DNA of 64,000 nt, taken from contig NZ_CP019239.1 of assembly GCF_001955715.1 (NCBI RefSeq), forward strand, positions 1,922,001 through 1,986,000. The letters are read 5' to 3'. The notes under the pieces are model-generated. The model saw only the letters and a program-made list of their open reading frames with translations. It did not search any database and was not told the DNA's origin. The translations under genes were made by a program, and so were the position numbers. Shown here one piece after another: positions 1 to 64,000 of the stretch (positions within the stretch are counted from its first letter, which is position 1; each line of letters opens with the position of its first letter). The DNA comes from Rhodoferax saidenbachensis (GTDB lineage: Bacteria > Pseudomonadota > Gammaproteobacteria > Burkholderiales > Burkholderiaceae_C).

Positions 1-50
1 GTGCCTGAAGGCTCTGCCGCCCCGTTGATTTTTTCTTCAAGGACTTCCTG

Positions 51-1121
51 ATGCAAACCCGAAAAATCCCCGCCACCATCATCACTGGCTTCCTGGGCAG
101 CGGCAAGACCACGCTGTTGCGCCACCTGCTGGCCAACGCGCAAGGCCGCCGCATTGCCGTCATCGTCAACGAGTTTGGCGAACTGGGCATCGACGGCGAA
201 CTGCTGCGCGGCTGCGGCATTGGCTGCGACGAGAACGGCGAAGAAAACGGACAGTTGTACGAACTGGCCAACGGCTGCCTGTGCTGCACCGTGCAAGAGG
301 AATTTGCGCCTGTGATGGAGCAGTTGGCCAAGCGTCGCGACCAGATCGACCACCTGATCATTGAAACCTCGGGCCTGGCGCTGCCGAAGCCACTGGTGCA
401 GGCTTTTCAGTGGCCCGCGCTGCGCAACACCTTTACCGTGGACGCCGTGGTGACCGTGGTGGATGCGCCCGCGGTGGCGGCCGGTGACTTTGCCGACGAC
501 CCGGTGGCCGTGGACGCCCAGCGCCGAGCCGACGACAACCTGGACCATGACTCCCCGTTGCACGAGCTGTTTGAAGACCAGTTGGCCACGGCCGACCTGG
601 TGATCGTGCACAAGACCGATGGCGTGACGCCTGCCCAGCTTGTGGAGGTGGAAGCCGCTATCCGTGCCGAGACGCTGCCTGGCGTGAAGCTGGTGCATGC
701 GCAGCATGGCCGCATCGACATGGGTGTGCTGCTGGGCCTGGAGCGCGCAGTGGAAGACCAGATCGACCAGCGCAAGACCCACCACGACGAGGAAGAAGAC
801 CACGACCACGACGCCTTTGACTCGGTGCAGGTAGCGCTGGATGTGACCAACCGAGAAGGCCTGCTGGCCGCCCTGCAGGGCGTGGTGGCGCGCCACGAGA
901 TTTACCGCGCCAAGGGCTTTGTGGCCTTGCCCGGTGTGGCCATGCGCCTGGTGGTGCAGGGCGTGGGCACCCGTTTTGACAGTTACTTTGATCGTCCGTG
1001 GCGCGCCGATGAAGTGCGCCAATCGCGCCTGGTGTTGATCGGCTCGGAACTGAATGCGGCTGTGTTGCAGGCTGAGCTGAGCGCGGCACTGGCCGCATCT
1101 ACAACGCCCGTCGCGGCTTGA
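51..1121 (+). CDS. cobW: CobW-type GTPase, cobalamin cluster metallochaperone
   Basis: This 356-residue protein is a G3E-family P-loop GTPase; CobW is thought to deliver cobalt to the CobN chelatase. Walker A GFLGSGKTT lies at residues 13-21, the metal-binding GCLCC motif at 75-79, ETSG near 106 and an HKTD base-recognition motif at 187-190. A His/Asp/Glu-rich stretch (244-254) separates the GTPase domain from the CobW C-terminal domain and could bind metal. The ATG at 51 has AAGGA about 8 bases upstream. It is the first gene of the cobalamin cluster visible here. The G3E family also includes zinc and urease/hydrogenase chaperones, but context favours CobW. Confidence 0.93.
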   Translation: MQTRKIPATIITGFLGSGKTTLLRHLLANAQGRRIAVIVNEFGELGIDGELLRGCGIGCDENGEENGQLYELANGCLCCTVQEEFAPVMEQLAKRRDQIDHLIIETSGLALPKPLVQAFQWPALRNTFTVDAVVTVVDAPAVAAGDFADDPVAVDAQRRADDNLDHDSPLHELFEDQLATADLVIVHKTDGVTPAQLVEVEAAIRAETLPGVKLVHAQHGRIDMGVLLGLERAVEDQIDQRKTHHDEEEDHDHDAFDSVQVALDVTNREGLLAALQGVVARHEIYRAKGFVALPGVAMRLVVQGVGTRFDSYFDRPWRADEVRQSRLVLIGSELNAAVLQAELSAALAASTTPVAA

Positions 1122-1295
1122 TTTCAAATGCACGCTGATGGTTTAGGCCCGTGGCGGGCACAGGCCGACGGGGCACTCTGCTCCGCGGCTGTCCTCCGCC
1201 CTGCGGGCTCCCCCTTTATGCCGCTGCGCAGAGCGCCCCGCCGACCTGCGCGAGATAAGTGGTTGGCTGTTCAACCTTACCTTGTGAAGTAAAAA
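1122..1295. repeat. Intergenic imperfect palindrome between cobW and cobN
   Basis: This 174-base gap has no gene. It contains a long imperfect inverted repeat: arm 1162-1181 pairs with arm 1228-1247 (17 of 20 positions, and the three mismatches are transitions that allow G-U pairing in RNA). The GC-rich intervening sequence runs to about 1227. No T-tract follows either arm, so it is not an obvious intrinsic terminator. I see no cobalamin riboswitch motif here. It looks like a dispersed palindromic element; a role between cobW and cobN is unknown. Confidence 0.5.
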
Positions 1296-4200
1296 ATGCA
1301 TTTGCTCTCTACCCGCCCCGGCGGCCACGTTGAAGACGGAGGCCAGGGCGTGGTGCGCGTGGAGCAGACGCCGGGCGACATCGTGGTGCTGAGCGCGGCG
1401 GACACCACGCTGTCTTTGTTGGCCGATGCTGCGGGTGCATTGTCCGATGGCTTCCCCACGGTGCGTTTGGCCAACCTGATGTGGCTGCGCCAGCCTGCGT
1501 CGGCCGACATGTACGTGGACGAGGTGCTGCAGCATGCGCGCGTGATCGTCATCGACCACCTGGGCGCGGCGAGTGACTGGGCCTATGTGGTGGAGCGGGT
1601 GCGTGAACTGGCACGCGAACGCGGCCAGTGGCTGGCCCTGTTTTCGGGCGACGCCAGCGAAGACCTGCAGCTGCTGCTGCGCAGCACCGCCGCGCACGAA
1701 GACTGCCGCCAGCTTTGGCGCAGCCTGCGTGAAGGCGGCCGCGACAATGCGCGCGGCTTTTTTGAACTCATAGGCCACGCCGCCTTTGGCCTGGGCGCAC
1801 GCCCCGCGCCGCCGGCCGTGCTGCCACCGGCCATGGTTTACACGCCGCTGGCCGCCCCCGCGTGGCAGGCCGGTGCGCCCGTGGCGCTGCTGGTGTTCTA
1901 CCGCGCCCACGTTCAGGCTGGCAACACGGCGGTGTTTGACGCCATGCTGGCCGCTCTCAGCGCCGAAGGCCTCAATACCGTGGCTGTTGCGGTGGACTCG
2001 CTGAAGAACCCGGCCAGCCTTGCGCTGTTGCAGTCATTAGCCGTGCAGCGCAGCGTGGGCGTGGTGCTCAACGCCACGAGTTTTGCGATCACTGCGCTGG
2101 ACGGTGACGACGTCGACAGCGTGGACGGTGCGCAGATGGCGCCGCTGGCGGGTGATGCACCGGTACTGCAGCTCATCACCGCCGGTTGCGCGCAAGAGCA
2201 GTGGCAGGCCGACCCGCACGGCCTGGCGCCGCGCGACCTGGCCATGCAGGTGGTGCTGCCCGAGGTGGACGGCCGCATCGGCACGCGCGCCATCAGCTTC
2301 AAGGGCCTGGCCTGGCGCTGCGAGCGCACCGAGGTGGACGTGGTGCGTTACCAGCCCGAGCCTGAACGCATGGCCTTTGTGGCCGAACTGGCGCGCCGCT
2401 GGTGTGTGTTGCGTGACAAGCCCAATGCCGACAAACGCGTGGCGTTGATCCTCGCCAACTACCCCAACGATGACTCCCGCCTGGCCAACGGCGTGGGCCT
2501 GGACACACCCGCTTCCACCGTGGCCCTGCTGCAGGCTATGCAGGGCGCCGGTTACACCACCGGCGCCTTGCCCGAGGACAGTGATGCGTTGATGGCCGCG
2601 CTGATAGCCGGTGTCACCAACAACCTGGACGCCAACGACATGCGTCCTGCCGGCCAGAGCCTGGCCATGGCCGACTACCTAGCGGACTTCAACCGCCTGG
2701 ACGCCGCCAGCCGCGACGCGGTGAATACGCTGTGGGGCTTGCCTGAGCAAGACCCCATGGTGCGCAGCGGACGCTTCATGGTGTCGGGCCAGCGCTATGG
2801 CAACCTGTTCGTCGGCAACCAGCCCGCGCGCGGGCGCGACCTGGATTTGGTCGCCACGTACCACGATGCCGATCTGGTGCCCACGCACAACTACCTTGCG
2901 TTTTACTTCTGGCTGCGCCGCCAGTTTGCGGTGGACGCCGTGGTGCACGTGGGCAAACACGGCAACCTGGAGTGGCTGCCCGGCAAAAGCGTGGCGCTGG
3001 GCGCCCACTGCTGGCCCGACGCCATCCTGGGCCCGTTGCCGCACCTTTACCCGTTTATCGTCAACGACCCCGGCGAGGGCAGCCAGGCCAAGCGCCGCAC
3101 GCAGGCCGTCATCATCGACCACTTGATGCCAGCTCTGACGCGCGCCGAGACCTACGGCCCGCTGCAAAAGCTGGAGCGGCGGATGGACGAGTACTACGAG
3201 GCCATCTCCCTGGACCCGCGCCGCGCCCAGCGCCTGCGCGTAGATATTCTGGACCGGGTGTTGACCGAGAACCTGCACACCGACCTGGGCTTTGCCAAAC
3301 CCGCAGACGATGCCGGCCGCGAGGCGCTGCTGCAGCGGCTGGACGCCTACCTGTGCGAGATCAAGGAATCCCAAATCCGCGATGGTCTGCACATCCTGGG
3401 TACATCCCCGCAGGGCCGCCAGCAAATCGATACGCTGGTGGCGCTGGCGCGGTTTCCCGGTGGCACGGCTGCCGGGCAGCGCAGCCTGCTGGAGGCACTG
3501 GCAAAAGACTTGCAACTGGATGGTGTAGATGGATTTAGCGCACTGAGCCCGGAGTGGGCGGCGCCCTGGAATGGTCCGTTCCCTGCGGTGTTGCAGGGTG
3601 TTAGCACCGAGGCTTGGCGCCATGCGGGGCATACGCGGGAGCGACTTGAGTTGCTGGCGCGGCAACTGGTGCAGGACTATGTCATTGCGTCTGAAATGAT
3701 TCCCCCTGTTCCCTTCAATACTGTTCGCGTTGAGCCCACCTCCGTTCGGGCTGAGCCTGTCGAAGCCCTTCGACAAGCTCAGGGCGAACGGGGGTTTTAT
3801 CAGCCCGAACGGGGTATTTTTCCGCTCGATAACCCGGAGCTGTGGCCGCACACCGCCCCCGTATTGGACCGCATGCGCACCGTGCTGCGCCCGCGCCTGG
3901 ACGCCTGTGGCCCGCAAGAAATTTTGCAGTGCCTGCGTGGCCTCTCAGGAAAATTTGTCCCCGCCGGCCCCAGCGGCGCACCGTCGCGCGGCCGCCCCGA
4001 TGTACTGCCCACCGGCCGCAACTTCTATTCCGTGGACACGCGCGCCGTGCCCACGCAAACCGCCTACGCCATGGGCGCCGCGGCGGCCGAGCGTGTGATC
4101 GAGCGACACCTGCAAGACCATGGCAGCATGCCGGGCCAGGTGGGCCTGTCGGTCTGGGGCACCAGCACCATGCGCACCGGCGGCGAGGACATTGCCCAGG

Positions 4201-5243
4201 CGTTTGCGCTCTTGGGCGTGCGGCCCAAGTGGGCCGATGGCAGCAGCCGGGTGGTGGACATCGAGGTGCTGCCCATGAGTCTGAAGGGCCGGCCGCGCGT
4301 GGATGTGACGCTGCGCGTCTCAGGCTTCTTCCGCGATGCCTTCCCGAATGTGATCGACCTGTTTGATACGGCCGTGCGCACCGTGGCCGCGATCAGCGAA
4401 GAGGACGAGCCTGACGAGGTGAACCCGATCCGCGCCCGTGTGCGGCGTGAGGCGGCCGATGCACAGGCCAAGGGCCTGAGCGCCGAGGCGGCGGAACGCG
4501 AAGCCACTTGGCGCGTGTTTGGCCCACGGCCCGGCGGTTACGGCGCCGGCCTGCAGGAGCTGATGGCCAGCGGCCGCTGGACGGATGGCAACGATCTGGC
4601 ACAGGCCTATCTGCGTGCGGGGGCCTTTGCCTACGGGCAGGGCGAACACGGTGTGGCAGCGCGTGGCAGCTTTGAGCAGCGTATCGCTGGGCTGGACGCG
4701 GTGCTGCACAACCAGGACAACCGCGAGCACGATGTGCTCGATTCGGACGACTACTACCAGTTCCAGGGCGGCATGGCGGTGGCCGTCCAGGCCCTGACCG
4801 GCGAGGCGGCTGCGCTGTACCACGGCGACTTCAGCGTGCCCGGCGCGCCGCGCATCCGCACGCTGGGTGAAGAGGTGGCGCGCGTGGTGCGCTCGCGCGC
4901 CGTCAACCCCAAGTGGCTGGAGGGCGTGCGCCGCCATGGCTACAAGGGCGCGTTTGAGATGGCCGCCACGGTGGACTACCTGTTTGCGTTTGACGCCACC
5001 ACCGGCGTGGTGGGCGACCACCAGTACGCGCTGGTGGCCGATGCCTATTTGCACGACGACACGAACCGCGCGTTTTTGCAAGAGCACAACCCCGGCGCGC
5101 TGCGCAGTATTGGCGAGCGCCTGCTCGAAGCCATGCAGCGTGGCTTGTGGGAGGCGCCGGGCGACCAGCGCGAACGCATTGAAGACCATTTGCTGGCGCT
5201 GGAGCGCCGCGTGGAAGAACACGGAGAAGGACCTTTGGTATGA
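1296..5243 (+). CDS. cobN: Cobaltochelatase large subunit CobN
   Basis: CobN (1315 residues) is the large subunit of the ATP-dependent chelatase that inserts cobalt into hydrogenobyrinic acid a,c-diamide in the aerobic B12 route. The N-terminus MHLLSTRPGGHV, the internal HVGKHGNLEWLPGK segment and the LPTGRNFYSVD segment are typical of CobN/BchH. It is slightly longer than most homologues; about 33 residues near 809-842, including RAEPVEALRQAQGERG, are encoded by a palindromic repeat (3742-3791) inserted in frame just before the conserved LDNPELWPH region. The stop overlaps the next start (ATGA at 5240), so CobN and its AAA+ partner are translationally coupled. Confidence 0.96.
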   Translation: MHLLSTRPGGHVEDGGQGVVRVEQTPGDIVVLSAADTTLSLLADAAGALSDGFPTVRLANLMWLRQPASADMYVDEVLQHARVIVIDHLGAASDWAYVVERVRELARERGQWLALFSGDASEDLQLLLRSTAAHEDCRQLWRSLREGGRDNARGFFELIGHAAFGLGARPAPPAVLPPAMVYTPLAAPAWQAGAPVALLVFYRAHVQAGNTAVFDAMLAALSAEGLNTVAVAVDSLKNPASLALLQSLAVQRSVGVVLNATSFAITALDGDDVDSVDGAQMAPLAGDAPVLQLITAGCAQEQWQADPHGLAPRDLAMQVVLPEVDGRIGTRAISFKGLAWRCERTEVDVVRYQPEPERMAFVAELARRWCVLRDKPNADKRVALILANYPNDDSRLANGVGLDTPASTVALLQAMQGAGYTTGALPEDSDALMAALIAGVTNNLDANDMRPAGQSLAMADYLADFNRLDAASRDAVNTLWGLPEQDPMVRSGRFMVSGQRYGNLFVGNQPARGRDLDLVATYHDADLVPTHNYLAFYFWLRRQFAVDAVVHVGKHGNLEWLPGKSVALGAHCWPDAILGPLPHLYPFIVNDPGEGSQAKRRTQAVIIDHLMPALTRAETYGPLQKLERRMDEYYEAISLDPRRAQRLRVDILDRVLTENLHTDLGFAKPADDAGREALLQRLDAYLCEIKESQIRDGLHILGTSPQGRQQIDTLVALARFPGGTAAGQRSLLEALAKDLQLDGVDGFSALSPEWAAPWNGPFPAVLQGVSTEAWRHAGHTRERLELLARQLVQDYVIASEMIPPVPFNTVRVEPTSVRAEPVEALRQAQGERGFYQPERGIFPLDNPELWPHTAPVLDRMRTVLRPRLDACGPQEILQCLRGLSGKFVPAGPSGAPSRGRPDVLPTGRNFYSVDTRAVPTQTAYAMGAAAAERVIERHLQDHGSMPGQVGLSVWGTSTMRTGGEDIAQAFALLGVRPKWADGSSRVVDIEVLPMSLKGRPRVDVTLRVSGFFRDAFPNVIDLFDTAVRTVAAISEEDEPDEVNPIRARVRREAADAQAKGLSAEAAEREATWRVFGPRPGGYGAGLQELMASGRWTDGNDLAQAYLRAGAFAYGQGEHGVAARGSFEQRIAGLDAVLHNQDNREHDVLDSDDYYQFQGGMAVAVQALTGEAAALYHGDFSVPGAPRIRTLGEEVARVVRSRAVNPKWLEGVRRHGYKGAFEMAATVDYLFAFDATTGVVGDHQYALVADAYLHDDTNRAFLQEHNPGALRSIGERLLEAMQRGLWEAPGDQRERIEDHLLALERRVEEHGEGPLV
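3720..3820. repeat. Palindromic repeat (type B) inside cobN
   Basis: Positions 3742-3791 form a near-perfect palindrome with the core GAGCCTGTCGAAGCCCTTCG and flanks CCGTTCGGGC / GCGAACGG. Partial copies of the flank motif occur just before (from 3722) and after (3801-3813). The reading frame of cobN passes through without a stop. The same element occurs at 35442-35527 (in mfd), 46344-46449 and 63356-63439. Confidence 0.85.
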
Positions 5244-6307
5244 CGACTTCTACAAACAATATTTCTCTGGAACCCGCCACGCGCGCGGCTTTTCCCTTTA
5301 CCGCGTTGGTGGGCCAGCCGCAATTGCAGCGGGCGCTGCAGCTCGCCGCCATTGACCCCGGCATTGGCGGGGTGTTGATCAGCGGCCCACGCGGCACGGC
5401 CAAGTCCACCGCGGCGCGTGCACTAGCGGCGCTCTTGCCTGGCGCGCCGTTTGTGACATTGCCGCTGGCTGCCAGCCTGGAGCAACTGGTGGGCACGCTG
5501 AATGTGGAAGACGTGCTGCGCGACGGCCAGGTGCGCCTGGCGCCCGGTCTGGTGGCGCGTGCGCATGGCGGTGTGCTTTATGTGGATGAAGTTAATTTGC
5601 TGCCTGACGCGCTGGTGGATGCACTGCTGGACGTGGCCGCCAGCGGCGTGAACACGGTGGAGCGCGATGGTATTTCGCAGCAACACGCCGCACGTTTTGT
5701 GTTGGTGGGCACCATGAACCCGGAGGAGGGCGAGCTGCGCCCGCAGCTGCTGGACCGATTTGGCCTGTCCGTGGCGCTGGCCAACCCGGTGGATGCCGCA
5801 CAGCGCACCGCCATCCTGCGTGCGCGCCTGGGTTTTGATGAAAACCCCGCAGCCCTGGCGGACCAACATGCAGAAGAACAACGTGCCTTGAGCTCTGCCC
5901 TGGTAGCAGCCCGAGCCGCATTGCCGCGTTTGACTTGGTCTGACGAAGTTTTGAATCACGCGGCAGCCTGCGCGATTGAAGCCGGTGTGGACGGCATGCG
6001 CGCCGATCTGGTGATGCTGCGTGCCGCGCGTGCGTTGGCGGCACTGGAAGGGCGCAGCGAAGTGACCGTGGCGCACGTGGACGCCGTGGCCGAACTCGCG
6101 CTGGCACACCGCCGACCCGAAGGTGGTGCTGCGCAGCCGCCAAGCACCACCAGCGCACCGCAGCAGCCCCAACAAAACCCACAGCGCCCGCAAGACCAGC
6201 AAACCGCTGCCCCTGCGCCCCAAGGCGACTGGGGCGCAATGCCCGCCCAGCCCGAAGGCACCACCAAGGTCCAAAAAATCGCCGGGTGGCCGCCAAAAAA
6301 AGCCTAG
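5240..6307 (+). CDS. ChlI/BchI-like AAA+ ATPase of the cobalt chelatase
   Basis: This 355-residue AAA+ protein resembles magnesium-chelatase subunit ChlI/BchI and would energise CobN. Walker A GPRGTAKST is at residues 49-57, Walker B GGVLYVDEVN near 110, sensor GTMNPEEG near 156, followed by the C-terminal lid. The last 60 residues are a Pro/Gln-rich linker of the sort that joins AAA+ and VWA domains in ChlD/BchD, then the ORF stops at TAG 6305-6307. The start is fused to the cobN stop (ATGA). The stop lies four bases after an A7 run, and the VWA domain continues in the -1 frame, so this ORF is probably both a stand-alone ChlI-like subunit and the first half of a frameshifted ChlD-like protein. 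Confidence 0.9.
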   Translation: MTTSTNNISLEPATRAAFPFTALVGQPQLQRALQLAAIDPGIGGVLISGPRGTAKSTAARALAALLPGAPFVTLPLAASLEQLVGTLNVEDVLRDGQVRLAPGLVARAHGGVLYVDEVNLLPDALVDALLDVAASGVNTVERDGISQQHAARFVLVGTMNPEEGELRPQLLDRFGLSVALANPVDAAQRTAILRARLGFDENPAALADQHAEEQRALSSALVAARAALPRLTWSDEVLNHAAACAIEAGVDGMRADLVMLRAARALAALEGRSEVTVAHVDAVAELALAHRRPEGGAAQPPSTTSAPQQPQQNPQRPQDQQTAAPAPQGDWGAMPAQPEGTTKVQKIAGWPPKKA

Positions 6308-6972
6308 GCCACCCCAGCCGCCGCCCGCGCAACGGGCCTGGCAGCTGGCGGTGGCCTCCACCCCAGACCTCTTCTACAACCACTGCGCCGGGCGCACGGC
6401 AGCGCAGTGCCTCCATTGCCTGGCTTCCCACCGTGGTGGCCAAAGGGCCGGCGCCCCTGCACCGCGAACATCTGCGTCGCCAGCCCGTGGCACTGCGTGC
6501 CGGTCGCCTGCACTGCATCGTGCTGGACACCTCGGGCTCCATGCGCCAGCGCGGCCGCCTCGCGCTGGCCAAGGGCCATGCGGCTTTCATGATTGAACAG
6601 GCCGCGCGCCAGGGCGACGATGTGGCTCTGCTGTGTTTTGGCGGGCAGGGCGTGGAGCTATTGCTGCCACCCGGCCGCGCGCGCGCCTCCGGTAGTCAGC
6701 GCCTGCGTCCGGTGGGTGGTGGTGGTGGCACGCCGCTGGCCGAGGCTTTGGCCCAGGCCGACCGCCTGTTGCAGCGCACGTTGCGAATCGGCGGTCCGAC
6801 CGAATGCTGGCTCTGGCTACTGACCGATGGCCGCACGTTGGAGCAACCGCAGGCGCCTCTGACGCCGCAGCACCTGGTCATCGTCGACTTTGACGACCCT
6901 AAAAAGAACCTGGGCCGCTGTGCCGCCTGGGCCACGCGCTGGGGCGCGGAGCACCAGCTGGCGCTGGCCTGA
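6286..6972 (+). CDS. VWA-domain (ChlD/BchD-like) chelatase part, -1 frame of the AAA+ gene
   Basis: The frame encodes a von Willebrand factor A domain with a MIDAS site: DTSGSM near residue 81 and the later conserved T in GGGTPLAEA. In Mg/Co chelatases the VWA domain of the D subunit docks the AAA+ ring on CobN. The only upstream start available is a GTG at 6286, with no Shine-Dalgarno at proper distance (AAGG at 6266 is about 17 bases away), and the first 60 residues are an uncharacteristic Pro/Arg-rich linker. I therefore think the domain is made mainly as a frameshift fusion 5240-6972 (AAA+, Pro-rich linker, VWA, about 575 residues), the normal ChlD architecture. If it is independent, the start remains uncertain. 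Confidence 0.85.
   Translation: MAAKKSLGHPSRRPRNGPGSWRWPPPQTSSTTTAPGARQRSASIAWLPTVVAKGPAPLHREHLRRQPVALRAGRLHCIVLDTSGSMRQRGRLALAKGHAAFMIEQAARQGDDVALLCFGGQGVELLLPPGRARASGSQRLRPVGGGGGTPLAEALAQADRLLQRTLRIGGPTECWLWLLTDGRTLEQPQAPLTPQHLVIVDFDDPKKNLGRCAAWATRWGAEHQLALA
6295..6356 (+). promoter_or_regulatory. Candidate -1 programmed frameshift signal (A7 slip site plus stem)
   Basis: A run of seven A (6295-6301) reads A-AAA-AAA in the frame of the upstream gene. Slipping back one base enters exactly the frame of the VWA gene and bypasses the TAG at 6305. After a five-base spacer a GC-rich structure starts: GGCCACC 6307-6313 pairs with GGTGGCC 6350-6356, CCAGC 6314-6318 with GCTGG 6344-6348, and an inner GCCCG/CGGGC hairpin lies at 6323-6337. 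Programmed frameshifting is known from chlD genes linked to cobN; the signal here is read directly but untested. Confidence 0.7.
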
Positions 6973-6995
6973 CCCATCCATTGAAAAATACATCC

Positions 6996-7391
6996 ATGTC
7001 CGATACCGAAATCATTGTCTGCACCACCTGCCGCCCGCCCGGCGCTTCACGCGAGCTGCCAGCCGAAGGCCTGGCCCTGTTCGAGGCTGTGCAGGACGCG
7101 CTGCTGAACTGCGAGCTGGACACCGGCGAGCACAAAGGCCTGCAGGTGCGCGGCCTGGCCTGCATGAGCGGCTGCTCGCGCGCTTGCACTGTCACACTGC
7201 AAGCCCAGGGCAAGTTCACTTATTACTTTGGCGATCTGGCGCCCGATGCCGAGACTGCCGCCCAGGTGATTGCCTGCGCGCAGTTGCATAAGCACAGCGC
7301 CGACGGCAACCTGGCCCGTAACAGCCGGCCCGAACGCCTGCGCAGCGGCATCCTGGCGCGGCTGCCACCGATCCTGGCCAGTACCGCCTGA
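6996..7391 (+). CDS. DUF1636 metal/Fe-S-binding protein
   Basis: The 131-residue product belongs to the DUF1636 family, which has a thioredoxin-like ferredoxin look. Cysteines C9 and C12 (CTTC), C39, and the CMSGCSRAC cluster C56/C60/C64 could hold a [2Fe-2S] cluster or metal. The ATG at 6996 is preferred over the in-frame TTG at 6981 because homologues begin near MSDT. It sits 23 bases after the VWA gene and just before cbtB-cbtA, inside the cobalamin cluster, a context in which this family recurs in Proteobacteria. A redox or cobalt-handling role is inference only. Confidence 0.8.
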   Translation: MSDTEIIVCTTCRPPGASRELPAEGLALFEAVQDALLNCELDTGEHKGLQVRGLACMSGCSRACTVTLQAQGKFTYYFGDLAPDAETAAQVIACAQLHKHSADGNLARNSRPERLRSGILARLPPILASTA

Positions 7392-7443
7392 GCGTGGATT
7401 TTCACGCCCCGATTTTTTCACCCGTAACCCAAAGGAGATAACG

Positions 7444-7635
7444 ATGACCGATCCGACGACTTTGACCCACAGCCCCTCTGAGGGCGCCCATCTGACCCTG
7501 TCCCTGGTGGGCCCGCTGCTGGCGGCTGCCGCACTTGGCCTGGTGGTGCTTTACGGCGTAGCCTTTGCCGAGAGCCCGCTGGCGCACAACGCGGCGCATG
7601 ACGTGCGCCACATCACCGTCAAACCTTGCCACTAA
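7444..7635 (+). CDS. cbtB: Cobalt transporter subunit CbtB
   Basis: This 63-residue protein has a single membrane segment (about residues 17-38) and a C-terminal His-rich tail with NAAHDVRH and the ending PCH, the hallmark of CbtB, the small subunit of a predicted cobalt transporter usually controlled by B12. The ATG at 7444 has a very strong Shine-Dalgarno (AAAGGAGA at 7431-7438). It is followed directly by cbtA. No riboswitch fits in the 52 bases upstream, so regulation probably comes from the operon promoter. Confidence 0.92.
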   Translation: MTDPTTLTHSPSEGAHLTLSLVGPLLAAAALGLVVLYGVAFAESPLAHNAAHDVRHITVKPCH

Positions 7636-7658
7636 GTCGGCAATTCAAGGAGATTCCC

Positions 7659-8504
7659 ATGGTTTTCCAACGATTGATCTGGTCGGCGCTGGTCGCCGCC
7701 GTGGTGGTGGGCAGTGTGCAAACCGGCGTGCAACGCTGGCAGGCAGCGCCATTGATTTTGGCGGCCGAGGTGTACGAAGAGCAGAAGGCAGAGGCACCTG
7801 CACCGGCGGAAGCGGCTGTTCCGGCAAATGCGGTTGCCGCCCACGTGCATGCCGATGCGGCAGCTGTGCACGAACATGAGCACGACGCCGCAAATGCGTG
7901 GGAGCCCGAAAACGGTGCCGAGCGCATTGGCTGGACCTGGGTGGCCAACACCCTGCACGCCTTCAGCATGGCGTTGCTGGTGTTCGCGGTGATGGGTGTG
8001 TGGCTTTATCAGCGCGGTGGTGTCGTCGCGACCCTGCGCCTGGCGGGCTGGGTGGCTGCTGCTGGTTGGCTCAGCTTTCATTTCTGGCCTTCGCTGGGTC
8101 TGCACGCGGAAGTGCCCGGCATGGAGGCCGCGCCCTTGCACGCGCGCCAGGTCTGGTGGGTGCTGGCGGTGGGCAGTGCGGTCTCTGCCTGCGCCGTAGC
8201 CGGTTTTGCCCGTGGATCCTGGCGTTGGCTGGTCGCTGTTGCGCTGTTGGCCGTGCCGTTTGTGGTGGGGGCACCGCAGTTGCAGGGTGATGCGCTGGCC
8301 GGCTTTGGCCCCGAGGCGCATGCCGCGCTGGAGAAACTGGGCACGCAGTTCATCTGGGCCACCACCTGGGTGTCGTTGTCGTTCTGGGTCAGCTTGGGCC
8401 TGGTGGGCGGCTTGGCGTTTCAGCGCTGGGTACGTCCAGCCCTGCTTGCGGTGCTGGAGAGCGCGGGCGCAGGTACTGCGGGCACGGCCAACGCCGCCTC
8501 GTAA
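7659..8504 (+). CDS. cbtA: Cobalt transporter subunit CbtA
   Basis: CbtA (281 residues) is the membrane subunit of the CbtAB cobalt transporter. An N-terminal membrane helix (MVFQRLIWSALVAAVVVGS) is followed by an Ala/Glu-rich, His-rich loop (HVHAD...HEHEHD, about residues 56-75) that may collect metal, then four or five more membrane helices with conserved Trp, Leu and His residues. The start ATG at 7659 follows AAGGAGA. The gene is coupled to cbtB, and 18 bases separate it from cobD. Confidence 0.92.
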   Translation: MVFQRLIWSALVAAVVVGSVQTGVQRWQAAPLILAAEVYEEQKAEAPAPAEAAVPANAVAAHVHADAAAVHEHEHDAANAWEPENGAERIGWTWVANTLHAFSMALLVFAVMGVWLYQRGGVVATLRLAGWVAAAGWLSFHFWPSLGLHAEVPGMEAAPLHARQVWWVLAVGSAVSACAVAGFARGSWRWLVAVALLAVPFVVGAPQLQGDALAGFGPEAHAALEKLGTQFIWATTWVSLSFWVSLGLVGGLAFQRWVRPALLAVLESAGAGTAGTANAAS

Positions 8505-8522
8505 AACACGGCAGCATCGGAT

Positions 8523-9497
8523 ATGACCCCGTGGGCCCTTTCCATGGCAGTGGCCCTGCCAGTCGCGCTGGCGGTTGACCGCTGGTGGGGCGAGCCGCCG
8601 GTGCGCCTGCACCCGGTGGTGTGGATGGGGCACGCACTGGGCGGGGCGGGGCGCTGGGTGCAGCGCCACACCGTGCAGCAGCCGGACACCGTGGATTACA
8701 AGGCTTTTTGGCTTGCAGCCCTTATGTGGTGTGCGCAAGCAGCTATTGTTTTGGTAGCGGCTGGCGCGCTGCAGTGGCTGTTGCATGGTTTGCCATGGTG
8801 GTGTGCCGGGCTGTTGCTGGGCCTGCTGCTGAAACCCCTGCTGGCCTGGACCATGCTCAAGAGCGAGGTGCAGGCGGTGGAAGACGCATTGGGCCAGTCG
8901 CTGGCTGACGGGCGTGCGCGCCTGGCCTGGCTGGTGAGCCGCGACGTGGCGCAGCTCACCGACACCCAGGTGCGTGAGAGCGCCATCGAGTCGCTGGCCG
9001 AGAACCTCAATGATTCCGTGGTGGCGCCGATTTTCTGGTTTCTGTTGCTGGGCCTGCCGGGCGCGGCGCTGTACCGCTTTGCCAATACGGCCGATGCCAT
9101 GTGGGGCTATCGCGGACTCTACAAAGGGCAGAACTGGGAATGGGCGGGCAAGTGGGCCGCGCGGGCCGACGATGTGCTCAGTTTTATACCTGCACGCATC
9201 ACGGCGGTGCTGTTGCTGCTGGCCGGTGGTACCAAAGGTTGGGCACGGGCGTGCCGTTTGCCGGCCGAAGCGAGGCAAACCCCGTCGCCCAACAGCGGCT
9301 GGCCCATGGCGGCCATGGCGCTGAATCTGGACGTGGCGCTGCGCAAGCCCGGCGTTTATGTGCTCAATGCAACGGGGCGTACTGCGCTGGCCGCTGACAC
9401 GGCATCCGCTCTGGTTTATGCGTCCAAAGCGGTTCTAGCCCTTGTGGTGCTTGCGCAAGCAGCTATGGTTTTGATAGTGATTGGAGGTGCGGTGTGA
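8523..9497 (+). CDS. cobD: Adenosylcobinamide-phosphate synthase (CbiB/CobD)
   Basis: This 324-residue integral membrane protein attaches the aminopropanol arm (or its phosphate) to adenosylcobyric acid. The N-terminus DRWWGEPPVRLHPVVWMG and the ESLAENLNDSVVAP and ARADDVL motifs are typical of CbiB/CobD. Two membrane segments (ALMWCAQAAIVLVAAG and LALVVLAQAAMVLIVIGG) are encoded by reverse copies of the dispersed type A repeat, visible as patches of A/T-rich codons. The end overlaps the cobC start by four bases (GTGA). Confidence 0.93.
   Translation: MTPWALSMAVALPVALAVDRWWGEPPVRLHPVVWMGHALGGAGRWVQRHTVQQPDTVDYKAFWLAALMWCAQAAIVLVAAGALQWLLHGLPWWCAGLLLGLLLKPLLAWTMLKSEVQAVEDALGQSLADGRARLAWLVSRDVAQLTDTQVRESAIESLAENLNDSVVAPIFWFLLLGLPGAALYRFANTADAMWGYRGLYKGQNWEWAGKWAARADDVLSFIPARITAVLLLLAGGTKGWARACRLPAEARQTPSPNSGWPMAAMALNLDVALRKPGVYVLNATGRTALAADTASALVYASKAVLALVVLAQAAMVLIVIGGAV
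8707..8757 (-). repeat. Type A dispersed repeat in cobD, first copy
   Basis: The reverse strand reads GCTACC...ATAGCTGCTTGCGCA...ATAAGGGCTGCAAGCC, matching the intergenic type A copies (for example 31030-31086). In the cobD frame it encodes a hydrophobic stretch. Codons here (CTT, GTT, GTA, GCA) contrast with the GC-ending codons around it. Confidence 0.8.
9431..9478 (-). repeat. Type A dispersed repeat in cobD, second copy
   Basis: The reverse strand reads ACTATCAAAACCATAGCTGC, then TTGCGCA and ACAAGGGCTAGAACC, a good match to the type A repeat. It encodes the last membrane segment of CobD and ends only a few codons before the stop. Confidence 0.8.
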
Positions 9498-10486
9498 AAG
9501 CTGTACCCCGTATCCATGGCGGGCCGGACGCGCTGGGCGCGCCGTTGTATGACTTTTCCACCAACAGCAACGCCTGCGGCCCGTGCCCGCAGGTGCTGGC
9601 TGCTGTGCAGGCGGCCGATGCCACGCGTTATCCCGATGCTGGCTACACAGCAGTGCGTGCCGCGTTGGCAGTTTTCCACGGCGTGGCGGCCTGGCGCATT
9701 GTGTTGGCGGGCAGTGCCAGCGAGTTTATTTTCCGCATCACGGCCTGGGCTGTGCAGCAAGGCGCGCGCAGCGTGTGCCTGCCTGCGCATGCCTATGGCG
9801 ATTACGCCCATGCGGCGCGGCCCTGGGGTTTGGATGCGCTGACGGATGTTGATGCCGCGGCGCTGGTCTGGGCGTGTGAGCCGTCCAGCCCGCTGGGCCA
9901 GGCGCATGGCCAGTGGCCTGCAGAGTTAAGCCATGTGGTGCTGGACAGCGCCTACGCGCCGCTGCGCCTGAGTGGCGCATCCAGCCTGAACGATTCGCAG
10001 CGTGATGCGCTGTGGCAACTGTTTTCCCCCAACAAGGCACTGGGCCTGACCGGCGTGCGCGCGGCTTATGCGATTGCACCGCACGATGCCGCGCAGGCCG
10101 TGCAGCAGCTCGACGCGCTGGCACCCTCGTGGGTGCTGGGCGCACACGGCGTGGCGATGCTGCTGGCCTGGACGCAGTCCGACACCCAAGCCTGGTTGCA
10201 GCAAAGCCTGCACACCTTGCGTGGCTGGAAGCGGCGGCAGGTGGAGTTGCTGCAAGGTGCGGGCTGGGAAGTATTGCCTAGCGACACGCCGTTTTTCTGC
10301 GCTCGCCCCCCGGTAGATGCGGTTGCCCTGTGTGCCCGGCTGCGCACGCAAGGCATCAAGCTGCGCGACACCACTTCGTTTGGCCTGCCGGGCCAGGTGC
10401 GCCTGGGTGTGCTGTCACCGCAGGCGCAAGATGCGTTGCTAGCTGCTCTGACAAAGAACACCACTCTGACCATGGAAACCACCTGA
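9494..10486 (+). CDS. cobC: Threonine-phosphate decarboxylase (CobC, PLP fold-type I)
   Basis: The 330-residue enzyme belongs to the class I/II aminotransferase fold and is expected to make (R)-1-amino-2-propanol phosphate from threonine phosphate for the B12 arm. The substrate-pocket N-terminus HGGPD near residue 6 and the PLP lysine K181 in SPNKALGLTG are visible. The start is GTG at 9494, within the cobD stop. A histidinol-phosphate aminotransferase is the main alternative, but the position between cobD and cobQ decides for CobC. The stop overlaps the cobQ ATG (TGATG). Confidence 0.9.
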   Translation: MKAVPRIHGGPDALGAPLYDFSTNSNACGPCPQVLAAVQAADATRYPDAGYTAVRAALAVFHGVAAWRIVLAGSASEFIFRITAWAVQQGARSVCLPAHAYGDYAHAARPWGLDALTDVDAAALVWACEPSSPLGQAHGQWPAELSHVVLDSAYAPLRLSGASSLNDSQRDALWQLFSPNKALGLTGVRAAYAIAPHDAAQAVQQLDALAPSWVLGAHGVAMLLAWTQSDTQAWLQQSLHTLRGWKRRQVELLQGAGWEVLPSDTPFFCARPPVDAVALCARLRTQGIKLRDTTSFGLPGQVRLGVLSPQAQDALLAALTKNTTLTMETT

Positions 10487-12078
10487 TGACCGCCAAATGT
10501 GTGATGGTGCTGGGCACGACCAGCGGCGCGGGCAAAAGCTGGCTCACAACCGCACTGTGCCGCTACTACGCGCGCCAAGGCTTGAAAGTCGCGCCGTTCA
10601 AGGCGCAGAACATGAGCAACAACGCGCGGGTGGTGGCGTCTGAAAACGGCCAGGGCGAGATTGGCTCCGCCCAATACTTCCAGGCCCTGGCCGCCAATGC
10701 CGTACCCGATGTGCGCATGAACCCGCTGTTGTTGAAGCCTGAGCGCGACACGCATAGCCAGGTGGTGCTGATGGGGCAGGTGAGCGCGGAGCTCAGCGCC
10801 ATGCCATGGCGTGGCCGCAGTGCCCACGTCTGGCCACAGATCGCCGCGGCGCTCGACGCATTGCGTGCTGAGAATGATGTGGTGGTGATAGAGGGCGCAG
10901 GTTCTCCGGCCGAGATCAACCTGCATGCCAGTGACATCGTCAACATGCGCGTGGCGCTGCACGCCAATGCAGCATGTCTGCTGGTGACCGACATTGACCG
11001 TGGCGGTGCGTTTGCGCACCTTTACGGGACCTGGGCGTTGTTGCCCAAAGAAGAGCGCGCACTGATCAAAGGCTTTGTGCTCAACAAGTTCCGTGGCGAT
11101 GCGGCGCTGCTGGCGCCCGCGCCGCAGATGCTGCAGGACTTGACCGGCATTCCCACGGTGGCCACGCTGCCGATGTGGTGGCAGCACGGTTTGCCCGAGG
11201 AAGACGGTGTGTTTGATGACCGCAGTGTGACCAAGGGCGCGGTGAATCTGACGGTGGCTGTGATTGCCTACCCACGCATCAGCAACCTCGATGAATTCCA
11301 GCCACTGAAGAACATTCCGGGTCTGCGTTTGCAGTGGGTGCGCAGTCCTTCCGAGCTGGCGGGTTTGAAGGCTACCGACTGGATCATCCTGCCGGGCTCC
11401 AAACACACCAGTGGCGATCTGGCCTGGCTGCGTTCTCAAGGGCTGGACGCGGCCATTGCACGCCATGCGGAGCAGGGTGGTGCGGTGTTGGGCGTGTGTG
11501 GGGGTTTGCAGATGCTGGGTGAGGCATTGATTGATCCGCATGGCATTGACGGTAATGCACCGGGCCTGGGACTGTTGCCGCTGGTGACCGTGTTTGACCA
11601 GGATAAGACGGTGCGGCATACGCAGACCCGTTTTGGTCTCGGCGTTTCTTCTGGCGTCAGTGGGCCCCAAGCCGGGGGGCTCATGGTGCCAAATGCGCAC
11701 AAATCGCCCCCCGACTTGGGGCCCACTGACGCTGGCCAACGGGCTGGTGGTCCTGCAAGTCCTTGGGCATCCTTGGCGGGCGTATCGGTCAGTGGCTATG
11801 AGATTCACCACGGCCAGACCCAACAACACGTGGCTATGGCCGCTGCGGGTGATGTGGCCCACGCTGTTTTGCCCGATGGCCTGGGCTGGTGCAACGCCTC
11901 TGGCAATGTGCTGGGCTTGTACCTGCACGGCATGTTTGAAGACGCTGCGGTGTTGCAAGCCCTGTTTGGCGCGCAGCTCGGCGGCGCCGTGCCCACGCTG
12001 GAGACCGTGTTTGACGGGCTGGCCGACTACATCGCAACGCACTTTGCCCCCGGTGTGTTGCAAGATTTTGTGAACTGA
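10486..12078 (+). CDS. cobQ: Cobyric acid synthase CobQ, with palindromic insert
   Basis: CobQ amidates four carboxyl groups of adenosylcobyrinic acid a,c-diamide. An N-terminal P-loop (TTSGAGKS, residues 11-18) and KAQNMSNN, and a C-terminal class I glutaminase domain with nucleophile C338 (GVCGGLQMLG) and the GYEIHHGQT motif are present. At 530 residues it is about 40 longer than usual. The extra stretch (about 388-425, between QTRFG and VSGYEIHHG) is encoded by a 79-base near-perfect hairpin at 11654-11732. The start overlaps the cobC stop. Confidence 0.94.
   Translation: MTAKCVMVLGTTSGAGKSWLTTALCRYYARQGLKVAPFKAQNMSNNARVVASENGQGEIGSAQYFQALAANAVPDVRMNPLLLKPERDTHSQVVLMGQVSAELSAMPWRGRSAHVWPQIAAALDALRAENDVVVIEGAGSPAEINLHASDIVNMRVALHANAACLLVTDIDRGGAFAHLYGTWALLPKEERALIKGFVLNKFRGDAALLAPAPQMLQDLTGIPTVATLPMWWQHGLPEEDGVFDDRSVTKGAVNLTVAVIAYPRISNLDEFQPLKNIPGLRLQWVRSPSELAGLKATDWIILPGSKHTSGDLAWLRSQGLDAAIARHAEQGGAVLGVCGGLQMLGEALIDPHGIDGNAPGLGLLPLVTVFDQDKTVRHTQTRFGLGVSSGVSGPQAGGLMVPNAHKSPPDLGPTDAGQRAGGPASPWASLAGVSVSGYEIHHGQTQQHVAMAAAGDVAHAVLPDGLGWCNASGNVLGLYLHGMFEDAAVLQALFGAQLGGAVPTLETVFDGLADYIATHFAPGVLQDFVN
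11654..11732. repeat. Large hairpin element inside cobQ
   Basis: Arm 11654-11680 is the reverse complement of 11706-11732 with one mismatch in 27 bases; the loop is 25 bases. Each arm has the motif TGGGCCCCAAG followed by a G6 or preceded by a C6 run. The cobQ frame reads through. It is unrelated in sequence to types A and B. Confidence 0.88.
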
Positions 12079-12096
12079 TTTTTGAAAGAGACTGCT

Positions 12097-13182
12097 ATGA
12101 CTACTTTTTTGCCCACCCTCGCCAACATTTCCGACGCCACGCTGAACGACGCGCTGCACCACACGCTCAACAACAAGACCAAACCGCTCGGTTCGCTGGG
12201 CCGTCTGGAAGACCTGGCCCTGGCGATTGGCCAGATCCTGGGCAGCACCGCCCCGGTGCTGGAACAGCCGCAGATGGTGGTATTTGCAGGGGACCATGGG
12301 CTGACGGCGCGCGGTATTTCGGCCTTTCCGAGTGACGTGACCTGGCAGATGGTAGAAAACTTTTTGGCGGGTGGCGCGGCGGTCAGCGTGTTGGCGAAGC
12401 AAAACGGCATTGCGCTGACGGTGGTGGATTGCGGTGTGAAGCGCGACTTTCTGGCGGGCCTGCCTGCAGGGGCGCAGCGCACGGGCTTGCAGGTGCGTAA
12501 GGCGCAGGGCGCTGACCTGGGTACAGCGGATTCGTCGGCCCAGGCCGCCATGACTGCAGCCCAGCGGGACGAGGCTTTGCAACATGGCATCGACCTGGTG
12601 AAGGCTTTGCCGGGCAACGCGCTGTTGTTGGGCGAAATGGGCATTGGCAATACCTCGGCCGCCTCCTTGCTGCTGTCGCGCCTGGCGGGTCTGGACATTG
12701 CGGTGTGCACGGGTGCGGGCACCGGGCTGGATGTGCCCGCAGTGCAGCGCAAGACCGAGGTGTTGCGCGAAGTGTTGGCGCTGCATGCCAACGCCACCGC
12801 ACCGCTGGATGCGCTGGCCGCCTTCGGTGGTTTTGAGATTGCGACCATGGTGGGCGCGGTGTTGCAGGCCGCGCAGGAGCGCCGCGTGATTGTGGTGGAC
12901 GGCTTTATCGCCACGTCGGCGGTGTTGGTGGCGCATGCGCTGCAGCCGCTGGTGTTGCAGCGTTGCGTGTTTGCGCACCGCTCGGGCGAGCGCGGCCATG
13001 AGTTCATGTTGCAGTACCTCGGTGTGCAGGCGCTGCTGGACTTGGGCTTGCGTCTGGGCGAGGGGTCCGGTGCGGCGCTGGCCTGGCCGCTGCTGCAGTC
13101 GGCTTGCACCATCCTGCGCGACATGGCGAGTTTTGCGTCGGCTGGAGTCTCGGAAAAATCGGCATCTGCCACCACTGTTTGA
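12097..13182 (+). CDS. cobT: Nicotinate-nucleotide-dimethylbenzimidazole phosphoribosyltransferase
   Basis: CobT (361 residues) makes alpha-ribazole phosphate from dimethylbenzimidazole and nicotinate mononucleotide. KPLGSLGRLEDLA near residue 30, FAGDHGLTARGISAFP near 66, GEMGIGNTSAAS near 180 and the C-terminal HRSGERGHEF motif are characteristic. The ATG at 12097 has GAAAGAG eight bases upstream; the in-frame ATG at 12082 lacks such a site. The stop overlaps the cobS start (TGATG at 13180). Confidence 0.95.
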   Translation: MTTFLPTLANISDATLNDALHHTLNNKTKPLGSLGRLEDLALAIGQILGSTAPVLEQPQMVVFAGDHGLTARGISAFPSDVTWQMVENFLAGGAAVSVLAKQNGIALTVVDCGVKRDFLAGLPAGAQRTGLQVRKAQGADLGTADSSAQAAMTAAQRDEALQHGIDLVKALPGNALLLGEMGIGNTSAASLLLSRLAGLDIAVCTGAGTGLDVPAVQRKTEVLREVLALHANATAPLDALAAFGGFEIATMVGAVLQAAQERRVIVVDGFIATSAVLVAHALQPLVLQRCVFAHRSGERGHEFMLQYLGVQALLDLGLRLGEGSGAALAWPLLQSACTILRDMASFASAGVSEKSASATTV

Positions 13183-14015
13183 TGTTCTCCGCCTTGCTTC
13201 GCCTGCCCGTGCAGTTCGTGCGCCACTACCTGCTGGCGCTGCAGTTCTTCACGCGCATTCCGGTGACGGGGCGGCTGGCGGAGTGGGTGGGCTTTAGCCC
13301 GGCCATGCTCCGCGCCAGTGCGGCGCATTTGCCGGGCGTGGGATGGTTGCTGGGCGGGCTGCTGGCCGGACTCACCGCCTTGCTGCTCAAGGGCCTGCCC
13401 GCCAATGCCTTTGCGCCGCTGGTGGCTGCCGTGCTGGGCACGCTAGTGGGCGTTCTGCTCACCGGTGCTTTTCACGAAGACGGACTGGCCGATGTGGCCG
13501 ATGGGCTGGGCGGCACGCTGGACCGGGAGCGCGCGCTGGTCATCATGAAAGACTCGCGCGTGGGGGCCTTTGGCGCCATCGCCATCACGCTGGTCCTGCT
13601 GACCAAGGTGTCGCTGCTGGCGCTGTTGGGTGCCGTGAGCACCACGACGTTGTGCAGTGCCTTGTTTCTGGCGCATGTGGTGTCGCGCACCTGGCCGCTG
13701 CTGGTGATCCGGCTGCTGCCGCATGTGGGCGATGCCGCAGGCTCCAAGTCCAAGCCGCTGGCAGACCAGATCAGCGGGAGCAGCCTGTCCATTGGCTTTT
13801 TATGGTGTTTTGGGGCTCTAGCCCTCGTAGCGATTGCGCATCCAGCTATTAAAGTTGTAGCAATTGGGAGTGCGGTGCTGGCCTCTGCGCTGGCTTTTGT
13901 TGTGCTATGGCGCTGGTTTGCACGGCGCCTGCAGGGCTTCACGGGAGACTGCCTGGGTGCCACACAGCAGCTGTGTGAGCTGGCGTTTTACCTGGGCTGG
14001 GCGTTGGCGTTATGA
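13182..14015 (+). CDS. cobS: Cobalamin synthase CobS (adenosylcobinamide-GDP ribazoletransferase)
   Basis: CobS (277 residues) joins adenosylcobinamide-GDP and alpha-ribazole at the membrane. The family motifs LQFFTRIPV near residue 20 and the metal-binding FHEDGLADVADGLGG near 95, several membrane segments and the ending GDCLGATQQLCELAFYL are all present. A type A repeat (13808-13866) encodes the membrane segment GALALVAIAHPAIKVVAIG. The start ATG at 13182 overlaps the cobT stop. Confidence 0.95.
   Translation: MFSALLRLPVQFVRHYLLALQFFTRIPVTGRLAEWVGFSPAMLRASAAHLPGVGWLLGGLLAGLTALLLKGLPANAFAPLVAAVLGTLVGVLLTGAFHEDGLADVADGLGGTLDRERALVIMKDSRVGAFGAIAITLVLLTKVSLLALLGAVSTTTLCSALFLAHVVSRTWPLLVIRLLPHVGDAAGSKSKPLADQISGSSLSIGFLWCFGALALVAIAHPAIKVVAIGSAVLASALAFVVLWRWFARRLQGFTGDCLGATQQLCELAFYLGWALAL
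13808..13866 (-). repeat. Type A dispersed repeat in cobS
   Basis: The reverse strand reads TTGCTACAACTTTAATAGCT, then GGATGCGCAATC and GAGGGCTAGAGCCCC, a clear type A copy. In the cobS frame it specifies hydrophobic residues with A/T-ending codons (CTA, GTA, ATT, AAA, GTT, GTA) in an otherwise GC-rich gene. Confidence 0.82.
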
Positions 14016-14025
14016 GGACGGGGCC

Positions 14026-14601
14026 GTGACCTTGTGGCTGGTGCGCCATGCCAGGCCGTTGGTGGACCCAGGCGTTTGTTACGGTGCGCTGGATGTGGCT
14101 GCCGATGCCGCAGAGACCCAACAGGCGGCCCAGGCGCTGGCTGCCGTGTTGCCGCAGGGCCTGACCGTGCACCACTCAACGCTACAAAGATGTGAGCAGC
14201 TTGCGCAATCTCTGTGCGGGCTGCGGCCCGATTTGATACCCAAACCTGATACGCGGCTGGTGGAGATGGACTTTGGTGAGTGGGAGGGCGTGCCCTGGGA
14301 CCACATCCCGCGCGCCGCGGTGGATGCCTGGACGGCGGACTTTGGTGACCACCGCTTTGGCGGTGTGGAGAGCGCCAACGCCGTGCTGCAGCGTGTGGCC
14401 TCAGCCTGGCAGGACACATGGAACCAGATGGGCGAGGGGGACGCGGTGTGGATCACCCACGCCGGGGTGATACGTGCCGCAATGCTGATTTCACAGGGCG
14501 TACCAGCGGTGCAGGTGCCGAGTCAGTGGCCGCGTCTTGCAGTGGACTGGGGGCAGTGGTGCTGCCTGGCGCCAACCCGCCCGGGAACTGCGCCAGATTA
14601 G
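14026..14601 (+). CDS. cobC: Histidine-phosphatase family, alpha-ribazole phosphatase-like
   Basis: This 191-residue protein belongs to the histidine phosphatase superfamily and probably removes the phosphate of alpha-ribazole phosphate, the last step of loop assembly. The catalytic motif is LVRHARP near residue 5 (RHA instead of the usual RHG), with LQRCEQ near 53, EMDFGEWEG near 80 and WITHAGVIRA near 142. The start is GTG at 14026, 11 bases after cobS, with GAGGACGGGG upstream. The last 149 bases overlap the convergent diguanylate-cyclase gene on the other strand. The symbol cobC follows the enteric usage and differs from the decarboxylase above. Confidence 0.85.
   Translation: MTLWLVRHARPLVDPGVCYGALDVAADAAETQQAAQALAAVLPQGLTVHHSTLQRCEQLAQSLCGLRPDLIPKPDTRLVEMDFGEWEGVPWDHIPRAAVDAWTADFGDHRFGGVESANAVLQRVASAWQDTWNQMGEGDAVWITHAGVIRAAMLISQGVPAVQVPSQWPRLAVDWGQWCCLAPTRPGTAPD
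14181..14234 (+). repeat. Possible degenerate type A repeat in the phosphatase gene
   Basis: GCTACAAAGATGTGAGCAGC, then TTGCGCAATC and GGGCTGCGGCCC resembles the type A layout. It covers codons TCA, CTA, AGA, TGT and CTT, unusual for this gene. The encoded LQRCEQLA is, however, close to the native family motif, so the similarity may be chance. Confidence 0.35.
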
Positions 14602-15742
14602 CCAGACCAGCGTCCAGCTCCACGCGGTTGCGGCCCTTGGCCTTGGCACGGTACAGCGCAGCGTCGGCGCGTGCCAGCAGCATATCCACGGAGAGGTCTT
14701 CCGGCACCAGGGTGGTCAGCCCCATGCTCACGGTGAATGGGGCCACGCTCTGGGCGTTTTGCACGGACAGGCGAATACGTTCGGCCACACTGGCGGCTTC
14801 CTGCAGGCTGGTTTCGGGCAGCAGCAGCACGAACTCTTCGCCCCCCATGCGGCCAAACTGGTCGTGGCGGCGCAAATGCCGGCCCACCAGGCGCGCAAAG
14901 TCCAACAGTGCCTGGTCGCCGGCCAGGTGGCCGTGGCTGTCGTTGATGCGCTTGAAATAGTCCAGATCCATGGTCGCCAGCGACAGCGAGCGGCCGTGGC
15001 GTTGGCTGCGCTCCATCTCGGTCTGGGCCACGCTGTTCCAGGCGCGGCGCGTCAGGATGCCGGTGAGGGAGTCGCGGCTGGCGAGTTTTTCAAACTCTTC
15101 GCGTACCCGTTCACTGGCCAGCAGCACAAAACCGATCAGCGTGAGCAAGGTGGCGGCAGTCTGGCTGGCATTGAGCAGCGTGTTGAAGGTGTTGTCGGCA
15201 AACAGTTGGCCATTCATATAACCGCCAAAGTGGCCTATCGTGCGTGCCACCCAGGTGCTGGCATTGCCTAGCAGGGCCAGCACCAGGAAGCGGCTGGCAA
15301 AGCGGTATTTGCTCTGGCGCATCAATGGCCGGGCGCAGGCCAGCAGGAACAGGCACATGGTGGCGCTGACGATCAACGAGCGGGCTTCATAACTCGGCTG
15401 CACCATCAGGTACCAGGCCAGCAGCACCAGTGAGAAGACCAGTACCTGCATCCAGCGGCTGGTGTGGGTGGGGACGCCCAGAAAGCGGCGGGTGCCCAAA
15501 AGCCACTGCACCATGCCCAGCATCATCAGCCCGTTGCCCACCACCACCGACCAGAACGGTGGAAGTGTTCCGCGGCCGGTAATCAGCAGCACGCCCACAA
15601 AAGCCCAGCACGCACCTTGTGCCCACCAGCCCAGCCCGCGGATGGCAGTGGGATAGTTGCTGCGCATGGCCAAGAGCACCATGGCCATCAGCGGCCCCAT
15701 GCAGGCCGTGATGATCATGATGGTGCGCGAGTCCAGATTCAC
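14453..15742 (-). CDS. Membrane diguanylate cyclase (GGDEF)
   Basis: This 429-residue protein has about six N-terminal membrane helices (residues 1-215) and a C-terminal GGDEF domain making cyclic di-GMP. The active site is GGEEF (300-304), with an upstream product-inhibition I-site RRHD (291-294), both intact. The last 50 residues are a Pro/Ala/Thr-rich tail encoded antisense to the end of the phosphatase gene. It is the final gene of a minus-strand operon behind two HDOD genes and nth; the gap to the preceding gene is 19 bases. Confidence 0.9.
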   Translation of the reverse strand: MNLDSRTIMIITACMGPLMAMVLLAMRSNYPTAIRGLGWWAQGACWAFVGVLLITGRGTLPPFWSVVVGNGLMMLGMVQWLLGTRRFLGVPTHTSRWMQVLVFSLVLLAWYLMVQPSYEARSLIVSATMCLFLLACARPLMRQSKYRFASRFLVLALLGNASTWVARTIGHFGGYMNGQLFADNTFNTLLNASQTAATLLTLIGFVLLASERVREEFEKLASRDSLTGILTRRAWNSVAQTEMERSQRHGRSLSLATMDLDYFKRINDSHGHLAGDQALLDFARLVGRHLRRHDQFGRMGGEEFVLLLPETSLQEAASVAERIRLSVQNAQSVAPFTVSMGLTTLVPEDLSVDMLLARADAALYRAKAKGRNRVELDAGLANLAQFPGGLAPGSTTAPSPLQDAATDSAPAPLVRPVKSALRHVSPRRG

Positions 15743-15761
15743 GTGTGTGGAGCCTTGTCGT

Positions 15762-16574
15762 TCAGCCTAACAAGGCAGAAATATCGCTGAAGGATTCAGC
15801 GCTGGGAATGTCGGCCGACAGCTTCTCGATATCGAGCTTGAGCGCCTGGACGATCGGCGTGGGCAGGGCGCTCAGGTCCTGGATCGCCGGTGACGGGTCA
15901 TCGGCCATCAGGCCGGCCAGGTGCAACACGGCACCCAGACGCGAGAAGGTGGCGGCTTGCATGGGCGCGCCGCTGGCGTGCAGGCCGCGCACCAAGGCGT
16001 CGGGGAAGTCCCAGCGTTTGGCGATCTCGGCGGTGATCTGGCCTTCGTCAAAACCCAGCAGGTCACGCTCACGGCGCCAGCGCTCACCCGGTTGGCTGGG
16101 CAGGGCCTCAATTTCTTCCAGCAGCACCGTGCTTTTCTGGGCAATCGTCAGTTGGCCCAGGCGCAGCATCATGCCGCTGAGCCAGGCCTGCTGCTCGTCA
16201 ATGCCCACGTGGCCGGCCAGCCACTTGGCATACCCGGCGCTGACCATGCAGTGGCGCCAGAACTCCAGGCGGTTCAGGGGTGGCGGCATGACAAAGGCAT
16301 TGGCCAGGCAGATCGAGAGGGCGCGTGCGCGTACCTGCGACATGCCGACCACACTCATGGCACTGTCCAGGCTGTTGACGCTGCGCGACAGGCCAAACAG
16401 AGCGCTGTTGGCAATGCGCAAGAGCGTAGCGGTGAGGGCTGGGTCTTTGGCAATGACGTTGCGCACGCTGGTGACGTCAGCGTCTTCGTCATTGAGCGTG
16501 CGTATCAACGCGTGGGCCACCTCGGGCATCACCGGAAGCTTGACGGACTGCAAAAAGGGGGCAATGTCGGCCAT
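15762..16574 (-). CDS. HDOD-domain signalling protein
   Basis: This 270-residue protein is one HDOD domain: VKLPVMPEVAHALIRTLND at the start, DPALTATLLRIANSALFG near 45 and the helix-rich remainder. HDOD proteins are HD-fold relatives thought to act in signal transduction; the metal-binding HD pair is absent. It is clearly paralogous to the product of 17252-18055, with which it shares length and order of motifs. It lies between nth and the GGDEF gene on the same strand. Confidence 0.88.
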   Translation of the reverse strand: MADIAPFLQSVKLPVMPEVAHALIRTLNDEDADVTSVRNVIAKDPALTATLLRIANSALFGLSRSVNSLDSAMSVVGMSQVRARALSICLANAFVMPPPLNRLEFWRHCMVSAGYAKWLAGHVGIDEQQAWLSGMMLRLGQLTIAQKSTVLLEEIEALPSQPGERWRRERDLLGFDEGQITAEIAKRWDFPDALVRGLHASGAPMQAATFSRLGAVLHLAGLMADDPSPAIQDLSALPTPIVQALKLDIEKLSADIPSAESFSDISALLG

Positions 16575-16610
16575 GGTGCGGGTAAAAAAGGGAGCGGTGG
16601 CCGGGAAATG

Positions 16611-17252
16611 TTATTTCGGTGCGGGAGTCTTGAGTTTAAAGCCACAAACCTTTTCCACACCGCACTGCCAGCACAAAGGTTTGCGCGCCTGGCACACGTA
16701 ACGCCCGTGCAGGATCAGCCAGTGGTGCGCATCGACCATGTAGGCCTTGGGTATCCGCTTGAGCAAACCCATTTCCACGGCCAGCGGCGTCTTGCCCGGC
16801 GCCAGCCCGGTGCGGTTGCCCAGGCGGAACAAATGCGTGTCCACCGCCATGGTGGGCTCGCCAAACGCCACGTTGAGCACCACATTGGCCGTCTTGCGAC
16901 CCACGCCGGGCAAGGCCTCCAGCGCTTCGCGGGTGCGCGGCACCTGGCCGCCATGCAGGTCCACCAGCATCTGGCAGGTCAACATCAGGTGCTTGGCCTT
17001 GCTGCGGTACAGGCCGATGGTCTTGATGTGCTGTTCCAGCCCTTCCACTCCCAGGGCCAGGATCTTCTGTGGGGTGTTGGCCACCACAAACAGGCGGCGC
17101 GTGGCCTTGTTGACGCCGACATCGGTGGCCTGGGCCGACAGCAGGACGGCAGCCAGCAACTCGAACACCGAGGCAAATGCCAGCTCGGTTTGCGGGTGCG
17201 GGTTGGCGGCCTGGAGCGTGGCGAAGAAGGTCTCGATGTCGGCAGGCGTCAT
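16611..17252 (-). CDS. nth: Endonuclease III
   Basis: Nth (213 residues) is a base-excision-repair glycosylase/AP lyase for oxidised pyrimidines. The helix-hairpin-helix LPGVGRKTANVV carries catalytic K120, VDTHLFR carries D138 and C187-X6-C194-X2-C197-X5-C203 binds the [4Fe-4S] cluster, all at the numbering of the E. coli enzyme. The ATG overlaps the stop of the upstream HDOD gene (TGATG on the minus strand), so translation is coupled. Confidence 0.97.
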   Translation of the reverse strand: MTPADIETFFATLQAANPHPQTELAFASVFELLAAVLLSAQATDVGVNKATRRLFVVANTPQKILALGVEGLEQHIKTIGLYRSKAKHLMLTCQMLVDLHGGQVPRTREALEALPGVGRKTANVVLNVAFGEPTMAVDTHLFRLGNRTGLAPGKTPLAVEMGLLKRIPKAYMVDAHHWLILHGRYVCQARKPLCWQCGVEKVCGFKLKTPAPK

Positions 17253-18055
17253 CAGGCCGTTACGTCCATGAAGCTGCTGGTGTCTGGCAGTTTGCTGCGC
17301 ATCCAGTCCATGTCCAGCATCAGGGCGGCGATCACCTCCTTGGGCAGCTCATCGACGGCGGCGATGCCGGCGTGGTCGGTCTCGGCCAGCAGGCCTGCCA
17401 GATGGACCACGCCGCCCAAGCGGGAAAACGCCTGGTCGGTGATGGGATCGGCCGAGCGTTGCAGGGCCTGCACCATCTGCATGGGGAAATTCCAGCGGCG
17501 TGCCAGTTCGGCGGTGATTTGGCCTTCGGTAAACCCCAGCAGGCGCTGCTCGCGCTGCCAGCGCACACCGGGCAGGTGGGGCAGTTTTTCAATTTCGTGC
17601 AGGGTGACCGGGTCGGCTTGGGCGATCAGCAGTTCGCCTAGACGCAGCATCATGCCGGTGAGCCATGCCAGTTGGCCATCGATGCTCAGACGCGTGGCCA
17701 GCCACTGGGCGTAGCCTGCGCAGGCCATGCTGGTGCGCCAGAATTCCTTGCGGTCCAGGTCGGGCAGGGACGGAAACGATTCGCTGAGGCAGGCGCCAAG
17801 CGCCAGCGTGCGCACCTTGGCCATGCCGACCATGGTGATGGCATCGTCCAGCGTGCCCACCCCGCGGGGCAGGCCGAACTGGGCGCTATTGGCCAGGCGC
17901 AGCAGCTTGGCCGAGAGGGCCGGGTCCTGGGCAATCAGGTCACGCACCTGGCCGACGGAGACGTCATCGTCACTGAGCGTCTGGATCAGCGCATGCGCGA
18001 CCTCAGACATGGAAGGCAGTTTGACGGACTCAAAAAACGAATCAAGATTGGCCAT
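17252..18055 (-). CDS. HDOD-domain signalling protein, paralogue
   Basis: A single HDOD domain of 267 residues with VKLPSMSEVAHALIQTLSD near 10 and DPALSAKLLRLANSAQFG near 45. ATG 18055 is chosen because GGAGA precedes it at the right distance and the paralogue starts equivalently; an upstream in-frame start at 18094 adds 13 uncharacteristic residues. Its stop overlaps the nth start. The divergent aminotransferase starts 125 bases away. Confidence 0.88.
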   Translation of the reverse strand: MANLDSFFESVKLPSMSEVAHALIQTLSDDDVSVGQVRDLIAQDPALSAKLLRLANSAQFGLPRGVGTLDDAITMVGMAKVRTLALGACLSESFPSLPDLDRKEFWRTSMACAGYAQWLATRLSIDGQLAWLTGMMLRLGELLIAQADPVTLHEIEKLPHLPGVRWQREQRLLGFTEGQITAELARRWNFPMQMVQALQRSADPITDQAFSRLGGVVHLAGLLAETDHAGIAAVDELPKEVIAALMLDMDWMRSKLPDTSSFMDVTA

Positions 18056-18180
18056 GGGGTCTCCGGGAAGGTGTATCGGTGCAATCGGTGACAATTTACC
18101 CCAAAGACCGCCGCCCGAGCGCCCGGGTTTGTGCGGGGCGCACCTATTTTTTTTGCCCGCATTTTTGAAAGCCGCATTCC

Positions 18181-19368
18181 ATGCAATTTGCCGATCGCCT
18201 CAACGCCATTGAAACCTCCGCCATCCGCGAACTCTTCAAGCTGCTGGGCAAGCCCGGCATCATCAGCTTTGCCGGCGGCTTTCCCGACCCGGCGCTGTTT
18301 GATGTGGAAGGCATCCGCGAATCCACCGCCGCCGTGCTGGCCAGCAACCCTGGCCCGGTGCTGCAGTACGGTGCTACTGAGGGCTACCAGCCACTGCGAG
18401 AGCAACTTAGCGTGTTCATGAAAAACAAGGGTGCCACTGTGGCGCCAGACGGCCTGATCGTCACCACCGGCAGCCAGCAGGCGCTGGATCTGATTGGCAA
18501 GACGCTGATCTCCCCCGGTGACAAAGTGATTGTGGAGGCTCCCACCTTCCTGGCCACCATCCAGTGCTTCCGCCTGTATGGCGCCCACCTGATTGGTGCA
18601 CCGATTGATGCGGACGGTGTCAATGTGGACAAGCTGGAACAGCTGATCGAAGAGCACAAACCCAAGCTGGTGTACCTGATTCCCACCTTCGGCAACCCCA
18701 GCGGCGCGACCCTGAGCCTGGCGCGGCGCAAACGTATTCTGGAAATCGCAGTGCGTACCGGTACCGTGATCGTGGAAGACGACCCGTATGGCGAGTTGTA
18801 CTTTGGCGATGCGCCACCCGCCAGCCTGCTGGCCCTGAGCGACAGCGTGCCCGGCAGCCGCGACTGGCTGGTGCATTGCGGGTCTTTAAGCAAGATTCTG
18901 AGTCCCGGCCTGCGTGTGGGCTGGATGATTGCGCCGACCGAGCTGCTGGCCCGTGCCACCATGTGCAAGCAGTTCAGCGACGCCCACACCAGCAATCTGA
19001 CGCAAGCCGCTGCGGCCCACTACCTCACACTGAACCGTCTGGACGGCGCGCTGGCCGTGGTGCGCAAGACCTACGCCGAGCGTGCGCGTGTCATGGGCGA
19101 ATCGCTGCGCAGTGCGCTGGGCGATGCCATCACCTTCAACGCGCCGCAAGGTGGCATGTTCTTCTGGGCACGGCTCACGGGCGCGCAGGGCAAGGAAACC
19201 AACGCCACGGTGTTCGCCCAGCGCGCCATCGAGAAGCTGGTCGCCTTTGTGCCCGGTGCGCCGTTTTACGCCCACGACGCGGATGCGTCCACGCTGCGCC
19301 TGAGTTTTGCCACGGCCGATGTGGCGAAGATTGAAGAAGGCGTGGCCCGCCTGGGGCAGGCTTTGTGA
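18181..19368 (+). CDS. PLP-dependent aminotransferase (2-aminoadipate/MocR-type)
   Basis: This 395-residue fold-type I aminotransferase has the N-terminus ISFAGGFPDPALF, LQYGATEGYQPLRE near 62, NPSGAT near 170, DDPYGEL near 199 and the PLP lysine K238 in SLSKILSPGLRVGW. These are typical of the LysN/2-aminoadipate or aromatic aminotransferase group; the amino donor cannot be fixed from sequence. The stop overlaps the GTG start of the next gene, so the two are coupled. Confidence 0.87.
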   Translation: MQFADRLNAIETSAIRELFKLLGKPGIISFAGGFPDPALFDVEGIRESTAAVLASNPGPVLQYGATEGYQPLREQLSVFMKNKGATVAPDGLIVTTGSQQALDLIGKTLISPGDKVIVEAPTFLATIQCFRLYGAHLIGAPIDADGVNVDKLEQLIEEHKPKLVYLIPTFGNPSGATLSLARRKRILEIAVRTGTVIVEDDPYGELYFGDAPPASLLALSDSVPGSRDWLVHCGSLSKILSPGLRVGWMIAPTELLARATMCKQFSDAHTSNLTQAAAAHYLTLNRLDGALAVVRKTYAERARVMGESLRSALGDAITFNAPQGGMFFWARLTGAQGKETNATVFAQRAIEKLVAFVPGAPFYAHDADASTLRLSFATADVAKIEEGVARLGQAL

Positions 19369-20105
19369 AACTTGGCTGGACCGACATTCAGCGGTCTGAC
19401 CAAGCCAACCGCGGCCTGGGGACTACCCTGGCCTTCGTGGCGGGTGCCATCAACGCGGGCGGCTTTCTGGCGGTGGGCACCTATACCTCCCACATGACCG
19501 GGGTGGTGTCGTCGGTGGCCGATAACATGGTGTTGGGCCATTGGATAGCGGTGCTGGTGGGTGTGGTGTCTCTGATGGCCTTTGTGGGGGGGGCGATGAC
19601 CACGGCATGGATGGTGAACTGGAGTCTGCGCCGCAACCTGCACAGTGCATTTGGCCGCCCGCTGCTGCTGGAGGCGGCGCTGTTGCTGGTTTTTGGCGTT
19701 TTTGGCTCGGCCATCAATGTGTTCGGCGCTGCCTTCGTGTCCTTGACCGTGCTGGTGCTATGTTTCATCATGGGTCTGCAAAACGCCGTGATCACCAAAA
19801 TATCCCACGCTGAAATCCGCACCACCCATGTCACTGGCCTGGTCACAGATCTCGGGATTGAACTGGGCAAGCTGGTCTATATCAATGGCCGGGACAACAC
19901 CGGCGTGCGCGTGGAGGCCAACCGGCGCAAGCTGGGTATCCACCTGCAACTGATTGCGGGTTTTTTTGCCGGTGCCCTGTGTGGTGCGCTGGGCTTCAAA
20001 TGGGTGGGCTACAGCACGACATTGCCTTTGGCTCTGGTACTGGTCTTGCTAGCTTGGCGCCCGGTGGCCTACGACTTTGTGCACTGGTGGCGGGGCGCGC
20101 CATAA
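19365..20105 (+). CDS. DUF1275 (YoaK-type) membrane protein
   Basis: A 246-residue integral membrane protein of the DUF1275 family, with GAINAGGFLAVGTYTSHMTG near residue 28 and GLQNAVITKISHAEIRTTHVTG near 136, the two family signature regions, and about six hydrophobic helices. The substrate is unknown. The start is GTG at 19365, overlapping the aminotransferase stop. A 106-base gap without features follows. Confidence 0.85.
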   Translation: MKLGWTDIQRSDQANRGLGTTLAFVAGAINAGGFLAVGTYTSHMTGVVSSVADNMVLGHWIAVLVGVVSLMAFVGGAMTTAWMVNWSLRRNLHSAFGRPLLLEAALLLVFGVFGSAINVFGAAFVSLTVLVLCFIMGLQNAVITKISHAEIRTTHVTGLVTDLGIELGKLVYINGRDNTGVRVEANRRKLGIHLQLIAGFFAGALCGALGFKWVGYSTTLPLALVLVLLAWRPVAYDFVHWWRGAP

Positions 20106-20211
20106 CACTGGGGCCTGCCGGGTTGCCTGGTCTAAAAATGGGACTTCTCACCGCGCCTGTGCAGCACCGCCCAGACCTCGCTACAGTGGCGTCTACTCCT
20201 CTGGAATTCAC

Positions 20212-20868
20212 ATGACCAAGCCTCTCAAAATCGATTTTGTTTCCGATGTGTCCTGCCCCTGGTGCGCCATTGGGCTGCAGTCCTTGCAAACCGCGCTGGG
20301 CCGCCTGGAAGGGCAGGTGCAGGCGGACATCCATTTCCAGCCGTTTGAGCTCAACCCCAACATGGGCCCCGCTGGCCAGGACATCACCGAACACCTGAGC
20401 GAAAAATACGGCTCCACACCCGAGCAGGCCCAGGCGGCGCGCGAGAACATCCGCGCACGCGGTGCAGCGCTGGGTTTTGAGTTCGCCATGGACAAACGTG
20501 GCCGCATCTACAACACCTTTGACGCGCACCGTCTGCTGCACTGGGCGGGCGAGGTGGACCCCACGGGCGCCAAGCAGATGGCTCTGAAGAAGGCCATGCT
20601 CAAGGCCTATTTCACAGATGGCAAAGACCCGTCCAAACACCTGACGTTGGTCTCACTGGCGTTTGAAGTTGGCCTGGATTCTGTCGCGGCGCAAGCCGTC
20701 CTGACCACGGGGCGTTATGCCGACGAAGTGCGCGAACAGGAGCAGTTCTACCAAAGCCAAGGCATCCACTCGGTGCCGGCCATCATCATCAATGACCAGC
20801 ACTTGATTTCTGGCGGCCAGCCACCCGAGGTGTTTGAGCAGGCGCTGCGCCAGATTGCCGCCGAATAG
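20212..20868 (+). CDS. DsbA-family oxidoreductase, FrnE-like
   Basis: This 218-residue cytoplasmic protein has a thioredoxin fold with helical insert. The active site is CPWC (C15-C18), and the C-terminal cis-Pro loop is SVPAIIIN near 183. FrnE-type members act as disulfide isomerases or oxidoreductases in polyketide and stress contexts. No signal peptide is seen. ATG 20212 fits the family start, where (K)IDFVSDVSCPWC begins immediately. Only three bases separate it from phoD. Confidence 0.9.
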   Translation: MTKPLKIDFVSDVSCPWCAIGLQSLQTALGRLEGQVQADIHFQPFELNPNMGPAGQDITEHLSEKYGSTPEQAQAARENIRARGAALGFEFAMDKRGRIYNTFDAHRLLHWAGEVDPTGAKQMALKKAMLKAYFTDGKDPSKHLTLVSLAFEVGLDSVAAQAVLTTGRYADEVREQEQFYQSQGIHSVPAIIINDQHLISGGQPPEVFEQALRQIAAE

Positions 20869-20871
20869 GAC

Positions 20872-22446
20872 ATGAGCGCCATGCGCATGGACCGCCGCCA
20901 CCTCTTGCAACTGGCGGGCAGTGTGGCCGGCACGCTGTGGCTGCCGCGCAGCGCCTGGAGTCAGCCGCGTTTTGAGTCCGACCCGTTTGCGCTGGGTGTA
21001 GCCAGCGGTTCGCCCACCCATGATTCGGTGGTGTTGTGGACACGTCTGGTGCAGCCGGATGCGGCGGCTCTGGGCAAAGCCGACATCACCGTGCGCTGGG
21101 AGATGGCGCATGACGCACAGTTCAAACAGGGCTTGCGCACAGGCCAGGCCACTGCGTCTGCGCAACTCGCCCATTCAGTCCACGTGGAGGTTCCCGACCT
21201 GGAGCCGGACCGCTGGTACCACTACCGTTTCATGGTGGGCCAGGCGGTAAGTGCGACCGGGCGCACGCGCACGTTCCCCGCGCCCGGCACCGCTGCCAAA
21301 AAGTTGCGCCTGGCCTATGCCTCCTGCCAGCACTGGGAACACGGCCACTACAGCGCCTACCGGCACATGCTGGAGGAGCAGCTCGATGCGGTGCTGTTCC
21401 TGGGCGACTACATCTATGAATACGCGGGCACCAGCAAGGCTGTGCGTCCCGTTGCGGCAGGGACGGCCATCACGCTGGACGAATACCGCGCACGCTATGC
21501 ACTCTACAAGGGCGATGTGCACCTACAGCGCATGCACGCTGCCTGCCCCTGGCTCATGACCTGGGACGACCACGAGGTGCAAAACGACTACGCGGGCACT
21601 ACTCCCGGCAGCCGTGGCCCGGACGTGGCCGACTTTGCCGCGCGCCGCGCTGCCGCCTACCAGGCCTATTACGAACACATGCCCCTGCGTGCCCATGTGT
21701 TGGGCCGCGCATTGGCCGGGCTGGCGCAAGGCGCCGAATTGCGGCTTTATGGGCGCATTGCCTATGGCGATCTGGCCACCCTGTACCTGCTGGACGACCG
21801 GCAGTACCGCGACCCCCAGGCCTGCACCAAAGGCGGCGTGTACGGCGCTGGCACCGTCAACCCGGCCAGTTGTGGCATCTGGAGCGACCCGCGCCGCACG
21901 CTACTGGGCGCTGCACAGGAGCAGTGGCTGGATAGTGCACTGGGCCAGGACCGGGCGCGCTGGAGTGTGCTGGGCCAGCAAACGCTGTTTGGCCAACGCG
22001 ACTTCAAGAGCGGGCCCGCGCAGCATTTGTCCAACGATGGCTGGGACGGCTACGCCCCGGCCCGCACCCGCCTGACGAACAGCCTGCAGCGCCATGCCGT
22101 GGCCAACCCGGTGTTCCTGGGCGGCGACATCCACGCCAACTGGGTCGGGCAGGTGAAAGCCGACTACGCGCGCCCTGACAGCGCGGCTGTGGGCGTGGAG
22201 TTTTGCGGCACCAGCATCACCTCGCGTGGTGGCAGCAACGAACATTTGCCCGAACTGCTGGTAGAAAATCCGCACTTTGTTTTTGCCGACCGCGAGCGCC
22301 GCGGCTATGGTGTGGTGGAGTTCACCCCCCAACAGCTCACCACCACGCTACGCACCGTGACTGACGTGACCCGGCCCGATGCCGGCATTGAAACACTGGC
22401 CCAGTTCACTGTGGTGCAGGGGCGTACCGTGCTGGAAAAACATTGA
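20872..22446 (+). CDS. phoD: PhoD-family alkaline phosphatase, Tat-exported
   Basis: This 524-residue phosphodiesterase/phosphatase starts with a twin-arginine leader (RR at 8-9, DRRHLLQLAG, then SAWSQ), followed by FALGVASGSPTHDSVVLWTRL, FLGDYIYEY near 176, TWDDHEVQNDY near 233 and GGDIHANW near 419, the Ca/Fe metal site residues of PhoD. It is expected in the periplasm. It follows the DsbA-like gene closely and precedes a small hypothetical gene. Confidence 0.93.
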   Translation: MSAMRMDRRHLLQLAGSVAGTLWLPRSAWSQPRFESDPFALGVASGSPTHDSVVLWTRLVQPDAAALGKADITVRWEMAHDAQFKQGLRTGQATASAQLAHSVHVEVPDLEPDRWYHYRFMVGQAVSATGRTRTFPAPGTAAKKLRLAYASCQHWEHGHYSAYRHMLEEQLDAVLFLGDYIYEYAGTSKAVRPVAAGTAITLDEYRARYALYKGDVHLQRMHAACPWLMTWDDHEVQNDYAGTTPGSRGPDVADFAARRAAAYQAYYEHMPLRAHVLGRALAGLAQGAELRLYGRIAYGDLATLYLLDDRQYRDPQACTKGGVYGAGTVNPASCGIWSDPRRTLLGAAQEQWLDSALGQDRARWSVLGQQTLFGQRDFKSGPAQHLSNDGWDGYAPARTRLTNSLQRHAVANPVFLGGDIHANWVGQVKADYARPDSAAVGVEFCGTSITSRGGSNEHLPELLVENPHFVFADRERRGYGVVEFTPQQLTTTLRTVTDVTRPDAGIETLAQFTVVQGRTVLEKH

Positions 22447-22465
22447 CCCCGGAAACAGACACACC

Positions 22466-22711
22466 ATGCCCGCTACCGAATTGATCGTGACCTCCGCCGG
22501 AAAAATTGCCGACAAGGAACTGCTGGTCCCCACGGGAAAAGAAGGGCAGTTTTACCCCCATGTGCAGGACTGGGTGACCGCCAAGCTCAGCGCCAAAACC
22601 CCGGTGAAAGACATCAGCAACAAGGTGCTGGTCAAAGGCATCAAGCAGTGGTCCGTATTTGAGGAAAAGTCCGGTGGCAAGACCATCCGGACGGTGTTCA
22701 AAATTACCTAG
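22466..22711 (+). CDS. Small hypothetical protein
   Basis: The 81-residue product is Lys-rich and soluble, starting MPATELIVTSAGKIADKELL and ending KTIRTVFKIT. I do not recognise the family. ATG 22466 is 19 bases after phoD; no membrane segment or signal peptide is present. The alternating hydrophobic pattern suggests a small beta-rich fold. It is convergent with the PH-domain gene nine bases away. Confidence 0.6.
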   Translation: MPATELIVTSAGKIADKELLVPTGKEGQFYPHVQDWVTAKLSAKTPVKDISNKVLVKGIKQWSVFEEKSGGKTIRTVFKIT

Positions 22712-22719
22712 GGTCTGTC

Positions 22720-23148
22720 TCAGGCCTGATTGCTGGCCGACATACTGCGTTCCTGCGCGTCGATAAAGGCTTTGCGAAATTCCATGGGGTTGGAGATGCC
22801 CGGGATCGGTGTTTGGGGCGTGCCTGCGCCAGAGATGACAAGGGAGCCGTAGTTGAAGATGCGCCCCATCACACTCTGGTCCACCTGGATGGATTCGATC
22901 TTTTGCAGGTTCATCTCTATGGTGCGCCGGCTGACCAGGCCTACCTTGGAGATGACGCGTTTGTTCGTGATCGCGAGCTCGGTGGTCTTGTATTTGATGT
23001 AAACCGACAGCAGGATGATGAGACCCACGACGATGGGGATCAGCACGATGCCGAAGAAGATCCACCAGCCCAGGGGCCACAGGCTGGTGTGCCCCAGGTA
23101 CACAACTTTCTCATTGTTGGTCAAAGCGCCATCGACATAACTGCTCAT
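22720..23148 (-). CDS. Bacterial PH-domain membrane protein
   Basis: This 142-residue protein has a Trp-containing N-terminal region, two adjacent membrane helices (about residues 23-50, WPLGWWIFFGIVL and VVGLIILLSVYI) and a bPH2 (DUF304) domain from about 55 with TTELAITNKRVISKVGLVSRR and LQKIESIQVDQSVMGRIFNYG. The function of single-domain bPH2 proteins is largely unknown. AGGGGG precedes the ATG at 23148. Confidence 0.85.
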   Translation of the reverse strand: MSSYVDGALTNNEKVVYLGHTSLWPLGWWIFFGIVLIPIVVGLIILLSVYIKYKTTELAITNKRVISKVGLVSRRTIEMNLQKIESIQVDQSVMGRIFNYGSLVISGAGTPQTPIPGISNPMEFRKAFIDAQERSMSASNQA

Positions 23149-23227
23149 TGCATCCCCCTGGTTGGACGCTATCGGACAAGCGTTTGAATCGGATTATGTC
23201 TTGGCCAGCAGGTCTGAAACGGACCGC

Positions 23228-23467
23228 TCAACCCGTCCGCAGCACATCCTCAAAGCGCTGCAGCTCTTCCTGCAGCGTGCCCCGGCTGCGGAAATGGCGG
23301 TTGGCTTTGCTGTACCAGTACTCGGCATCCTCCAGATCACCTTCTTGGATGTGCAGGATGCCGTGCAACCAGGCGGCCAACTCGGAGCCATCCTCCTGCA
23401 CGAGGTCGTGCGCCTCGCGCCAGCGGCCCGCACGCATGTGCGCCAAGACGTCGTGAAGCAAGGTCAT
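23228..23467 (-). CDS. Small helical protein, TPR-like
   Basis: A 79-residue protein with the pattern of two helix pairs (LLHDVLAHMRAGRWREAHDL and GILHIQEGDLEDAEYWYSKA), which resembles tetratricopeptide helices. The family is not recognised with certainty. AAAGGAA lies upstream of the ATG at 23467, supporting expression. It lies between the DsbA-like gene and the PH-domain gene, all on the minus strand. Confidence 0.65.
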   Translation of the reverse strand: MTLLHDVLAHMRAGRWREAHDLVQEDGSELAAWLHGILHIQEGDLEDAEYWYSKANRHFRSRGTLQEELQRFEDVLRTG

Positions 23468-23500
23468 GAAGAGTTCCTTTGAGTGGCTGCAGCGGATTTT

Positions 23501-24151
23501 TCAGGCCGCTGCAATGTGGCTAAGCAAACTGTCAAAGCTGCCATACAACGCATTGCCACGCAGCAGCCGGCTGCCATTGTCATCGGTCACGATCAGCGTT
23601 GGCACACCTTGCGCATCAAAGCGCTGCATCAGCCCTTGTGCCTTGCGGATACGTTCGGCGTTGGCGGCCAGGAGTTCTGCGTCACCCGCCACCAGGCGGT
23701 CCGCGGCAGCAGCCAGGCCCATGTCGCGCAACAGCTTTTCCACCACGGGCACGGCGCTGGTATCCAGCGCGTGGACATAACGGCCTTCCTGCAAGACCTT
23801 CAAGGCCTCCAGTTCACGCTCCGGTGTAGTCAACGCCACGGCCGTGAGTGCCAATGTGGTGGTGGCCGAATCAAAGCGGCTACCGGGTTTGCCCAGCACC
23901 TGCGTGCGGTAGGCCTCAGAGAAGCGCTGGCCGGTCAGCTTTTCGATGCGCACGTCGTTCGACCACGCATAGTCCGCAAACGCGGCGTCTAGGGTGCGCC
24001 CACCGCTACCTGCAAACAGGCCCGTTGGCGCCAACTCCAGTTGGATGCTGGTGTGTTGTCCCAGTTGCTGAACTGTGGGGGAGGCACCGTAGCACCAGCC
24101 GCACAGTGGGTCGAACAGGTAGGTCACGGTGGTGTGTGTCGGGGTGCTCAT
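23501..24151 (-). CDS. DsbA-family protein, CGWC active site
   Basis: This 216-residue protein has the thioredoxin-fold DsbA layout: YLFDPLCGWCYG with C17 and C20 (CGWC) and a cis-Pro loop GVPTLIV near 181. No signal peptide, so probably cytoplasmic. A strong Shine-Dalgarno (AAGGAG) stands eight bases before ATG 24151. It lies 26 bases after the MBL-fold gene on the same strand and is probably cotranscribed. Confidence 0.88.
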   Translation of the reverse strand: MSTPTHTTVTYLFDPLCGWCYGASPTVQQLGQHTSIQLELAPTGLFAGSGGRTLDAAFADYAWSNDVRIEKLTGQRFSEAYRTQVLGKPGSRFDSATTTLALTAVALTTPERELEALKVLQEGRYVHALDTSAVPVVEKLLRDMGLAAAADRLVAGDAELLAANAERIRKAQGLMQRFDAQGVPTLIVTDDNGSRLLRGNALYGSFDSLLSHIAAA

Positions 24152-24177
24152 GGTGTTATCTCCTTACTGGTTCATTG

Positions 24178-25044
24178 TTACCACTTCATCTCGCCCTTGT
24201 TGACCTTGGCGCCAATGTCCAGCGACAGCGCACCATCGGTCACCTGTGGGTAAGACTGCTTCATCGCGTTGATCAGCTCGGCGCTGTTTTTGCTGGCGGC
24301 CAGATTCTTCTCAAATGTGAGCAGGTAATCTTTGGTGAAACCAATCGTGCTCGCATCGACCTTGGTGCCCGCCTTCATGTGGCCGGGAATCACCAGCTCA
24401 GGCTTCAGCGCAGCCATCTCGTCCAACTGCGCCACCCAGGCGGCGCGCTCAGCAGCGCTCTGCGTATCCGCAGTCCACACATGCATATTGCCGAACACGC
24501 CGATGTTGCCGACGATGGTTTTGATCGATGGAATCCACGCATAGGGCCGGTGTGCCAGCAGCCCTTGGGTTCCGCGGATCTCAATCGTCTGACCTTCCAG
24601 CGTCAGCGTAGTGCCGTCCAGCGCGCGTGGGACCACGGGTTTGCGCGGTGCATTGGCGCCCATCTTGGGGCCCCAGAACGCGACCTTGCCTGCCAGCTTG
24701 GGCGACAGCTTCGCCAATACCGCGGGCGTTGTCACCACATCGGCGTTGGGGAAAAATTCTTTCAGCGTCTCCACGCCAAAGTAGTAGTCCGGGTCGGCCT
24801 GGCTCACGTAGACGGTGGTGAGCTGTTTGCCGCTGTCCAGCACATTGGCCGCAATGCGCAGCGCATCGGCGCGGGTAAAGCCGGCGTCAATCACCATGGC
24901 TTCCTTCTCGCCCACCACCAAAGTGGAGTTGACGTTGAAGCTGTTGCCGTCGGCGTTGTAGACCTTGACGGTGAGCGGCTGGGCGGCCTGTGCGCTGGTG
25001 AAGGCGATGGCGAGGGATGCGGCGAGTAGGGTGGTGCGGATCAT
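24178..25044 (-). CDS. Periplasmic MBL-fold protein with degenerate metal motif
   Basis: This 288-residue protein has a cleavable signal peptide (MIRTTLLAASLAIAFTSAQA) and the metallo-beta-lactamase fold (VVGEKEAMVIDAGF near 43). The usual HxHxDH motif is replaced by SQADPDYYFG near 80, which keeps the two Asp but lacks the three His; a later HMKAG supplies one His (GHM near 218). Binuclear zinc hydrolysis of the standard kind is therefore doubtful. It is divergent from the LysR gene (125 bases), its likely regulator. Confidence 0.8.
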   Translation of the reverse strand: MIRTTLLAASLAIAFTSAQAAQPLTVKVYNADGNSFNVNSTLVVGEKEAMVIDAGFTRADALRIAANVLDSGKQLTTVYVSQADPDYYFGVETLKEFFPNADVVTTPAVLAKLSPKLAGKVAFWGPKMGANAPRKPVVPRALDGTTLTLEGQTIEIRGTQGLLAHRPYAWIPSIKTIVGNIGVFGNMHVWTADTQSAAERAAWVAQLDEMAALKPELVIPGHMKAGTKVDASTIGFTKDYLLTFEKNLAASKNSAELINAMKQSYPQVTDGALSLDIGAKVNKGEMKW

Positions 25045-25169
25045 GGGGAACTCCAGTAAGGTGGGTGGTGAAAAGGAACGCTCTTGGCGCTGGAGTGAAC
25101 TTTAGTTTCAATATCCGCGCAGATAAACCCGATAATTCGGCCATTACTGTTTCATAAATTGAGCAAATC

Positions 25170-26063
25170 ATGGACCGATTGACTGCCATGCAGGTGTTTG
25201 TGGAAGTGGCCCAGAGCGGCAGTTTCAGCGCCACGGCCGACAAGCTGGACATGTCGCGCGCCATGGTGACGCGCTATGTGGGCGAGCTGGAGCAGTGGCT
25301 GGGCGCTCGTCTTTTGCAGCGCACCACGCGCAGCGTCACGCTCACCGACGCGGGTGAAAACTGCCTGCGCCGCAGCCAGCAAATGCTGGCGCTGATGGAA
25401 AACGTGGAGGAAGAAACCCACAGCCACGACGGCGCTTTGCGCGGGCAGTTGCGCATCACTTGCAGCATGTCATTTGCCTACGCGCAGATGGCTGCGGCCG
25501 TGGCCGTTTTTTTGAAGCAGTACCCGCAACTCAAGATCGACCTCAATGCCAGCGAGGGCGCGCTGAATCTGGTGGAGGCGCGCATTGATCTGGCCATCCG
25601 CATCAGCGCGGAGCCCGACCCTACGCTGATTGGGCGCGTGCTGGCACCGTGCACGTCGGTGCTGGTGGCGTCCCCGGACTACTTGCGTGCGCAGGGCACG
25701 CCCCAGCTACCCGTCGACCTGGCCGCGCACCGCTGCCTGAGCTATGCCAACTTTGGCAAAAGCGTGTGGAAGTTGCAGCGCGGGGACGCGCACGCCGAGG
25801 TGAGTGTGGGCAGCCATTTCAGCGCCAACGAAGCCACGGCTTTGCTGCAGGCCGCATTGGCGGGCGGCGGCGTGGCCCTGCAGCCCACCTACTTGGCCAA
25901 TCCGCATCTGCGGGATGGCCGCCTGAACGTGGTGCTGCCAGACTGGAAGCTGCCCGATATGGCGATTTACGCGCTGTACCCCTCGCGCAAGCTTTTGTCA
26001 CCTGCGGTGCGCACATTTCTGGATTTTTTGGTGGAGCGGTTTGCCAAGGTGCCCTGGAATTAA
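25170..26063 (+). CDS. LysR-family transcriptional regulator
   Basis: A 297-residue LTTR: N-terminal winged helix-turn-helix (MDRLTAMQVFVEVAQSGSFS, about 1-60) and a periplasmic-binding-like effector domain (about 90-295). It is transcribed away from the MBL-fold gene, the usual arrangement of a LysR regulator and its target. The 125-base AT-richer gap shared by the two genes must hold both promoters; no operator could be defined with confidence. Confidence 0.93.
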   Translation: MDRLTAMQVFVEVAQSGSFSATADKLDMSRAMVTRYVGELEQWLGARLLQRTTRSVTLTDAGENCLRRSQQMLALMENVEEETHSHDGALRGQLRITCSMSFAYAQMAAAVAVFLKQYPQLKIDLNASEGALNLVEARIDLAIRISAEPDPTLIGRVLAPCTSVLVASPDYLRAQGTPQLPVDLAAHRCLSYANFGKSVWKLQRGDAHAEVSVGSHFSANEATALLQAALAGGGVALQPTYLANPHLRDGRLNVVLPDWKLPDMAIYALYPSRKLLSPAVRTFLDFLVERFAKVPWN

Positions 26064-26082
26064 ACGCATTGGTGCGCAGCGC

Positions 26083-26109
26083 TGTCACACAATGGGGTTG
26101 CCAAACGTC
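26083..26109 (+). promoter_or_regulatory. ECF41-type promoter upstream of the sigma gene
   Basis: TGTCACA (26083-26089), 16 bases, then CGTC (26106-26109), 9 bases before the ATG. This matches the promoter described for ECF41 sigma factors (TGTCACA-N16-CGTC) and implies autoregulation. A second match with identical spacing lies before the partner gene. Confidence 0.75.
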
Positions 26110-26118
26110 TAGCTCTCC

Positions 26119-27033
26119 ATGAACGACGCCACCACCACCTTCAACCGCCTGCGCCCCCGGCTGCAGGGTATTGCCTACCGCATGTTGGGCTCTTCGGCCG
26201 AGGCGGAGGACGTGGTGCAGGATGCCTGGCTGCGCTGGAACGCGGCCGACACGGCGCAGATGGACAGCACGGAGGCTTGGCTGGTGTCCGTGACCACACG
26301 CCTGGCGATTGACCGGCTGCGCTCGGCCAAGATCCAGCGCGAGCACTATGTGGGCACCTGGTTGCCCGAGCCCCTGATGTCGGATTCGCCTGTTTCTCCC
26401 GAGCAACTGCTGGAGCGGGTGGACGATGTGTCGGTGGCATTCATGACCTTGTTGGAGCGCCTGGCACCCGAGGCGCGTGCTGCGTATTTGTTGCGCGAGG
26501 TGTTTGATGCCGACTACGGCGAGGTGGCCGAAGCCCTAGGCAAGACCGAGCCCGCCTGCCGCCAACTGGTGCACCGTGCCAAGTTGCAACTGCAGGACCA
26601 GCGCCCGCGCTACACGGTGGCGCGCGAGACCCAGCTGCGGTTGCTGCGCGGTTTTGCCGACGCGGCGGCGCGTGGCAATTTCCATGTACTGAAGGATATG
26701 CTGGCCGACGATGCGCAGTTGATTGGTGACGGCGGCGGCAAGGTGCCCAGCTTTGGTGTGCCGCTGGTGGGCGGGGCGCGCATTGCGCAGTTGTACCTGG
26801 CTACATTCCTGCGTTTCCCCGGTGTGGTGCGGTTTGAGGTGGTGGTGCTCAATGGGCAGTGGGGCTTGCTGCGCTTCATTGACGGTGTGCTGGAGTCGGC
26901 GCAGTCGTTGGAGACCGATGGCGCGCGCATCGTGCGTATCCACTCCCAGCGCAACCCGGACAAGCTGGCCCGCATTGCCGCCACGCTGGGCCGCGACTTG
27001 GTTGTCACAAAGGAATCGCCTGAAACGTCTTGA
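26119..27033 (+). CDS. ECF41-group RNA polymerase sigma factor (SigJ-like)
   Basis: This 304-residue sigma factor has region 2 (AYRMLGSSAEAEDVVQDAWL, about 17-36), region 4 (EVFDADYGEVAEALGKTEPACRQLVHRAK near 128-157) and a C-terminal SnoaL-like extension with the ECF41 signatures DGGGK (204-208) and NPDKL (279-283). ECF41 factors have no separate anti-sigma factor; the extension controls activity. The gene sits beside the typical partner, a carboxymuconolactone-decarboxylase family gene, and both are preceded by ECF41-like promoters. Confidence 0.93.
   Translation: MNDATTTFNRLRPRLQGIAYRMLGSSAEAEDVVQDAWLRWNAADTAQMDSTEAWLVSVTTRLAIDRLRSAKIQREHYVGTWLPEPLMSDSPVSPEQLLERVDDVSVAFMTLLERLAPEARAAYLLREVFDADYGEVAEALGKTEPACRQLVHRAKLQLQDQRPRYTVARETQLRLLRGFADAAARGNFHVLKDMLADDAQLIGDGGGKVPSFGVPLVGGARIAQLYLATFLRFPGVVRFEVVVLNGQWGLLRFIDGVLESAQSLETDGARIVRIHSQRNPDKLARIAATLGRDLVVTKESPETS
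27003..27029 (+). promoter_or_regulatory. ECF41-type promoter of the CMD-family gene
   Basis: TGTCACA (27003-27009), 16 bases, CGTC (27026-27029), located inside the last codons of the sigma gene and 41 bases before the next ATG. Motif and spacing are identical to those at 26083-26109. Confidence 0.75.
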
Positions 27034-27070
27034 GTGTGTACATCCCGTACAGCAACCAAGGCAACTCAAA

Positions 27071-27529
27071 ATGAACCAAGCCCGTCTCCCCTGGACCACC
27101 ATTTCCCCCAAGTCTTACCAAGCCATGGCCAGCGTCGGCGCCAGCATCGCCAAGTCATCCATCGGCCCCGTGCTGATGGAGCTGGTCCACACCCGTGTAT
27201 CGCAGATCAATGGCTGCGCCTTTTGCCTGGACATGCATGTGCGCGACCTGCGCAAAGCCGGCGAGGGCTGGCAGCGCATCAACAGCCTAGCCACCTGGCG
27301 CGAAGTCGGCCTGTACAGCCAGCGTGAACGCGCCGCGTTGAACTGGGCCGAAAGCATCACCCGCCTGTCAGACAACCACAGCAGCCGCGATGCCGATTTT
27401 GAAGAACTCAAAGGCCAGTTCAGCGATCAGGAGATCGTCGAGCTGACATGGGCGATTGCACAGATCAACACGTGGAACCGCATGGCGATCGGCATGCAGG
27501 CGCCGGTGGTTGAAAAGGCTATTGATTGA
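27071..27529 (+). CDS. Carboxymuconolactone decarboxylase/AhpD-like protein
   Basis: A 152-residue AhpD-like protein with the redox motif C49-X2-C52-X3-H56 (NGCAFCLDMH) and EVGLYSQRERAALNWAES near 82. Such proteins are the usual genomic partners and targets of ECF41 sigma factors; the substrate is unknown, possibly peroxide-related. The last 11 bases overlap the convergent methyltransferase gene. Confidence 0.92.
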   Translation: MNQARLPWTTISPKSYQAMASVGASIAKSSIGPVLMELVHTRVSQINGCAFCLDMHVRDLRKAGEGWQRINSLATWREVGLYSQRERAALNWAESITRLSDNHSSRDADFEELKGQFSDQEIVELTWAIAQINTWNRMAIGMQAPVVEKAID

Positions 27530-28469
27530 CAGCAGACGCTGCCTGGTCTGCATCCGGTGCCCGGTAGACCAGCACCTTGAGTGCGCGGTCTTCCGACACG
27601 TCCGCAAACACGGACGGGTTGGACACGCGCTCTACAAATGACAGCTCCGGCGCCAGTTCCTGCATCGCGTCCCGCAGGAAGCCGACGCCCAACTCGGGCG
27701 CGTTCAGGCACAGCAACACGTGCCCGCCATGCATCAGCAGGTCGGGCAGGCGGCGCATCAGGCGTGCATAGTCCTTGGTGGCCACAAAGCTGCCCTTTTG
27801 GTAGCTGGGTGGGTCCACGATGATCAGGTCATAGGGCCCGCCGCGCGTGATCTTGCCCCAGGTGCTGAAGATGTCATGCGGCAGAAAACTGGCCCCGGCC
27901 CTGAGGCCATTGAGCTGGTGGTTTTGCTGCCCGATGGTGATGGCGCCGTGGCTCATGTCCACATTGACCACCTGTTTCGCGCCTGCCTGCAGCGCCACCA
28001 CAGAGAACGCACAGGTGTAGGCAAACAGGTTGAGCACGCGGGCACCCGGCTGGTTCGCCACGTGCGTGCGCACCCAGCGCCGGCCCTCGGCCATGTCGGG
28101 GAAAAAGCCGTGGTTTTGCCCCTTGAGCAAATGCAGCAGGTAACGCGCGCCGCTTTCGGTCACCACATGCGGCGTGGGTACTTCGCCCGCCATGAGCCGG
28201 GTTTCGGTCTGACCTTTGCTGCGGCATTGGTAGACCCAGTTCAGCGTTTGCCCCGGCGCCAGTTGCTCCAGGCGCTGCGCCAGGGCGGTGTGGACCGCGG
28301 CCAGCTCTTCTTCCGTGGACGGTTCAAAACTGGTCAGTACCCAGACTGGCGGGAAGGCATCCAGCACCCAATGCTCACAGCCCGGGTACATGCCACCGCG
28401 GCCGTGGAAGATGCGCTGGGCGTCGGTGGCCAGCTCCATCTGGGCGATGGCGTTCAGCAGGGCTTGCAT
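27519..28469 (-). CDS. Class I SAM-dependent methyltransferase (RlmI/RlmK-like C-domain)
   Basis: This 316-residue protein has a Rossmann methyltransferase core: VLNLFAYTCAFSVVALQAGAKQVVNVDMS (SAM site, about 139-167, read here in two pieces: NLFAYTCAFSV and VVNVDMS) and the catalytic-type IVDPPSYQKGSF near 224. It resembles the rRNA m5C/m7G methyltransferases of the RlmI/RlmK group but lacks the PUA domain, so the RNA substrate is not certain. It overlaps the CMD-family gene by 11 bases at its 3' end. Confidence 0.82.
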   Translation of the reverse strand: MQALLNAIAQMELATDAQRIFHGRGGMYPGCEHWVLDAFPPVWVLTSFEPSTEEELAAVHTALAQRLEQLAPGQTLNWVYQCRSKGQTETRLMAGEVPTPHVVTESGARYLLHLLKGQNHGFFPDMAEGRRWVRTHVANQPGARVLNLFAYTCAFSVVALQAGAKQVVNVDMSHGAITIGQQNHQLNGLRAGASFLPHDIFSTWGKITRGGPYDLIIVDPPSYQKGSFVATKDYARLMRRLPDLLMHGGHVLLCLNAPELGVGFLRDAMQELAPELSFVERVSNPSVFADVSEDRALKVLVYRAPDADQAASAVNQ

Positions 28470-28488
28470 GGGCGGTGGGGTCCGGCGT

Positions 28489-29277
28489 TCAGCGGGGGCT
28501 CAGTGCCTGCAGTGCGGCAACCTGCGCGCGCAACATGGTGTTTTCTGCCTCCAGCGCGGTGACGCGGGCTTTGAGCTGCGTGACTTCATCTGTTTCTGCA
28601 CCATCAACGTCATCAGCCTTGGGGCGTTTGCGGGTGTCGCGCACGCGTTTGGCGGCTTGTTGCAACTGTTCTTTGCCGCCCATGGCTGCCTCCACTTGTT
28701 CCTGCGCGGGCAGGCTGGACACGGCCGCGGCGGCGTTGATGGAGATCACGCCCGATTTCACGGCGGCCACCACTTCGGGGGTTGCCTGTTTCTGGATCTT
28801 CTCGATCATGACCACCTGGCTGCTGCTCAAGCGGGCCGCTTTGGCCAGACCTTCCCGGGTTTTGATGGAGGAGGGCGCAACTGCTTCGGTCGCACCCTGT
28901 GCTGCTTCTGGTGCAGCAGCGTCTGCGGCGGGTGTGGCTTCGGTCTGGCGCGCCTTGTCCGCCAGAATCTCGCGCTTGCGCAGGGCCAGCACGCCGCGCT
29001 GGAAGTCCGACACACTGCGCCGCCCCAGATGCTGGTCAATCATCCACAGGTGTACGTCTTCGATGCTGTGGAAAAGCGTGCTTTGCAGCGTCTGGAAAGG
29101 AATGCCGTGTTTCTGGCAGATGCCGTACCGGTTGTGGCCGTCCACCAGCACATCGCCCCACAGCACCAGCGCATCGCGGCAGCCCTCGGCCAGCAGGCTG
29201 CGCTCCAGCGCCTCGTGTTCCTCGGGTGTCAGGGGATCAATATAGGCTTTGAGGTCTGCGTTAACAACGATGTTCAT
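28489..29277 (-). CDS. ParB-like nuclease-domain protein with coiled-coil tail
   Basis: The 262-residue product starts with a ParB/Srx-like domain (MNIVVNADLKAYIDPLTPEE, then LVLWGDVLVDGHNRYGIC near 44), a KorB-like helical part (TREGLAKAARLSSSQVVMIEKI) and ends in a coiled coil (QLKARVTALEAENTMLRAQV). Such proteins are often annotated as plasmid replication/partition related. ATG 29277 is preferred; 29301 is an alternative. No ParA partner is nearby. It precedes the methyltransferase and follows an SSB-like gene. Confidence 0.75.
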   Translation of the reverse strand: MNIVVNADLKAYIDPLTPEEHEALERSLLAEGCRDALVLWGDVLVDGHNRYGICQKHGIPFQTLQSTLFHSIEDVHLWMIDQHLGRRSVSDFQRGVLALRKREILADKARQTEATPAADAAAPEAAQGATEAVAPSSIKTREGLAKAARLSSSQVVMIEKIQKQATPEVVAAVKSGVISINAAAAVSSLPAQEQVEAAMGGKEQLQQAAKRVRDTRKRPKADDVDGAETDEVTQLKARVTALEAENTMLRAQVAALQALSPR

Positions 29278-29323
29278 GTCCGGGGTGCGAGGTGCTGGCA
29301 AAGGGCGTGATTGTGCCAGCCTA

Positions 29324-29650
29324 TCAATCGGTATCTGTAGCCTGCTTCTGGCCCAATTGGTAGGGCGTCATGACATTCGCGGCCACCATGTCCAGCGCGG
29401 GCTTGGTATTGCCTTGTTTGTCGCTCCAGACCTTGGGTGTCAGGCTACCGGTCAGCGCGACCGGGTCACCATCCTGCAGGGCCATGAGGGCTGCGCAGGC
29501 CTCGGGGGCGAAGGCAATCACGTTGACCAGCACCTGGTCACCATCGCCCGCGGCAGCCTTGACCTTGGCCACGGCAAACTTGCTGGCGTTTTTGCCGTCG
29601 CGCATTTCTGCGTCGCCGACCAGTTTGCCGGCTACCAGTCCATCAATCAT
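29324..29650 (-). CDS. SSB-like OB-fold protein
   Basis: A 108-residue single-strand DNA-binding-like protein starting MIDGLVAGKLVGDAEMR, with the OB-fold pattern VLVNVIAFAPEAC and GDPVALTGSLTPKVW, but without the acidic C-terminal tail of housekeeping SSB. Homologous short SSB-like proteins are often on integrative elements and plasmids. An upstream in-frame ATG at 29683 overlaps the preceding gene; 29650 fits the family start better. Confidence 0.75.
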   Translation of the reverse strand: MIDGLVAGKLVGDAEMRDGKNASKFAVAKVKAAAGDGDQVLVNVIAFAPEACAALMALQDGDPVALTGSLTPKVWSDKQGNTKPALDMVAANVMTPYQLGQKQATDTD

Positions 29651-29672
29651 GCTGCTTGCCCCATCGTGGAAA

Positions 29673-30182
29673 TCAATAAACACCCATGTAATCGCGCTTG
29701 CCGACGGGCAGCCCGTTGTGGCGCAGCAGCGCGTAGGTGGTGGTGACGTGGAAGAAGAATTGCGGCTGGCCGTAATGCGACAGGTAGGCCTGCCCGCTCA
29801 GCTTCTTTTCTTTCGGTGTGCCGGGGCGCAAGACGATTTCCTTGCTTTCGCTGCCTTCGAAGGCGGCGGCATCCAGGCTGCCCAGAAACGCCAGGGTGTT
29901 GGTCAGCAGGGCGTCCAGATCGGCAAAGTTCTTCTCGTTGCCTTCATAGACAGGAACCTCCACGCCCGCCAGTCGCGCCGACACACCGCGCGCAAAGTCG
30001 GCCGCAATCTGCACCTGTTTAATCAGCGGGAACATGTCGGGGTACAGGCGCGCTTGCAGCAGGGCGTCGGGCGTGATCGATTTTTCCGTAGCGTATGCGC
30101 CAGCCTGCGCCAGGATGGTCTGGAGCGCCTTGAGCATTTGCTGGAAGGCCGGGACTGAGTGGGTGTACATGGGGCTGGTCAT
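29673..30182 (-). CDS. DUF1993 family protein
   Basis: This 169-residue protein belongs to DUF1993, a DinB-like helical-bundle family (MTSPMYTHSVPAFQQMLKAL, then QVQIAADFARG near 66 and FFFHVTTTYALLRHNGLPVGKRDYMG at the end, given here in part: HVTTTYALLRHNG). No function is established. ATG 30182 is the family start; the longer frame to 30233 runs over the region before the terminator. It lies 22 bases before the SSB-like gene. Confidence 0.85.
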   Translation of the reverse strand: MTSPMYTHSVPAFQQMLKALQTILAQAGAYATEKSITPDALLQARLYPDMFPLIKQVQIAADFARGVSARLAGVEVPVYEGNEKNFADLDALLTNTLAFLGSLDAAAFEGSESKEIVLRPGTPKEKKLSGQAYLSHYGQPQFFFHVTTTYALLRHNGLPVGKRDYMGVY

Positions 30183-30234
30183 AAAGAGGCTTGGTTGGGG
30201 AGTGAGAAGTCGGGCGTGTGCCCGGGTTTCCAAA

Positions 30235-30265
30235 TAAAAAAGGCCTCTGCGGTGTGCGGAGGCCT
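30235..30265 (-). terminator. Intrinsic terminator after serB
   Basis: On the minus strand GAGGCCT-type arms pair (30259-30265 with 30241-30247), extended to a 10-bp stem with a GGTGT/ACACC loop, followed by a T-run (complement of A 30236-30241). It stands 42 bases after the serB stop. Confidence 0.85.
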
Positions 30266-30306
30266 CGGCTACCTGGCGGTGGCGATAGTCTACAGCGCTC
30301 TGGAGC

Positions 30307-31023
30307 TTACGCAGGCTTCAGCACCTCCAGCAAGCGGTCCAGCCCGCCGCTGTTGATTGCCACTTGGGCTTTCTCGCGCACGGCGGGTTTGGCGTGGTAG
30401 GCCACGGACAGACCTGCGACGCCCATCATGGGCAAGTCGTTGGCGCCGTCACCCATGGCAATGCACTGGGCGGGGGATATGCCCAGTAGGGATGCCACTT
30501 CGAGCAGCGTGCGGCGCTTTTCATTGCCGTCGCAAATGTCGCCCCAGGGCTGGTCCACCATGGCACCTGTGAGTGCACCGTCTTTTTCTCCGAGCACATT
30601 GGAGCGCGCAAAGTCGATGCCCAGGCGCTCGCGGATGCGGTCGGTGAAGAAGGTAAAGCCGCCCGAGACCAGCAGCACCTTGAGTCCGGCTTGTTTGCAG
30701 GCTGCCACCAGCGCCGCGGCACCGGGGTTGAGCTGCAGACGCTGGTCGTACACCTGCTGCATGCTGGCCACGCTCACACCCTTGAGCAGCGCCACGCGTT
30801 TGCGCAGGCTGTCCTTGTAGTCGGTGATCTCGCCGCGCATGGCGGCTTCGGTAATCGCGGAAACCTCGGCCTTGCGGCCGGCGGCGTCGGCAATTTCGTC
30901 CACACACTCGATGTTGATCAGTGTGGAGTCCATGTCAAAGGCGATGAGTTTGTAGTCGGCCAGCTTCAGGGCTGCGGGCAGGTTCTGGACAATCAGGCCG
31001 GGGGAGATTTCGTTTGCAGGCAT
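30307..31023 (-). CDS. serB: Phosphoserine phosphatase
   Basis: SerB (238 residues) dephosphorylates phosphoserine in serine biosynthesis. HAD motifs: nucleophile D30 in FDMDST (29-34), LLVSGGFTFFTDR near 117, and GDGANDLPM near 194. This is the short form without the extra N-terminal ACT domain. It is followed by a clear terminator. The 5' side borders a type A repeat 7 bases away. Confidence 0.96.
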   Translation of the reverse strand: MPANEISPGLIVQNLPAALKLADYKLIAFDMDSTLINIECVDEIADAAGRKAEVSAITEAAMRGEITDYKDSLRKRVALLKGVSVASMQQVYDQRLQLNPGAAALVAACKQAGLKVLLVSGGFTFFTDRIRERLGIDFARSNVLGEKDGALTGAMVDQPWGDICDGNEKRRTLLEVASLLGISPAQCIAMGDGANDLPMMGVAGLSVAYHAKPAVREKAQVAINSGGLDRLLEVLKPA

Positions 31024-31029
31024 GTGATT

Positions 31030-31086
31030 TTGCTATTTATTTAGTAGCTGCTTGCGCAGTTTCTATAAGGGCTAGAGGCCATTTTT
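31030..31086 (+). repeat. Type A dispersed repeat, reference intergenic copy
   Basis: TTGCTATTTATTTAGTAGCT, then GCTTGCGCAG, CTATAAGGGCTAGAGGCC and ATTTTT. Layout: a GCTAnnn...TAGC dyad, a TGCTTGCGCA core, and a GGGCTAGAGGCC end with T-run. It lies upstream of serB in a gap without genes. Confidence 0.85.
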
Positions 31087-31538
31087 GTACAAATTTCGCT
31101 GTGCACAGGGGTTTGTTGTCCCCATTTTCTGTCCGCTTGCCAGCGCTAGGGGAGCGTGGGGAGGATTTTGGCATATGCCCCAGCCTGTAGCCCTTGTTGG
31201 ACAGAGCGTGCCGTGCCCTCAGTCATCAATCGATTACTGGCAAAAAGCCTAGGGCTATGTCGGTTCGCTTTGTGGTTTGGCGCCGACGCGACCTAGAATC
31301 CACAGCATGTCCTCCCCCATTCGTTCCTCATGCAATGACGCGGCTGTTATCGCTGATGTCGTTGTGCGGGCGCGAAAAGTCGCGGGTGCGGCCTGTATGC
31401 GCCAGCCGGCCGCAGATTCTTAAGCCCGGCGATTCCCCCTTTCCTTTTTAGCGCAAACCAATAATCGCCGGGCCCCAAGCCCAGCGCGTTAGCGGCCGCC
31501 GCACTCTGTGGGCCAGGTCGCGCTTATTGGAGTGTTTT
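31087..31538. other. Gene-poor gap with hairpin upstream of rnk
   Basis: No convincing gene lies here; the open frame 31194-31451 has no coding character. An 11-bp inverted repeat (31424-31434, GCCCGGCGATT, with 31463-31473) encloses 28 bases that include a pyrimidine-rich run. It starts 65 bases before the rnk ATG and could be a leader structure or a terminator remnant. Confidence 0.45.
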
Positions 31539-31937
31539 ATGAATTCAGCCCTGAACGGTGAACGTGTCCTCACCGAGTTGGATTTCGCCCGCTTGCGTCT
31601 CAAAAATGGGCAATTGCCCGTTGCGCTGAAGGAGCACTGCGAGTCCGCTGACCTGGTTCCCTCGCAGGACATTCCGCTGGACGTCATCACGATGTATTCC
31701 CAGATAGAAATCGTCGATTTGAATTCGCATCGCACGCAAAAACTCACGCTTTGCTACCCCAGAGATGCCGAACCCAGCCTTGGATTCATTTCCGTGCTGT
31801 CGCCGGTGGGCGCCAGTCTGCTGGGCCTCCGTGTGGGCTCTGTGGCCCACTGGCGCACACCGAATGGCGATGCGTGCTCGGCACAGGTGTCGGCGCTTCT
31901 GTTTCAACCCGAAGCCAGCGGCGACTACACCATCTGA
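31539..31937 (+). CDS. rnk: Rnk-like GreA/GreB-type C-domain protein
   Basis: This 132-residue protein matches the nucleoside-diphosphate-kinase regulator family: an N-terminal helix pair (VLTELDFARLRL) and a GreA/GreB C-terminal domain (DVITMYSQIEIVDL near 53, SVLSPVGASLLGLRVG near 88). Rnk binds RNA polymerase near the secondary channel. GGAG (31529) precedes ATG 31539. A universal stress gene follows at 74 bases. Confidence 0.87.
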   Translation: MNSALNGERVLTELDFARLRLKNGQLPVALKEHCESADLVPSQDIPLDVITMYSQIEIVDLNSHRTQKLTLCYPRDAEPSLGFISVLSPVGASLLGLRVGSVAHWRTPNGDACSAQVSALLFQPEASGDYTI

Positions 31938-32011
31938 TCGATGGCCCATTTGTCTTGTTTTGTTCCTGGCCTTTGCGCCAGGGGCCTGCATCCGTCCGTC
32001 TGGGAGTTGCC

Positions 32012-32911
32012 ATGAACATCCAATTCATACTTGCTGTCACCGACTTTTCAACCGCGGCGGAACACGGGCTGGAGCGTGCTGCGCTGATCGCGGCAAGTCA
32101 CCGAGCCCGATTGCGCATCATTTACGGAGCTGAAGTGCCCAACCTGGGTCTGTCAGATCCGTCAGCGCGCCTGCGACAGCGTGGGCGACAGCTTGCCCGG
32201 CGTCATGGCATCACGGTCGAGGCGATAGAGCACACACCGCATATGCTGGATGACGTCGTGCGGCTTGCCCGCGGCGCCAACTTGCTGGTGATGGACCCTC
32301 GACGCCATCGCGCACTGCACACTTTTTGGCGTGGTACGACGCTCGACCAATTGCTGCGGCGCGTCCAGTGCCCTATGCTGATCGTCAAGAACGCGCCTTC
32401 GGGGCGGTACCAACGTATGTTGGTCGCCGTTGACTTCACGCTGGAATCGGGAAATCTGGTGCGATATGCCAGCGGATTGGAAGCCGACTCAGCGCTTGAG
32501 TTGTTTCACGCATTGGATGCACGCTGTTCAACGGGGCGACCCCAAGACATGGCCCCGGAAGATGCCATGGCCTATTACCGAAAGCTGGGCCGTCAAGACG
32601 CGCAGGGGCGGCCGCTTCGGTTCTCAGAGAGCCTCGACACACGCAGAAATCGGGTGAGTTCGATCACCGGACGCAGCGCGCCTGCCCGAGAAATTGCAGT
32701 GCAGCAGTGCTTCGCTGCTGCAGATTTGGTCATCGTGGGCGAGAAAAGAAACGCGACGTTGGTCGATTTTTTGTTTGGCAGCATGGCCAGACAACTCATT
32801 CCCTTGGCGAGCAGTGACGTTCTCGTTTTTCCCCATGCTTACCAAGCCCCTTCAGGGGCCATCGCAAAAGAGCGCATACGCACGGTACTGAATGGGGTGC
32901 GGCTGACATGA
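32012..32911 (+). CDS. Universal stress protein, tandem UspA domains
   Basis: A 299-residue protein with two Usp domains (about 1-130 and 137-285). The first begins MNIQFILAVTDFST and ends CPMLIVKN; the second begins RMLVAVDFTLESGNLV and ends SSDVLVFPH. An ATP-binding GxxG-type loop (FLFGSMARQ) is seen only in the second. Tandem UspA proteins respond to starvation or respiratory stress. GGAG lies at 32003, eight bases before the ATG. Confidence 0.88.
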   Translation: MNIQFILAVTDFSTAAEHGLERAALIAASHRARLRIIYGAEVPNLGLSDPSARLRQRGRQLARRHGITVEAIEHTPHMLDDVVRLARGANLLVMDPRRHRALHTFWRGTTLDQLLRRVQCPMLIVKNAPSGRYQRMLVAVDFTLESGNLVRYASGLEADSALELFHALDARCSTGRPQDMAPEDAMAYYRKLGRQDAQGRPLRFSESLDTRRNRVSSITGRSAPAREIAVQQCFAAADLVIVGEKRNATLVDFLFGSMARQLIPLASSDVLVFPHAYQAPSGAIAKERIRTVLNGVRLT

Positions 32912-32963
32912 ATCCTGCTGCGGTTCCATGCGGCCGTGCGTTACGGTCATTCCCGGAATGATT

Positions 32964-32990
32964 GGTGCCACATGCTGCTGCAGTGGCACC
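32964..32990. terminator. Candidate bidirectional hairpin between usp and mfd
   Basis: GGTGCCAC (32964-32971) and GTGGCACC (32983-32990) are perfect arms with an 11-base loop. It lies between two convergent stops, but no T-tract follows on either strand, so terminator function is uncertain. Confidence 0.4.
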
Positions 32991-33001
32991 CCATTGCCGC
33001 G

Positions 33002-36000
33002 TTATTGGCCAGTAGTCACCGCCTCTACCACGGGCTGTCCCAGGCTCTTGAGAATGTCGCGCACCATTTGCGCACGGTCTTTCACCTCGGGCAGCTCGCG
33101 CTCGATGCGCAGCTTTTCATTGCCGGCCAGCTTGATGTGTTTGTTCTTCTGGATCAGGCCGATGATCTTCATCGGGTCGATCGGCGGGTTTTTCTTGAAG
33201 GTGATGCTGATCACGCCGGGCGCCGCGTCCACCTTGACCACGCCATAGGGCTTGGCGATGACGCGCAGGCGGTGCACGTCGATCAGCGTCTGCGCCTGGG
33301 GTGGCAGCTTGCCAAAACGGTCGACGATTTCTTCGAGCAGGCTGTCGATCTGGTCGGGGTTCTTCGCCGTGGCCAGCTTCTTGTAGAACGACAGGCGCAG
33401 GTGTACATCGCCGCAGTAGTCGTTGGGCAACAGCGCTGGCGCGTGCAGGTTGATTTCGGTGGTGACGTTGAGCGGGCTCAACAGGTCCGGTTCCTCGCCG
33501 TTCTTGAGGCAGCGCACGGCCTCGGACAACATCTCGTTGTAGAGCTGGAAGCCCACTTCCAGCATATTGCCGCTCTGGTTGTCACCGAGCACCTCACCGG
33601 CACCGCGAATCTCCAGGTCGTGCATGGCCAGGTAAAAGCCGCTGCCCAGTTCTTCCATGGCCTGGATGGCGTCCAGACGTTGGGTTGCTTGTTTGGTCAG
33701 GCCTTCAATGTCGGGCACCATCAGGTAGGCATAGGCTTGGTGGTGGCTGCGGCCCACGCGCCCGCGCAATTGGTGCAACTGCGCCAGACCGAACTTGTCG
33801 GCACGGCTCATGACGATGGTGTTGGCCGTGGGCACGTCAATGCCGGTCTCAATAATCGTGGAGCACAGCAGCAGGTTGTAGCGCTGGGCGATGAAGTCGC
33901 GCATCACGCTTTCCAACTGCCGCTCCGGCATTTGGCCGTGGGCCACGGCAATGCGCGCCTCGGGCAACAGTTCTTCGAGCTTGGCGCGGCGGTTTTCAAT
34001 CGTCTCCACCTCGTTGTGCAAAAAATAGACCTGCCCACCGCGTTTCAGCTCGCGCAGCACGGCCTCGCGGATTACGCCTGCGCCTTCGGTGCGCACAAAG
34101 GTCTTGATGGCGAGGCGGCGTTGCGGTGCGGTGGCTATGACGCTCAAATCGCGCAGGCCTTCCAGTGCCATGCCCAGTGTGCGGGGGATGGGCGTGGCAG
34201 TCAGCGTGAGCACATCAACTTCGGCGCGCAATTCCTTCATCGCTTCCTTGTGGCGCACGCCAAAGCGGTGTTCTTCGTCAATGATCAGCAGGCCCAGGTC
34301 CTTGAACTTGGTGTCCTGGCTCAGCAGTTTGTGGGTGCCGACCACGATATCGATGGTGCCGTCGGCCACGCCCTTGAGCGCAGCAGTAATTTCCTTGCCA
34401 GAGCGAAAGCGGCTCATCTCTGCCACCTTGACCGGCCACTTGCTGAAACGGTCCACCAGCGTCTGGTAATGCTGCTCGGCCAAGAGCGTGGTGGGTGCCA
34501 GAAACGCCACCTGCTTGCCACCGGTGATCGCGATGAACGCAGCGCGCAGCGCCACCTCGGTCTTGCCAAAGCCCACATCGCCGCAGACCAGGCGGTCCAT
34601 CGGGCGCGGGCTGATCATGTCCTGGATGACGGCGTGGATGGCGGCCTTCTGGTCGGCGGTTTCTTCAAAACCAAAGTCGTTGGCGAAGGTTTCGTAGTCG
34701 GAGGGGCTGTAGCGGAAGGCATGGCCTTCACGCGCAGCACGGCGGGCGTAGATGTTCAGCAGCTCGGCCGCACTGTCGCGCACCTGTTCGGCGGCTTTGC
34801 GTTTGGCTTTTTCCCATTGGCCGCTGCCCAGCTTGTGCAGCGGTGCCTCGTCTGCGCTGACGCCGGTGTAACGGCTGATCAACTGCAACTGGCTCACCGG
34901 CACATAGAGCGTGGCTTTGTCGGCGTATTCCAGGTGCAGGAATTCCTGCAGCTCGGGTTCGCCCTGGGCGTTTTTGTTGCCCAGGTCCAGATTGACCAGC
35001 CCTTTGTAACGACCAATGCCGTGCGCGCTGTGCACCACCGGGTCGCCCAGGTTGAGTTCGCTCAGGTCCTTGATCAGCGCCTCGACGTCGCTGACCTGCT
35101 CCTGCTTCTTGCGTCGGCGTGTGGTGGGGCCAGTAGCAAACAGTTCGGTTTCGGTGACGAAGTCGATGCCGGTCTCTAGCCAGCCAAAGCCGACCGTCAG
35201 CGCGGCGGTGGCAATGCCGAATTTTTCATCGCTGGCCTCAAACTCGGCGAGCGAATCAAACGCCGGCGGGTTGATGCCGCTGGCGCGCAAGAAGTCCAGC
35301 AGACTTTCGCGCCGACCATCGCTCTCGGCCAGCACCAGGATGCGGTGCTGGGTGTTGCGCGCGTGGGTTTTCAGCGCAGCCAGCGGGTCTTCGGCACCGC
35401 GCACCACGCTCAAGGGGGGCAATGTCTCGATATCCACATAGTCCGTTCGCCCTGAGCCATCCAAGTCCGTTCGGTCTGAGCCTGTCGAAGACCTCGCGAG
35501 CCCTTCGACAGGCTCAGGGCGAACGGGGATTGGTCGGATCGCCAGTTGTGCATGCGCATTGGCGCGGGCGTAGAACTGCTCGGTACCCAGGAACAATGTC
35601 TCAGGCGGCAGCGCCGGGCGCTCGGGGTCGCCCTGCACCAGGCGGTAGCGGTCCTTGGTGTCCTGCCAGAAGCGCTGGAAGGCCGGTTCCAGGTCGCCGT
35701 GCAGCACCACGGTGGCATCGGCACCCACGTAGTCAAACACGGTGGCCGTTTCTTCAAAGAAAAGCGGCAGGTAGTACTCGATGCCGGCGGTCGCCACGCC
35801 GTTGCCCATGTCCTTGTAGATGCGGCTTTTGGTCGGGTCGCCGTCCAGCAGCTCGCGCCAGCGGCTGCGGAACTTGGCGCGTGCGTCGTCGTCCATCGGG
35901 AACTCTCGCCCGGGCAGCAGGCGGATTTCGGGCACGGGGTAGAGGCTGCGCTGGCTGTCGGGGTCAAACGTGCGGATGCTGTCGATCTCGTCGTCGAACA

Positions 36001-36559
36001 AGTCCACGCGGTAGGGCACGGGGCTGCCCATGGGGAACAGGTCGATCAGCCCGCCACGTACCGCGTATTCACCGGGGCTCACCACCTGGGTCACATGGCT
36101 GTAGCCAGCCAGCGTCAATTGCGCTTTGAGCTTGGCTTCGTCGAGCTTTTGCTTGACCTTGAACTGGAAGGTGTAGCCCGCCAGAAAGCTGGGCGGCGCC
36201 AGGCGGTACAGCGCGGTGGTGGCGGGCACGATGACCACGTCGGCACCGGTTTCCTTGTCGCGCTGGCTGATACGCCACAGCGTGGCCAGACGTTCGCTGA
36301 TCAAATCCTGGTGCGGCGAAAACGTGTCGTAGGGCAGGGTTTCCCAGTCGGGGAACAGCGCGCAGCGGAGCAGGGGGGCGAAGAAGGCGATTTCTTCGAG
36401 CAGGCGCTGGGCGTCATTCGCGTCTGCGGTGACGATAACCAGCGGCAGACCGGCAGCTTTTTCGCGTTCGCCCAGGCGGGCCAGGAGCAGGGCATCGGCC
36501 GAACCGGCCGGGCGCGGCAGGGTAAACCGCTTGCCGCCTGTGAGTTTAGGTAAATCCAT
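33002..36559 (-). CDS. mfd: Transcription-repair coupling factor Mfd, with repeat insert
   Basis: Mfd (1185 residues) removes stalled RNA polymerase and recruits UvrA. In order: UvrB-like N-domain, CarD-like polymerase-interaction domain (GDPVVHSAHGIGRYKGL), RecG-like helicase with Walker A GDVGFGKTEVA and DEEHRFG box, and the TRCF domain. The start ATG 36559 (MDLPKLTGG) is chosen over an upstream frame to 36760, which lacks conservation. About 30 residues before DIETLPPLSV (RPEPVEGLARSSTGSD and neighbours) are encoded by a type B palindromic repeat. It is divergent from ispD (32 bases). Confidence 0.96.
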   Translation of the reverse strand: MDLPKLTGGKRFTLPRPAGSADALLLARLGEREKAAGLPLVIVTADANDAQRLLEEIAFFAPLLRCALFPDWETLPYDTFSPHQDLISERLATLWRISQRDKETGADVVIVPATTALYRLAPPSFLAGYTFQFKVKQKLDEAKLKAQLTLAGYSHVTQVVSPGEYAVRGGLIDLFPMGSPVPYRVDLFDDEIDSIRTFDPDSQRSLYPVPEIRLLPGREFPMDDDARAKFRSRWRELLDGDPTKSRIYKDMGNGVATAGIEYYLPLFFEETATVFDYVGADATVVLHGDLEPAFQRFWQDTKDRYRLVQGDPERPALPPETLFLGTEQFYARANAHAQLAIRPIPVRPEPVEGLARSSTGSDRTDLDGSGRTDYVDIETLPPLSVVRGAEDPLAALKTHARNTQHRILVLAESDGRRESLLDFLRASGINPPAFDSLAEFEASDEKFGIATAALTVGFGWLETGIDFVTETELFATGPTTRRRKKQEQVSDVEALIKDLSELNLGDPVVHSAHGIGRYKGLVNLDLGNKNAQGEPELQEFLHLEYADKATLYVPVSQLQLISRYTGVSADEAPLHKLGSGQWEKAKRKAAEQVRDSAAELLNIYARRAAREGHAFRYSPSDYETFANDFGFEETADQKAAIHAVIQDMISPRPMDRLVCGDVGFGKTEVALRAAFIAITGGKQVAFLAPTTLLAEQHYQTLVDRFSKWPVKVAEMSRFRSGKEITAALKGVADGTIDIVVGTHKLLSQDTKFKDLGLLIIDEEHRFGVRHKEAMKELRAEVDVLTLTATPIPRTLGMALEGLRDLSVIATAPQRRLAIKTFVRTEGAGVIREAVLRELKRGGQVYFLHNEVETIENRRAKLEELLPEARIAVAHGQMPERQLESVMRDFIAQRYNLLLCSTIIETGIDVPTANTIVMSRADKFGLAQLHQLRGRVGRSHHQAYAYLMVPDIEGLTKQATQRLDAIQAMEELGSGFYLAMHDLEIRGAGEVLGDNQSGNMLEVGFQLYNEMLSEAVRCLKNGEEPDLLSPLNVTTEINLHAPALLPNDYCGDVHLRLSFYKKLATAKNPDQIDSLLEEIVDRFGKLPPQAQTLIDVHRLRVIAKPYGVVKVDAAPGVISITFKKNPPIDPMKIIGLIQKNKHIKLAGNEKLRIERELPEVKDRAQMVRDILKSLGQPVVEAVTTGQ
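35442..35527. repeat. Palindromic repeat (type B) inside mfd
   Basis: The core GAGCCTGTCGAAGACCTCGC (35478-35497) is followed by AGCCCTTCGACAGGCTCAGG, with CCGTTCG and GCGAACGG flanks; an additional half copy precedes it (35443-35460). mfd reads through in frame. Same family as in cobN and at 46344 and 63356. Confidence 0.85.
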
Positions 36560-36591
36560 GGATAGCTTGATTTTAGAATGGGGCAAGCACC

Positions 36592-37338
36592 ATGACTCCT
36601 TCTCCCTCCCATTCCCCCGAATCTTCATCTTCGCCAGACCGCCTGTGGGCCTTGATTCCCTGTGCCGGCACCGGTTCGCGCTCAGGTGCCGATGGCCCCA
36701 AGCAATACCAAGTGGTGGCGGGTCGGCCCATGGTGCTGCACACACTCGCAGCCTTTGCACAAGTGGAGCGTCTGGCAGGCACCTTGGTTGTGGTGTCTGC
36801 AGAGGACACCTTCTTTGACGCCGTCAATGCTACTGTTTTGGTAGCTGCTTGCGGAGGACCCACGCGGGCTGCAAGCGTTTTTAATGGCCTAAACGCCTTG
36901 CTGGAGCAGGGCGCAGCGCCCACCGACTGGGTGCTGGTGCACGACGCCGCGCGTTGCCTGATCACGCCCCAGCAGATCAACGCTTTGATAGATGCCTGCC
37001 TGCCCGATGCGGTAGGCGGCCTGTTGGCCCTCAAGCTGCCCGACACCCTGAAAAGCGAACGCGGTGGCCGCGTGGCGACCACGGTGGAGCGCCACGACAA
37101 ATGGCTGGCCCAGACACCGCAGATGTTCCGCATAGCCGCGCTGCAACAGGCCCTGCTGGCCGCAGGCGACGCGGTGACCGATGAATCCAGCGCGCTGGAG
37201 TTCATGGGCCAGCAACCGCTGCTGGTGGAGGGCAGTGCGCAGAACTTCAAGGTGACCTACCGCCAAGACTTTGCGTTGGCCGAGGCGGTGCTGCACTCCC
37301 GTGGTGCAGCCTTGGGAAGCGGAGCTGAACGTAGCTGA
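36592..37338 (+). CDS. ispD: 2-C-methyl-D-erythritol 4-phosphate cytidylyltransferase
   Basis: IspD (248 residues) makes CDP-methylerythritol in the MEP isoprenoid route. The nucleotide loop LIPCAGTGSRSGADGPKQY (near 22) and HDAARCLI near 119, and TPQMFR near 177 are typical. A type A repeat (36828-36873) encodes NATVLVAACGGP. Its usual neighbour ispF is displaced about 6.4 kb downstream by the liv cluster and cassette-like genes. mfd lies divergent upstream. Confidence 0.93.
   Translation: MTPSPSHSPESSSSPDRLWALIPCAGTGSRSGADGPKQYQVVAGRPMVLHTLAAFAQVERLAGTLVVVSAEDTFFDAVNATVLVAACGGPTRAASVFNGLNALLEQGAAPTDWVLVHDAARCLITPQQINALIDACLPDAVGGLLALKLPDTLKSERGGRVATTVERHDKWLAQTPQMFRIAALQQALLAAGDAVTDESSALEFMGQQPLLVEGSAQNFKVTYRQDFALAEAVLHSRGAALGSGAERS
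36828..36873 (+). repeat. Type A dispersed repeat in ispD
   Basis: GCTACTGTTTTGGTAGCTGC followed by TTGCGG and GGGCTGCAAGCG matches type A up to the core, with a degenerate 3' part. It is marked by A/T-ending codons (GCT ACT GTT TTG GTA GCT) in a GC-rich gene. Confidence 0.65.
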
Positions 37339-37415
37339 CTCTTTTCTGACTCTGCGTCGACTTCGGGGGTTTGCCCTTAGCGTTTTACCCGGGCTTTGCG
37401 CGCAACATCGGCGGG

Positions 37416-38189
37416 ATGACGACAGACTTCATTCTCCAGACGCAAAAGCTCACCAAAGAGTTCAAGGGCTTTGTAGCCGTGGACAAGGTGGACTTGCAGG
37501 TGCGCAGGGGGTCTATCCATGCCCTGATCGGCCCCAACGGCGCCGGTAAAACCACTTGCTTCAACCTGCTGACCAAGTTCATCCGGCCCACGTCGGGCAC
37601 CATCCTGTTCAACGGGCAGGACATCACCAATGAGGCGCCCGCGCAGACCGCACGGCGCGGCATCATTCGTTCATTCCAGATTTCGGCGGTGTTCCCGCAT
37701 CTGAGCGTGCTGGAAAATGTGCGCGTGGCCCTGCAACGCAAATTGGGCACGTCGTTTCACTTCTGGCGCTCCGAAAAATCGCTGGACAGCCTGAACGAGC
37801 GCGCGCTGGAGCTGCTGCGTTCGGTCGATCTGGAGCCCTATGCCTACCTGCCCACGGTGGAACTCAGCTACGGCCGTAAACGCGCGCTGGAGATTGCCAC
37901 CACCATGGCCATGGACCCTGAACTGATGCTGCTGGACGAACCCACCCAGGGCATGGGCCTGGAAGATGTGGACCGCATCCGCCAATTGATCAAGAAGGTG
38001 GCTGCCAACCGCACGGTGCTGATGGTGGAGCACAACATGAGTGTGGTCTCCAGCATTGCCGACACCATCACGGTGCTGCAGCGCGGTGCCACGCTGGCCG
38101 AAGGCCCGTACGCCGAAGTTTCGAAGAACCCCGCCGTGATTGAGGCCTATATGGGCAGTACGGACACCGAACTGGTAGGGGCCCACTGA
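37416..38189 (+). CDS. livG: Branched-chain amino-acid type ABC transporter, ATPase LivG
   Basis: A 257-residue ABC ATPase: Walker A GPNGAGKT (39-46), signature LSYGRKR near 150 in the LivG form, Walker B LMLLDEPTQGM near 170 and H in VEHNMS. It pairs with LivF to drive uptake. ATG 37416 has GCGGG upstream, and the longer frame from 37371 is uncharacteristic. It is first of a livGFKHM-type cluster. Confidence 0.93.
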   Translation: MTTDFILQTQKLTKEFKGFVAVDKVDLQVRRGSIHALIGPNGAGKTTCFNLLTKFIRPTSGTILFNGQDITNEAPAQTARRGIIRSFQISAVFPHLSVLENVRVALQRKLGTSFHFWRSEKSLDSLNERALELLRSVDLEPYAYLPTVELSYGRKRALEIATTMAMDPELMLLDEPTQGMGLEDVDRIRQLIKKVAANRTVLMVEHNMSVVSSIADTITVLQRGATLAEGPYAEVSKNPAVIEAYMGSTDTELVGAH

Positions 38190-38894
38190 ATGAGTGCAAC
38201 ATTTTTGGAAGTACGCGACCTGCACGCCTGGTACGGCGAATCGCATGTATTACACGGCGTCAATTTCGACGTCAAAGAAGGCGAAGTCGTCACGTTGCTG
38301 GGTCGTAATGGCGCGGGCCGGACCAGCACCATGCGCGCCATCATGGGCCTGACTGGCAGCCGCAAAGGCTCCGTCAAGGTAATGGGCACCGAGACGATTG
38401 GTTTGGCCACGCACAAGATTGCGCGGCTGGGCATTGGCTATTGCCCGGAAGAGCGCGGCATCTTCTCCAGCCTGTCGGCGGAAGAAAACCTGATGCTGCC
38501 GCCTGAGCTGTCCAAAGGCGGCATGAGTGTGGACGAGATCTATGCGATGTTCCCCAATCTCAAGGAACGCGCCAACAGCCAGGGCACGCGCCTGTCCGGC
38601 GGCGAGCAGCAAATGCTGGCGGTCGCGCGCATTTTGCGCACCGGCGCTCGCCTGTTGCTGCTCGACGAAATTTCCGAAGGCCTCGCGCCGGTGATCGTGC
38701 AAAAGCTGGCCGAGATGGTCAAGATGCTGCGCGCCAAGGGCTACACCATCGTCATGGTGGAACAAAACTTCCGCTTCGCAGCGCCACTGGCCGACCGCTT
38801 TCTGGTCATGGAGCACGGCGAAATCCAACAGGAATTCACGCAGGCCGAATTGCCCGCGCGCTTGGCCAAGTTGCATGAGTACCTTGGCGTTTAA
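38190..38894 (+). CDS. livF: Branched-chain amino-acid type ABC transporter, ATPase LivF
   Basis: A 234-residue ABC ATPase with signature LSGGEQQ (135-141), Walker B LLLLDEISEG near 155 and H-loop region VEQNFRFA (Gln/Asn in place of His). The Walker A is GRNGAGRT (38-45), with Arg44 where Lys is expected. The gene starts the base after the livG stop. The amino-acid or small-molecule substrate is set by the binding protein that follows. Confidence 0.92.
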   Translation: MSATFLEVRDLHAWYGESHVLHGVNFDVKEGEVVTLLGRNGAGRTSTMRAIMGLTGSRKGSVKVMGTETIGLATHKIARLGIGYCPEERGIFSSLSAEENLMLPPELSKGGMSVDEIYAMFPNLKERANSQGTRLSGGEQQMLAVARILRTGARLLLLDEISEGLAPVIVQKLAEMVKMLRAKGYTIVMVEQNFRFAAPLADRFLVMEHGEIQQEFTQAELPARLAKLHEYLGV

Positions 38895-38928
38895 CTTTTT
38901 CGTACCCATCTACAACGAGGAGACATCC

Positions 38929-40152
38929 ATGAAACTGAAGAAACTGGCGAAACTGGTAACGGCATCCGCATTGACCTGCACCGCTGCATTGACATTCGGC
39001 ACCTCCGCCCAGGCGCAAGTCTCGGGTGACGTGATCAAGATCGGCTTCATTACCGATCTGTCCGGCCTCTACGCCGACATCGACGGTCCTGCCGGTGCAG
39101 AAGCCATCAAGATGGCCATCGCCGATCTGGGTGGCGCGGTCAATGGCAAGAAGATTGAAATTCTGGTGGCTGACCACCAAAACAAGCCTGACGTTGCTGC
39201 CTCCAAGGCCCGCGAATGGTTTGACCAGCAAGGTCTGGACATGCTGGTGGGCGGCACCAACTCGGGCACGAGCTTGGCCATGGCCAAGGTCGCACTGGAA
39301 AAGAAAAAGCCGTTTCTCGCTATTGGTGCCGGCTCCTCTGCGCTGACCAATGACCAGTGCACGCCCTACACCATCCACTATGCGTATGACACCGTCGCGC
39401 TGGCCAAGGGCACTGCGCCCGCCGTCGTGAAGTCTGGTGGCAAGAGCTGGTATTTCCTGACGGCAGACTATGCCTTTGGCACCGCGCTGCAAGCCGATGC
39501 CACCACCGCGGTGACCAAGGCAGGCGGTACCGTTGTCGGCTCGGTGCGCGCACCGCTGGCGTCCAGCGATTTCTCGTCCTTCCTGTTGCAGGCACAAAGC
39601 AGCAAGGCCCAGATTCTGGGCCTGGCCAACGCCGGTGGCGACACCATCAATGCGGTCAAGGCGGCCAATGAATTCGGCCTGACCAAAACCATGAAGCTGG
39701 CCGGTCTGCTGATGTTCATCAACGACGTGCACTCGCTGGGCCTCAAAGCCACGCAAGGCATGTACCTGACTGACAGCTGGTACTGGAACCAATCGCCCGA
39801 ATCGCGCGCCTGGAGCAAACGCTTCTTTGACAAGTTCAAACGCATGCCTTCCAGCCTGCAAGCCGCAGATTACTCGGCCGCGCAGTTCTACCTGGCCGCC
39901 GTCAAGGCCGCTGGTACCGATGATGGTGACAAGGTCATGGCCCAGATGCGCAAGTCCAAGGTCAACGACATGTACGCCAAGGGTGGCTGGATCCGTGATG
40001 ACGGCACCATGATGCACGACATGTACCTGATGCAGGTGAAGACACCTGAAAAGTCCAACACACCTTGGGACTACTACAACGTGGTTGCCACGACCAAGGC
40101 CGAAGACGCGTTCCTGACCAAGGCCGAGTCCAAGTGCGCCTTGTGGAAGTAA
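38929..40152 (+). CDS. Periplasmic binding protein, Liv type (LivK-like)
   Basis: This 407-residue type I periplasmic binding protein has a Sec signal (MKLKKLAKLVTASALTCTAA to AQAQ) and the Leu/Ile/Val-binding fold (IKIGFITDLSGLYADIDGP near 39). Such proteins in Burkholderiales bind amino acids, amides or aromatic acids, so the ligand is not assigned. GAGGAGA precedes ATG 38929; the in-frame start at 38875 overlaps livF and is unlikely. Confidence 0.9.
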   Translation: MKLKKLAKLVTASALTCTAALTFGTSAQAQVSGDVIKIGFITDLSGLYADIDGPAGAEAIKMAIADLGGAVNGKKIEILVADHQNKPDVAASKAREWFDQQGLDMLVGGTNSGTSLAMAKVALEKKKPFLAIGAGSSALTNDQCTPYTIHYAYDTVALAKGTAPAVVKSGGKSWYFLTADYAFGTALQADATTAVTKAGGTVVGSVRAPLASSDFSSFLLQAQSSKAQILGLANAGGDTINAVKAANEFGLTKTMKLAGLLMFINDVHSLGLKATQGMYLTDSWYWNQSPESRAWSKRFFDKFKRMPSSLQAADYSAAQFYLAAVKAAGTDDGDKVMAQMRKSKVNDMYAKGGWIRDDGTMMHDMYLMQVKTPEKSNTPWDYYNVVATTKAEDAFLTKAESKCALWK

Positions 40153-40190
40153 TCTGATCTTGAACTGAACTGCGACTGAACACGATCCCC

Positions 40191-41075
40191 ATGGAAATCT
40201 TCGGCATCCCGATACAGGCCTTTCTGGGCCAACTCCTGCTTGGCCTGGTCAACGGCTCGTTTTACGCGATGCTGAGCCTGGGTCTGGCAGTCATCTTCGG
40301 GCTGCTGGGGATCGTGAATTTCGCGCACGGAGCGCTGTACATGATTGGCGCCTACGTGGCGTTTGTTGCGCTGGACAAATTTGGCATCAACTTCTGGTTT
40401 GCGCTGGTCATCTCGCCGCTGGTGGTGGGCGCGCTCGGTGTGGTCATCGAGCGTACGCTGCTTAAGCGCTTGTACAAGATTGATCCCATCTACGGCTTGC
40501 TTTTGACCTTTGGTCTAGCGCTGATTGCCGAGGGTGTATTCCGTTACTGGTTTGACGTATCGGGCCAGTCGTATCCGGTGCCCGATTTGCTGCAAGGCGC
40601 CACCAATCTGGGCTTTATGGTGCTGCCGAACTACCGCGCGTTTGTGGTGTTCGCCTCCGTCGTGATTTGCCTGTCTACGTGGTTTGTCATCGAGCGCACT
40701 CGGCTGGGTGCTTATCTGCGTGCTGGCACCGAAAACCCGACGCTGGTCCAAGCCTTCGGTATCAATGTGCCGATGATGGTGATGCTGACCTATGGCGGCG
40801 GTTGCGGTCTGGCTGCGCTGGCCGGTGTGCTGGCTGCGCCCATCATTCAGGTCACGCCGCTGATGGGCAGCAACCTGATCATCGTGGTGTTTGCCGTCGT
40901 TGTGATCGGTGGCATGGGCTCCATCCTCGGATCAATATTGACAGGCCTCGCGTTGGGCCTCATTGAGGGTTTGACCAAAGTGTTTTACCCGGAAGCTTCG
41001 AGCATCGTCGTGTTCGTGATCATGGCCATCGTGCTGATGATCCGGCCTGCCGGTCTGTTCGGTAAGGAAAAATAA
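40191..41075 (+). CDS. livH: ABC transporter permease LivH
   Basis: A 294-residue permease with about eight membrane helices and the family stretch LVNGSFYAMLSLGLAVIFG, LGIVNFAHGALYMIGAYV (near 37) and the loop ERTRLGAYLRAGTENPTLVQAFGIN (near 168, given in part: GTENPTLVQAFGIN), where ATPases dock. It forms the membrane channel with LivM; the stop overlaps the livM start by one base. Confidence 0.93.
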   Translation: MEIFGIPIQAFLGQLLLGLVNGSFYAMLSLGLAVIFGLLGIVNFAHGALYMIGAYVAFVALDKFGINFWFALVISPLVVGALGVVIERTLLKRLYKIDPIYGLLLTFGLALIAEGVFRYWFDVSGQSYPVPDLLQGATNLGFMVLPNYRAFVVFASVVICLSTWFVIERTRLGAYLRAGTENPTLVQAFGINVPMMVMLTYGGGCGLAALAGVLAAPIIQVTPLMGSNLIIVVFAVVVIGGMGSILGSILTGLALGLIEGLTKVFYPEASSIVVFVIMAIVLMIRPAGLFGKEK

Positions 41076-42031
41076 TGAGCACGGCTCCCGACAAAACCCA
41101 GAAACTTGGCCGTGTGGTGCTGTGGATCGCACTGGCATTGCTGGTGGCGGCGCCGTTCATTGGCCTGTACCCCGTCTTCATGATGAAGGCGCTGTGTTAT
41201 GCCATCTTCGCCTGCGCGTTCAACCTGCTGCTGGGTTACACCGGCTTGCTGTCCTTCGGGCACGCGGCCTACCTGGGCGCGGCGGCTTACACCACGGGTT
41301 ACCTGGTGCGATCGGTTGGCCTGTCGCCAGAACTTGGCATCATCGCCGGCACGCTGATCGCGGCGCTCTGCGGTCTGGTCATCGGGCTGATCGCCATCCG
41401 CAGGCAAGGCATTTACTTTGCCATGGTTACGCTGGCCATGGCGCAGATGATCTACTTCGTCTTCCTGCAGGCACCTTTCACCGGCGGTGAAGACGGCCTG
41501 CAAGGCGTGCCGCGCGGCAACCTTTTTGGTTTGTTTTCGCTGGCAAACGATACGGTTCTGTACTACGTGGTGCTGGCGGTGTTTGTGGCGGTGTTCCTCT
41601 TCATCATCCGCATCGTGCACTCGCCCTACGGCCAGGTGCTCAAGGCCATCCGCGAAAACGAACCGCGCGCTGTGTCTCTGGGCTACGACGTAGACCGCTA
41701 CAAGTTGCTGGCCTTTGTGTTGTCCACCGCGATTGCCGGACTGGCCGGTTCGCTCAAAACCCTGGTGCTCGGCTTTGCCACGTTGAACGACGCGCACTGG
41801 TCAATATCAGGCGAGGTGATCCTGATGACCCTGCTGGGTGGCCTGGGCACCTTTGCCGGCCCGGTCATTGGTGCCTTCACCATCATCGGCCTGCAGGACT
41901 TCTTGTCCGACCGCGTAGGCTCCTGGATCAACGTGATCATCGGCGTCATCTTCGTCGTCTGCGTGGTTGCCTTCCGCAAGGGCATGGTGGGTGAGCTGCA
42001 GGCTTGGCGGCAGCGTAAGCGCGCTGGCTGA
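41075..42031 (+). CDS. livM: ABC transporter permease LivM
   Basis: A 318-residue permease with about nine membrane helices, LLGYTGLLSFGHAAYLGAAA near 50, the ATPase-docking loop RIVHSPYGQVLKAIRENEPR near 180, and GGLGTFAGPVIGAF near 255. It completes a full Liv-type transporter. A hairpin stands 70 bases after the stop. Confidence 0.93.
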   Translation: MSTAPDKTQKLGRVVLWIALALLVAAPFIGLYPVFMMKALCYAIFACAFNLLLGYTGLLSFGHAAYLGAAAYTTGYLVRSVGLSPELGIIAGTLIAALCGLVIGLIAIRRQGIYFAMVTLAMAQMIYFVFLQAPFTGGEDGLQGVPRGNLFGLFSLANDTVLYYVVLAVFVAVFLFIIRIVHSPYGQVLKAIRENEPRAVSLGYDVDRYKLLAFVLSTAIAGLAGSLKTLVLGFATLNDAHWSISGEVILMTLLGGLGTFAGPVIGAFTIIGLQDFLSDRVGSWINVIIGVIFVVCVVAFRKGMVGELQAWRQRKRAG

Positions 42032-42279
42032 TCGGGCTGTGTTGCCTGAAATTGCGGGTGCAACGCGCCCGTGGTTTGCGCTGACAGGTTTTGGGGCAAT
42101 GACACCTGACTCATACTGTCAGATGTCCGGAAATCGACGGAATCCATGGCCCAAAAGCCCGCAGCATTGAACGGCCAGTCTTTGTGTAGTCGAGAGGTCC
42201 GGTTTGCGGCGGAAGCAGACGGCCGCGTCCGATGTGCGAATTGGTACTATCGGCCACAACCTGACTTTCATCATTCGCT
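42032..42279. other. Intergenic gap after livM with hairpin
   Basis: No gene in 248 bases. GACACCTGA (42101-42109) pairs with TCAGATGTC (42119-42127) at 8 of 9 positions around a nine-base loop, a weak terminator candidate without T-run. No attI or integrase-related motif could be recognised. The following gene differs in base composition from its neighbours. Confidence 0.4.
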
Positions 42280-42843
42280 ATGTTTGGTATATCGAAGCCA
42301 AAGAAAGAACTCCTGCCGTCACCCGGCCGCTATTGCGACCTGGAGCCGCGTAGCCTCATGGATCGCCGTGAAACCCTAAATGAGATGCTGCGCCATTGGC
42401 AGCAGATTGAGCTCCGCGTAGCAATATATGCCTATGGCGAGGAATGCTTTTTGATCAGCGCAACCACCGGTACTGCTGAGGCTGGCGCGCCCATCAAACT
42501 TCAATTCACTGCCGCTGACTCAGATCTCGGCCATGCCATCTATGATCTGCTTCTGCAGTGTTATGCCCATCCTAAGGATGCCGCAGATGGATCTCTCAAA
42601 AATTGGGCAGTATTTGCCGCATCGGGAGCAAAGACGGGCAAGGCATTTGAGTCGAAATGCACTTATGTCACAGCCAAAACGATCAACACGGCCATCGTCG
42701 TTGAGGCTATCAGGCGATCGCCTCCTTCCGACACTTACGTCGGCCAACAGCTTTCTATCACCGGCGCTCCCGCAGTTCTCGGCTCTGCTGTAAAGAAGCT
42801 TGTTGCAACATTGAGGCTCTTAGACTCCCAAGATGCGCTCTAA
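42280..42843 (+). CDS. Hypothetical protein, cassette-like gene
   Basis: This 187-residue protein is soluble and not recognised. It starts MFGISKPKKELLPSPGRYCD and has a mixed alpha/beta pattern with six scattered Cys. No signal peptide or membrane segment. Base composition is lower in GC and codons are more relaxed than in flanking liv and isp genes, suggesting transfer. Its stop codon lies inside an attC-like site (42838-42888), as in integron gene cassettes. No clear Shine-Dalgarno precedes the ATG. Confidence 0.6.
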   Translation: MFGISKPKKELLPSPGRYCDLEPRSLMDRRETLNEMLRHWQQIELRVAIYAYGEECFLISATTGTAEAGAPIKLQFTAADSDLGHAIYDLLLQCYAHPKDAADGSLKNWAVFAASGAKTGKAFESKCTYVTAKTINTAIVVEAIRRSPPSDTYVGQQLSITGAPAVLGSAVKKLVATLRLLDSQDAL

Positions 42844-42888
42844 CATTCATTCGCAGCTTCACTGCGCGGCTTAATTCAGGCATTAACG
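42838..42888 (+). mobile_element. Integron attC-like recombination site 1
   Basis: An inverse core CTCTAAC (42838-42844) is followed by a short dyad and by GCGGCTTAATTCAGGCATTA, AACG (core ATTAACG 42882-42888). The right half is very close to classical attC ends such as GGCTTAACTCAAGCGTTAG. The core begins with A instead of the G of GTTRRRY, so it may be inactive. Confidence 0.55.
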
Positions 42889-42963
42889 ACTGCTTTAAAG
42901 CGATGTGAAAGTCGGCTATCAGTCTGTAGATGCCTTAATCGCAAATTTCGAACGGAGGACACC

Positions 42964-43533
42964 ATGGGACTCTTGACCTTCAGTATCAACGTCACCCTGG
43001 ACGGTTGCGTCGACCACCAAGAAGGAATCGCCGACGACGAGACACACGACTTCTTCACCCGCCTTATGGACGAGAGCGGGGCGATGTTATGGGGCCGCGT
43101 CACCTACGAGATGATGGAGAGCTACTGGCCTGCAGTCGCACGCGGCGACGTGGAGGCACCGCCGGCGATGCGCGACTGGGCGGTCAAGCTGGAGGCCCAG
43201 CCGAAGTACGTGGTGTCCTCGACGAGAAAAGACTTCCCGTGGAACAACAGCCACCACATCGCTGGCGAACTGCGCACGGGCGTACAGAAGCTCAAGGACG
43301 CGACCCCAGCGGGCGTACTCCTCGGCAGCGGTAAGCTCGCGACCGCGCTGGACCGACTGGATCTGATCGACGAGTACAAGTTTCTCGTCCACCCCAGGAT
43401 ATCCGGTCACGGCCCGACCCTTTATCAGGGCGGGCTACCTAGTACTCGGCAGCTCGAGCTGGTCTCGTTAGCGCCACTTCGTAACGGTGCGGTCGCCATG
43501 CATTACCGGCGCGCCCGGCTAACAACGGATTGA
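42964..43533 (+). CDS. RibD C-terminal/dihydrofolate-reductase-like protein
   Basis: A 189-residue protein of the bacterial bifunctional deaminase-reductase C-terminal family: MGLLTFSINVTLDGCVDH, LWGRVTYEMMESYWP near 42, SSTRKDFPWNN near 85 and GSGKLATALDRLDLIDEYKF near 120. Stand-alone members have unknown reactions and are frequent passengers of integron cassettes. GGAGGA precedes ATG 42964. Its stop lies in an attC-like site. It is not the folate enzyme FolA. Confidence 0.85.
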   Translation: MGLLTFSINVTLDGCVDHQEGIADDETHDFFTRLMDESGAMLWGRVTYEMMESYWPAVARGDVEAPPAMRDWAVKLEAQPKYVVSSTRKDFPWNNSHHIAGELRTGVQKLKDATPAGVLLGSGKLATALDRLDLIDEYKFLVHPRISGHGPTLYQGGLPSTRQLELVSLAPLRNGAVAMHYRRARLTTD

Positions 43534-43580
43534 AGCGAACCGTCCGCGGTGCGGTACGCCGCTAAACCTGAACGTTAAGG
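43517..43580 (+). mobile_element. Integron attC-like recombination site 2
   Basis: Inverse core GGCTAAC (43517-43523), then AACGGATTGAAGCG, a GC-rich centre (CGTCCGCGGTGCGGTACG) and CCGCTAAACCTGAAC followed by the core GTTAAGG (43574-43580). Size (64 bases), position over the gene's stop and partial dyad fit an attC site. Core spacing to site 1 is 692 bases, a normal cassette length. Confidence 0.55.
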
Positions 43581-43652
43581 ACCGCTATGGAGCGCTTTGA
43601 ATGAGCGCTGGCAGTCTATTTCAAACCAATGGCGGTGCCCGTTCATGCGCTA

Positions 43653-43707
43653 ATTGCTATTAATTTAGAAGCTACCTGCGCATATCCCATAAGGGCTGGA
43701 GCCCGAT
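43653..43707 (+). repeat. Type A dispersed repeat upstream of ispF
   Basis: TTGCTATTAATTTAGAAGCT, ACCTGCGCATATCCC and ATAAGGGCTGGAGCCCGATT form a complete but diverged copy, 62 bases before the ispF start. Confidence 0.8.
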
Positions 43708-43768
43708 TTGTCTCTTGGTTGATAATTTGCCCCATCAAACCCCAAGAGTTTCAGAAAGACAAAAATCC

Positions 43769-46314
<2,546 letters not shown>

Positions 46315-46343
46315 CTTGCTTGGGGCAACGCTGAAAAATTATT

Positions 46344-46449
46344 CCCGTTCGGGCTGAGCCTGTCGAAGCCTTGGCAGGTTCTTGCGTTGTGAAGGATGCG
46401 TTTCGCCCCTTCGACAAGCGCAGGACAGGCCAAGCGCAACGCGAACGGA
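46344..46449. repeat. Palindromic repeat (type B), split copy between convergent genes
   Basis: CCCGTTCGGGCTGAGCCTGT and CGAAGCC (46344-46370) pair with the far arm CCCTTCGACAAGCGCAGGAC and GCGAACGG (46407-46447). About 36 unrelated bases separate the halves. It lies between the stops of the FadH-like gene and the histidine kinase gene. Confidence 0.75.
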
Positions 46450-46465
46450 CTTGTTCCGCGTAATC

Positions 46466-47884
46466 TCAGGCGCGTACGGAGCGCTGCAGCTTGATGTGCG
46501 CCGACAGGCCTCCGTCAGATGCATTGGTCAGCACAAAGGCGCCGCCCATGCGTTGCACGGTCTTGTCCACAATCGCCAAGCCCAGACCCGCGCCGTTGGC
46601 GGCGGTGCGCGCGGCCTCCCCGCGGTAGAACGGCTTGGTCAGGTTGCTGAGCTGTTCATCGGCAACACCCATGCCATGGTCACGGATCTTGAGTAGCACC
46701 CATTTTTCATGCGACTTGGCGGCAATGCTGATGCGCGCGATACCGGTGTCGGGTGATTTGCCATAGCGCCGCGCATTCTCCAGCAGGTTGGAGATGATGC
46801 GGCCCAGCTCCACCTCTTCGGCCAGCACCAGCAGGTCGTCTTCCAGGCGCACCTGGATGCGCACATCGGGCTGGTCTTTGAAGGCGTAGATGCAGGCGTC
46901 CACCACATCGGCCAGCACCACGGTGCCGAGCTTGACGTTGTCGGGCCGCGCGTAATCGAGAAACTTGTCGATGATGGCGTCGAGCTGGGCAATGTCGGCC
47001 GCCATGTGGGCGCGGGCGTCCAAATCGGCCACGCTCATTTCAGTTTCCAGCCGCAAACGCGCCAGCGGGGTGCGCAGGTCGTGCGAGATGCCGGCCAGCA
47101 TCACGGCGCGGTCCTGCTCCACCTTGGCCAGGCGTTGGGCCATGCGGTTGAAGCCGATGTTGACCTCGCGGATCTCGCTGGTGTGTACATCTTCATTGAG
47201 CCGGCTGGCAGCGAAGTTGCCTTCGCGCACATGGCTGGCGGCAAACGACAGCTCTTTCAGCGGGCGGTTGATCAGGCGCGCGATCAGGGCTGCACCGGCC
47301 AGCGACAGTGCGGCGGCAACCACCAGCCAGATCATCCAGGTGCGGCCGCCCGCGGCGTTGAACCGTTGCTGGTCGGTAATCAGCCAGTAGGCGTCACCAT
47401 CGATGTCGAAGCCAATCCACAACCCGGCTTGCCCGTTGACCTGGGCTGCCACCACGGTGTTTTTGCCCAGTCGGCTGGTGACTTCACGGCGGACTACATC
47501 GGAGTCATACGGAGTTACCTGGTCGGTCGCTTCGCGCGGAACGATGCGCAAGCCTTCTTCGTCGCTCATGGTCTTGAGCAACGAGATGCGGGCAATGGCG
47601 TCGGCATGCACCAGTGCGGCACGGCTCAGGTTGACCTGTGAGGCGAGTTGTTGCGCCATCTGCACGGCACGCGGCTCGTACTCCAGCGCGCGCAGGGTTT
47701 GCAGCCAAGCCAGGATGCTGCCAAGCAGCAAGAGCGCGAGGAGAAAGAAGGTGCGCCAGAACAGGCTCAGGTCAGCCAAGGGCAGGGCGCTGCCGGCGGA
47801 TGTCGGTGCTTCCAGCGGAGCTGCTGCGCTGCCCCCGAAATCCTGAACCTGGGTTTCAGTCAAGACGGAAGACCCCGGTTTCAA
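46466..47884 (-). CDS. Sensor histidine kinase, EnvZ-like
   Basis: An inner-membrane kinase: TM1 (FWRTFFLLALLLLGSILAWL), periplasmic domain of about 120 residues, TM2 (WMIWLVVAAALSLAGAALIA), HAMP, HisKA with H268 in AGISHDLRTPLARLRLE, and HATPase with NLLENARRYG and GAGLGLAIV boxes. It autophosphorylates and passes phosphate to the OmpR-like regulator encoded just upstream. The start is uncertain: TTG 47884 overlaps the regulator stop (TTGA), GTG 47923 gives a longer version, TTG 47863 a shorter one. Similar pairs control porins and osmotic responses. Confidence 0.9.
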   Translation of the reverse strand: MKPGSSVLTETQVQDFGGSAAAPLEAPTSAGSALPLADLSLFWRTFFLLALLLLGSILAWLQTLRALEYEPRAVQMAQQLASQVNLSRAALVHADAIARISLLKTMSDEEGLRIVPREATDQVTPYDSDVVRREVTSRLGKNTVVAAQVNGQAGLWIGFDIDGDAYWLITDQQRFNAAGGRTWMIWLVVAAALSLAGAALIARLINRPLKELSFAASHVREGNFAASRLNEDVHTSEIREVNIGFNRMAQRLAKVEQDRAVMLAGISHDLRTPLARLRLETEMSVADLDARAHMAADIAQLDAIIDKFLDYARPDNVKLGTVVLADVVDACIYAFKDQPDVRIQVRLEDDLLVLAEEVELGRIISNLLENARRYGKSPDTGIARISIAAKSHEKWVLLKIRDHGMGVADEQLSNLTKPFYRGEAARTAANGAGLGLAIVDKTVQRMGGAFVLTNASDGGLSAHIKLQRSVRA

Positions 47885-48612
47885 GCAGCGTCGTCCGGCA
47901 CAAACACATAACCCACGCCCCACACGGTCTGGATAAACCGTGGCGTGGTCGGGTCGGTTTCTATGAGCTTGCGCAGGCGCGAGACCTGTACATCCAGGCT
48001 ACGGTCAAACGGTTCGAATTCGCGGCCGCGTGAGAGCTGGGCCAGTTTCTCGCGCGACAGCGGTGTGCGCGGGTGGCGCACCAGCGCCTTGAGCATGGCG
48101 AACTCGCCCGTGGTCAGCGTGATATCATCGCTGCCCTTGTGCAGCGTGCGTGCGCCCAGGTCAAAGACAAACTGGCCAAACTTCGCCACCTCGTTGTCGC
48201 TGGACGGTGCTCCCGGCACTTCCTGCACCGGTTTGCGCCGCAGGACTGCATGGATGCGGGCCAGCAGTTCGCGCGGGTTGAAGGGTTTGCCCAGGTAGTC
48301 GTCGGCGCCTACCTCGAGGCCGACGATGCGGTCAATGTCTTCGCCCTTGGCGGTGAGCATGATGATGGGCGTGAGGTCGTTGGCGGCGCGCAGGCGGCGG
48401 CAGATCGAGAGGCCGTCTTCACCCGGCATCATCAGGTCCAGCACGATGAGGTCGGCGGTGTCGCGCTGCATCACGCGGGTGAGTGCCTTGCCATCTTCGG
48501 CCAGAAGCACATCAAAGCCTTCCTGGGTCAGGTAGCGGCGCAGCAGGTCACGGATGCGGGCATCGTCATCTACCACCAGAATTTTGTTGGGTCGGGAAGC
48601 CGGGTTCTGCAT
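47881..48612 (-). CDS. ompR: OmpR-family response regulator
   Basis: A 243-residue regulator: receiver domain with D59 (LIVLDLMMPGEDG), acidic VVDDD (14-18) and K in KPFNPRELLARI near 110, then a winged-helix DNA-binding domain (about 140-240, ending VWGVGYVFVPDDAA). The receiver and linker look like OmpR. ATG 48612 is chosen by homology; a 26-residue longer frame starts at 48690. It is coupled to the kinase. Confidence 0.92.
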   Translation of the reverse strand: MQNPASRPNKILVVDDDARIRDLLRRYLTQEGFDVLLAEDGKALTRVMQRDTADLIVLDLMMPGEDGLSICRRLRAANDLTPIIMLTAKGEDIDRIVGLEVGADDYLGKPFNPRELLARIHAVLRRKPVQEVPGAPSSDNEVAKFGQFVFDLGARTLHKGSDDITLTTGEFAMLKALVRHPRTPLSREKLAQLSRGREFEPFDRSLDVQVSRLRKLIETDPTTPRFIQTVWGVGYVFVPDDAA

Positions 48613-48771
48613 AGGAGTGTGAAATTTGTAACAGGCGAATTTTGCGCGGCTTGTGGCCCGTATGGACTGCAAATGAAGATGGTTTGACACAATGTTACAA
48701 ATAAGCGGCTAACCGTACACTCGCTGCTCCAACAATGTGAACCGTGCCCGATCATGGGCCGTTGAGGTGTG

Positions 48772-49047
48772 ATGTTGCGACGTATTTCCCTATTTCTGCT
48801 GTTAAGTTGTTGCCTGGTGACTGCCTTTGCACAGTCGCCTCCGCCACGGCGCGCGCAGGGTGCGGCAGACAGTGAGGCACTGCAACGCCGTGCTGCGCTT
48901 CGGGCCGCCCTGCAAAACCAGCCGGAGGCGCCCCCCAGGCCCGCCGACGGGGCAGGGCAGGGACGCCAACTCAGCCCGCAGGAGCGCCAGGCGCTGCGCG
49001 AACAATTGGCACAACAGCGGCGCGAGCCCCTGCGGACGTCTCCTTGA
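48772..49047 (+). CDS. Small secreted protein, unknown
   Basis: A 91-residue protein with a signal peptide (MLRRISLFLLLSCCLVTAFA) and a mature part rich in Arg, Gln, Pro and Ala (SPQERQALREQLAQQRREP), probably helical and periplasmic. No family recognised. GAGG at 48764 precedes ATG 48772. It is divergent from ompR (159 bases), and might be cotranscribed with the next gene. Confidence 0.65.
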   Translation: MLRRISLFLLLSCCLVTAFAQSPPPRRAQGAADSEALQRRAALRAALQNQPEAPPRPADGAGQGRQLSPQERQALREQLAQQRREPLRTSP

Positions 49048-49106
49048 CTTTCAGTTTTTCTGCAATTCGTTCTTCTTGTTTTTGTTTCTTTATATAGGAT
49101 TCCATA

Positions 49107-49814
49107 GTGAAAATTGCTATCAAAATAGTAGCTGCTTGCGCTTTTCTGGTGGGGGCTAGCGCCCTGTTTGCCCAACAAGTTCCGGTGGAACTGCGCAATG
49201 TGGTGCAGCTCTCCTCCAGCGGTACCGTGGAGGTGCAGCAGGACCTGTTGACGCTCACGCTGTCCAGCACACGTGACGGCGCGGACCCTGCAGTCATCCA
49301 GACCCAGCTCAAACAAGCGCTCGACGCCGCGCTGGTGCAGGCCAAACCTTCCGTGTTGGCGGGCGCCATGGACCTGCGCACCGGACAGTTCAGCCTGCAG
49401 CCACGCTACAACCGCGACGGCAAGATCACCGGCTGGTCCGGCACCACCGAGCTGGTGCTGGAGGGGCGTGACTTTGCCCGCATTGGGGCCGCCGCTGCCA
49501 AGATCCAGACGCTGGTGATTGCCAATGCCAGCTTCGGACTGAGCCGCGAGCTGCGCGCCAAGGTGGAGGCCGAGGCCCAGCAGATCGCCATCGACAGCTT
49601 CAAAGCCAAGGGCAATGACATTGCCCGCGGTTTTGGCTTCACCGGCTACAGCCTGCGCGAAGTGTCGGTCAACAGCAATGACCAGGGCTTTGTGCCCCGC
49701 CCCCGCATGGCGGCGATGGAAATGAAAACCATGGCGGCGGATGCTGCCGTGCCCATGGAGGCTGGCAAATCGGCGGTGGTGGTTTCTGTCTCGGGATCGG
49801 TTCAACTGAAATAA
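49107..49814 (+). CDS. SIMPL-domain (DUF541) periplasmic protein
   Basis: A 235-residue protein with a SIMPL/DUF541 domain (VVQLSSSGTVEVQQDLLTLTL near 32, ending VVSVSGSVQLK). Function in the envelope is unknown; E. coli YggE-type members affect oxidative stress. The signal peptide (MKIAIKIVAACAFLVGASAL) is encoded by a type A repeat. The start is GTG at 49107. A small secreted-protein gene lies 59 bases upstream. Confidence 0.87.
   Translation: MKIAIKIVAACAFLVGASALFAQQVPVELRNVVQLSSSGTVEVQQDLLTLTLSSTRDGADPAVIQTQLKQALDAALVQAKPSVLAGAMDLRTGQFSLQPRYNRDGKITGWSGTTELVLEGRDFARIGAAAAKIQTLVIANASFGLSRELRAKVEAEAQQIAIDSFKAKGNDIARGFGFTGYSLREVSVNSNDQGFVPRPRMAAMEMKTMAADAAVPMEAGKSAVVVSVSGSVQLK
49113..49163 (+). 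repeat. Type A dispersed repeat forming a signal peptide
   Basis: ATTGCTATCAAAATAGTAGC, TGCTTGCGC and GGGGGCTAGCGCCC follow the type A layout. The frame reads IAIKIVAACAF...GASAL, which has the hydrophobic character of a Sec signal core. Confidence 0.8.
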
Positions 49815-50005
49815 TGACGTCCCCGTCATAATCTCCCGACATGTCTATGCGGGAGGGACGGGCAATGGTTGTGGTGGTGCACGGTGTCTGACGCCCTGGT
49901 CCTGTGCCAGGACGGGCTGGCTTTGCTCGCCTCCCAAAGCGCCCGCCGTCCGTGCGCCTGGCAAGCGCACGTTCTTCAAAGCGGTTTTACACTCTGTTGC
50001 ACGCC

Positions 50006-51349
50006 ATGACAGACACTCACCGCACTTCCACCAGCAATCCGCTGACCGCATTACACGTGCGCCGGGTGCGCATGATGTTGTGGATGGGCGGCTATTTGCT
50101 GATTACGGTGGGCTTGTGCTGGGGCGTGTATTTCGCCATGCAGCACGAGTGGTTCATCGTGGCGCTGGATGCGCTTATGTTTGGCGTGGGTGTGCAGATT
50201 CTGGTGTGGACCCGCCGCAAGCGCACCCGCCGCGCGTTTTACCTGCTAATGGGCAGCATTTTTTGGGTGGTGTTCGGCATCTCTGCCGTCTTTGACATCC
50301 CCAGTGCGGCGGCCCCACGCTCGACCCATTTATTCCTGCTGACGCTGGCCGTGTGTGCCCTGCTGTTTTTGCGCGATGAGCGCGGTCCCCTGCGGCATCT
50401 GATGGCGGGCCTGTGTTTTATTGCCTTCGTGGCGCTGGCCAGTACCAACCACGCCTGGATTGCGGGTTACGCGTTGCCCGACACCGTGCGTGTGGGCGGT
50501 ACCTGGGTCAATGTGATCTTCTCCATGGGTGCGGTGTACGCCATGGTCTACATCATGATGAGCGACGTCGCTGGGGCGTCCGAGCAGGAGACGGAGTTGC
50601 GCAAGGGCATTGCCAACGGCGAATTTTTTCTGGTCTACCAGCCGCAGGTTGCGTCGAGCGGTCAGGTGTTGGGGGCAGAGGCCCTGCTGCGCTGGAAACA
50701 TCCCAAGCGCGGGCTGGTGGGGCCTGCGGAGTTCATCGGGCTGGCAGAGGAGAGCCGGCTTATCCTTCCGCTGGGCCTGCTGGCGCTGGAGATGGCCTGC
50801 GAGGAACTGGTGGCCTGGAGCCAGAAGCCCGCGCTCTCGGAGCTGACCCTGTCCGTTAACGTGAGTGCCCAGCAGTTCCACGAGCCTGACTTTGTCAACG
50901 CCGTGCGCACGGTGATGGAGCGTTGTGGCGTACAGCCCAACCGGCTCAAGCTCGAACTCACCGAAAGTTTGCTGGCCAACGATCTGGATGACATCGTGGC
51001 CAAGATGGAAAGCCTCAAGGCGTTTGGGGTGGGCTTTTCGCTCGATGACTTTGGCACCGGTTATTCATCACTCAATTACCTCAAGCGCCTGCCGCTGGAC
51101 CAGCTCAAGATTGACCAGTCTTTTGTGCAGGATGTGCTGACCGACCCGAATGACGCCGCCATTGCACGCACCGTGATCACGCTGGGCCAGAGCATGGGTT
51201 TTGCCGTGATCGCCGAAGGTGTGGAAACCATAGGCCAGCGGGATTTCCTCATGGCCAATGGCTGCCACACCTTTCAGGGCTATTTGTTTGGCAGGCCGAT
51301 GACGGCTAAACATTTCGCGGAGTTTGTCACCCGCGGTCCGGTGGGGTGA
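50006..51349 (+). CDS. Membrane EAL-domain cyclic di-GMP phosphodiesterase
   Basis: A 447-residue protein with six or so N-terminal membrane helices (about 18-190) and an EAL domain from about 205. The active-site set looks complete: EALLR (225-229), NVSAQQF, LELTES, SLDDFGTGYSSL, LKIDQSF, AEGVET and YLFGRPM. It should hydrolyse cyclic di-GMP and would oppose the GGDEF protein at 14453. ATG 50006 is preferred; the frame extends to 49904 without support. A terminator follows. Confidence 0.9.
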   Translation: MTDTHRTSTSNPLTALHVRRVRMMLWMGGYLLITVGLCWGVYFAMQHEWFIVALDALMFGVGVQILVWTRRKRTRRAFYLLMGSIFWVVFGISAVFDIPSAAAPRSTHLFLLTLAVCALLFLRDERGPLRHLMAGLCFIAFVALASTNHAWIAGYALPDTVRVGGTWVNVIFSMGAVYAMVYIMMSDVAGASEQETELRKGIANGEFFLVYQPQVASSGQVLGAEALLRWKHPKRGLVGPAEFIGLAEESRLILPLGLLALEMACEELVAWSQKPALSELTLSVNVSAQQFHEPDFVNAVRTVMERCGVQPNRLKLELTESLLANDLDDIVAKMESLKAFGVGFSLDDFGTGYSSLNYLKRLPLDQLKIDQSFVQDVLTDPNDAAIARTVITLGQSMGFAVIAEGVETIGQRDFLMANGCHTFQGYLFGRPMTAKHFAEFVTRGPVG

Positions 51350-51411
51350 ACCATACAGCCGCGAGATACGCCATCTGCGTCTCGGGCCATGCTTCCAGAT
51401 GGGAAACGCAA

Positions 51412-51443
51412 GCCTATTCTGGAGCCTGCGAATAGGTTTTTTT
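51412..51443 (+). terminator. Intrinsic terminator after the EAL gene
   Basis: CCTATTC (51413-51419) pairs with GAATAGG (51430-51436) with a 10-base loop, followed by seven T (51437-51443). Confidence 0.88.
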
Positions 51444-51520
51444 GTAGGGCATGCTGGCCTGGACGGTGTCATACTCCGCGCCATACGCTGGAAAAAGTGC
51501 GCGCATGACGCACCCTGAGC

Positions 51521-53983
51521 ATGTCCGAACCTACACCGTTCTCCCCAACCCTCCCACTCAGCGGGGCGGCAGCTTCGCCTGCATCGGAAAACCTGGGGCG
51601 GTTTGAGTTGCGCAAGGTGCTGGGGCAGGGTGCACAGTCCACCGTGTGGCTGGCATTTGACCCGCGCCTGGAGCGCGAGGTAGCCATCAAACTGATGCGT
51701 CCTGGCCAAGGCTCCAACGATGAGGCCGTTGCCCATTGGCTGCAGGAGGCCCGCAGCGTGGGACGTGTGAACCACCCCAACATCATTCAGGTGTTTGAGG
51801 CTGACATCCACGACCACCAGCCCTACCTTGTTTTTGAATACGTCGCGGGCAACACGCTGGACAAGATCCTGCGCGAGCGCGGCGCGCAACCTGCCCAGCA
51901 GGCCGTGGCCTGGATGATTGATGTGCTGGACGCCGTAGCTACAGCACACGCCGCAGGTGTGGTGCACCGCGACCTCAAACCTTCCAATGTGCTGGTGGAT
52001 GGCGCCGGCCGCGCGCGGGTGATGGACTTTGGCATTGCCGCACGTATCCATGACAGCAGTGACAGTGGTCCGGTGCTGGCCGAAGGCACGACCGGGTATC
52101 TGTCGCCCGAGGCAGCCAACGGCGCGCAGCCTGCTGCGTCCATGGATATTTTTTCTGCCGGCGTGGTGTTGGCCGAGTTGCTGATGGGCCGGCGCCTGAT
52201 CGACGAGGCTGACCCCTTCCGCGCGATCTACCGCGTGATGCACGAGCAACTCGTGCTGCCCGAAGACCTGGGCAACGAGGTCGATGACCGCCTGCGTTCC
52301 ATCGTCAACCGCGCGCTGGTGCACGACCCGCGCCAGCGTTTTGTCAGTGCCCGCATCTTCCAGAGCGAGCTGGAGCAGTGGGCCAGCTCCGCCTCCAGCG
52401 ATGCGCTGGAAGCGGCGGGTGCTGTGCCGGTGACCAGCGGTACGCTGGAGTTTTTGCTGCGCCGCATGCGCCACCGCAGTGATTTCCCCGCCATGTCGGA
52501 TTCGGTGGTGCGTATCCAGAACATGGCCGCGTCGGAAACCGAGAGCGTGGGCAGCATCACCAACGAAATTCTCAAGGACGTGGCGCTGACCAACAAGCTG
52601 CTGCGTCTGGTCAACAGCGCACACTTCGGGCGTGGCGGCAGCATCAGCACGGTGTCACGTGCCGTGCATCTGGTGGGCTTCAACGGCATACGCAATATGG
52701 CGCTGAGCCTGGTGCTGCTGGAGCACATGCAGGACAAGGCCCATGCAGCGCAGCTTAAGGAGGAGTTTTTGCGTTCGCTCTTGGCCGGCACCATTGGCAG
52801 CGAGTTGTGCCCGGTGGTGAGCGAAAGTGAAGAGGCGTTTATTGGCGCCATGTTCCAGAACCTGGGGCGTTTGCTGGTGCAGTTCTACTTTCCCGAAGAG
52901 GCCACGCGGGTGCGCGGCATGATGCACAGCCCGCGTCAGCCGGTGACCGAGATATCGGCTTCCATCAGCGTGCTGGGCCTGAGTTTTGAGGCGCTGGGCA
53001 TTGGCATTGCCAAGGCCTGGAACCTGCCCGATGAGATTCAGCGCTGCATGCGCAAACCTGCGGGTGACCCGCCGACGCGTGTGCCGCTGGACGATGGCGA
53101 GCGCGTGCGATGGATCGCGCTGGCTTCCAACGAAATTGCCGACGTGCTGTTGCACAGCGACCCGCAGGAGCGCGAAGGCAAGCTGGCCCAGGTCACACGC
53201 AAGTACATGCAGGCCATGGGCGTGACGGCCAAGGACATCCAGATCGCCACCAACCGGGCGCGCCAGAAGCTGGGTGACCTGGCCACGGCGATGGAAATCC
53301 GTGTGGCGCCGGGTTCGGCAGCGGCCAAGCTGCTCAAGGGCGGCGAGCCGCCCCCCGAGCCGGTACGCCGGGTGTCAGCGCCGGATTCAATGTCGCAGTT
53401 TGGCGGTCTGGAGTTGCAGGCTACGCCCAACGAGATGGGTGACGACCAGGATGCCCTGCAACACCGCCAGGTGGCGGAAACGCTGGCGGCGGGCATTCAG
53501 GACATCACCAACGCGATGGTGGAAGACTTCAAACTCAGCGACGTGTTGCGCATGATTCTGGAGACCATGTACCGCGCCATGGAGTTTGACCGCATCATTT
53601 TCTGCATGCGTGATTCCAAAACCGAAATGGTCACAGGACGTTTTGGCCTGGGGCAGGGTGTGGAGCGTTGTGTGAAGGTCTTCAAGACCCACTTGAAGGC
53701 GCCCACGCCCGACCTGTTTGGCGTGGTGTGTATCAAGGGGGCCGACACCATGATCAGCGACGCCTCGGAGGCGCGCATCGTGCAGCGCCTGCCCGACTGG
53801 TACCGCATGACCATCAATGCGCCGACCTTTCTGCTGCTGCCGCTGCAGATCAAGGGGGCGCCGTTTGGCCTGATCTACGCGGACAAGACGGTGCGCGACT
53901 CGCTGGCGCTGGATGACAAGGAACTGGCCTTGCTGCGCACCCTGCGCAACCAGGCGGTGATGGCGTTCAAGCAGTCAACGTAA
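51521..53983 (+). CDS. Ser/Thr protein kinase-HDOD-GAF fusion
   Basis: An 820-residue signalling protein. Residues 27-290 are a Hanks-type kinase (glycine loop VLGQGAQSTVW, K57 in VAIK, HRDLKPSN 149-156, DFG 169-171), 305-510 an HDOD domain (MRHRSDFPAMSDSVVRIQNM; DVALTNKLLRLVNSAHFG), then a Pro-rich linker and a GAF-like domain (about 650-815). The kinase motifs look intact. Substrate and ligand are unknown. The third HDOD domain of this window is thus coupled to phosphorylation. GTG/ATG choices near the start do not change the kinase. Confidence 0.9.
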   Translation: MSEPTPFSPTLPLSGAAASPASENLGRFELRKVLGQGAQSTVWLAFDPRLEREVAIKLMRPGQGSNDEAVAHWLQEARSVGRVNHPNIIQVFEADIHDHQPYLVFEYVAGNTLDKILRERGAQPAQQAVAWMIDVLDAVATAHAAGVVHRDLKPSNVLVDGAGRARVMDFGIAARIHDSSDSGPVLAEGTTGYLSPEAANGAQPAASMDIFSAGVVLAELLMGRRLIDEADPFRAIYRVMHEQLVLPEDLGNEVDDRLRSIVNRALVHDPRQRFVSARIFQSELEQWASSASSDALEAAGAVPVTSGTLEFLLRRMRHRSDFPAMSDSVVRIQNMAASETESVGSITNEILKDVALTNKLLRLVNSAHFGRGGSISTVSRAVHLVGFNGIRNMALSLVLLEHMQDKAHAAQLKEEFLRSLLAGTIGSELCPVVSESEEAFIGAMFQNLGRLLVQFYFPEEATRVRGMMHSPRQPVTEISASISVLGLSFEALGIGIAKAWNLPDEIQRCMRKPAGDPPTRVPLDDGERVRWIALASNEIADVLLHSDPQEREGKLAQVTRKYMQAMGVTAKDIQIATNRARQKLGDLATAMEIRVAPGSAAAKLLKGGEPPPEPVRRVSAPDSMSQFGGLELQATPNEMGDDQDALQHRQVAETLAAGIQDITNAMVEDFKLSDVLRMILETMYRAMEFDRIIFCMRDSKTEMVTGRFGLGQGVERCVKVFKTHLKAPTPDLFGVVCIKGADTMISDASEARIVQRLPDWYRMTINAPTFLLLPLQIKGAPFGLIYADKTVRDSLALDDKELALLRTLRNQAVMAFKQST

Positions 53984-53989
53984 ACTGAT

Positions 53990-54035
53990 TTGCTATTGAA
54001 AATATAGCTGCTTGCGCAGTCTATATGAGGGCTAG
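53990..54035 (+). repeat. Type A dispersed repeat between kinase and UspA genes
   Basis: TTGCTATTGAAAATATAGCT, GCTTGCGCAG and ATGAGGGCTAGCG. It begins seven bases after the kinase stop, and its CTA triplet (54032-54034) is the TAG stop of the convergent UspA gene. Confidence 0.82.
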
Positions 54036-54469
54036 CGTGTAATTACGCATAAAACACTGCAGGGCGCGTGTTCTATCAACGCCCCCGAGATCGAGCCACG
54101 CCACCAGCGTGCAGCCCAACTGTCCAGGTGTTTGTGGCCCACCACGATGAGGTCTGCCTGGACCTTGTTTGCATACCCCGTGATTTCTTCTACCGACTCT
54201 CCTTTGAGCAACTGGCCGCTAGCGGTGTAACCCGCATCGGCCAGTCGGCGCAGGCCGTCGGCCAGGATTGCCTCAAACCGCTGGACTTCGCGCGCCTCCA
54301 GCTCGGGGTTGTAGAAGTTACCTTCCACCGCCGCCATGCTCATGGTGAAGGGCATCACGGCGACCAGCGATAAGGTGGCGTGGCTCCACTGCGCCAGCTC
54401 GCTGCAGTCCAGCAGGGCTTTTTGCCCGGTGTCGGAGCCGTCATAGGCAAGTACGATGTTCTTGTACAC
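54032..54469 (-). CDS. Universal stress protein UspA-like
   Basis: A 145-residue single Usp domain: VYKNIVLAYDGSDTGQKALL, LIVVGHKHLDSW near 107 and the ATP-loop-like GSISGALIEHAPCSVLCV. The start is GTG 54469, preceded by GGAGGG seven bases upstream; the longer frame to 54643 has no homology. The last codons and the stop come from a type A repeat. The MFS gene starts 191 bases away on the other strand; the gap shows no further features. Confidence 0.87.
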   Translation of the reverse strand: MYKNIVLAYDGSDTGQKALLDCSELAQWSHATLSLVAVMPFTMSMAAVEGNFYNPELEAREVQRFEAILADGLRRLADAGYTASGQLLKGESVEEITGYANKVQADLIVVGHKHLDSWAARWWRGSISGALIEHAPCSVLCVITR

Positions 54470-54660
54470 GGTGTAGCCCTCCAGAGTCTGTACAAAGCAT
54501 AGCCCGGTGTCGCACACATGACAAGAGCGCTGCGCAAGTCGTATCCGGCGCTGGCAACCCCGCTGCAGCGCAGGGGAATGCCGTCCCGGAACCCTGCAGT
54601 GCGGGTTGCCTGCGAGAATCGCGGGCTTGGCACACGCCTGCACCCTGCAACCTCACCACC

Positions 54661-55845
54661 ATGACATCCACTCCCGCCAAGTCGTCCTCTGCGGCATTGC
54701 CTAAAGTTCTCTGGCCCCTGCTGTTTGGCAACTTTGTCATCGGCACGGGCGTGATGATCGTGCCCGGCACGCTCAACGAGATCAGTACGTCGCTGGGTGT
54801 CTCCGTCGCTGTGGCCGGGCAACTGATTGCCGCCGCTGCGGCGGTCATGTGTATCGGCGCGCCGCTGTTTGCCACCTTTGTGGCGGGCTGGGACCGGCGC
54901 CGCCTGCTGGCGTTGTCCATGCTGTGGTACGCGGTGTTCCTGGGCTTGAGTGCGCTGATGCCGGACTTCGGTTCGTTGCTGGTGGTTCGCGTGCTCACCG
55001 TGGTGTCGCCGGCCATCTTCACGCCCCAGGCCGCGGCCTGTGTAGGGCTGCTGGTGCTGCCGGAGCAGCGGGGGCGCGCCATTACCTTTGTGTTTCTCGG
55101 CTGGTCGGTGGCTTCCGTGTTGGGCATGCCTATCGGCGCATTGATTGGCGGCATGTTCGGCTGGCGCAGCGCGTTTGGTTTTGTGGCGCTGCTGAGCCTG
55201 CTGAGCGCGGTGTGGGTCTGGCGCTCCATGCCCAACGGTGTGAAACCACCCGCGCTGTCGCGCGCGGCCTGGGCCGAGACGTTCCAGTCCCGCGCGCTGA
55301 TGCTGTGTGTGGCGGTGACGCTGCTGTATTCCGCCGGCCAGTTTGTGCTCTTCTCGTACTTCGCGCCGTATTACAAGGCCATGCTGAACATCACGCCGCT
55401 GCAGCTGAGCCTGCTGTTTGCCTGGTTTGGCGCGTTCGGGCTAATCGGTAATATCTTCATGTCACGCCAGATCGACCGCATCGGCGCGCCGAGCGCGGTG
55501 ATGTGGGGTGTGGGCAGCATGGCGCTGAGTCTGCTGATCTGGCCGCTGGGGACCAGCCTGGTGTTGGTGGCGCTGGTCATGGTGCCGTGGGGTTTGGGCT
55601 GCTTTTCATCGAACTCGGCGCAGCAGGCGCGGCTGGTGGGCATTGCACCGGCGCTGGCCTCGGGCTCCATTGCGCTCAACTCCTCCGCCATGTACGCCGG
55701 CCAGGCGCTGGGTGCGGGCAGCGGTGGCTGGCTGATCGCCCATGGCGGCATGTACTCGCTGCACTGGTTTGGCCTGGTGGGGCTGCTGGCCGCCATGGCC
55801 ATGAGCTGGTGGGCGACGCGTCAGCGCGCCCACGGCACGGTTTAA
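54661..55845 (+). CDS. MFS transporter (drug/sugar efflux type)
   Basis: This 394-residue permease has 12 predicted membrane helices, starting with LWPLLFGNFVIGTGVMIVPG, and the motif A-like loop AGWDRRRLLALSM between helices 2 and 3. It resembles the proton-driven arabinose-efflux/multidrug group; substrate unknown. The convergent bdhA gene lies 81 bases downstream with a type A repeat between. Confidence 0.88.
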   Translation: MTSTPAKSSSAALPKVLWPLLFGNFVIGTGVMIVPGTLNEISTSLGVSVAVAGQLIAAAAAVMCIGAPLFATFVAGWDRRRLLALSMLWYAVFLGLSALMPDFGSLLVVRVLTVVSPAIFTPQAAACVGLLVLPEQRGRAITFVFLGWSVASVLGMPIGALIGGMFGWRSAFGFVALLSLLSAVWVWRSMPNGVKPPALSRAAWAETFQSRALMLCVAVTLLYSAGQFVLFSYFAPYYKAMLNITPLQLSLLFAWFGAFGLIGNIFMSRQIDRIGAPSAVMWGVGSMALSLLIWPLGTSLVLVALVMVPWGLGCFSSNSAQQARLVGIAPALASGSIALNSSAMYAGQALGAGSGGWLIAHGGMYSLHWFGLVGLLAAMAMSWWATRQRAHGTV

Positions 55846-55856
55846 TAACGCTAATG

Positions 55857-55915
55857 TGCTACTAAATTAGTAGCTGACCGCGCATGTTCCATGAGGGCTA
55901 GGGGCCTAAAAGGCT
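55857..55915 (+). repeat. Type A dispersed repeat between MFS and bdhA genes
   Basis: TGCTACTAAATTAGTAGCTG (perfect GCTACTAA/TTAGTAGC dyad), ACCGCGCATG, CATGAGGGCTAGGGGCC and AAAAGG. It lies between convergent stops. Confidence 0.82.
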
Positions 55916-55926
55916 CCTAATTTTGC

Positions 55927-56697
55927 TTATTGCGCTGTCCAACCACCGTCCATGTTCCAGGCCACACCGCGCACGTTGTTGCCGGCGGGGGAGCAGAAGA
56001 ACACGGCCAGTGCACCCAGTTCTTCGGGGGTGGTGAACTGCAGCGAGGGTTCTTTTTCACCGAGCAATTGTTTGGTGGCCTCAGCGTTGCTGATGCCTTG
56101 TGCGGCGGCTTTTGCATCCACCTGCTTTTGCACCAGCGGGGTGAGCACCCAGCCGGGGCAAATGGCGTTGCAGGTCACGCCGGTGGTGGCGTTTTCCAGC
56201 GCGGTGACTTTGGTCAGGCCCACCACGCCATGTTTGGCCGCCACGTAGGCCGATTTTTCTGCCGAACCCACCAGGCCGTGGACCGAGGCCACGTTGATGA
56301 TGCGGCCCCAGTTGGCGGCCAACATGCCGGGCAGCGCCAGGCGCGTGGCGTGGAAGGCGCTGCTCATGTTGATGGCGATGATGGCGTCCCATTTCTCCAC
56401 CGGGAAGTTTTCCACCCGCGCCACGTGCTGGATGCCCGCGTTGTTGACCAGGATGTCCAGGCTGCCAAACGTCTTGGTGGCGAACTTCACCATGTCTTCA
56501 ATCTCGGCGGGTTTGCTCATGTCGGCGCCGTGGTAGGCCACCTGCACGCCCAGCGCGGCCACTTCGGCCTTGGGGCCGTCCACATCCCCAAAGCCGTTGA
56601 GCACGATGTTGGCACCCTGCGCGGCGAGCGCCTTGGCGATGCCCAGACCGATGCCGCTGGTGGAGCCGGTGACGAGCGCGGTTTTGCCTTTCAACAT
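55927..56697 (-). CDS. bdhA: D-3-hydroxybutyrate dehydrogenase
   Basis: A 256-residue short-chain dehydrogenase: GSTSGIG (11-17), NNAG (85-88), catalytic S138, Y151 and K155 (SAYVAAKHG), and the ending VAWNMDGGWTAQ typical of 3-hydroxybutyrate dehydrogenases. It oxidises 3-hydroxybutyrate from polyhydroxybutyrate breakdown to acetoacetate. It is divergent from a hydrolase gene 70 bases away. Confidence 0.93.
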   Translation of the reverse strand: MLKGKTALVTGSTSGIGLGIAKALAAQGANIVLNGFGDVDGPKAEVAALGVQVAYHGADMSKPAEIEDMVKFATKTFGSLDILVNNAGIQHVARVENFPVEKWDAIIAINMSSAFHATRLALPGMLAANWGRIINVASVHGLVGSAEKSAYVAAKHGVVGLTKVTALENATTGVTCNAICPGWVLTPLVQKQVDAKAAAQGISNAEATKQLLGEKEPSLQFTTPEELGALAVFFCSPAGNNVRGVAWNMDGGWTAQ

Positions 56698-56767
56698 GGT
56701 GCTTCTTTCAAAAAGGGGAAGGGGGATTGAATTAGGATGGAGTCATTATCAAACAGGCATTCAAACC

Positions 56768-57655
56768 ATGGCTGACCCCAAGCTGAATTACCTTTCCTGC
56801 TCCGATTCTGGTGCCGGCCACCGCATGGCGTACTGGGAGTGGGGCGCGCCCGATGCGGCCCACACGGTTGTCTGTGTGCACGGCCTCTCGCGCCAGGGGC
56901 GCGACTTTGACGTGCTGGCGCAGGCCCTGGTGGCCCAAGCCGGTGGCAAGCTGCGCGTGGTTTGCCCTGACGTGGTGGGCCGCGGCCAGAGCGACTGGTT
57001 GGCCGACCCCATGGGTTACCAGGTGCCCGCCTATGCGGCCGACATGCTGGCCCTGCTGATGCACCTGAAGCCGCAAACGCTGGATTGGGTCGGCACCAGC
57101 ATGGGTGGCTTGATCGGCATGGCGGTGACTGCGCATGCGGCGTCGGTAGGCATGAAAGTGCGCAAGCTGGTGCTGAACGATGTGGGGCCTACGGTGCAGT
57201 GGGATTCCATCGTGCGCATCGCCGCCTACCTGGGCAAGTCCATGCAGTTTGAATCGCTGCAGCAAGCGGCCGATGCCATGTGGTCCATCTCCACCAGTTT
57301 TGGCCCGCATACACCGGCGCAGTGGCTGGAGCTGTCGCGCCACATGGTCAAACCTGCGACTCAGGGCGGTGTCACGCTGCACTACGACCCCGCCATTGCC
57401 GTGCCGGTGCGCGCCATGACGCAGGAGATGGCGGCCGGCGCAGAGGCCATGGTCTGGCAGTTGTATGACGCGATCCAGGCCGACACGCTGCTGCTGCGCG
57501 GCGCGGTGTCTGATCTGCTCTCGCCCCACACCGCCCAGCAAATGACCGAACGCGGCCCCAAGGCACGCCTGGTGGAGTTCGCCGGCATCGGCCACGCGCC
57601 CACGCTGATTGCCGACGACCAGGTACAGGCTGTGGCCTCGTTCTTGCTGGACTAA
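56768..57655 (+). CDS. Alpha/beta hydrolase
   Basis: A 295-residue alpha/beta hydrolase with oxyanion HGLSRQGRD near 38, nucleophile S111 in GTSMGG (109-114), and a terminal H in GIGHAP near 278; an Asp between completes the triad. Because bdhA lies beside it, 3-hydroxybutyrate dimer or oligomer hydrolysis is possible but unproven. ATG 56768 fits the family start. It is followed by relA at 25 bases. Confidence 0.87.
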   Translation: MADPKLNYLSCSDSGAGHRMAYWEWGAPDAAHTVVCVHGLSRQGRDFDVLAQALVAQAGGKLRVVCPDVVGRGQSDWLADPMGYQVPAYAADMLALLMHLKPQTLDWVGTSMGGLIGMAVTAHAASVGMKVRKLVLNDVGPTVQWDSIVRIAAYLGKSMQFESLQQAADAMWSISTSFGPHTPAQWLELSRHMVKPATQGGVTLHYDPAIAVPVRAMTQEMAAGAEAMVWQLYDAIQADTLLLRGAVSDLLSPHTAQQMTERGPKARLVEFAGIGHAPTLIADDQVQAVASFLLD

Positions 57656-57680
57656 ACCCGACCCCGAATATAGAGACTCC

Positions 57681-59900
57681 ATGAAAAGTTTGTCGGCCGA
57701 GCACCCCAGCCTGGCCCCCCCACAAGTCATTGCGGCCACGTCGGAAAACCTGCCCGAGCAGGTTGGTGCGCTGGCGCGTGCCCGCGCGTTTGCAGAGCCA
57801 CTTCTGGCCAGCGAAACGCTGGACACCGGTGAAAACGTGCTGGCGCATGCCGACGCCGTGGCCGCCATCCTCAAATCCATCGGTGGCTCCGAGGCCATGC
57901 AGACGGCCAGCTACCTGGTCTACGCCTGCGACCACCTGAACAAACCGCATGAGGTGATCGCCAAGGCCTTTGGTGAGAACTTTGCCGATTTGGCGGTGGA
58001 AACCACCAAGCTGGTGCGCGTGCAACGCATGGCACGCATTGCGCAAACGGCGGCGGGCAATACAGCCGCACCCATGGCGCAGACTGCCGCTGCGCAGACC
58101 GAGAGTGTGCGCAAGATGCTGTTGGCGTTCTCCAAAGACCTGCGCGTGGTGATGCTGCGCCTGGCCTCACGCCTGCAGACGCTGCGCCACTTTGCCGCGA
58201 CCAAGCTTCCGGTGCCCGAGAACCTGGCGCGCGAGTCGCTGCAGGTGTTTGCGCCGCTGGCCAACCGCCTGGGTATCTGGGAAGTCAAATGGGAGATGGA
58301 AGACCTGTCCTTCCGTTTCCTGGAGCCCGATACCTACAAACAGGTGGCCAAGCTGCTCGACGAAAAACGCGCCGAGCGCGAGGCCGCCGTGGAGCACTTG
58401 CGGCAGCAACTTGCGACCGAGCTGGCCGCGCAGGGCATCACCGCCACCGTGCAGGGCCGGCCCAAACACATTTACAGCATCGTCAAAAAGATGCGTGGCA
58501 AGTCGCTGGGTTTTGACCAGGTCTACGACATCCGCGCGCTGCGCATCGTGGTGCCCAACGTGCCTGACTGCTACGCCGCCCTGAGCTGGGTGCACAGCCA
58601 GTTTGCGCCGGTGACCGAAGAGTTTGACGACTACATCGCACGCCCCAAAGCCAACGGCTACCAGTCCTTGCACACCGTGGTGCGCGACGCAGCGGGCCAG
58701 CCCATCGAGGTGCAGGTGCGCACCCAGGCCATGCACGACCATGCCGAACACGGCGTGGCCGCGCACTGGGCCTACAAGGAGGCCGGTGCGAAGGGCTATG
58801 CGGGTAGTGTGACCGCGGCCGGTGAATACGACGCCAAGATCGCCGTGCTACGCCAGTTGCTGGCCTGGGAGCGCGACCTATCGGGCGGGCAGGATGCTGC
58901 GGTGTTTGACGACCGTATTTATGTACTGACACCTGACGCAGCCATTGTGGAGTTGCCCAAGGGCGCCACCGCGGTGGACTTTGCCTACAGCGTGCACACC
59001 AGCCTGGGCCACCGCTGCCGCGGCGCCAAGGTCGACGGCGCCATGGTGCCGCTCAACACCCCACTCAAAAACGGCCAGACCGTGGAAGTGACCACGGTGC
59101 GCGAAGGTGGCCCCTCGCGCGACTGGCTCAACCTCGAACTCGGTTTTCTGGTCAGCCACCGCGCGCGTGCCAAGGTGCGTGCCTGGTTCAACGCGCTTGC
59201 CATGGGCGAGACGGTGGCCAAGGGCCGTGAGGCGGTGGAAAAACTGCTGCAGCGCGAAGGCAAGACCGCCATCAAGCTCGACGACCTGGCCAGCCAGTTG
59301 GGCTTCAATAACGCGGAAGCGCTGTTTGAGGTGGTGGGCAAAGATGAGTTTTCATTGCGCAACATCGAAACCCTGCTGCGTCCCCCCGAACCCGCGCCTA
59401 CGCAAGACGACTACATGCCGCTCAAGAAGCCGCGCGCGGCCGGTGGTGGCAAGGGCGGCGTGCTGGTGGTGGGCGTGGACTCGCTGATGACGCAACTGGC
59501 CAAGTGTTGCAAACCCGCACCCCCCGACCTGATCAGCGGTTTTGTCACGCGTGGCAAGGGTGTCAGCGTGCACCGTTCGGATTGCTCCAACCTGCGCAAC
59601 ATGGTGACACGCAGCGGTGACCGCGTGATCGACGTGGAGTGGGGCACACCCGGTGCCAAGGACGGCAATGTCTATCCGGTGGATGTGGCCGTGCAGGCCA
59701 ACGACCGCCAGGGCCTGCTGCGCGATATTTCCGAAGTGTTTGCCAAGGAAAAAATGAACGTCATTGGTGTGCAGACGCAAAGCATCAAGGGCATGGCCTG
59801 GATGACATTTACCGTGGAAGTGGCCGAGTCCGGGCGCCTGGCCAAGGTGCTGGGTATCGTCAACGAACTCAGCGGCGTACGCTCGGCGCGGCGGCGCTAG
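57681..59900 (+). CDS. relA: GTP pyrophosphokinase RelA
   Basis: RelA (739 residues) makes (p)ppGpp. In order: degenerate HD hydrolase domain (the catalytic HDxxED motif is absent; the equivalent is YACDHLN), synthetase (RPKHIYSIVKKM, YDIRALRIVV, and the E314-F-D-D317 motif typical of monofunctional RelA rather than RxKD), TGS domain (LPKGATAVDFAYSVHTSLGH) and C-terminal ACT domain. The lack of the HD motif argues against hydrolase activity. Confidence 0.94.
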   Translation: MKSLSAEHPSLAPPQVIAATSENLPEQVGALARARAFAEPLLASETLDTGENVLAHADAVAAILKSIGGSEAMQTASYLVYACDHLNKPHEVIAKAFGENFADLAVETTKLVRVQRMARIAQTAAGNTAAPMAQTAAAQTESVRKMLLAFSKDLRVVMLRLASRLQTLRHFAATKLPVPENLARESLQVFAPLANRLGIWEVKWEMEDLSFRFLEPDTYKQVAKLLDEKRAEREAAVEHLRQQLATELAAQGITATVQGRPKHIYSIVKKMRGKSLGFDQVYDIRALRIVVPNVPDCYAALSWVHSQFAPVTEEFDDYIARPKANGYQSLHTVVRDAAGQPIEVQVRTQAMHDHAEHGVAAHWAYKEAGAKGYAGSVTAAGEYDAKIAVLRQLLAWERDLSGGQDAAVFDDRIYVLTPDAAIVELPKGATAVDFAYSVHTSLGHRCRGAKVDGAMVPLNTPLKNGQTVEVTTVREGGPSRDWLNLELGFLVSHRARAKVRAWFNALAMGETVAKGREAVEKLLQREGKTAIKLDDLASQLGFNNAEALFEVVGKDEFSLRNIETLLRPPEPAPTQDDYMPLKKPRAAGGGKGGVLVVGVDSLMTQLAKCCKPAPPDLISGFVTRGKGVSVHRSDCSNLRNMVTRSGDRVIDVEWGTPGAKDGNVYPVDVAVQANDRQGLLRDISEVFAKEKMNVIGVQTQSIKGMAWMTFTVEVAESGRLAKVLGIVNELSGVRSARRR

Positions 59901-59909
59901 GGCGGCGGC

Positions 59910-61373
59910 TCAGGGTTTGGTGTCTTCGGCCGGGGCCGACATCTCGCGCATGCTTTTCTCGATGTCATCGTCCGCCGAGGGCTGCGCCGCAGTGGCCGCA
60001 GGCGGCGGGGCATCCAGGCCATGCACAGCGGATGGCATGGCAAACACCACGGCACTGACCAGCACCTGCGCACACCAGTAGGGCAGCAGGGCCGTGAGCA
60101 AAGCGCGGGTGCCGACCCGCCCCAGGCCACCCTGGGTGCGTGCCATCATGACGGCATAACCCATGGGCGGAATCAGAAAGCTGATTTGCAGCACCAGCAA
60201 AAGCAGTACGGCAGCCTGCTGCGCGTCCCCAAGACAGAGCACCAGCGGCGGCGCCACGATGGGGATGATGACAAAAATCATTTCAAACGCATCGAGCACC
60301 CAGGCACACAGTGCCACCCCCAGCAGCACAGCCGCCGCAGTGGCCTGCAGTGGCCAGGGTGAGGCCAGAATGTGGGTTGCCAACCACTGATCGGTTCCCC
60401 AGAGCCGGAACACCAGGCTGAAGGTATTGGCCCCCAGCAACAGGGCAAACAGCGCGCCACTGAGCTCCATGGTTTCCTGCAAGGCGGTTTGCCATTGATC
60501 CACCGTCATGGCGCGCGCCAGTGCCGCCCACAGCAGCAACACCATGGCGCCGGTAGCGGCAGCTTCCACCGCGTAGAGCTTGCCAGTGAACACCGATGCC
60601 AGCAGCGCGATCACTCCGACGATGGCCAGCGCACCCGCCCATCCCTGCCGGGCCGTGAGTGTGGTGGTGGCTGGGGCGCTGACCGGTGTGCCGCTTGGCT
60701 TGCGCCCTTGCCACCAGGCCACGCCAAACCACAATACCAATACCGCCATGGCCGGCAGCAGTGCCGCCAGAAAAACGTCCTGCGTATTGATGATGCGCTG
60801 TACTACGTGGTAGCCGGGCAGGTTGCTGGCCTCGGTGTGGGCGCGCAGCATGGCGTCGCCCAGCAGGATCAGCACCAGCGAAGGCGGCACCACCACGCCA
60901 ATCGTGGCCGAGGCACTGACCAGCGCCATGGCGCGCGCGGTAGCCAGCCCGCGCAACCGCGGTGCAACCAGCCGCGATAGCAGCGACGCGCTGGAGGCCA
61001 CCGATCCATTCATGGGCGCAATCAGTGCGCCTACGCCCAGAGCCGCCAGGGCCCCGCTGGCCGGGGTACGCCGCAATAGGCGTTGTAGCAGCGCGTACAC
61101 CGCATCGGCCACATGCAGGCGCTGCAGCAGCACCCCCATCAGCACGTACAGCGGCAGCGCCTGCAGCAGGTCATGTTCCAGCAAGCCCATGGTGCGCACG
61201 CCCACGGCCGCCAGCACATGGGCGTCCATGCCACCCAGCAAGCAGCCTGCGGCGGCAAACAGGCTCGCGCAGGCAATCAACAAGGCCCATACGGGAAGCC
61301 CGGTGGCCAGAATCAGGACGGCCAGCACCACGAGCATGGCCAGGCCCATGAAAGGGGCGAGCCCAGTGCTCAT
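59910..61373 (-). CDS. dctM: TRAP transporter large permease (DctM)
   Basis: A 487-residue protein of about 12 membrane helices with motifs of the DctM family (LPLYVLMGVLLQRL, GALAALGVGALIAPMNGSVASSASL near 147, given in part: APMNGSVASSASL; VVPPSLVLILLGDAMLRAHT near 185). TRAP transporters import carboxylates using sodium. ATG 61373 overlaps the dctQ stop. The C-terminus has a hydrophilic tail of about 50 residues. No DctP solute-binding gene is in the window. Confidence 0.86.
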   Translation of the reverse strand: MSTGLAPFMGLAMLVVLAVLILATGLPVWALLIACASLFAAAGCLLGGMDAHVLAAVGVRTMGLLEHDLLQALPLYVLMGVLLQRLHVADAVYALLQRLLRRTPASGALAALGVGALIAPMNGSVASSASLLSRLVAPRLRGLATARAMALVSASATIGVVVPPSLVLILLGDAMLRAHTEASNLPGYHVVQRIINTQDVFLAALLPAMAVLVLWFGVAWWQGRKPSGTPVSAPATTTLTARQGWAGALAIVGVIALLASVFTGKLYAVEAAATGAMVLLLWAALARAMTVDQWQTALQETMELSGALFALLLGANTFSLVFRLWGTDQWLATHILASPWPLQATAAAVLLGVALCAWVLDAFEMIFVIIPIVAPPLVLCLGDAQQAAVLLLLVLQISFLIPPMGYAVMMARTQGGLGRVGTRALLTALLPYWCAQVLVSAVVFAMPSAVHGLDAPPPAATAAQPSADDDIEKSMREMSAPAEDTKP

Positions 61374-61819
61374 GCCGAAGGCGCGGCGCGGCGCATCAGC
61401 TGCACCACGCTTTGCCAGAGAGCCAATGCGGCTAGCAGCACCAAGGCCCAACGCAGCAGAAAGTAACCCGGGGTGAAGGTCTCGGGAAATTTCTCCATCT
61501 GGGTCAGCGAAGCCCACGCTTGCGGAACGCCCACCCACAACAGGAATACGGCCCAGGGTGCAACGCACAGCAGAGTCGCCCACGCTTTCCAGCGGGGCCC
61601 ATGCGTGGTGTCCGTCGTACTGCCATGGGCTGCCAAATGGGTTCCCGCCACGGTGGCTGCAGACACTGCTACTGCAGCGTAGATTGCAAAGACGACCTGC
61701 CCCCAGTCATTGGCCAGACGTGCATGGGCCTGCACCAGGTCGCGCAGGGGCCATTGCACCCATAGCAGGAAAGCCAGGGGGAGTGCCAGGACACTGGTGC
61801 AAAGAACAATGCGGCGCAT
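61370..61819 (-). CDS. dctQ: TRAP transporter small permease-like (DctQ)
   Basis: A 149-residue protein with about four membrane helices and a Trp-rich middle (WATLLCVAPWAVFLLWVGVPQAW), the pattern of TRAP small subunits; sequence identity with the family is loose, so the call relies partly on the coupled dctM gene (overlap of four bases). Confidence 0.75.
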   Translation of the reverse strand: MRRIVLCTSVLALPLAFLLWVQWPLRDLVQAHARLANDWGQVVFAIYAAVAVSAATVAGTHLAAHGSTTDTTHGPRWKAWATLLCVAPWAVFLLWVGVPQAWASLTQMEKFPETFTPGYFLLRWALVLLAALALWQSVVQLMRRAAPSA

Positions 61820-61831
61820 GGTGTTTGCAGC

Positions 61832-62323
61832 TCAGTCCAGCGCCACTTCGGCCAGCGGAACGCCGCACAACTCTGCCAGCGCCTGCACCACCATGCCGTG
61901 GTCTTCGCGCTGCGGAATTCCGGACACGGTCGCAACCCCGACCACGCCCACACCCCGTACACGGATCGGAAAACTGCCGCCGTGGCTCGCGTAGTCCCGC
62001 AGCGGCAGGCCCTGTTTGGCTTCCAGCGAGGTGTTCTCGGCTTCCAGCTTCAGGCCCACGGCGTAGGAGCTGGTGTGCAGCAGTTCCACCGTGTTGCGCT
62101 TGCGCCGTGCCCAGTCGGCATTGCCAGGGCCGGTGCCCGGCATGGCGTAAAAAAACACCGTCTCTTTCGCCAGCCGGATCTCGATGGTCAGTGCCACACG
62201 GCGTGCTTCACTCAGCTCCTTGATCAGCGTGCCCAGCGCCCAGGCGGTGCTCTGGTCAAAGGTGTGGAACTGCAGGCGTTCTTCCTGGTGGGCCAGGCGT
62301 TCGAGGTCGGTGGTGCTGGTCAT
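61832..62323 (-). CDS. UPF0303/heme-degrading-domain protein
   Basis: A 163-residue protein of the UPF0303 family, related to GlcG/HbpS-type (DUF336) proteins: LERLAHQEERLQFHTFDQST at the start and NADWARRKRNTVELLHTSSY near 72, ending AELCGVPLAEVALD. No enzymatic role is established. The gene begins upstream of dctQ (12 bases), probably one operon with the TRAP genes. Confidence 0.83.
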   Translation of the reverse strand: MTSTTDLERLAHQEERLQFHTFDQSTAWALGTLIKELSEARRVALTIEIRLAKETVFFYAMPGTGPGNADWARRKRNTVELLHTSSYAVGLKLEAENTSLEAKQGLPLRDYASHGGSFPIRVRGVGVVGVATVSGIPQREDHGMVVQALAELCGVPLAEVALD

Positions 62324-62413
62324 GGCAGTGGGGGCTGGAAATGGTGTTTGCGAGTGTAGGGGAAGGTGCCCCTGCCTAGAATGGTACGTCCCTAACCCAC
62401 CTTGCGAGTTCAC

Positions 62414-63334
62414 ATGACCCCTGCAGTGCCTGCCAAACCATCTTTGAAAGTCGCCGTTATGGGCGCAGGCGCCGTGGGTTGTTATTACGGCGGCATGCTG
62501 GCCCGCGCCGGCCACACCGTCACGCTGATCGCCCGGCCCACACATGTGCAGGCGATTGCGGCGAATGGCCTGCGCATGGAGACAAAAACCTTTGACGAAC
62601 AAGTGCGCCTGGCGGCAAGCAGCGAGGCCAGCGCCGTGCGGGGCACCGACCTGGTGCTGTTCTGCGTCAAGTCCACCGACACCGAAGCTGCTGGCGCACA
62701 AATCCTGCCGCATCTGGCGCCCGACACGCTGGTGCTGTGCCTGCAAAACGGCGTGGACAACGCCGAGCGCCTGCAGGCCGTTCTGACTAACCATACCGTG
62801 GCGGCCGCCGTGGTCTATGTGGCGACCGAGATGGCCGGCCCCGGCCATGTGAAGCACCACGGGCGTGGCGACCTGGTGGTCGAACCGTCTGCCGCCGCCG
62901 TGGCCCCAGCGCTGGTGGCCGCTGCGGTGCCCACCGTGGTGTCGGATAACGTGCGCGGCGCGCTGTGGCTCAAGCTGATTCTTAACTGCGCCTACAACGC
63001 GGTGTCCGCCATCACCCAGTTGCCCTACGGCAAGACCGCGATAGGCGAGGGTGTGCAGGACCTGATGCGCGACGTGGTTAATGAATGCCTGGCGGTGGCA
63101 AAGGCCGAAGGTGTGCAGGTGGCAGGCGACGTAAACGCCGCCATTCGCATGATCTTTGACACCATGCCCGGACAGTTTTCCTCCACCGCGCAAGACCTGG
63201 CGCGTGGCAAGAAAAGCGAGATCGATTACCTCAACGGCCTGGTGGTACGCCGCGGCCAAGCGCGGGGCATTGCCACACCGGCGAATCGCGTCTTGTGGTC
63301 GCTGGTGAAGCTGCTGGAGAGCAAGCAGGGGTAG
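62414..63334 (+). CDS. panE: Ketopantoate reductase family (PanE/ApbA)
   Basis: A 306-residue NADPH-dependent reductase: GAGAVG (17-22), LCLQNGVDN near 102, KLILNCAYNAVSAITQ near 184 and a catalytic K/E in the C-terminal domain (RGKKSEIDYLNGLV near 272). It fits 2-dehydropantoate reductase of coenzyme A synthesis, though Burkholderiales carry several paralogues. ATG 62414 follows the divergent UPF0303 gene by 90 bases. Confidence 0.85.
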   Translation: MTPAVPAKPSLKVAVMGAGAVGCYYGGMLARAGHTVTLIARPTHVQAIAANGLRMETKTFDEQVRLAASSEASAVRGTDLVLFCVKSTDTEAAGAQILPHLAPDTLVLCLQNGVDNAERLQAVLTNHTVAAAVVYVATEMAGPGHVKHHGRGDLVVEPSAAAVAPALVAAAVPTVVSDNVRGALWLKLILNCAYNAVSAITQLPYGKTAIGEGVQDLMRDVVNECLAVAKAEGVQVAGDVNAAIRMIFDTMPGQFSSTAQDLARGKKSEIDYLNGLVVRRGQARGIATPANRVLWSLVKLLESKQG

Positions 63335-63355
63335 GCAACCTTGCGCAAAAATATG

Positions 63356-63439
63356 CCCCGTTCGGGCTGAGCTTGTCGAAGCCCTCTGCACTTTCTTGAT
63401 TGGTAAGGGCTGCGTTTCGACAAGCTCAACACGAACGGA
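63356..63439. repeat. Palindromic repeat (type B), split copy after panE
   Basis: CCCGTTCGGGCTGAGCTTGT and CGAAGCCC (63357-63384) pair with GGGCTGCGTTTCGACAAGCT and CACGAACGG (63408-63438). The spacer of about 23 bases resembles that of the copy at 46344. Confidence 0.75.
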
Positions 63440-63472
63440 ATGCACCGGCAGAGTCCACTGGGATCGCTGAAT

Positions 63473-63535
63473 TTGCTATCTATTCAGTAGCTGCTTGCGC
63501 AATCCCCATGAGGGCTAGAGGCCTATTTTCCTTAA
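63473..63535 (+). repeat. Type A dispersed repeat between panE and MarR genes
   Basis: TTGCTATCTATTCAGTAGCT, GCTTGCGCAATCCCC and ATGAGGGCTAGAGGCC followed by TATTTTCC; one of the best-conserved copies, between convergent genes and beside a type B copy. Confidence 0.85.
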
Positions 63536-63575
63536 AAATGAGCCGCGCCGACGCATGGCACGGTGTGCACAGCCG

Positions 63576-64000
63576 CTAGTTGCGACCACCCAGACGCCGT
63601 TGGGACTTTGGCAGATCATCCAGCCAGGCGGGATCATCCGCCCTTTGTTGCAGCAGCGACAAAATAGTATCCAACTGCTCCAGTTGGGAGTCCGACAGCA
63701 CAGTGAGCAGGGTGCGGTTGATATCAATCACCTTCGGGAACACTTGCTGGTACACCAGCGTACCTTTCTCCGTCAGTGCAATGAGAACCCTGCGCCGGTC
63801 ATTCGGTTTTGGCGTGCGAGAGACCAAGCCTTTTGTTTGCAGGCGTCCCAGTGTTTTGGACACGAGCCCCCACTCCAGTTGGGCAGCCTGTGCCAGGTCG
63901 GATGAAGACATGGCTCCATATTGCGCAAGCACGAGCAAGAGACGCCATTCACGTCGCGTAACGCCATGGCCGCCTTCGCAGATACGTACAACGGGCGCTC
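63576..64000 (-). CDS. MarR-family regulator, truncated by the window end
   Basis: The reading frame stays open to the window edge, so the start is outside. It encodes a winged-helix MarR regulator: VTRREWRLLLVLAQYG, SSDLAQAAQLEWGLVSKTLG (recognition helix) and the wing NDRRRVLIALTEKG. At least 140 residues are seen; the family is usually about 150. An internal TTG at 63938 is not the real start because upstream residues are conserved. Its ligand and targets are unknown. Confidence 0.88.
   Translation of the reverse strand, partial: APVVRICEGGHGVTRREWRLLLVLAQYGAMSSSDLAQAAQLEWGLVSKTLGRLQTKGLVSRTPKPNDRRRVLIALTEKGTLVYQQVFPKVIDINRTLLTVLSDSQLEQLDTILSLLQQRADDPAWLDDLPKSQRRLGGRN

Follow-up and report, generated by a model that had tools for sequence, protein, structure and literature searches.

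A cobN-linked chlD locus in Rhodoferax saidenbachensis as a probable case of programmed -1 frameshifting

How does a cell with CobN, but apparently with no cobS/cobT and no separate chlI, obtain the ATPase subunits of its chelatase? CobS and CobT are the ATPase partners of CobN. In a group of genes called fs-chlD, programmed frameshifting is reportedly used (Antonov 2020), and in such a cell it is possible that two ATPase subunits come from one gene, their ratio then being set by ribosome slippage. Annotation easily takes a gene of this kind for two genes or for a broken one. The question arises here for a 64,000-nt stretch of Rhodoferax saidenbachensis DNA (GCF_001955715.1, NZ_CP019239.1, positions 1,922,001-1,986,000, forward strand), which we call the window. 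We consider it very likely (probability about 0.93) that the locus is an fs-chlD gene with -1 programmed ribosomal frameshifting, placed in an aerobic-type cobalamin operon and supplying ChlI-like and ChlD-like partners for CobN.

cobN and two overlapping chelatase frames

The gene for the large cobaltochelatase subunit, cobN (1296-5243, plus strand), scores 1520 bits against TIGR02257 (cut-off 822), and its stop overlaps the start of the next ORF in an ATGA at 5240-5243. This ChlI-like AAA+ ORF (5240-6307, plus strand) carries a Pro/Gln-rich linker and has a 0-frame product of 355 aa. It matches AAA_lid_2, Mg_chelatase and AAA_5 in Pfam, TIGR02442 and TIGR02030 in NCBIfam (both under the full-length cut-off), and ChlI/BchI structures in the PDB at an E of about 1e-77. 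The frame that follows, -1 relative to the AAA+ ORF (6286-6972, plus strand, ending in TGA at 6970-6972), is a ChlD C-terminal part with a Pfam VWA_2 match. It also matches the C-terminal parts of TIGR02442 and TIGR02031, and PDB entry 2x31, the 60-kDa Mg-chelatase subunit. TIGR02442 is covered at positions 87-340 by the AAA+ part and at 456-584 by the VWA part, and neither half alone comes up to the full-length cut-off. An AAA+ ORF, then, precedes a VWA ORF set in a different frame, both halves being ChlD/cobaltochelatase-like, as in fs-chlD genes.

Neither matched frame holds an internal stop. The first ATG, GTG or TTG of the VWA frame is the GTG at 6286, with no Shine-Dalgarno-like 4-mer before it at start-site spacing. 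The 0-frame stop (TAG, 6305-6307, plus strand) overlaps the -1 codon CTA, not one of the start codons. Direct reading agrees with the sequence-only reading on the coordinates of both frames, on their -1 phase and on a GTG lacking a Shine-Dalgarno sequence.

Family models for CobS and CobT gave no match in the genome, and with the CobT model (TIGR01651) at E 0.001 no member of that family was found there. Nor did searches of the genome find a second chlI or any further small or medium chelatase subunit. The genome has cobN, and these searches found no separate small-subunit gene, again as expected of fs-chlD.

A slippery heptamer kept in phase

The AAA+ ORF closes with the codons CCA AAA AAA GCC TAG, which put the heptamer A_AAA_AAA (A7; 6295-6301, plus strand) in the canonical X_XXY_YYZ phase. 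By coordinate arithmetic, a -1 slip on it would yield a 577-aa product with the junction ...WPPKKSLGHP. The base just 5' of the first AAA codon occupies a wobble position, and over 33 loci, the window among them, just 7.0% of 11,715 upstream codons carry an A there; the 35,178 nt of AAA+ coding sequence from these 33 loci contain no second A7.

Relatives were taken from 299 genomes, sampled evenly from a larger family; 86 of the 299 matched, and loci were viewed from 53 of these 86 (30 + 4 + 19), leaving out 33 weak-match genomes and second matches within genomes. Named genomes were sampled as the best 80 of 103 relatives. Of the 34 family loci, 33 have an in-phase A_AAA_AAA or C_CCA_AAA with a -1 VWA part: an in-phase A7 or A8 in 32 and C_CCA_AAA in one. 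The other (L034) was set aside as apparently a bchI-bchD pair, judging from its 652-aa VWA frame and its lack of an A run. In the named genomes, 67 of 77 loci with an AAA+ part have an in-phase A_AAA_AAA or A_AAA_AAG (best 80 of 103 relatives). The 67 named-genome slip loci comprise 66 found by script and one (L059) found by eye, and cobN is present at 63 of them (also among the best 80 of 103 relatives). L059 is absent from our set of 97 distinct slip loci (99 minus two duplicates) because the script began at its internal stop. Within the 97, the wobble base is A in 96 and the distance from slip end to stop is exactly 3 nt in 94, so that an A-rich heptamer in phase, just 5' of the 0-frame stop, is kept in relatives. 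Loss of the A7 or stem in close relatives with both ORFs kept separate had been named beforehand as an observation that would speak against frameshifting. We found A7, the -1 phase and the stem retained in the family loci examined, and also in other Burkholderiales, Rhodocyclales and Pseudomonas, which favours the frameshifting reading.

The same conservation decides whether a sequencing error or a pseudogene, with one lost A splitting an ordinary single-frame chlD, could account for the locus. One extra A does restore the VWA frame, and homopolymers are error-prone. However, the phase is identical in independent assemblies from many genera, the matched frames are free of stops, and dN/dS is near 0.11 on either side of the slip when the window is compared with L002 (0.111 for the AAA+ part and 0.114 for the VWA part; 0.165-0.176 and 0.192-0.292, respectively, for three other pairs). 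We regard this explanation as ruled out by conservation and give it practically no weight.

Slippage could also occur in transcription, where RNA polymerase would insert an extra A in the A7 and a subset of mRNAs would carry a single-frame fusion. A homopolymeric run suits this idea, as do the five of 97 loci with eight As; efficiencies in the gene family climb with run length and Thermus dnaX uses such slippage with 9 As, according to the main text of PMC3711429. Yet 20 of the 97 loci have only six As, as A_AAA_AAG, and one has C_CCA_AAA (four As), so what is kept is the phase for tRNA slippage and not run length. The same text places polymerase slippage at runs of more than seven As (PMC3711429). 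Moreover, a stem with constant 6-nt spacing and a Shine-Dalgarno (SD)-like element at ribosomal spacing, both described below, have no known role in polymerase slippage, and we hold transcriptional slippage to be unlikely.

A further alternative has two separate proteins, with the VWA part made by internal initiation or by stop-start reinitiation. The GTG at 6286 is available, and over the stop the -1 frame reads ATG in three of 97 loci (L004, L010 and L030), GTG in two and TTG in two. It reads CTG in 74, and since CTG is a near-cognate start, rare reinitiation may be possible at those loci. On the other hand, in 66 of the 97 the VWA frame offers no ATG, GTG or TTG up to 60 nt from the slip, an SD-linked start is absent from -90 to +150 in 90, and 16, window included, have CTA over the stop. 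Separate initiation would also leave the conservation of A7 and stem unexplained. Judged by these sequences, internal initiation is not a conserved option, and separate proteins are very unlikely.

The letters of the heptamer vary under a kept phase: A7, A6G and, once, C_CCA_AAA. When the genus of L030 was checked for further C_CCA_AAA sites, 6 of its 21 genomes matched at all and strongly only G296 itself; the replacement is therefore supported by one genome.

RNA elements on either side of the slip

Downstream of the heptamer, folding, shuffles and an arm scan in relatives point to a stem-loop at 6306-6357 (plus strand), predicted to be stimulatory. Its energy is -41.3 kcal/mol (z -4.25), with none of 200 shuffles and none of 176 non-overlapping windows at its own locus equally stable. 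The GC-rich stem first placed at 6307-6356 thus holds up on refolding, with the slightly wider extent given here. Conserved pairs begin at 6308 (6 nt past the slip), and the 3' arm lies at 6348-6355. Among relatives the score of the best 8-nt arm is highest at +6 (7.48 vs a baseline of 5.73, sd 0.12). It is at least 7 in 85 of 97 loci vs 10.8% of 8149 control positions, a contrast that is the only valid use of these scores, as taking the best 3' arm inflates pair counts. Some stems (L028, L029) are probably read out of register, the 8-nt arms being ungapped. At pair 4 of the stem A-T, C-G, T-A and G-C are all found, an instance of covariation. When windows are ranked by MFE alone within each gene, 31 of 97 loci do not reach the top 10% in stability. 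RNAalifold on a MAFFT alignment found no consensus stem, which we think reflects arm distances that vary among loci; the arm scan with control positions was used instead. A scan of the whole window with Rfam at the gathering threshold gave no catalogued frameshift element and no cobalamin riboswitch.

Upstream, part of the relatives carry an SD-like element at the site where the window has a 9-mer weakly complementary to the anti-Shine-Dalgarno (ccgggtggc, 6282-6290, plus strand). Its duplex, the best for any 9-mer here, reaches -5.9 kcal/mol and starts 13 nt 5' of the slip; the window's own copy of the element contains no SD 4-mer. GGAG, GAGG or AGGA is found there in 39 of 97 relatives vs 10.6% of control windows. 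The element is visible as rare codons, since Gly at codon -15 is encoded by GGA in 20 of 24 cases and Arg by AGG in 14 of 18, whereas elsewhere in the AAA+ part GGA makes up 3.3% of Gly codons and AGG 1.9% of Arg codons. We tentatively suggest, at somewhat less than even odds, that beta- and gammaproteobacterial fs-chlD genes tune the frameshift ratio lineage by lineage with a three-part, dnaX-like cassette: an in-phase heptamer, a stem that covaries and lies 6 nt downstream, and an SD-like element that clades have gained and lost.

Proposed expression of the locus and comparison with known systems

How would programmed frameshifting work at this locus? The majority of ribosomes would stay in frame over A_AAA_AAA and end at the TAG, giving the 355-aa ChlI/CobS-like AAA+ subunit. 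A fraction, paused by the stem-loop just 3', would move back by a single base as both lysyl-tRNAs pair anew with AAA AAA, and read the VWA frame into a 577-aa ChlD/CobT-like AAA+-linker-VWA subunit. Short and long products would assemble into the ATPase motor that, with CobN, inserts cobalt. We infer the occurrence of the frameshift, the product ratio and the assembly with CobN; the proposal, made at the outset, that one mRNA gives both subunits is supported by the phase, the stem, the conservation and the failure of our searches to find other subunit genes.

That frameshifting was already known in cobN-linked chlD genes, as also stated earlier, agrees with the texts of PMC3711429, PMC5009743 and PMC9227772, and the locus is very probably a well-conserved new example of this known gene-family mechanism. 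It shares with published fs-chlD genes the overlapping AAA+ and VWA ORFs, the -1 phase, an A-rich slippery site, a downstream structure, the cobN context and the absence of a separate small subunit (main texts of PMC3711429 and PMC9227772). For relatives, these texts report frameshifting measured in E. coli (PMC3711429, PMC9227772), with cassettes of the gene family giving 10% for A_AAA_AAA and, with 9 and 11 As, 40% and 63%, respectively (PMC3711429); the 10% for A7 is a modest efficiency and counts against our reading. The 2013 cluster includes Burkholderia, Delftia and Pseudomonas members (main text of PMC3711429), and the main texts of PMC9227772 and PMC3711429 make no mention of Rhodoferax or Comamonadaceae. 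Compared with these texts, the present analysis quantifies the fixed 6-nt spacing, the arm covariation and the upstream SD-like element, and it goes beyond them in finding that element in 39 of 97 relatives, though weak in the window, and in describing natural exceptions.

The -1 frameshift of dnaX (gamma/tau) likewise involves an AAA+ gene, an A_AAA_AAG-type site and a downstream hairpin, and its SD-like stimulator, placed about 10 nt 5' of the slip in signals of the dnaX type, is matched in part of the fs-chlD relatives. The gene is a different one, however, and the dnaX frameshift product is short (main text of PMC3711429), whereas that of fs-chlD is long. Separate bchI/bchD or chlI/chlD genes of Mg-chelatase have the same domain pairing but are spread over two genes, both of which include an AAA+ domain, with no cobN match nearby. 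CobS and CobT of the classical CobNST play the same role as ATPase partners of CobN (main text of PMC9227772) but have no model match in the present genome.

Exceptions occur among the relatives. L053 (Acidovorax sp. SUPP3334) carries cobN together with a chlD fused in a single frame and lacking a slip site, and one search of its genome, whose completeness is not stated, turned up no other close chlI. It may be that the chelatase can do without a separate small subunit, or the copy may be decayed or misassembled. In L068 the slip is kept, and its 6.8-kb contig has no cobN though about 1.4 kb 5' of the AAA+ part is included. Such natural variants (C_CCA_AAA, the slip-site loss of L053, an SD-like element that is there or missing) offer a way to test how frameshift efficiency is linked to chelatase stoichiometry. 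Weak family matches were rejected as in-frame fs-chlD relatives: 17 of 19 further regions have two AAA+ parts followed by VWA and no cobN, which is bchI-bchD-like, and the remaining two have VWA only.

Probable frameshifted chlD locus and its operon

The AAA+ ORF of the window (5240-6307, forward strand), as read from the sequence, ends in a Pro/Gln-rich linker, and the VWA domain ORF (6286-6972, same strand) lies in the -1 frame. The A7 that the sequence-only reading placed at the join of the two frames is present at 6295-6301 (codons CCA AAA AAA GCC TAG), and the stem it described 3' of this slip site does fold, at 6306-6357 (-41.3 kcal/mol, z -4.25). The two halves share their cobaltochelatase/ChlD models, matched at N-terminal positions by the AAA+ half and at C-terminal positions by the VWA half (87-340 and 456-584 in TIGR02442); among solved structures, ChlI/BchI and the 60-kDa Mg-chelatase subunit come closest in sequence. 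By eye, a further A6 run at 6273-6278, 16 nt 5' of the A7, is out of slippery phase; it is missing in the close relative L002.

The cobN gene is immediately 5' of the AAA+ ORF, its stop overlapping the AAA+ start, and genes for a DUF1636 protein, CbtB, CbtA, CbiB/CobD, a CobC-like aminotransferase and CobQ are found 3' of the frameshifted chlD (fs-chlD). The setting is therefore an aerobic-type cobalamin operon, compactly arranged as cobW, cobN, fs-chlD, the DUF1636 gene, cbtB, cbtA, cbiB/cobD, cobC-like and cobQ (51-12078). Neither a cobalamin riboswitch nor any other Rfam match appears in the whole 64 kb at the gathering threshold. The genome gave no match to CobS, none to CobT and no second ChlI; its four other AAA+ matches are other proteins, namely YifB, two sigma-54 activators and a MoxR-type ATPase (Pfam AAA_3, 210 bits), whose top NCBIfam model, BchD-ChlD, scores just 48.6 bits where the cut-off is 499.6.

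The finding in the window is correct and its kind is already known. As the sequence-only reading stated, programmed frameshifting occurs in cobN-linked chlD genes, and PMC3711429, PMC5009743 and PMC9227772 agree on this. In particular, the first describes a -1 frameshift magnesium-chelatase cluster from Pseudomonas, Burkholderia, Delftia, Herpetosiphon and archaea, the second reports A_AAA_AAR under strong purifying selection with strong structure potential, and the third lays out a two-subunit model with cobN.

Conservation of the slip site and its link to cobN

The VWA part was searched against 299 genomes drawn evenly from the family, and 86 had a match. We inspected the best 30 loci (window included), four more (L031-L034) and 19 weak-match regions, which together cover 53 of the 86 genomes, the other 33 having weak matches. 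An A7 or A8 in -1 slippery phase, the run expected to be conserved in relatives, is found in 29 of the best 30 family loci and also in L031, L032 and L033; L030 has C_CCA_AAA as its heptamer. L034 apparently has a bchI-bchD arrangement rather than the fs-chlD type, and the 19 weak-match regions comprise 17 bchI-bchD-like loci without cobN and two VWA domains alone. In L031, L032 and L094 the 0-frame stop lies 24 nt past the slip (in the first two, versus the usual 3), inside the stem-loop region, with A7 and stem retained.

Beyond the family, the best 80 of 103 named-genome relatives span Variovorax, Rhodoferax, Burkholderia, Paraburkholderia, Caballeronia, Thauera, Azoarcus, Pseudomonas and others. 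Apart from three whose match sits at a contig end and which show no AAA+ part, 77 loci were scored, and a script found an in-phase site in 66 of them (A_AAA_AAA 45, A_AAA_AAG 21); an A7 recognised by eye in L059 makes 67. L059, from Rhodoferax MAG RYN_565, has an early in-frame TAG in its AAA+ part, probably an assembly error or decay, while its slip site and VWA frame appear intact. The ten loci without a site are either single-frame (L053, L098, L104) or have no slippery run (L101, L103, L105, L106, L109, L113, L114).

Among these best 80 of 103, cobN accompanies 63 of the 67 slip loci and, of the ten without a site, L053 only. Three of the remaining slip loci (L045, L059, L093) contain no sequence 5' of the AAA+ part, and in L068 cobN is absent from the ~1.4 kb available there. 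L068 is a 6.8-kb contig of a Comamonadaceae MAG; its fs-chlD carries A_AAA_AAG and, by eye, sits between a cobalamin-pathway methyltransferase-like ORF and a CobW-like ORF. L098 (Larsenimonas) and L104 (Marinomonas) are single-frame ChlD-like fusions with no cobN in the flanks examined. In L053 (Acidovorax sp. SUPP3334) a single-frame AAA+-VWA fusion stands next to cobN, the slip site and the linker/pre-VWA stretch are lost, and no other close chlI was found in the genome.

Selection on the slip codons and the stem

The following counts cover 97 distinct slip loci (family and named-genome loci with an in-phase site, two duplicates removed, L059 outside). In 96 of the 97, A stands in the wobble position preceding the first AAA codon, versus 7.4% of 31,453 background codons. 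AAA is likewise the first slip codon in 96 of the 97, whereas lysine codons in the rest of the AAA+ part are predominantly AAG (204 AAG, 81 AAA). Purifying selection acts on both halves: dN/dS between the window and L002 is 0.111 for AAA+ and 0.114 for VWA, and three other pairs give 0.165-0.176 and 0.192-0.292, respectively.

When 8-nt complementary arms are scanned for, the score rises to a sharp maximum at +6 from the slip (7.48 of 8, with a baseline of 5.73 and sd 0.12). Such pair counts are informative only against controls, because the 3' arm is picked as the best match. The expected conservation of the stem was borne out, with an arm score of at least 7 at +6 in 85/97 loci versus 10.8% of 8149 controls. 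The fourth pair varies over 50 distinct arm pairs (A-T 19, C-G 12, T-A 11, G-C 6). In the family loci, which contribute 23 distinct arm pairs, 171 of 184 cells are paired; exchanging 3' arms between loci leaves a mean of 138 paired and at most 156 in 2000 shuffles. By folding energy, 66 of the 97 loci rank in the top 10% for stability among windows of their own gene (median z -1.8); no control window beats nine of the 33 family loci, and L004, L009 and L010 are unremarkable. Stability alone is therefore not striking in every copy.

Decoding mechanism and upstream element

A separate start for the VWA frame is not conserved, in keeping with the slip proposed from sequence: 66 of the 97 loci have no ATG, GTG or TTG in that frame within 60 nt, and the codon over the 0-frame stop is CTA in 16 loci, the window among them. 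Reinitiation could be an additional route in L030, since its site (2166-2178, minus strand, genome G296) reads C_CCA_AAA then GCATGA, a canonical non-homopolymeric heptamer that also forms an ATGA overlap, in this one genome only. The likeliest reading from sequence is that normal decoding of one mRNA would yield the small subunit (the AAA+ product), and the slip the medium subunit (AAA+-linker-VWA). For relatives of this gene, PMC3711429 reports frameshifting of 10%, 40% and 63% in E. coli for 7, 9 and 11 As.

Slippage by RNA polymerase would be the other source of the medium subunit. Twenty of the 97 loci have six As in phase (A_AAA_AAG), one has C_CCA_AAA and five have eight As; the phase-keeping change of heptamer, the fixed stem spacing and an upstream element favour slippage of tandem tRNAs in the ribosome instead.

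The upstream element is Shine-Dalgarno (SD)-like and encoded through rare codons. Complementarity to the 16S 3' end is highest in 9-nt windows beginning 19 to 15 nt 5' of the slip, where 25-31% of loci reach -6 kcal/mol versus 2.6% of control windows, and 39/97 loci carry GGAG, GAGG or AGGA between -24 and -5, versus 10.6% of control windows. At codon -15, GGA accounts for 20 of 24 glycines (GGC for none) and AGG for 14 of 18 arginines. Across five codons, AGG makes up 16/41 of arginine (background 47/2444) and GGA 22/66 of glycine (background 83/2535), with Fisher p values (~2e-16 and 1e-15) that overstate certainty because the loci share ancestry and are not independent. No description of such an element for chlD was found in the excerpts of PMC3711429, PMC5009743 and PMC9227772 or in a literature search; the 2020 founding paper or its supplements may have one. 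The element is missing in most Burkholderia, Paraburkholderia and fluorescent-type Pseudomonas rows, and the copy in the window itself is weak (GGGTGG at -5.9 kcal/mol, without an SD 4-mer). A Rhodoferax-type host is suggested by L013, from a genome of the window's genus, which is identical to L046 (Rhodoferax bucti) over the 26 bases 5' of the slip.
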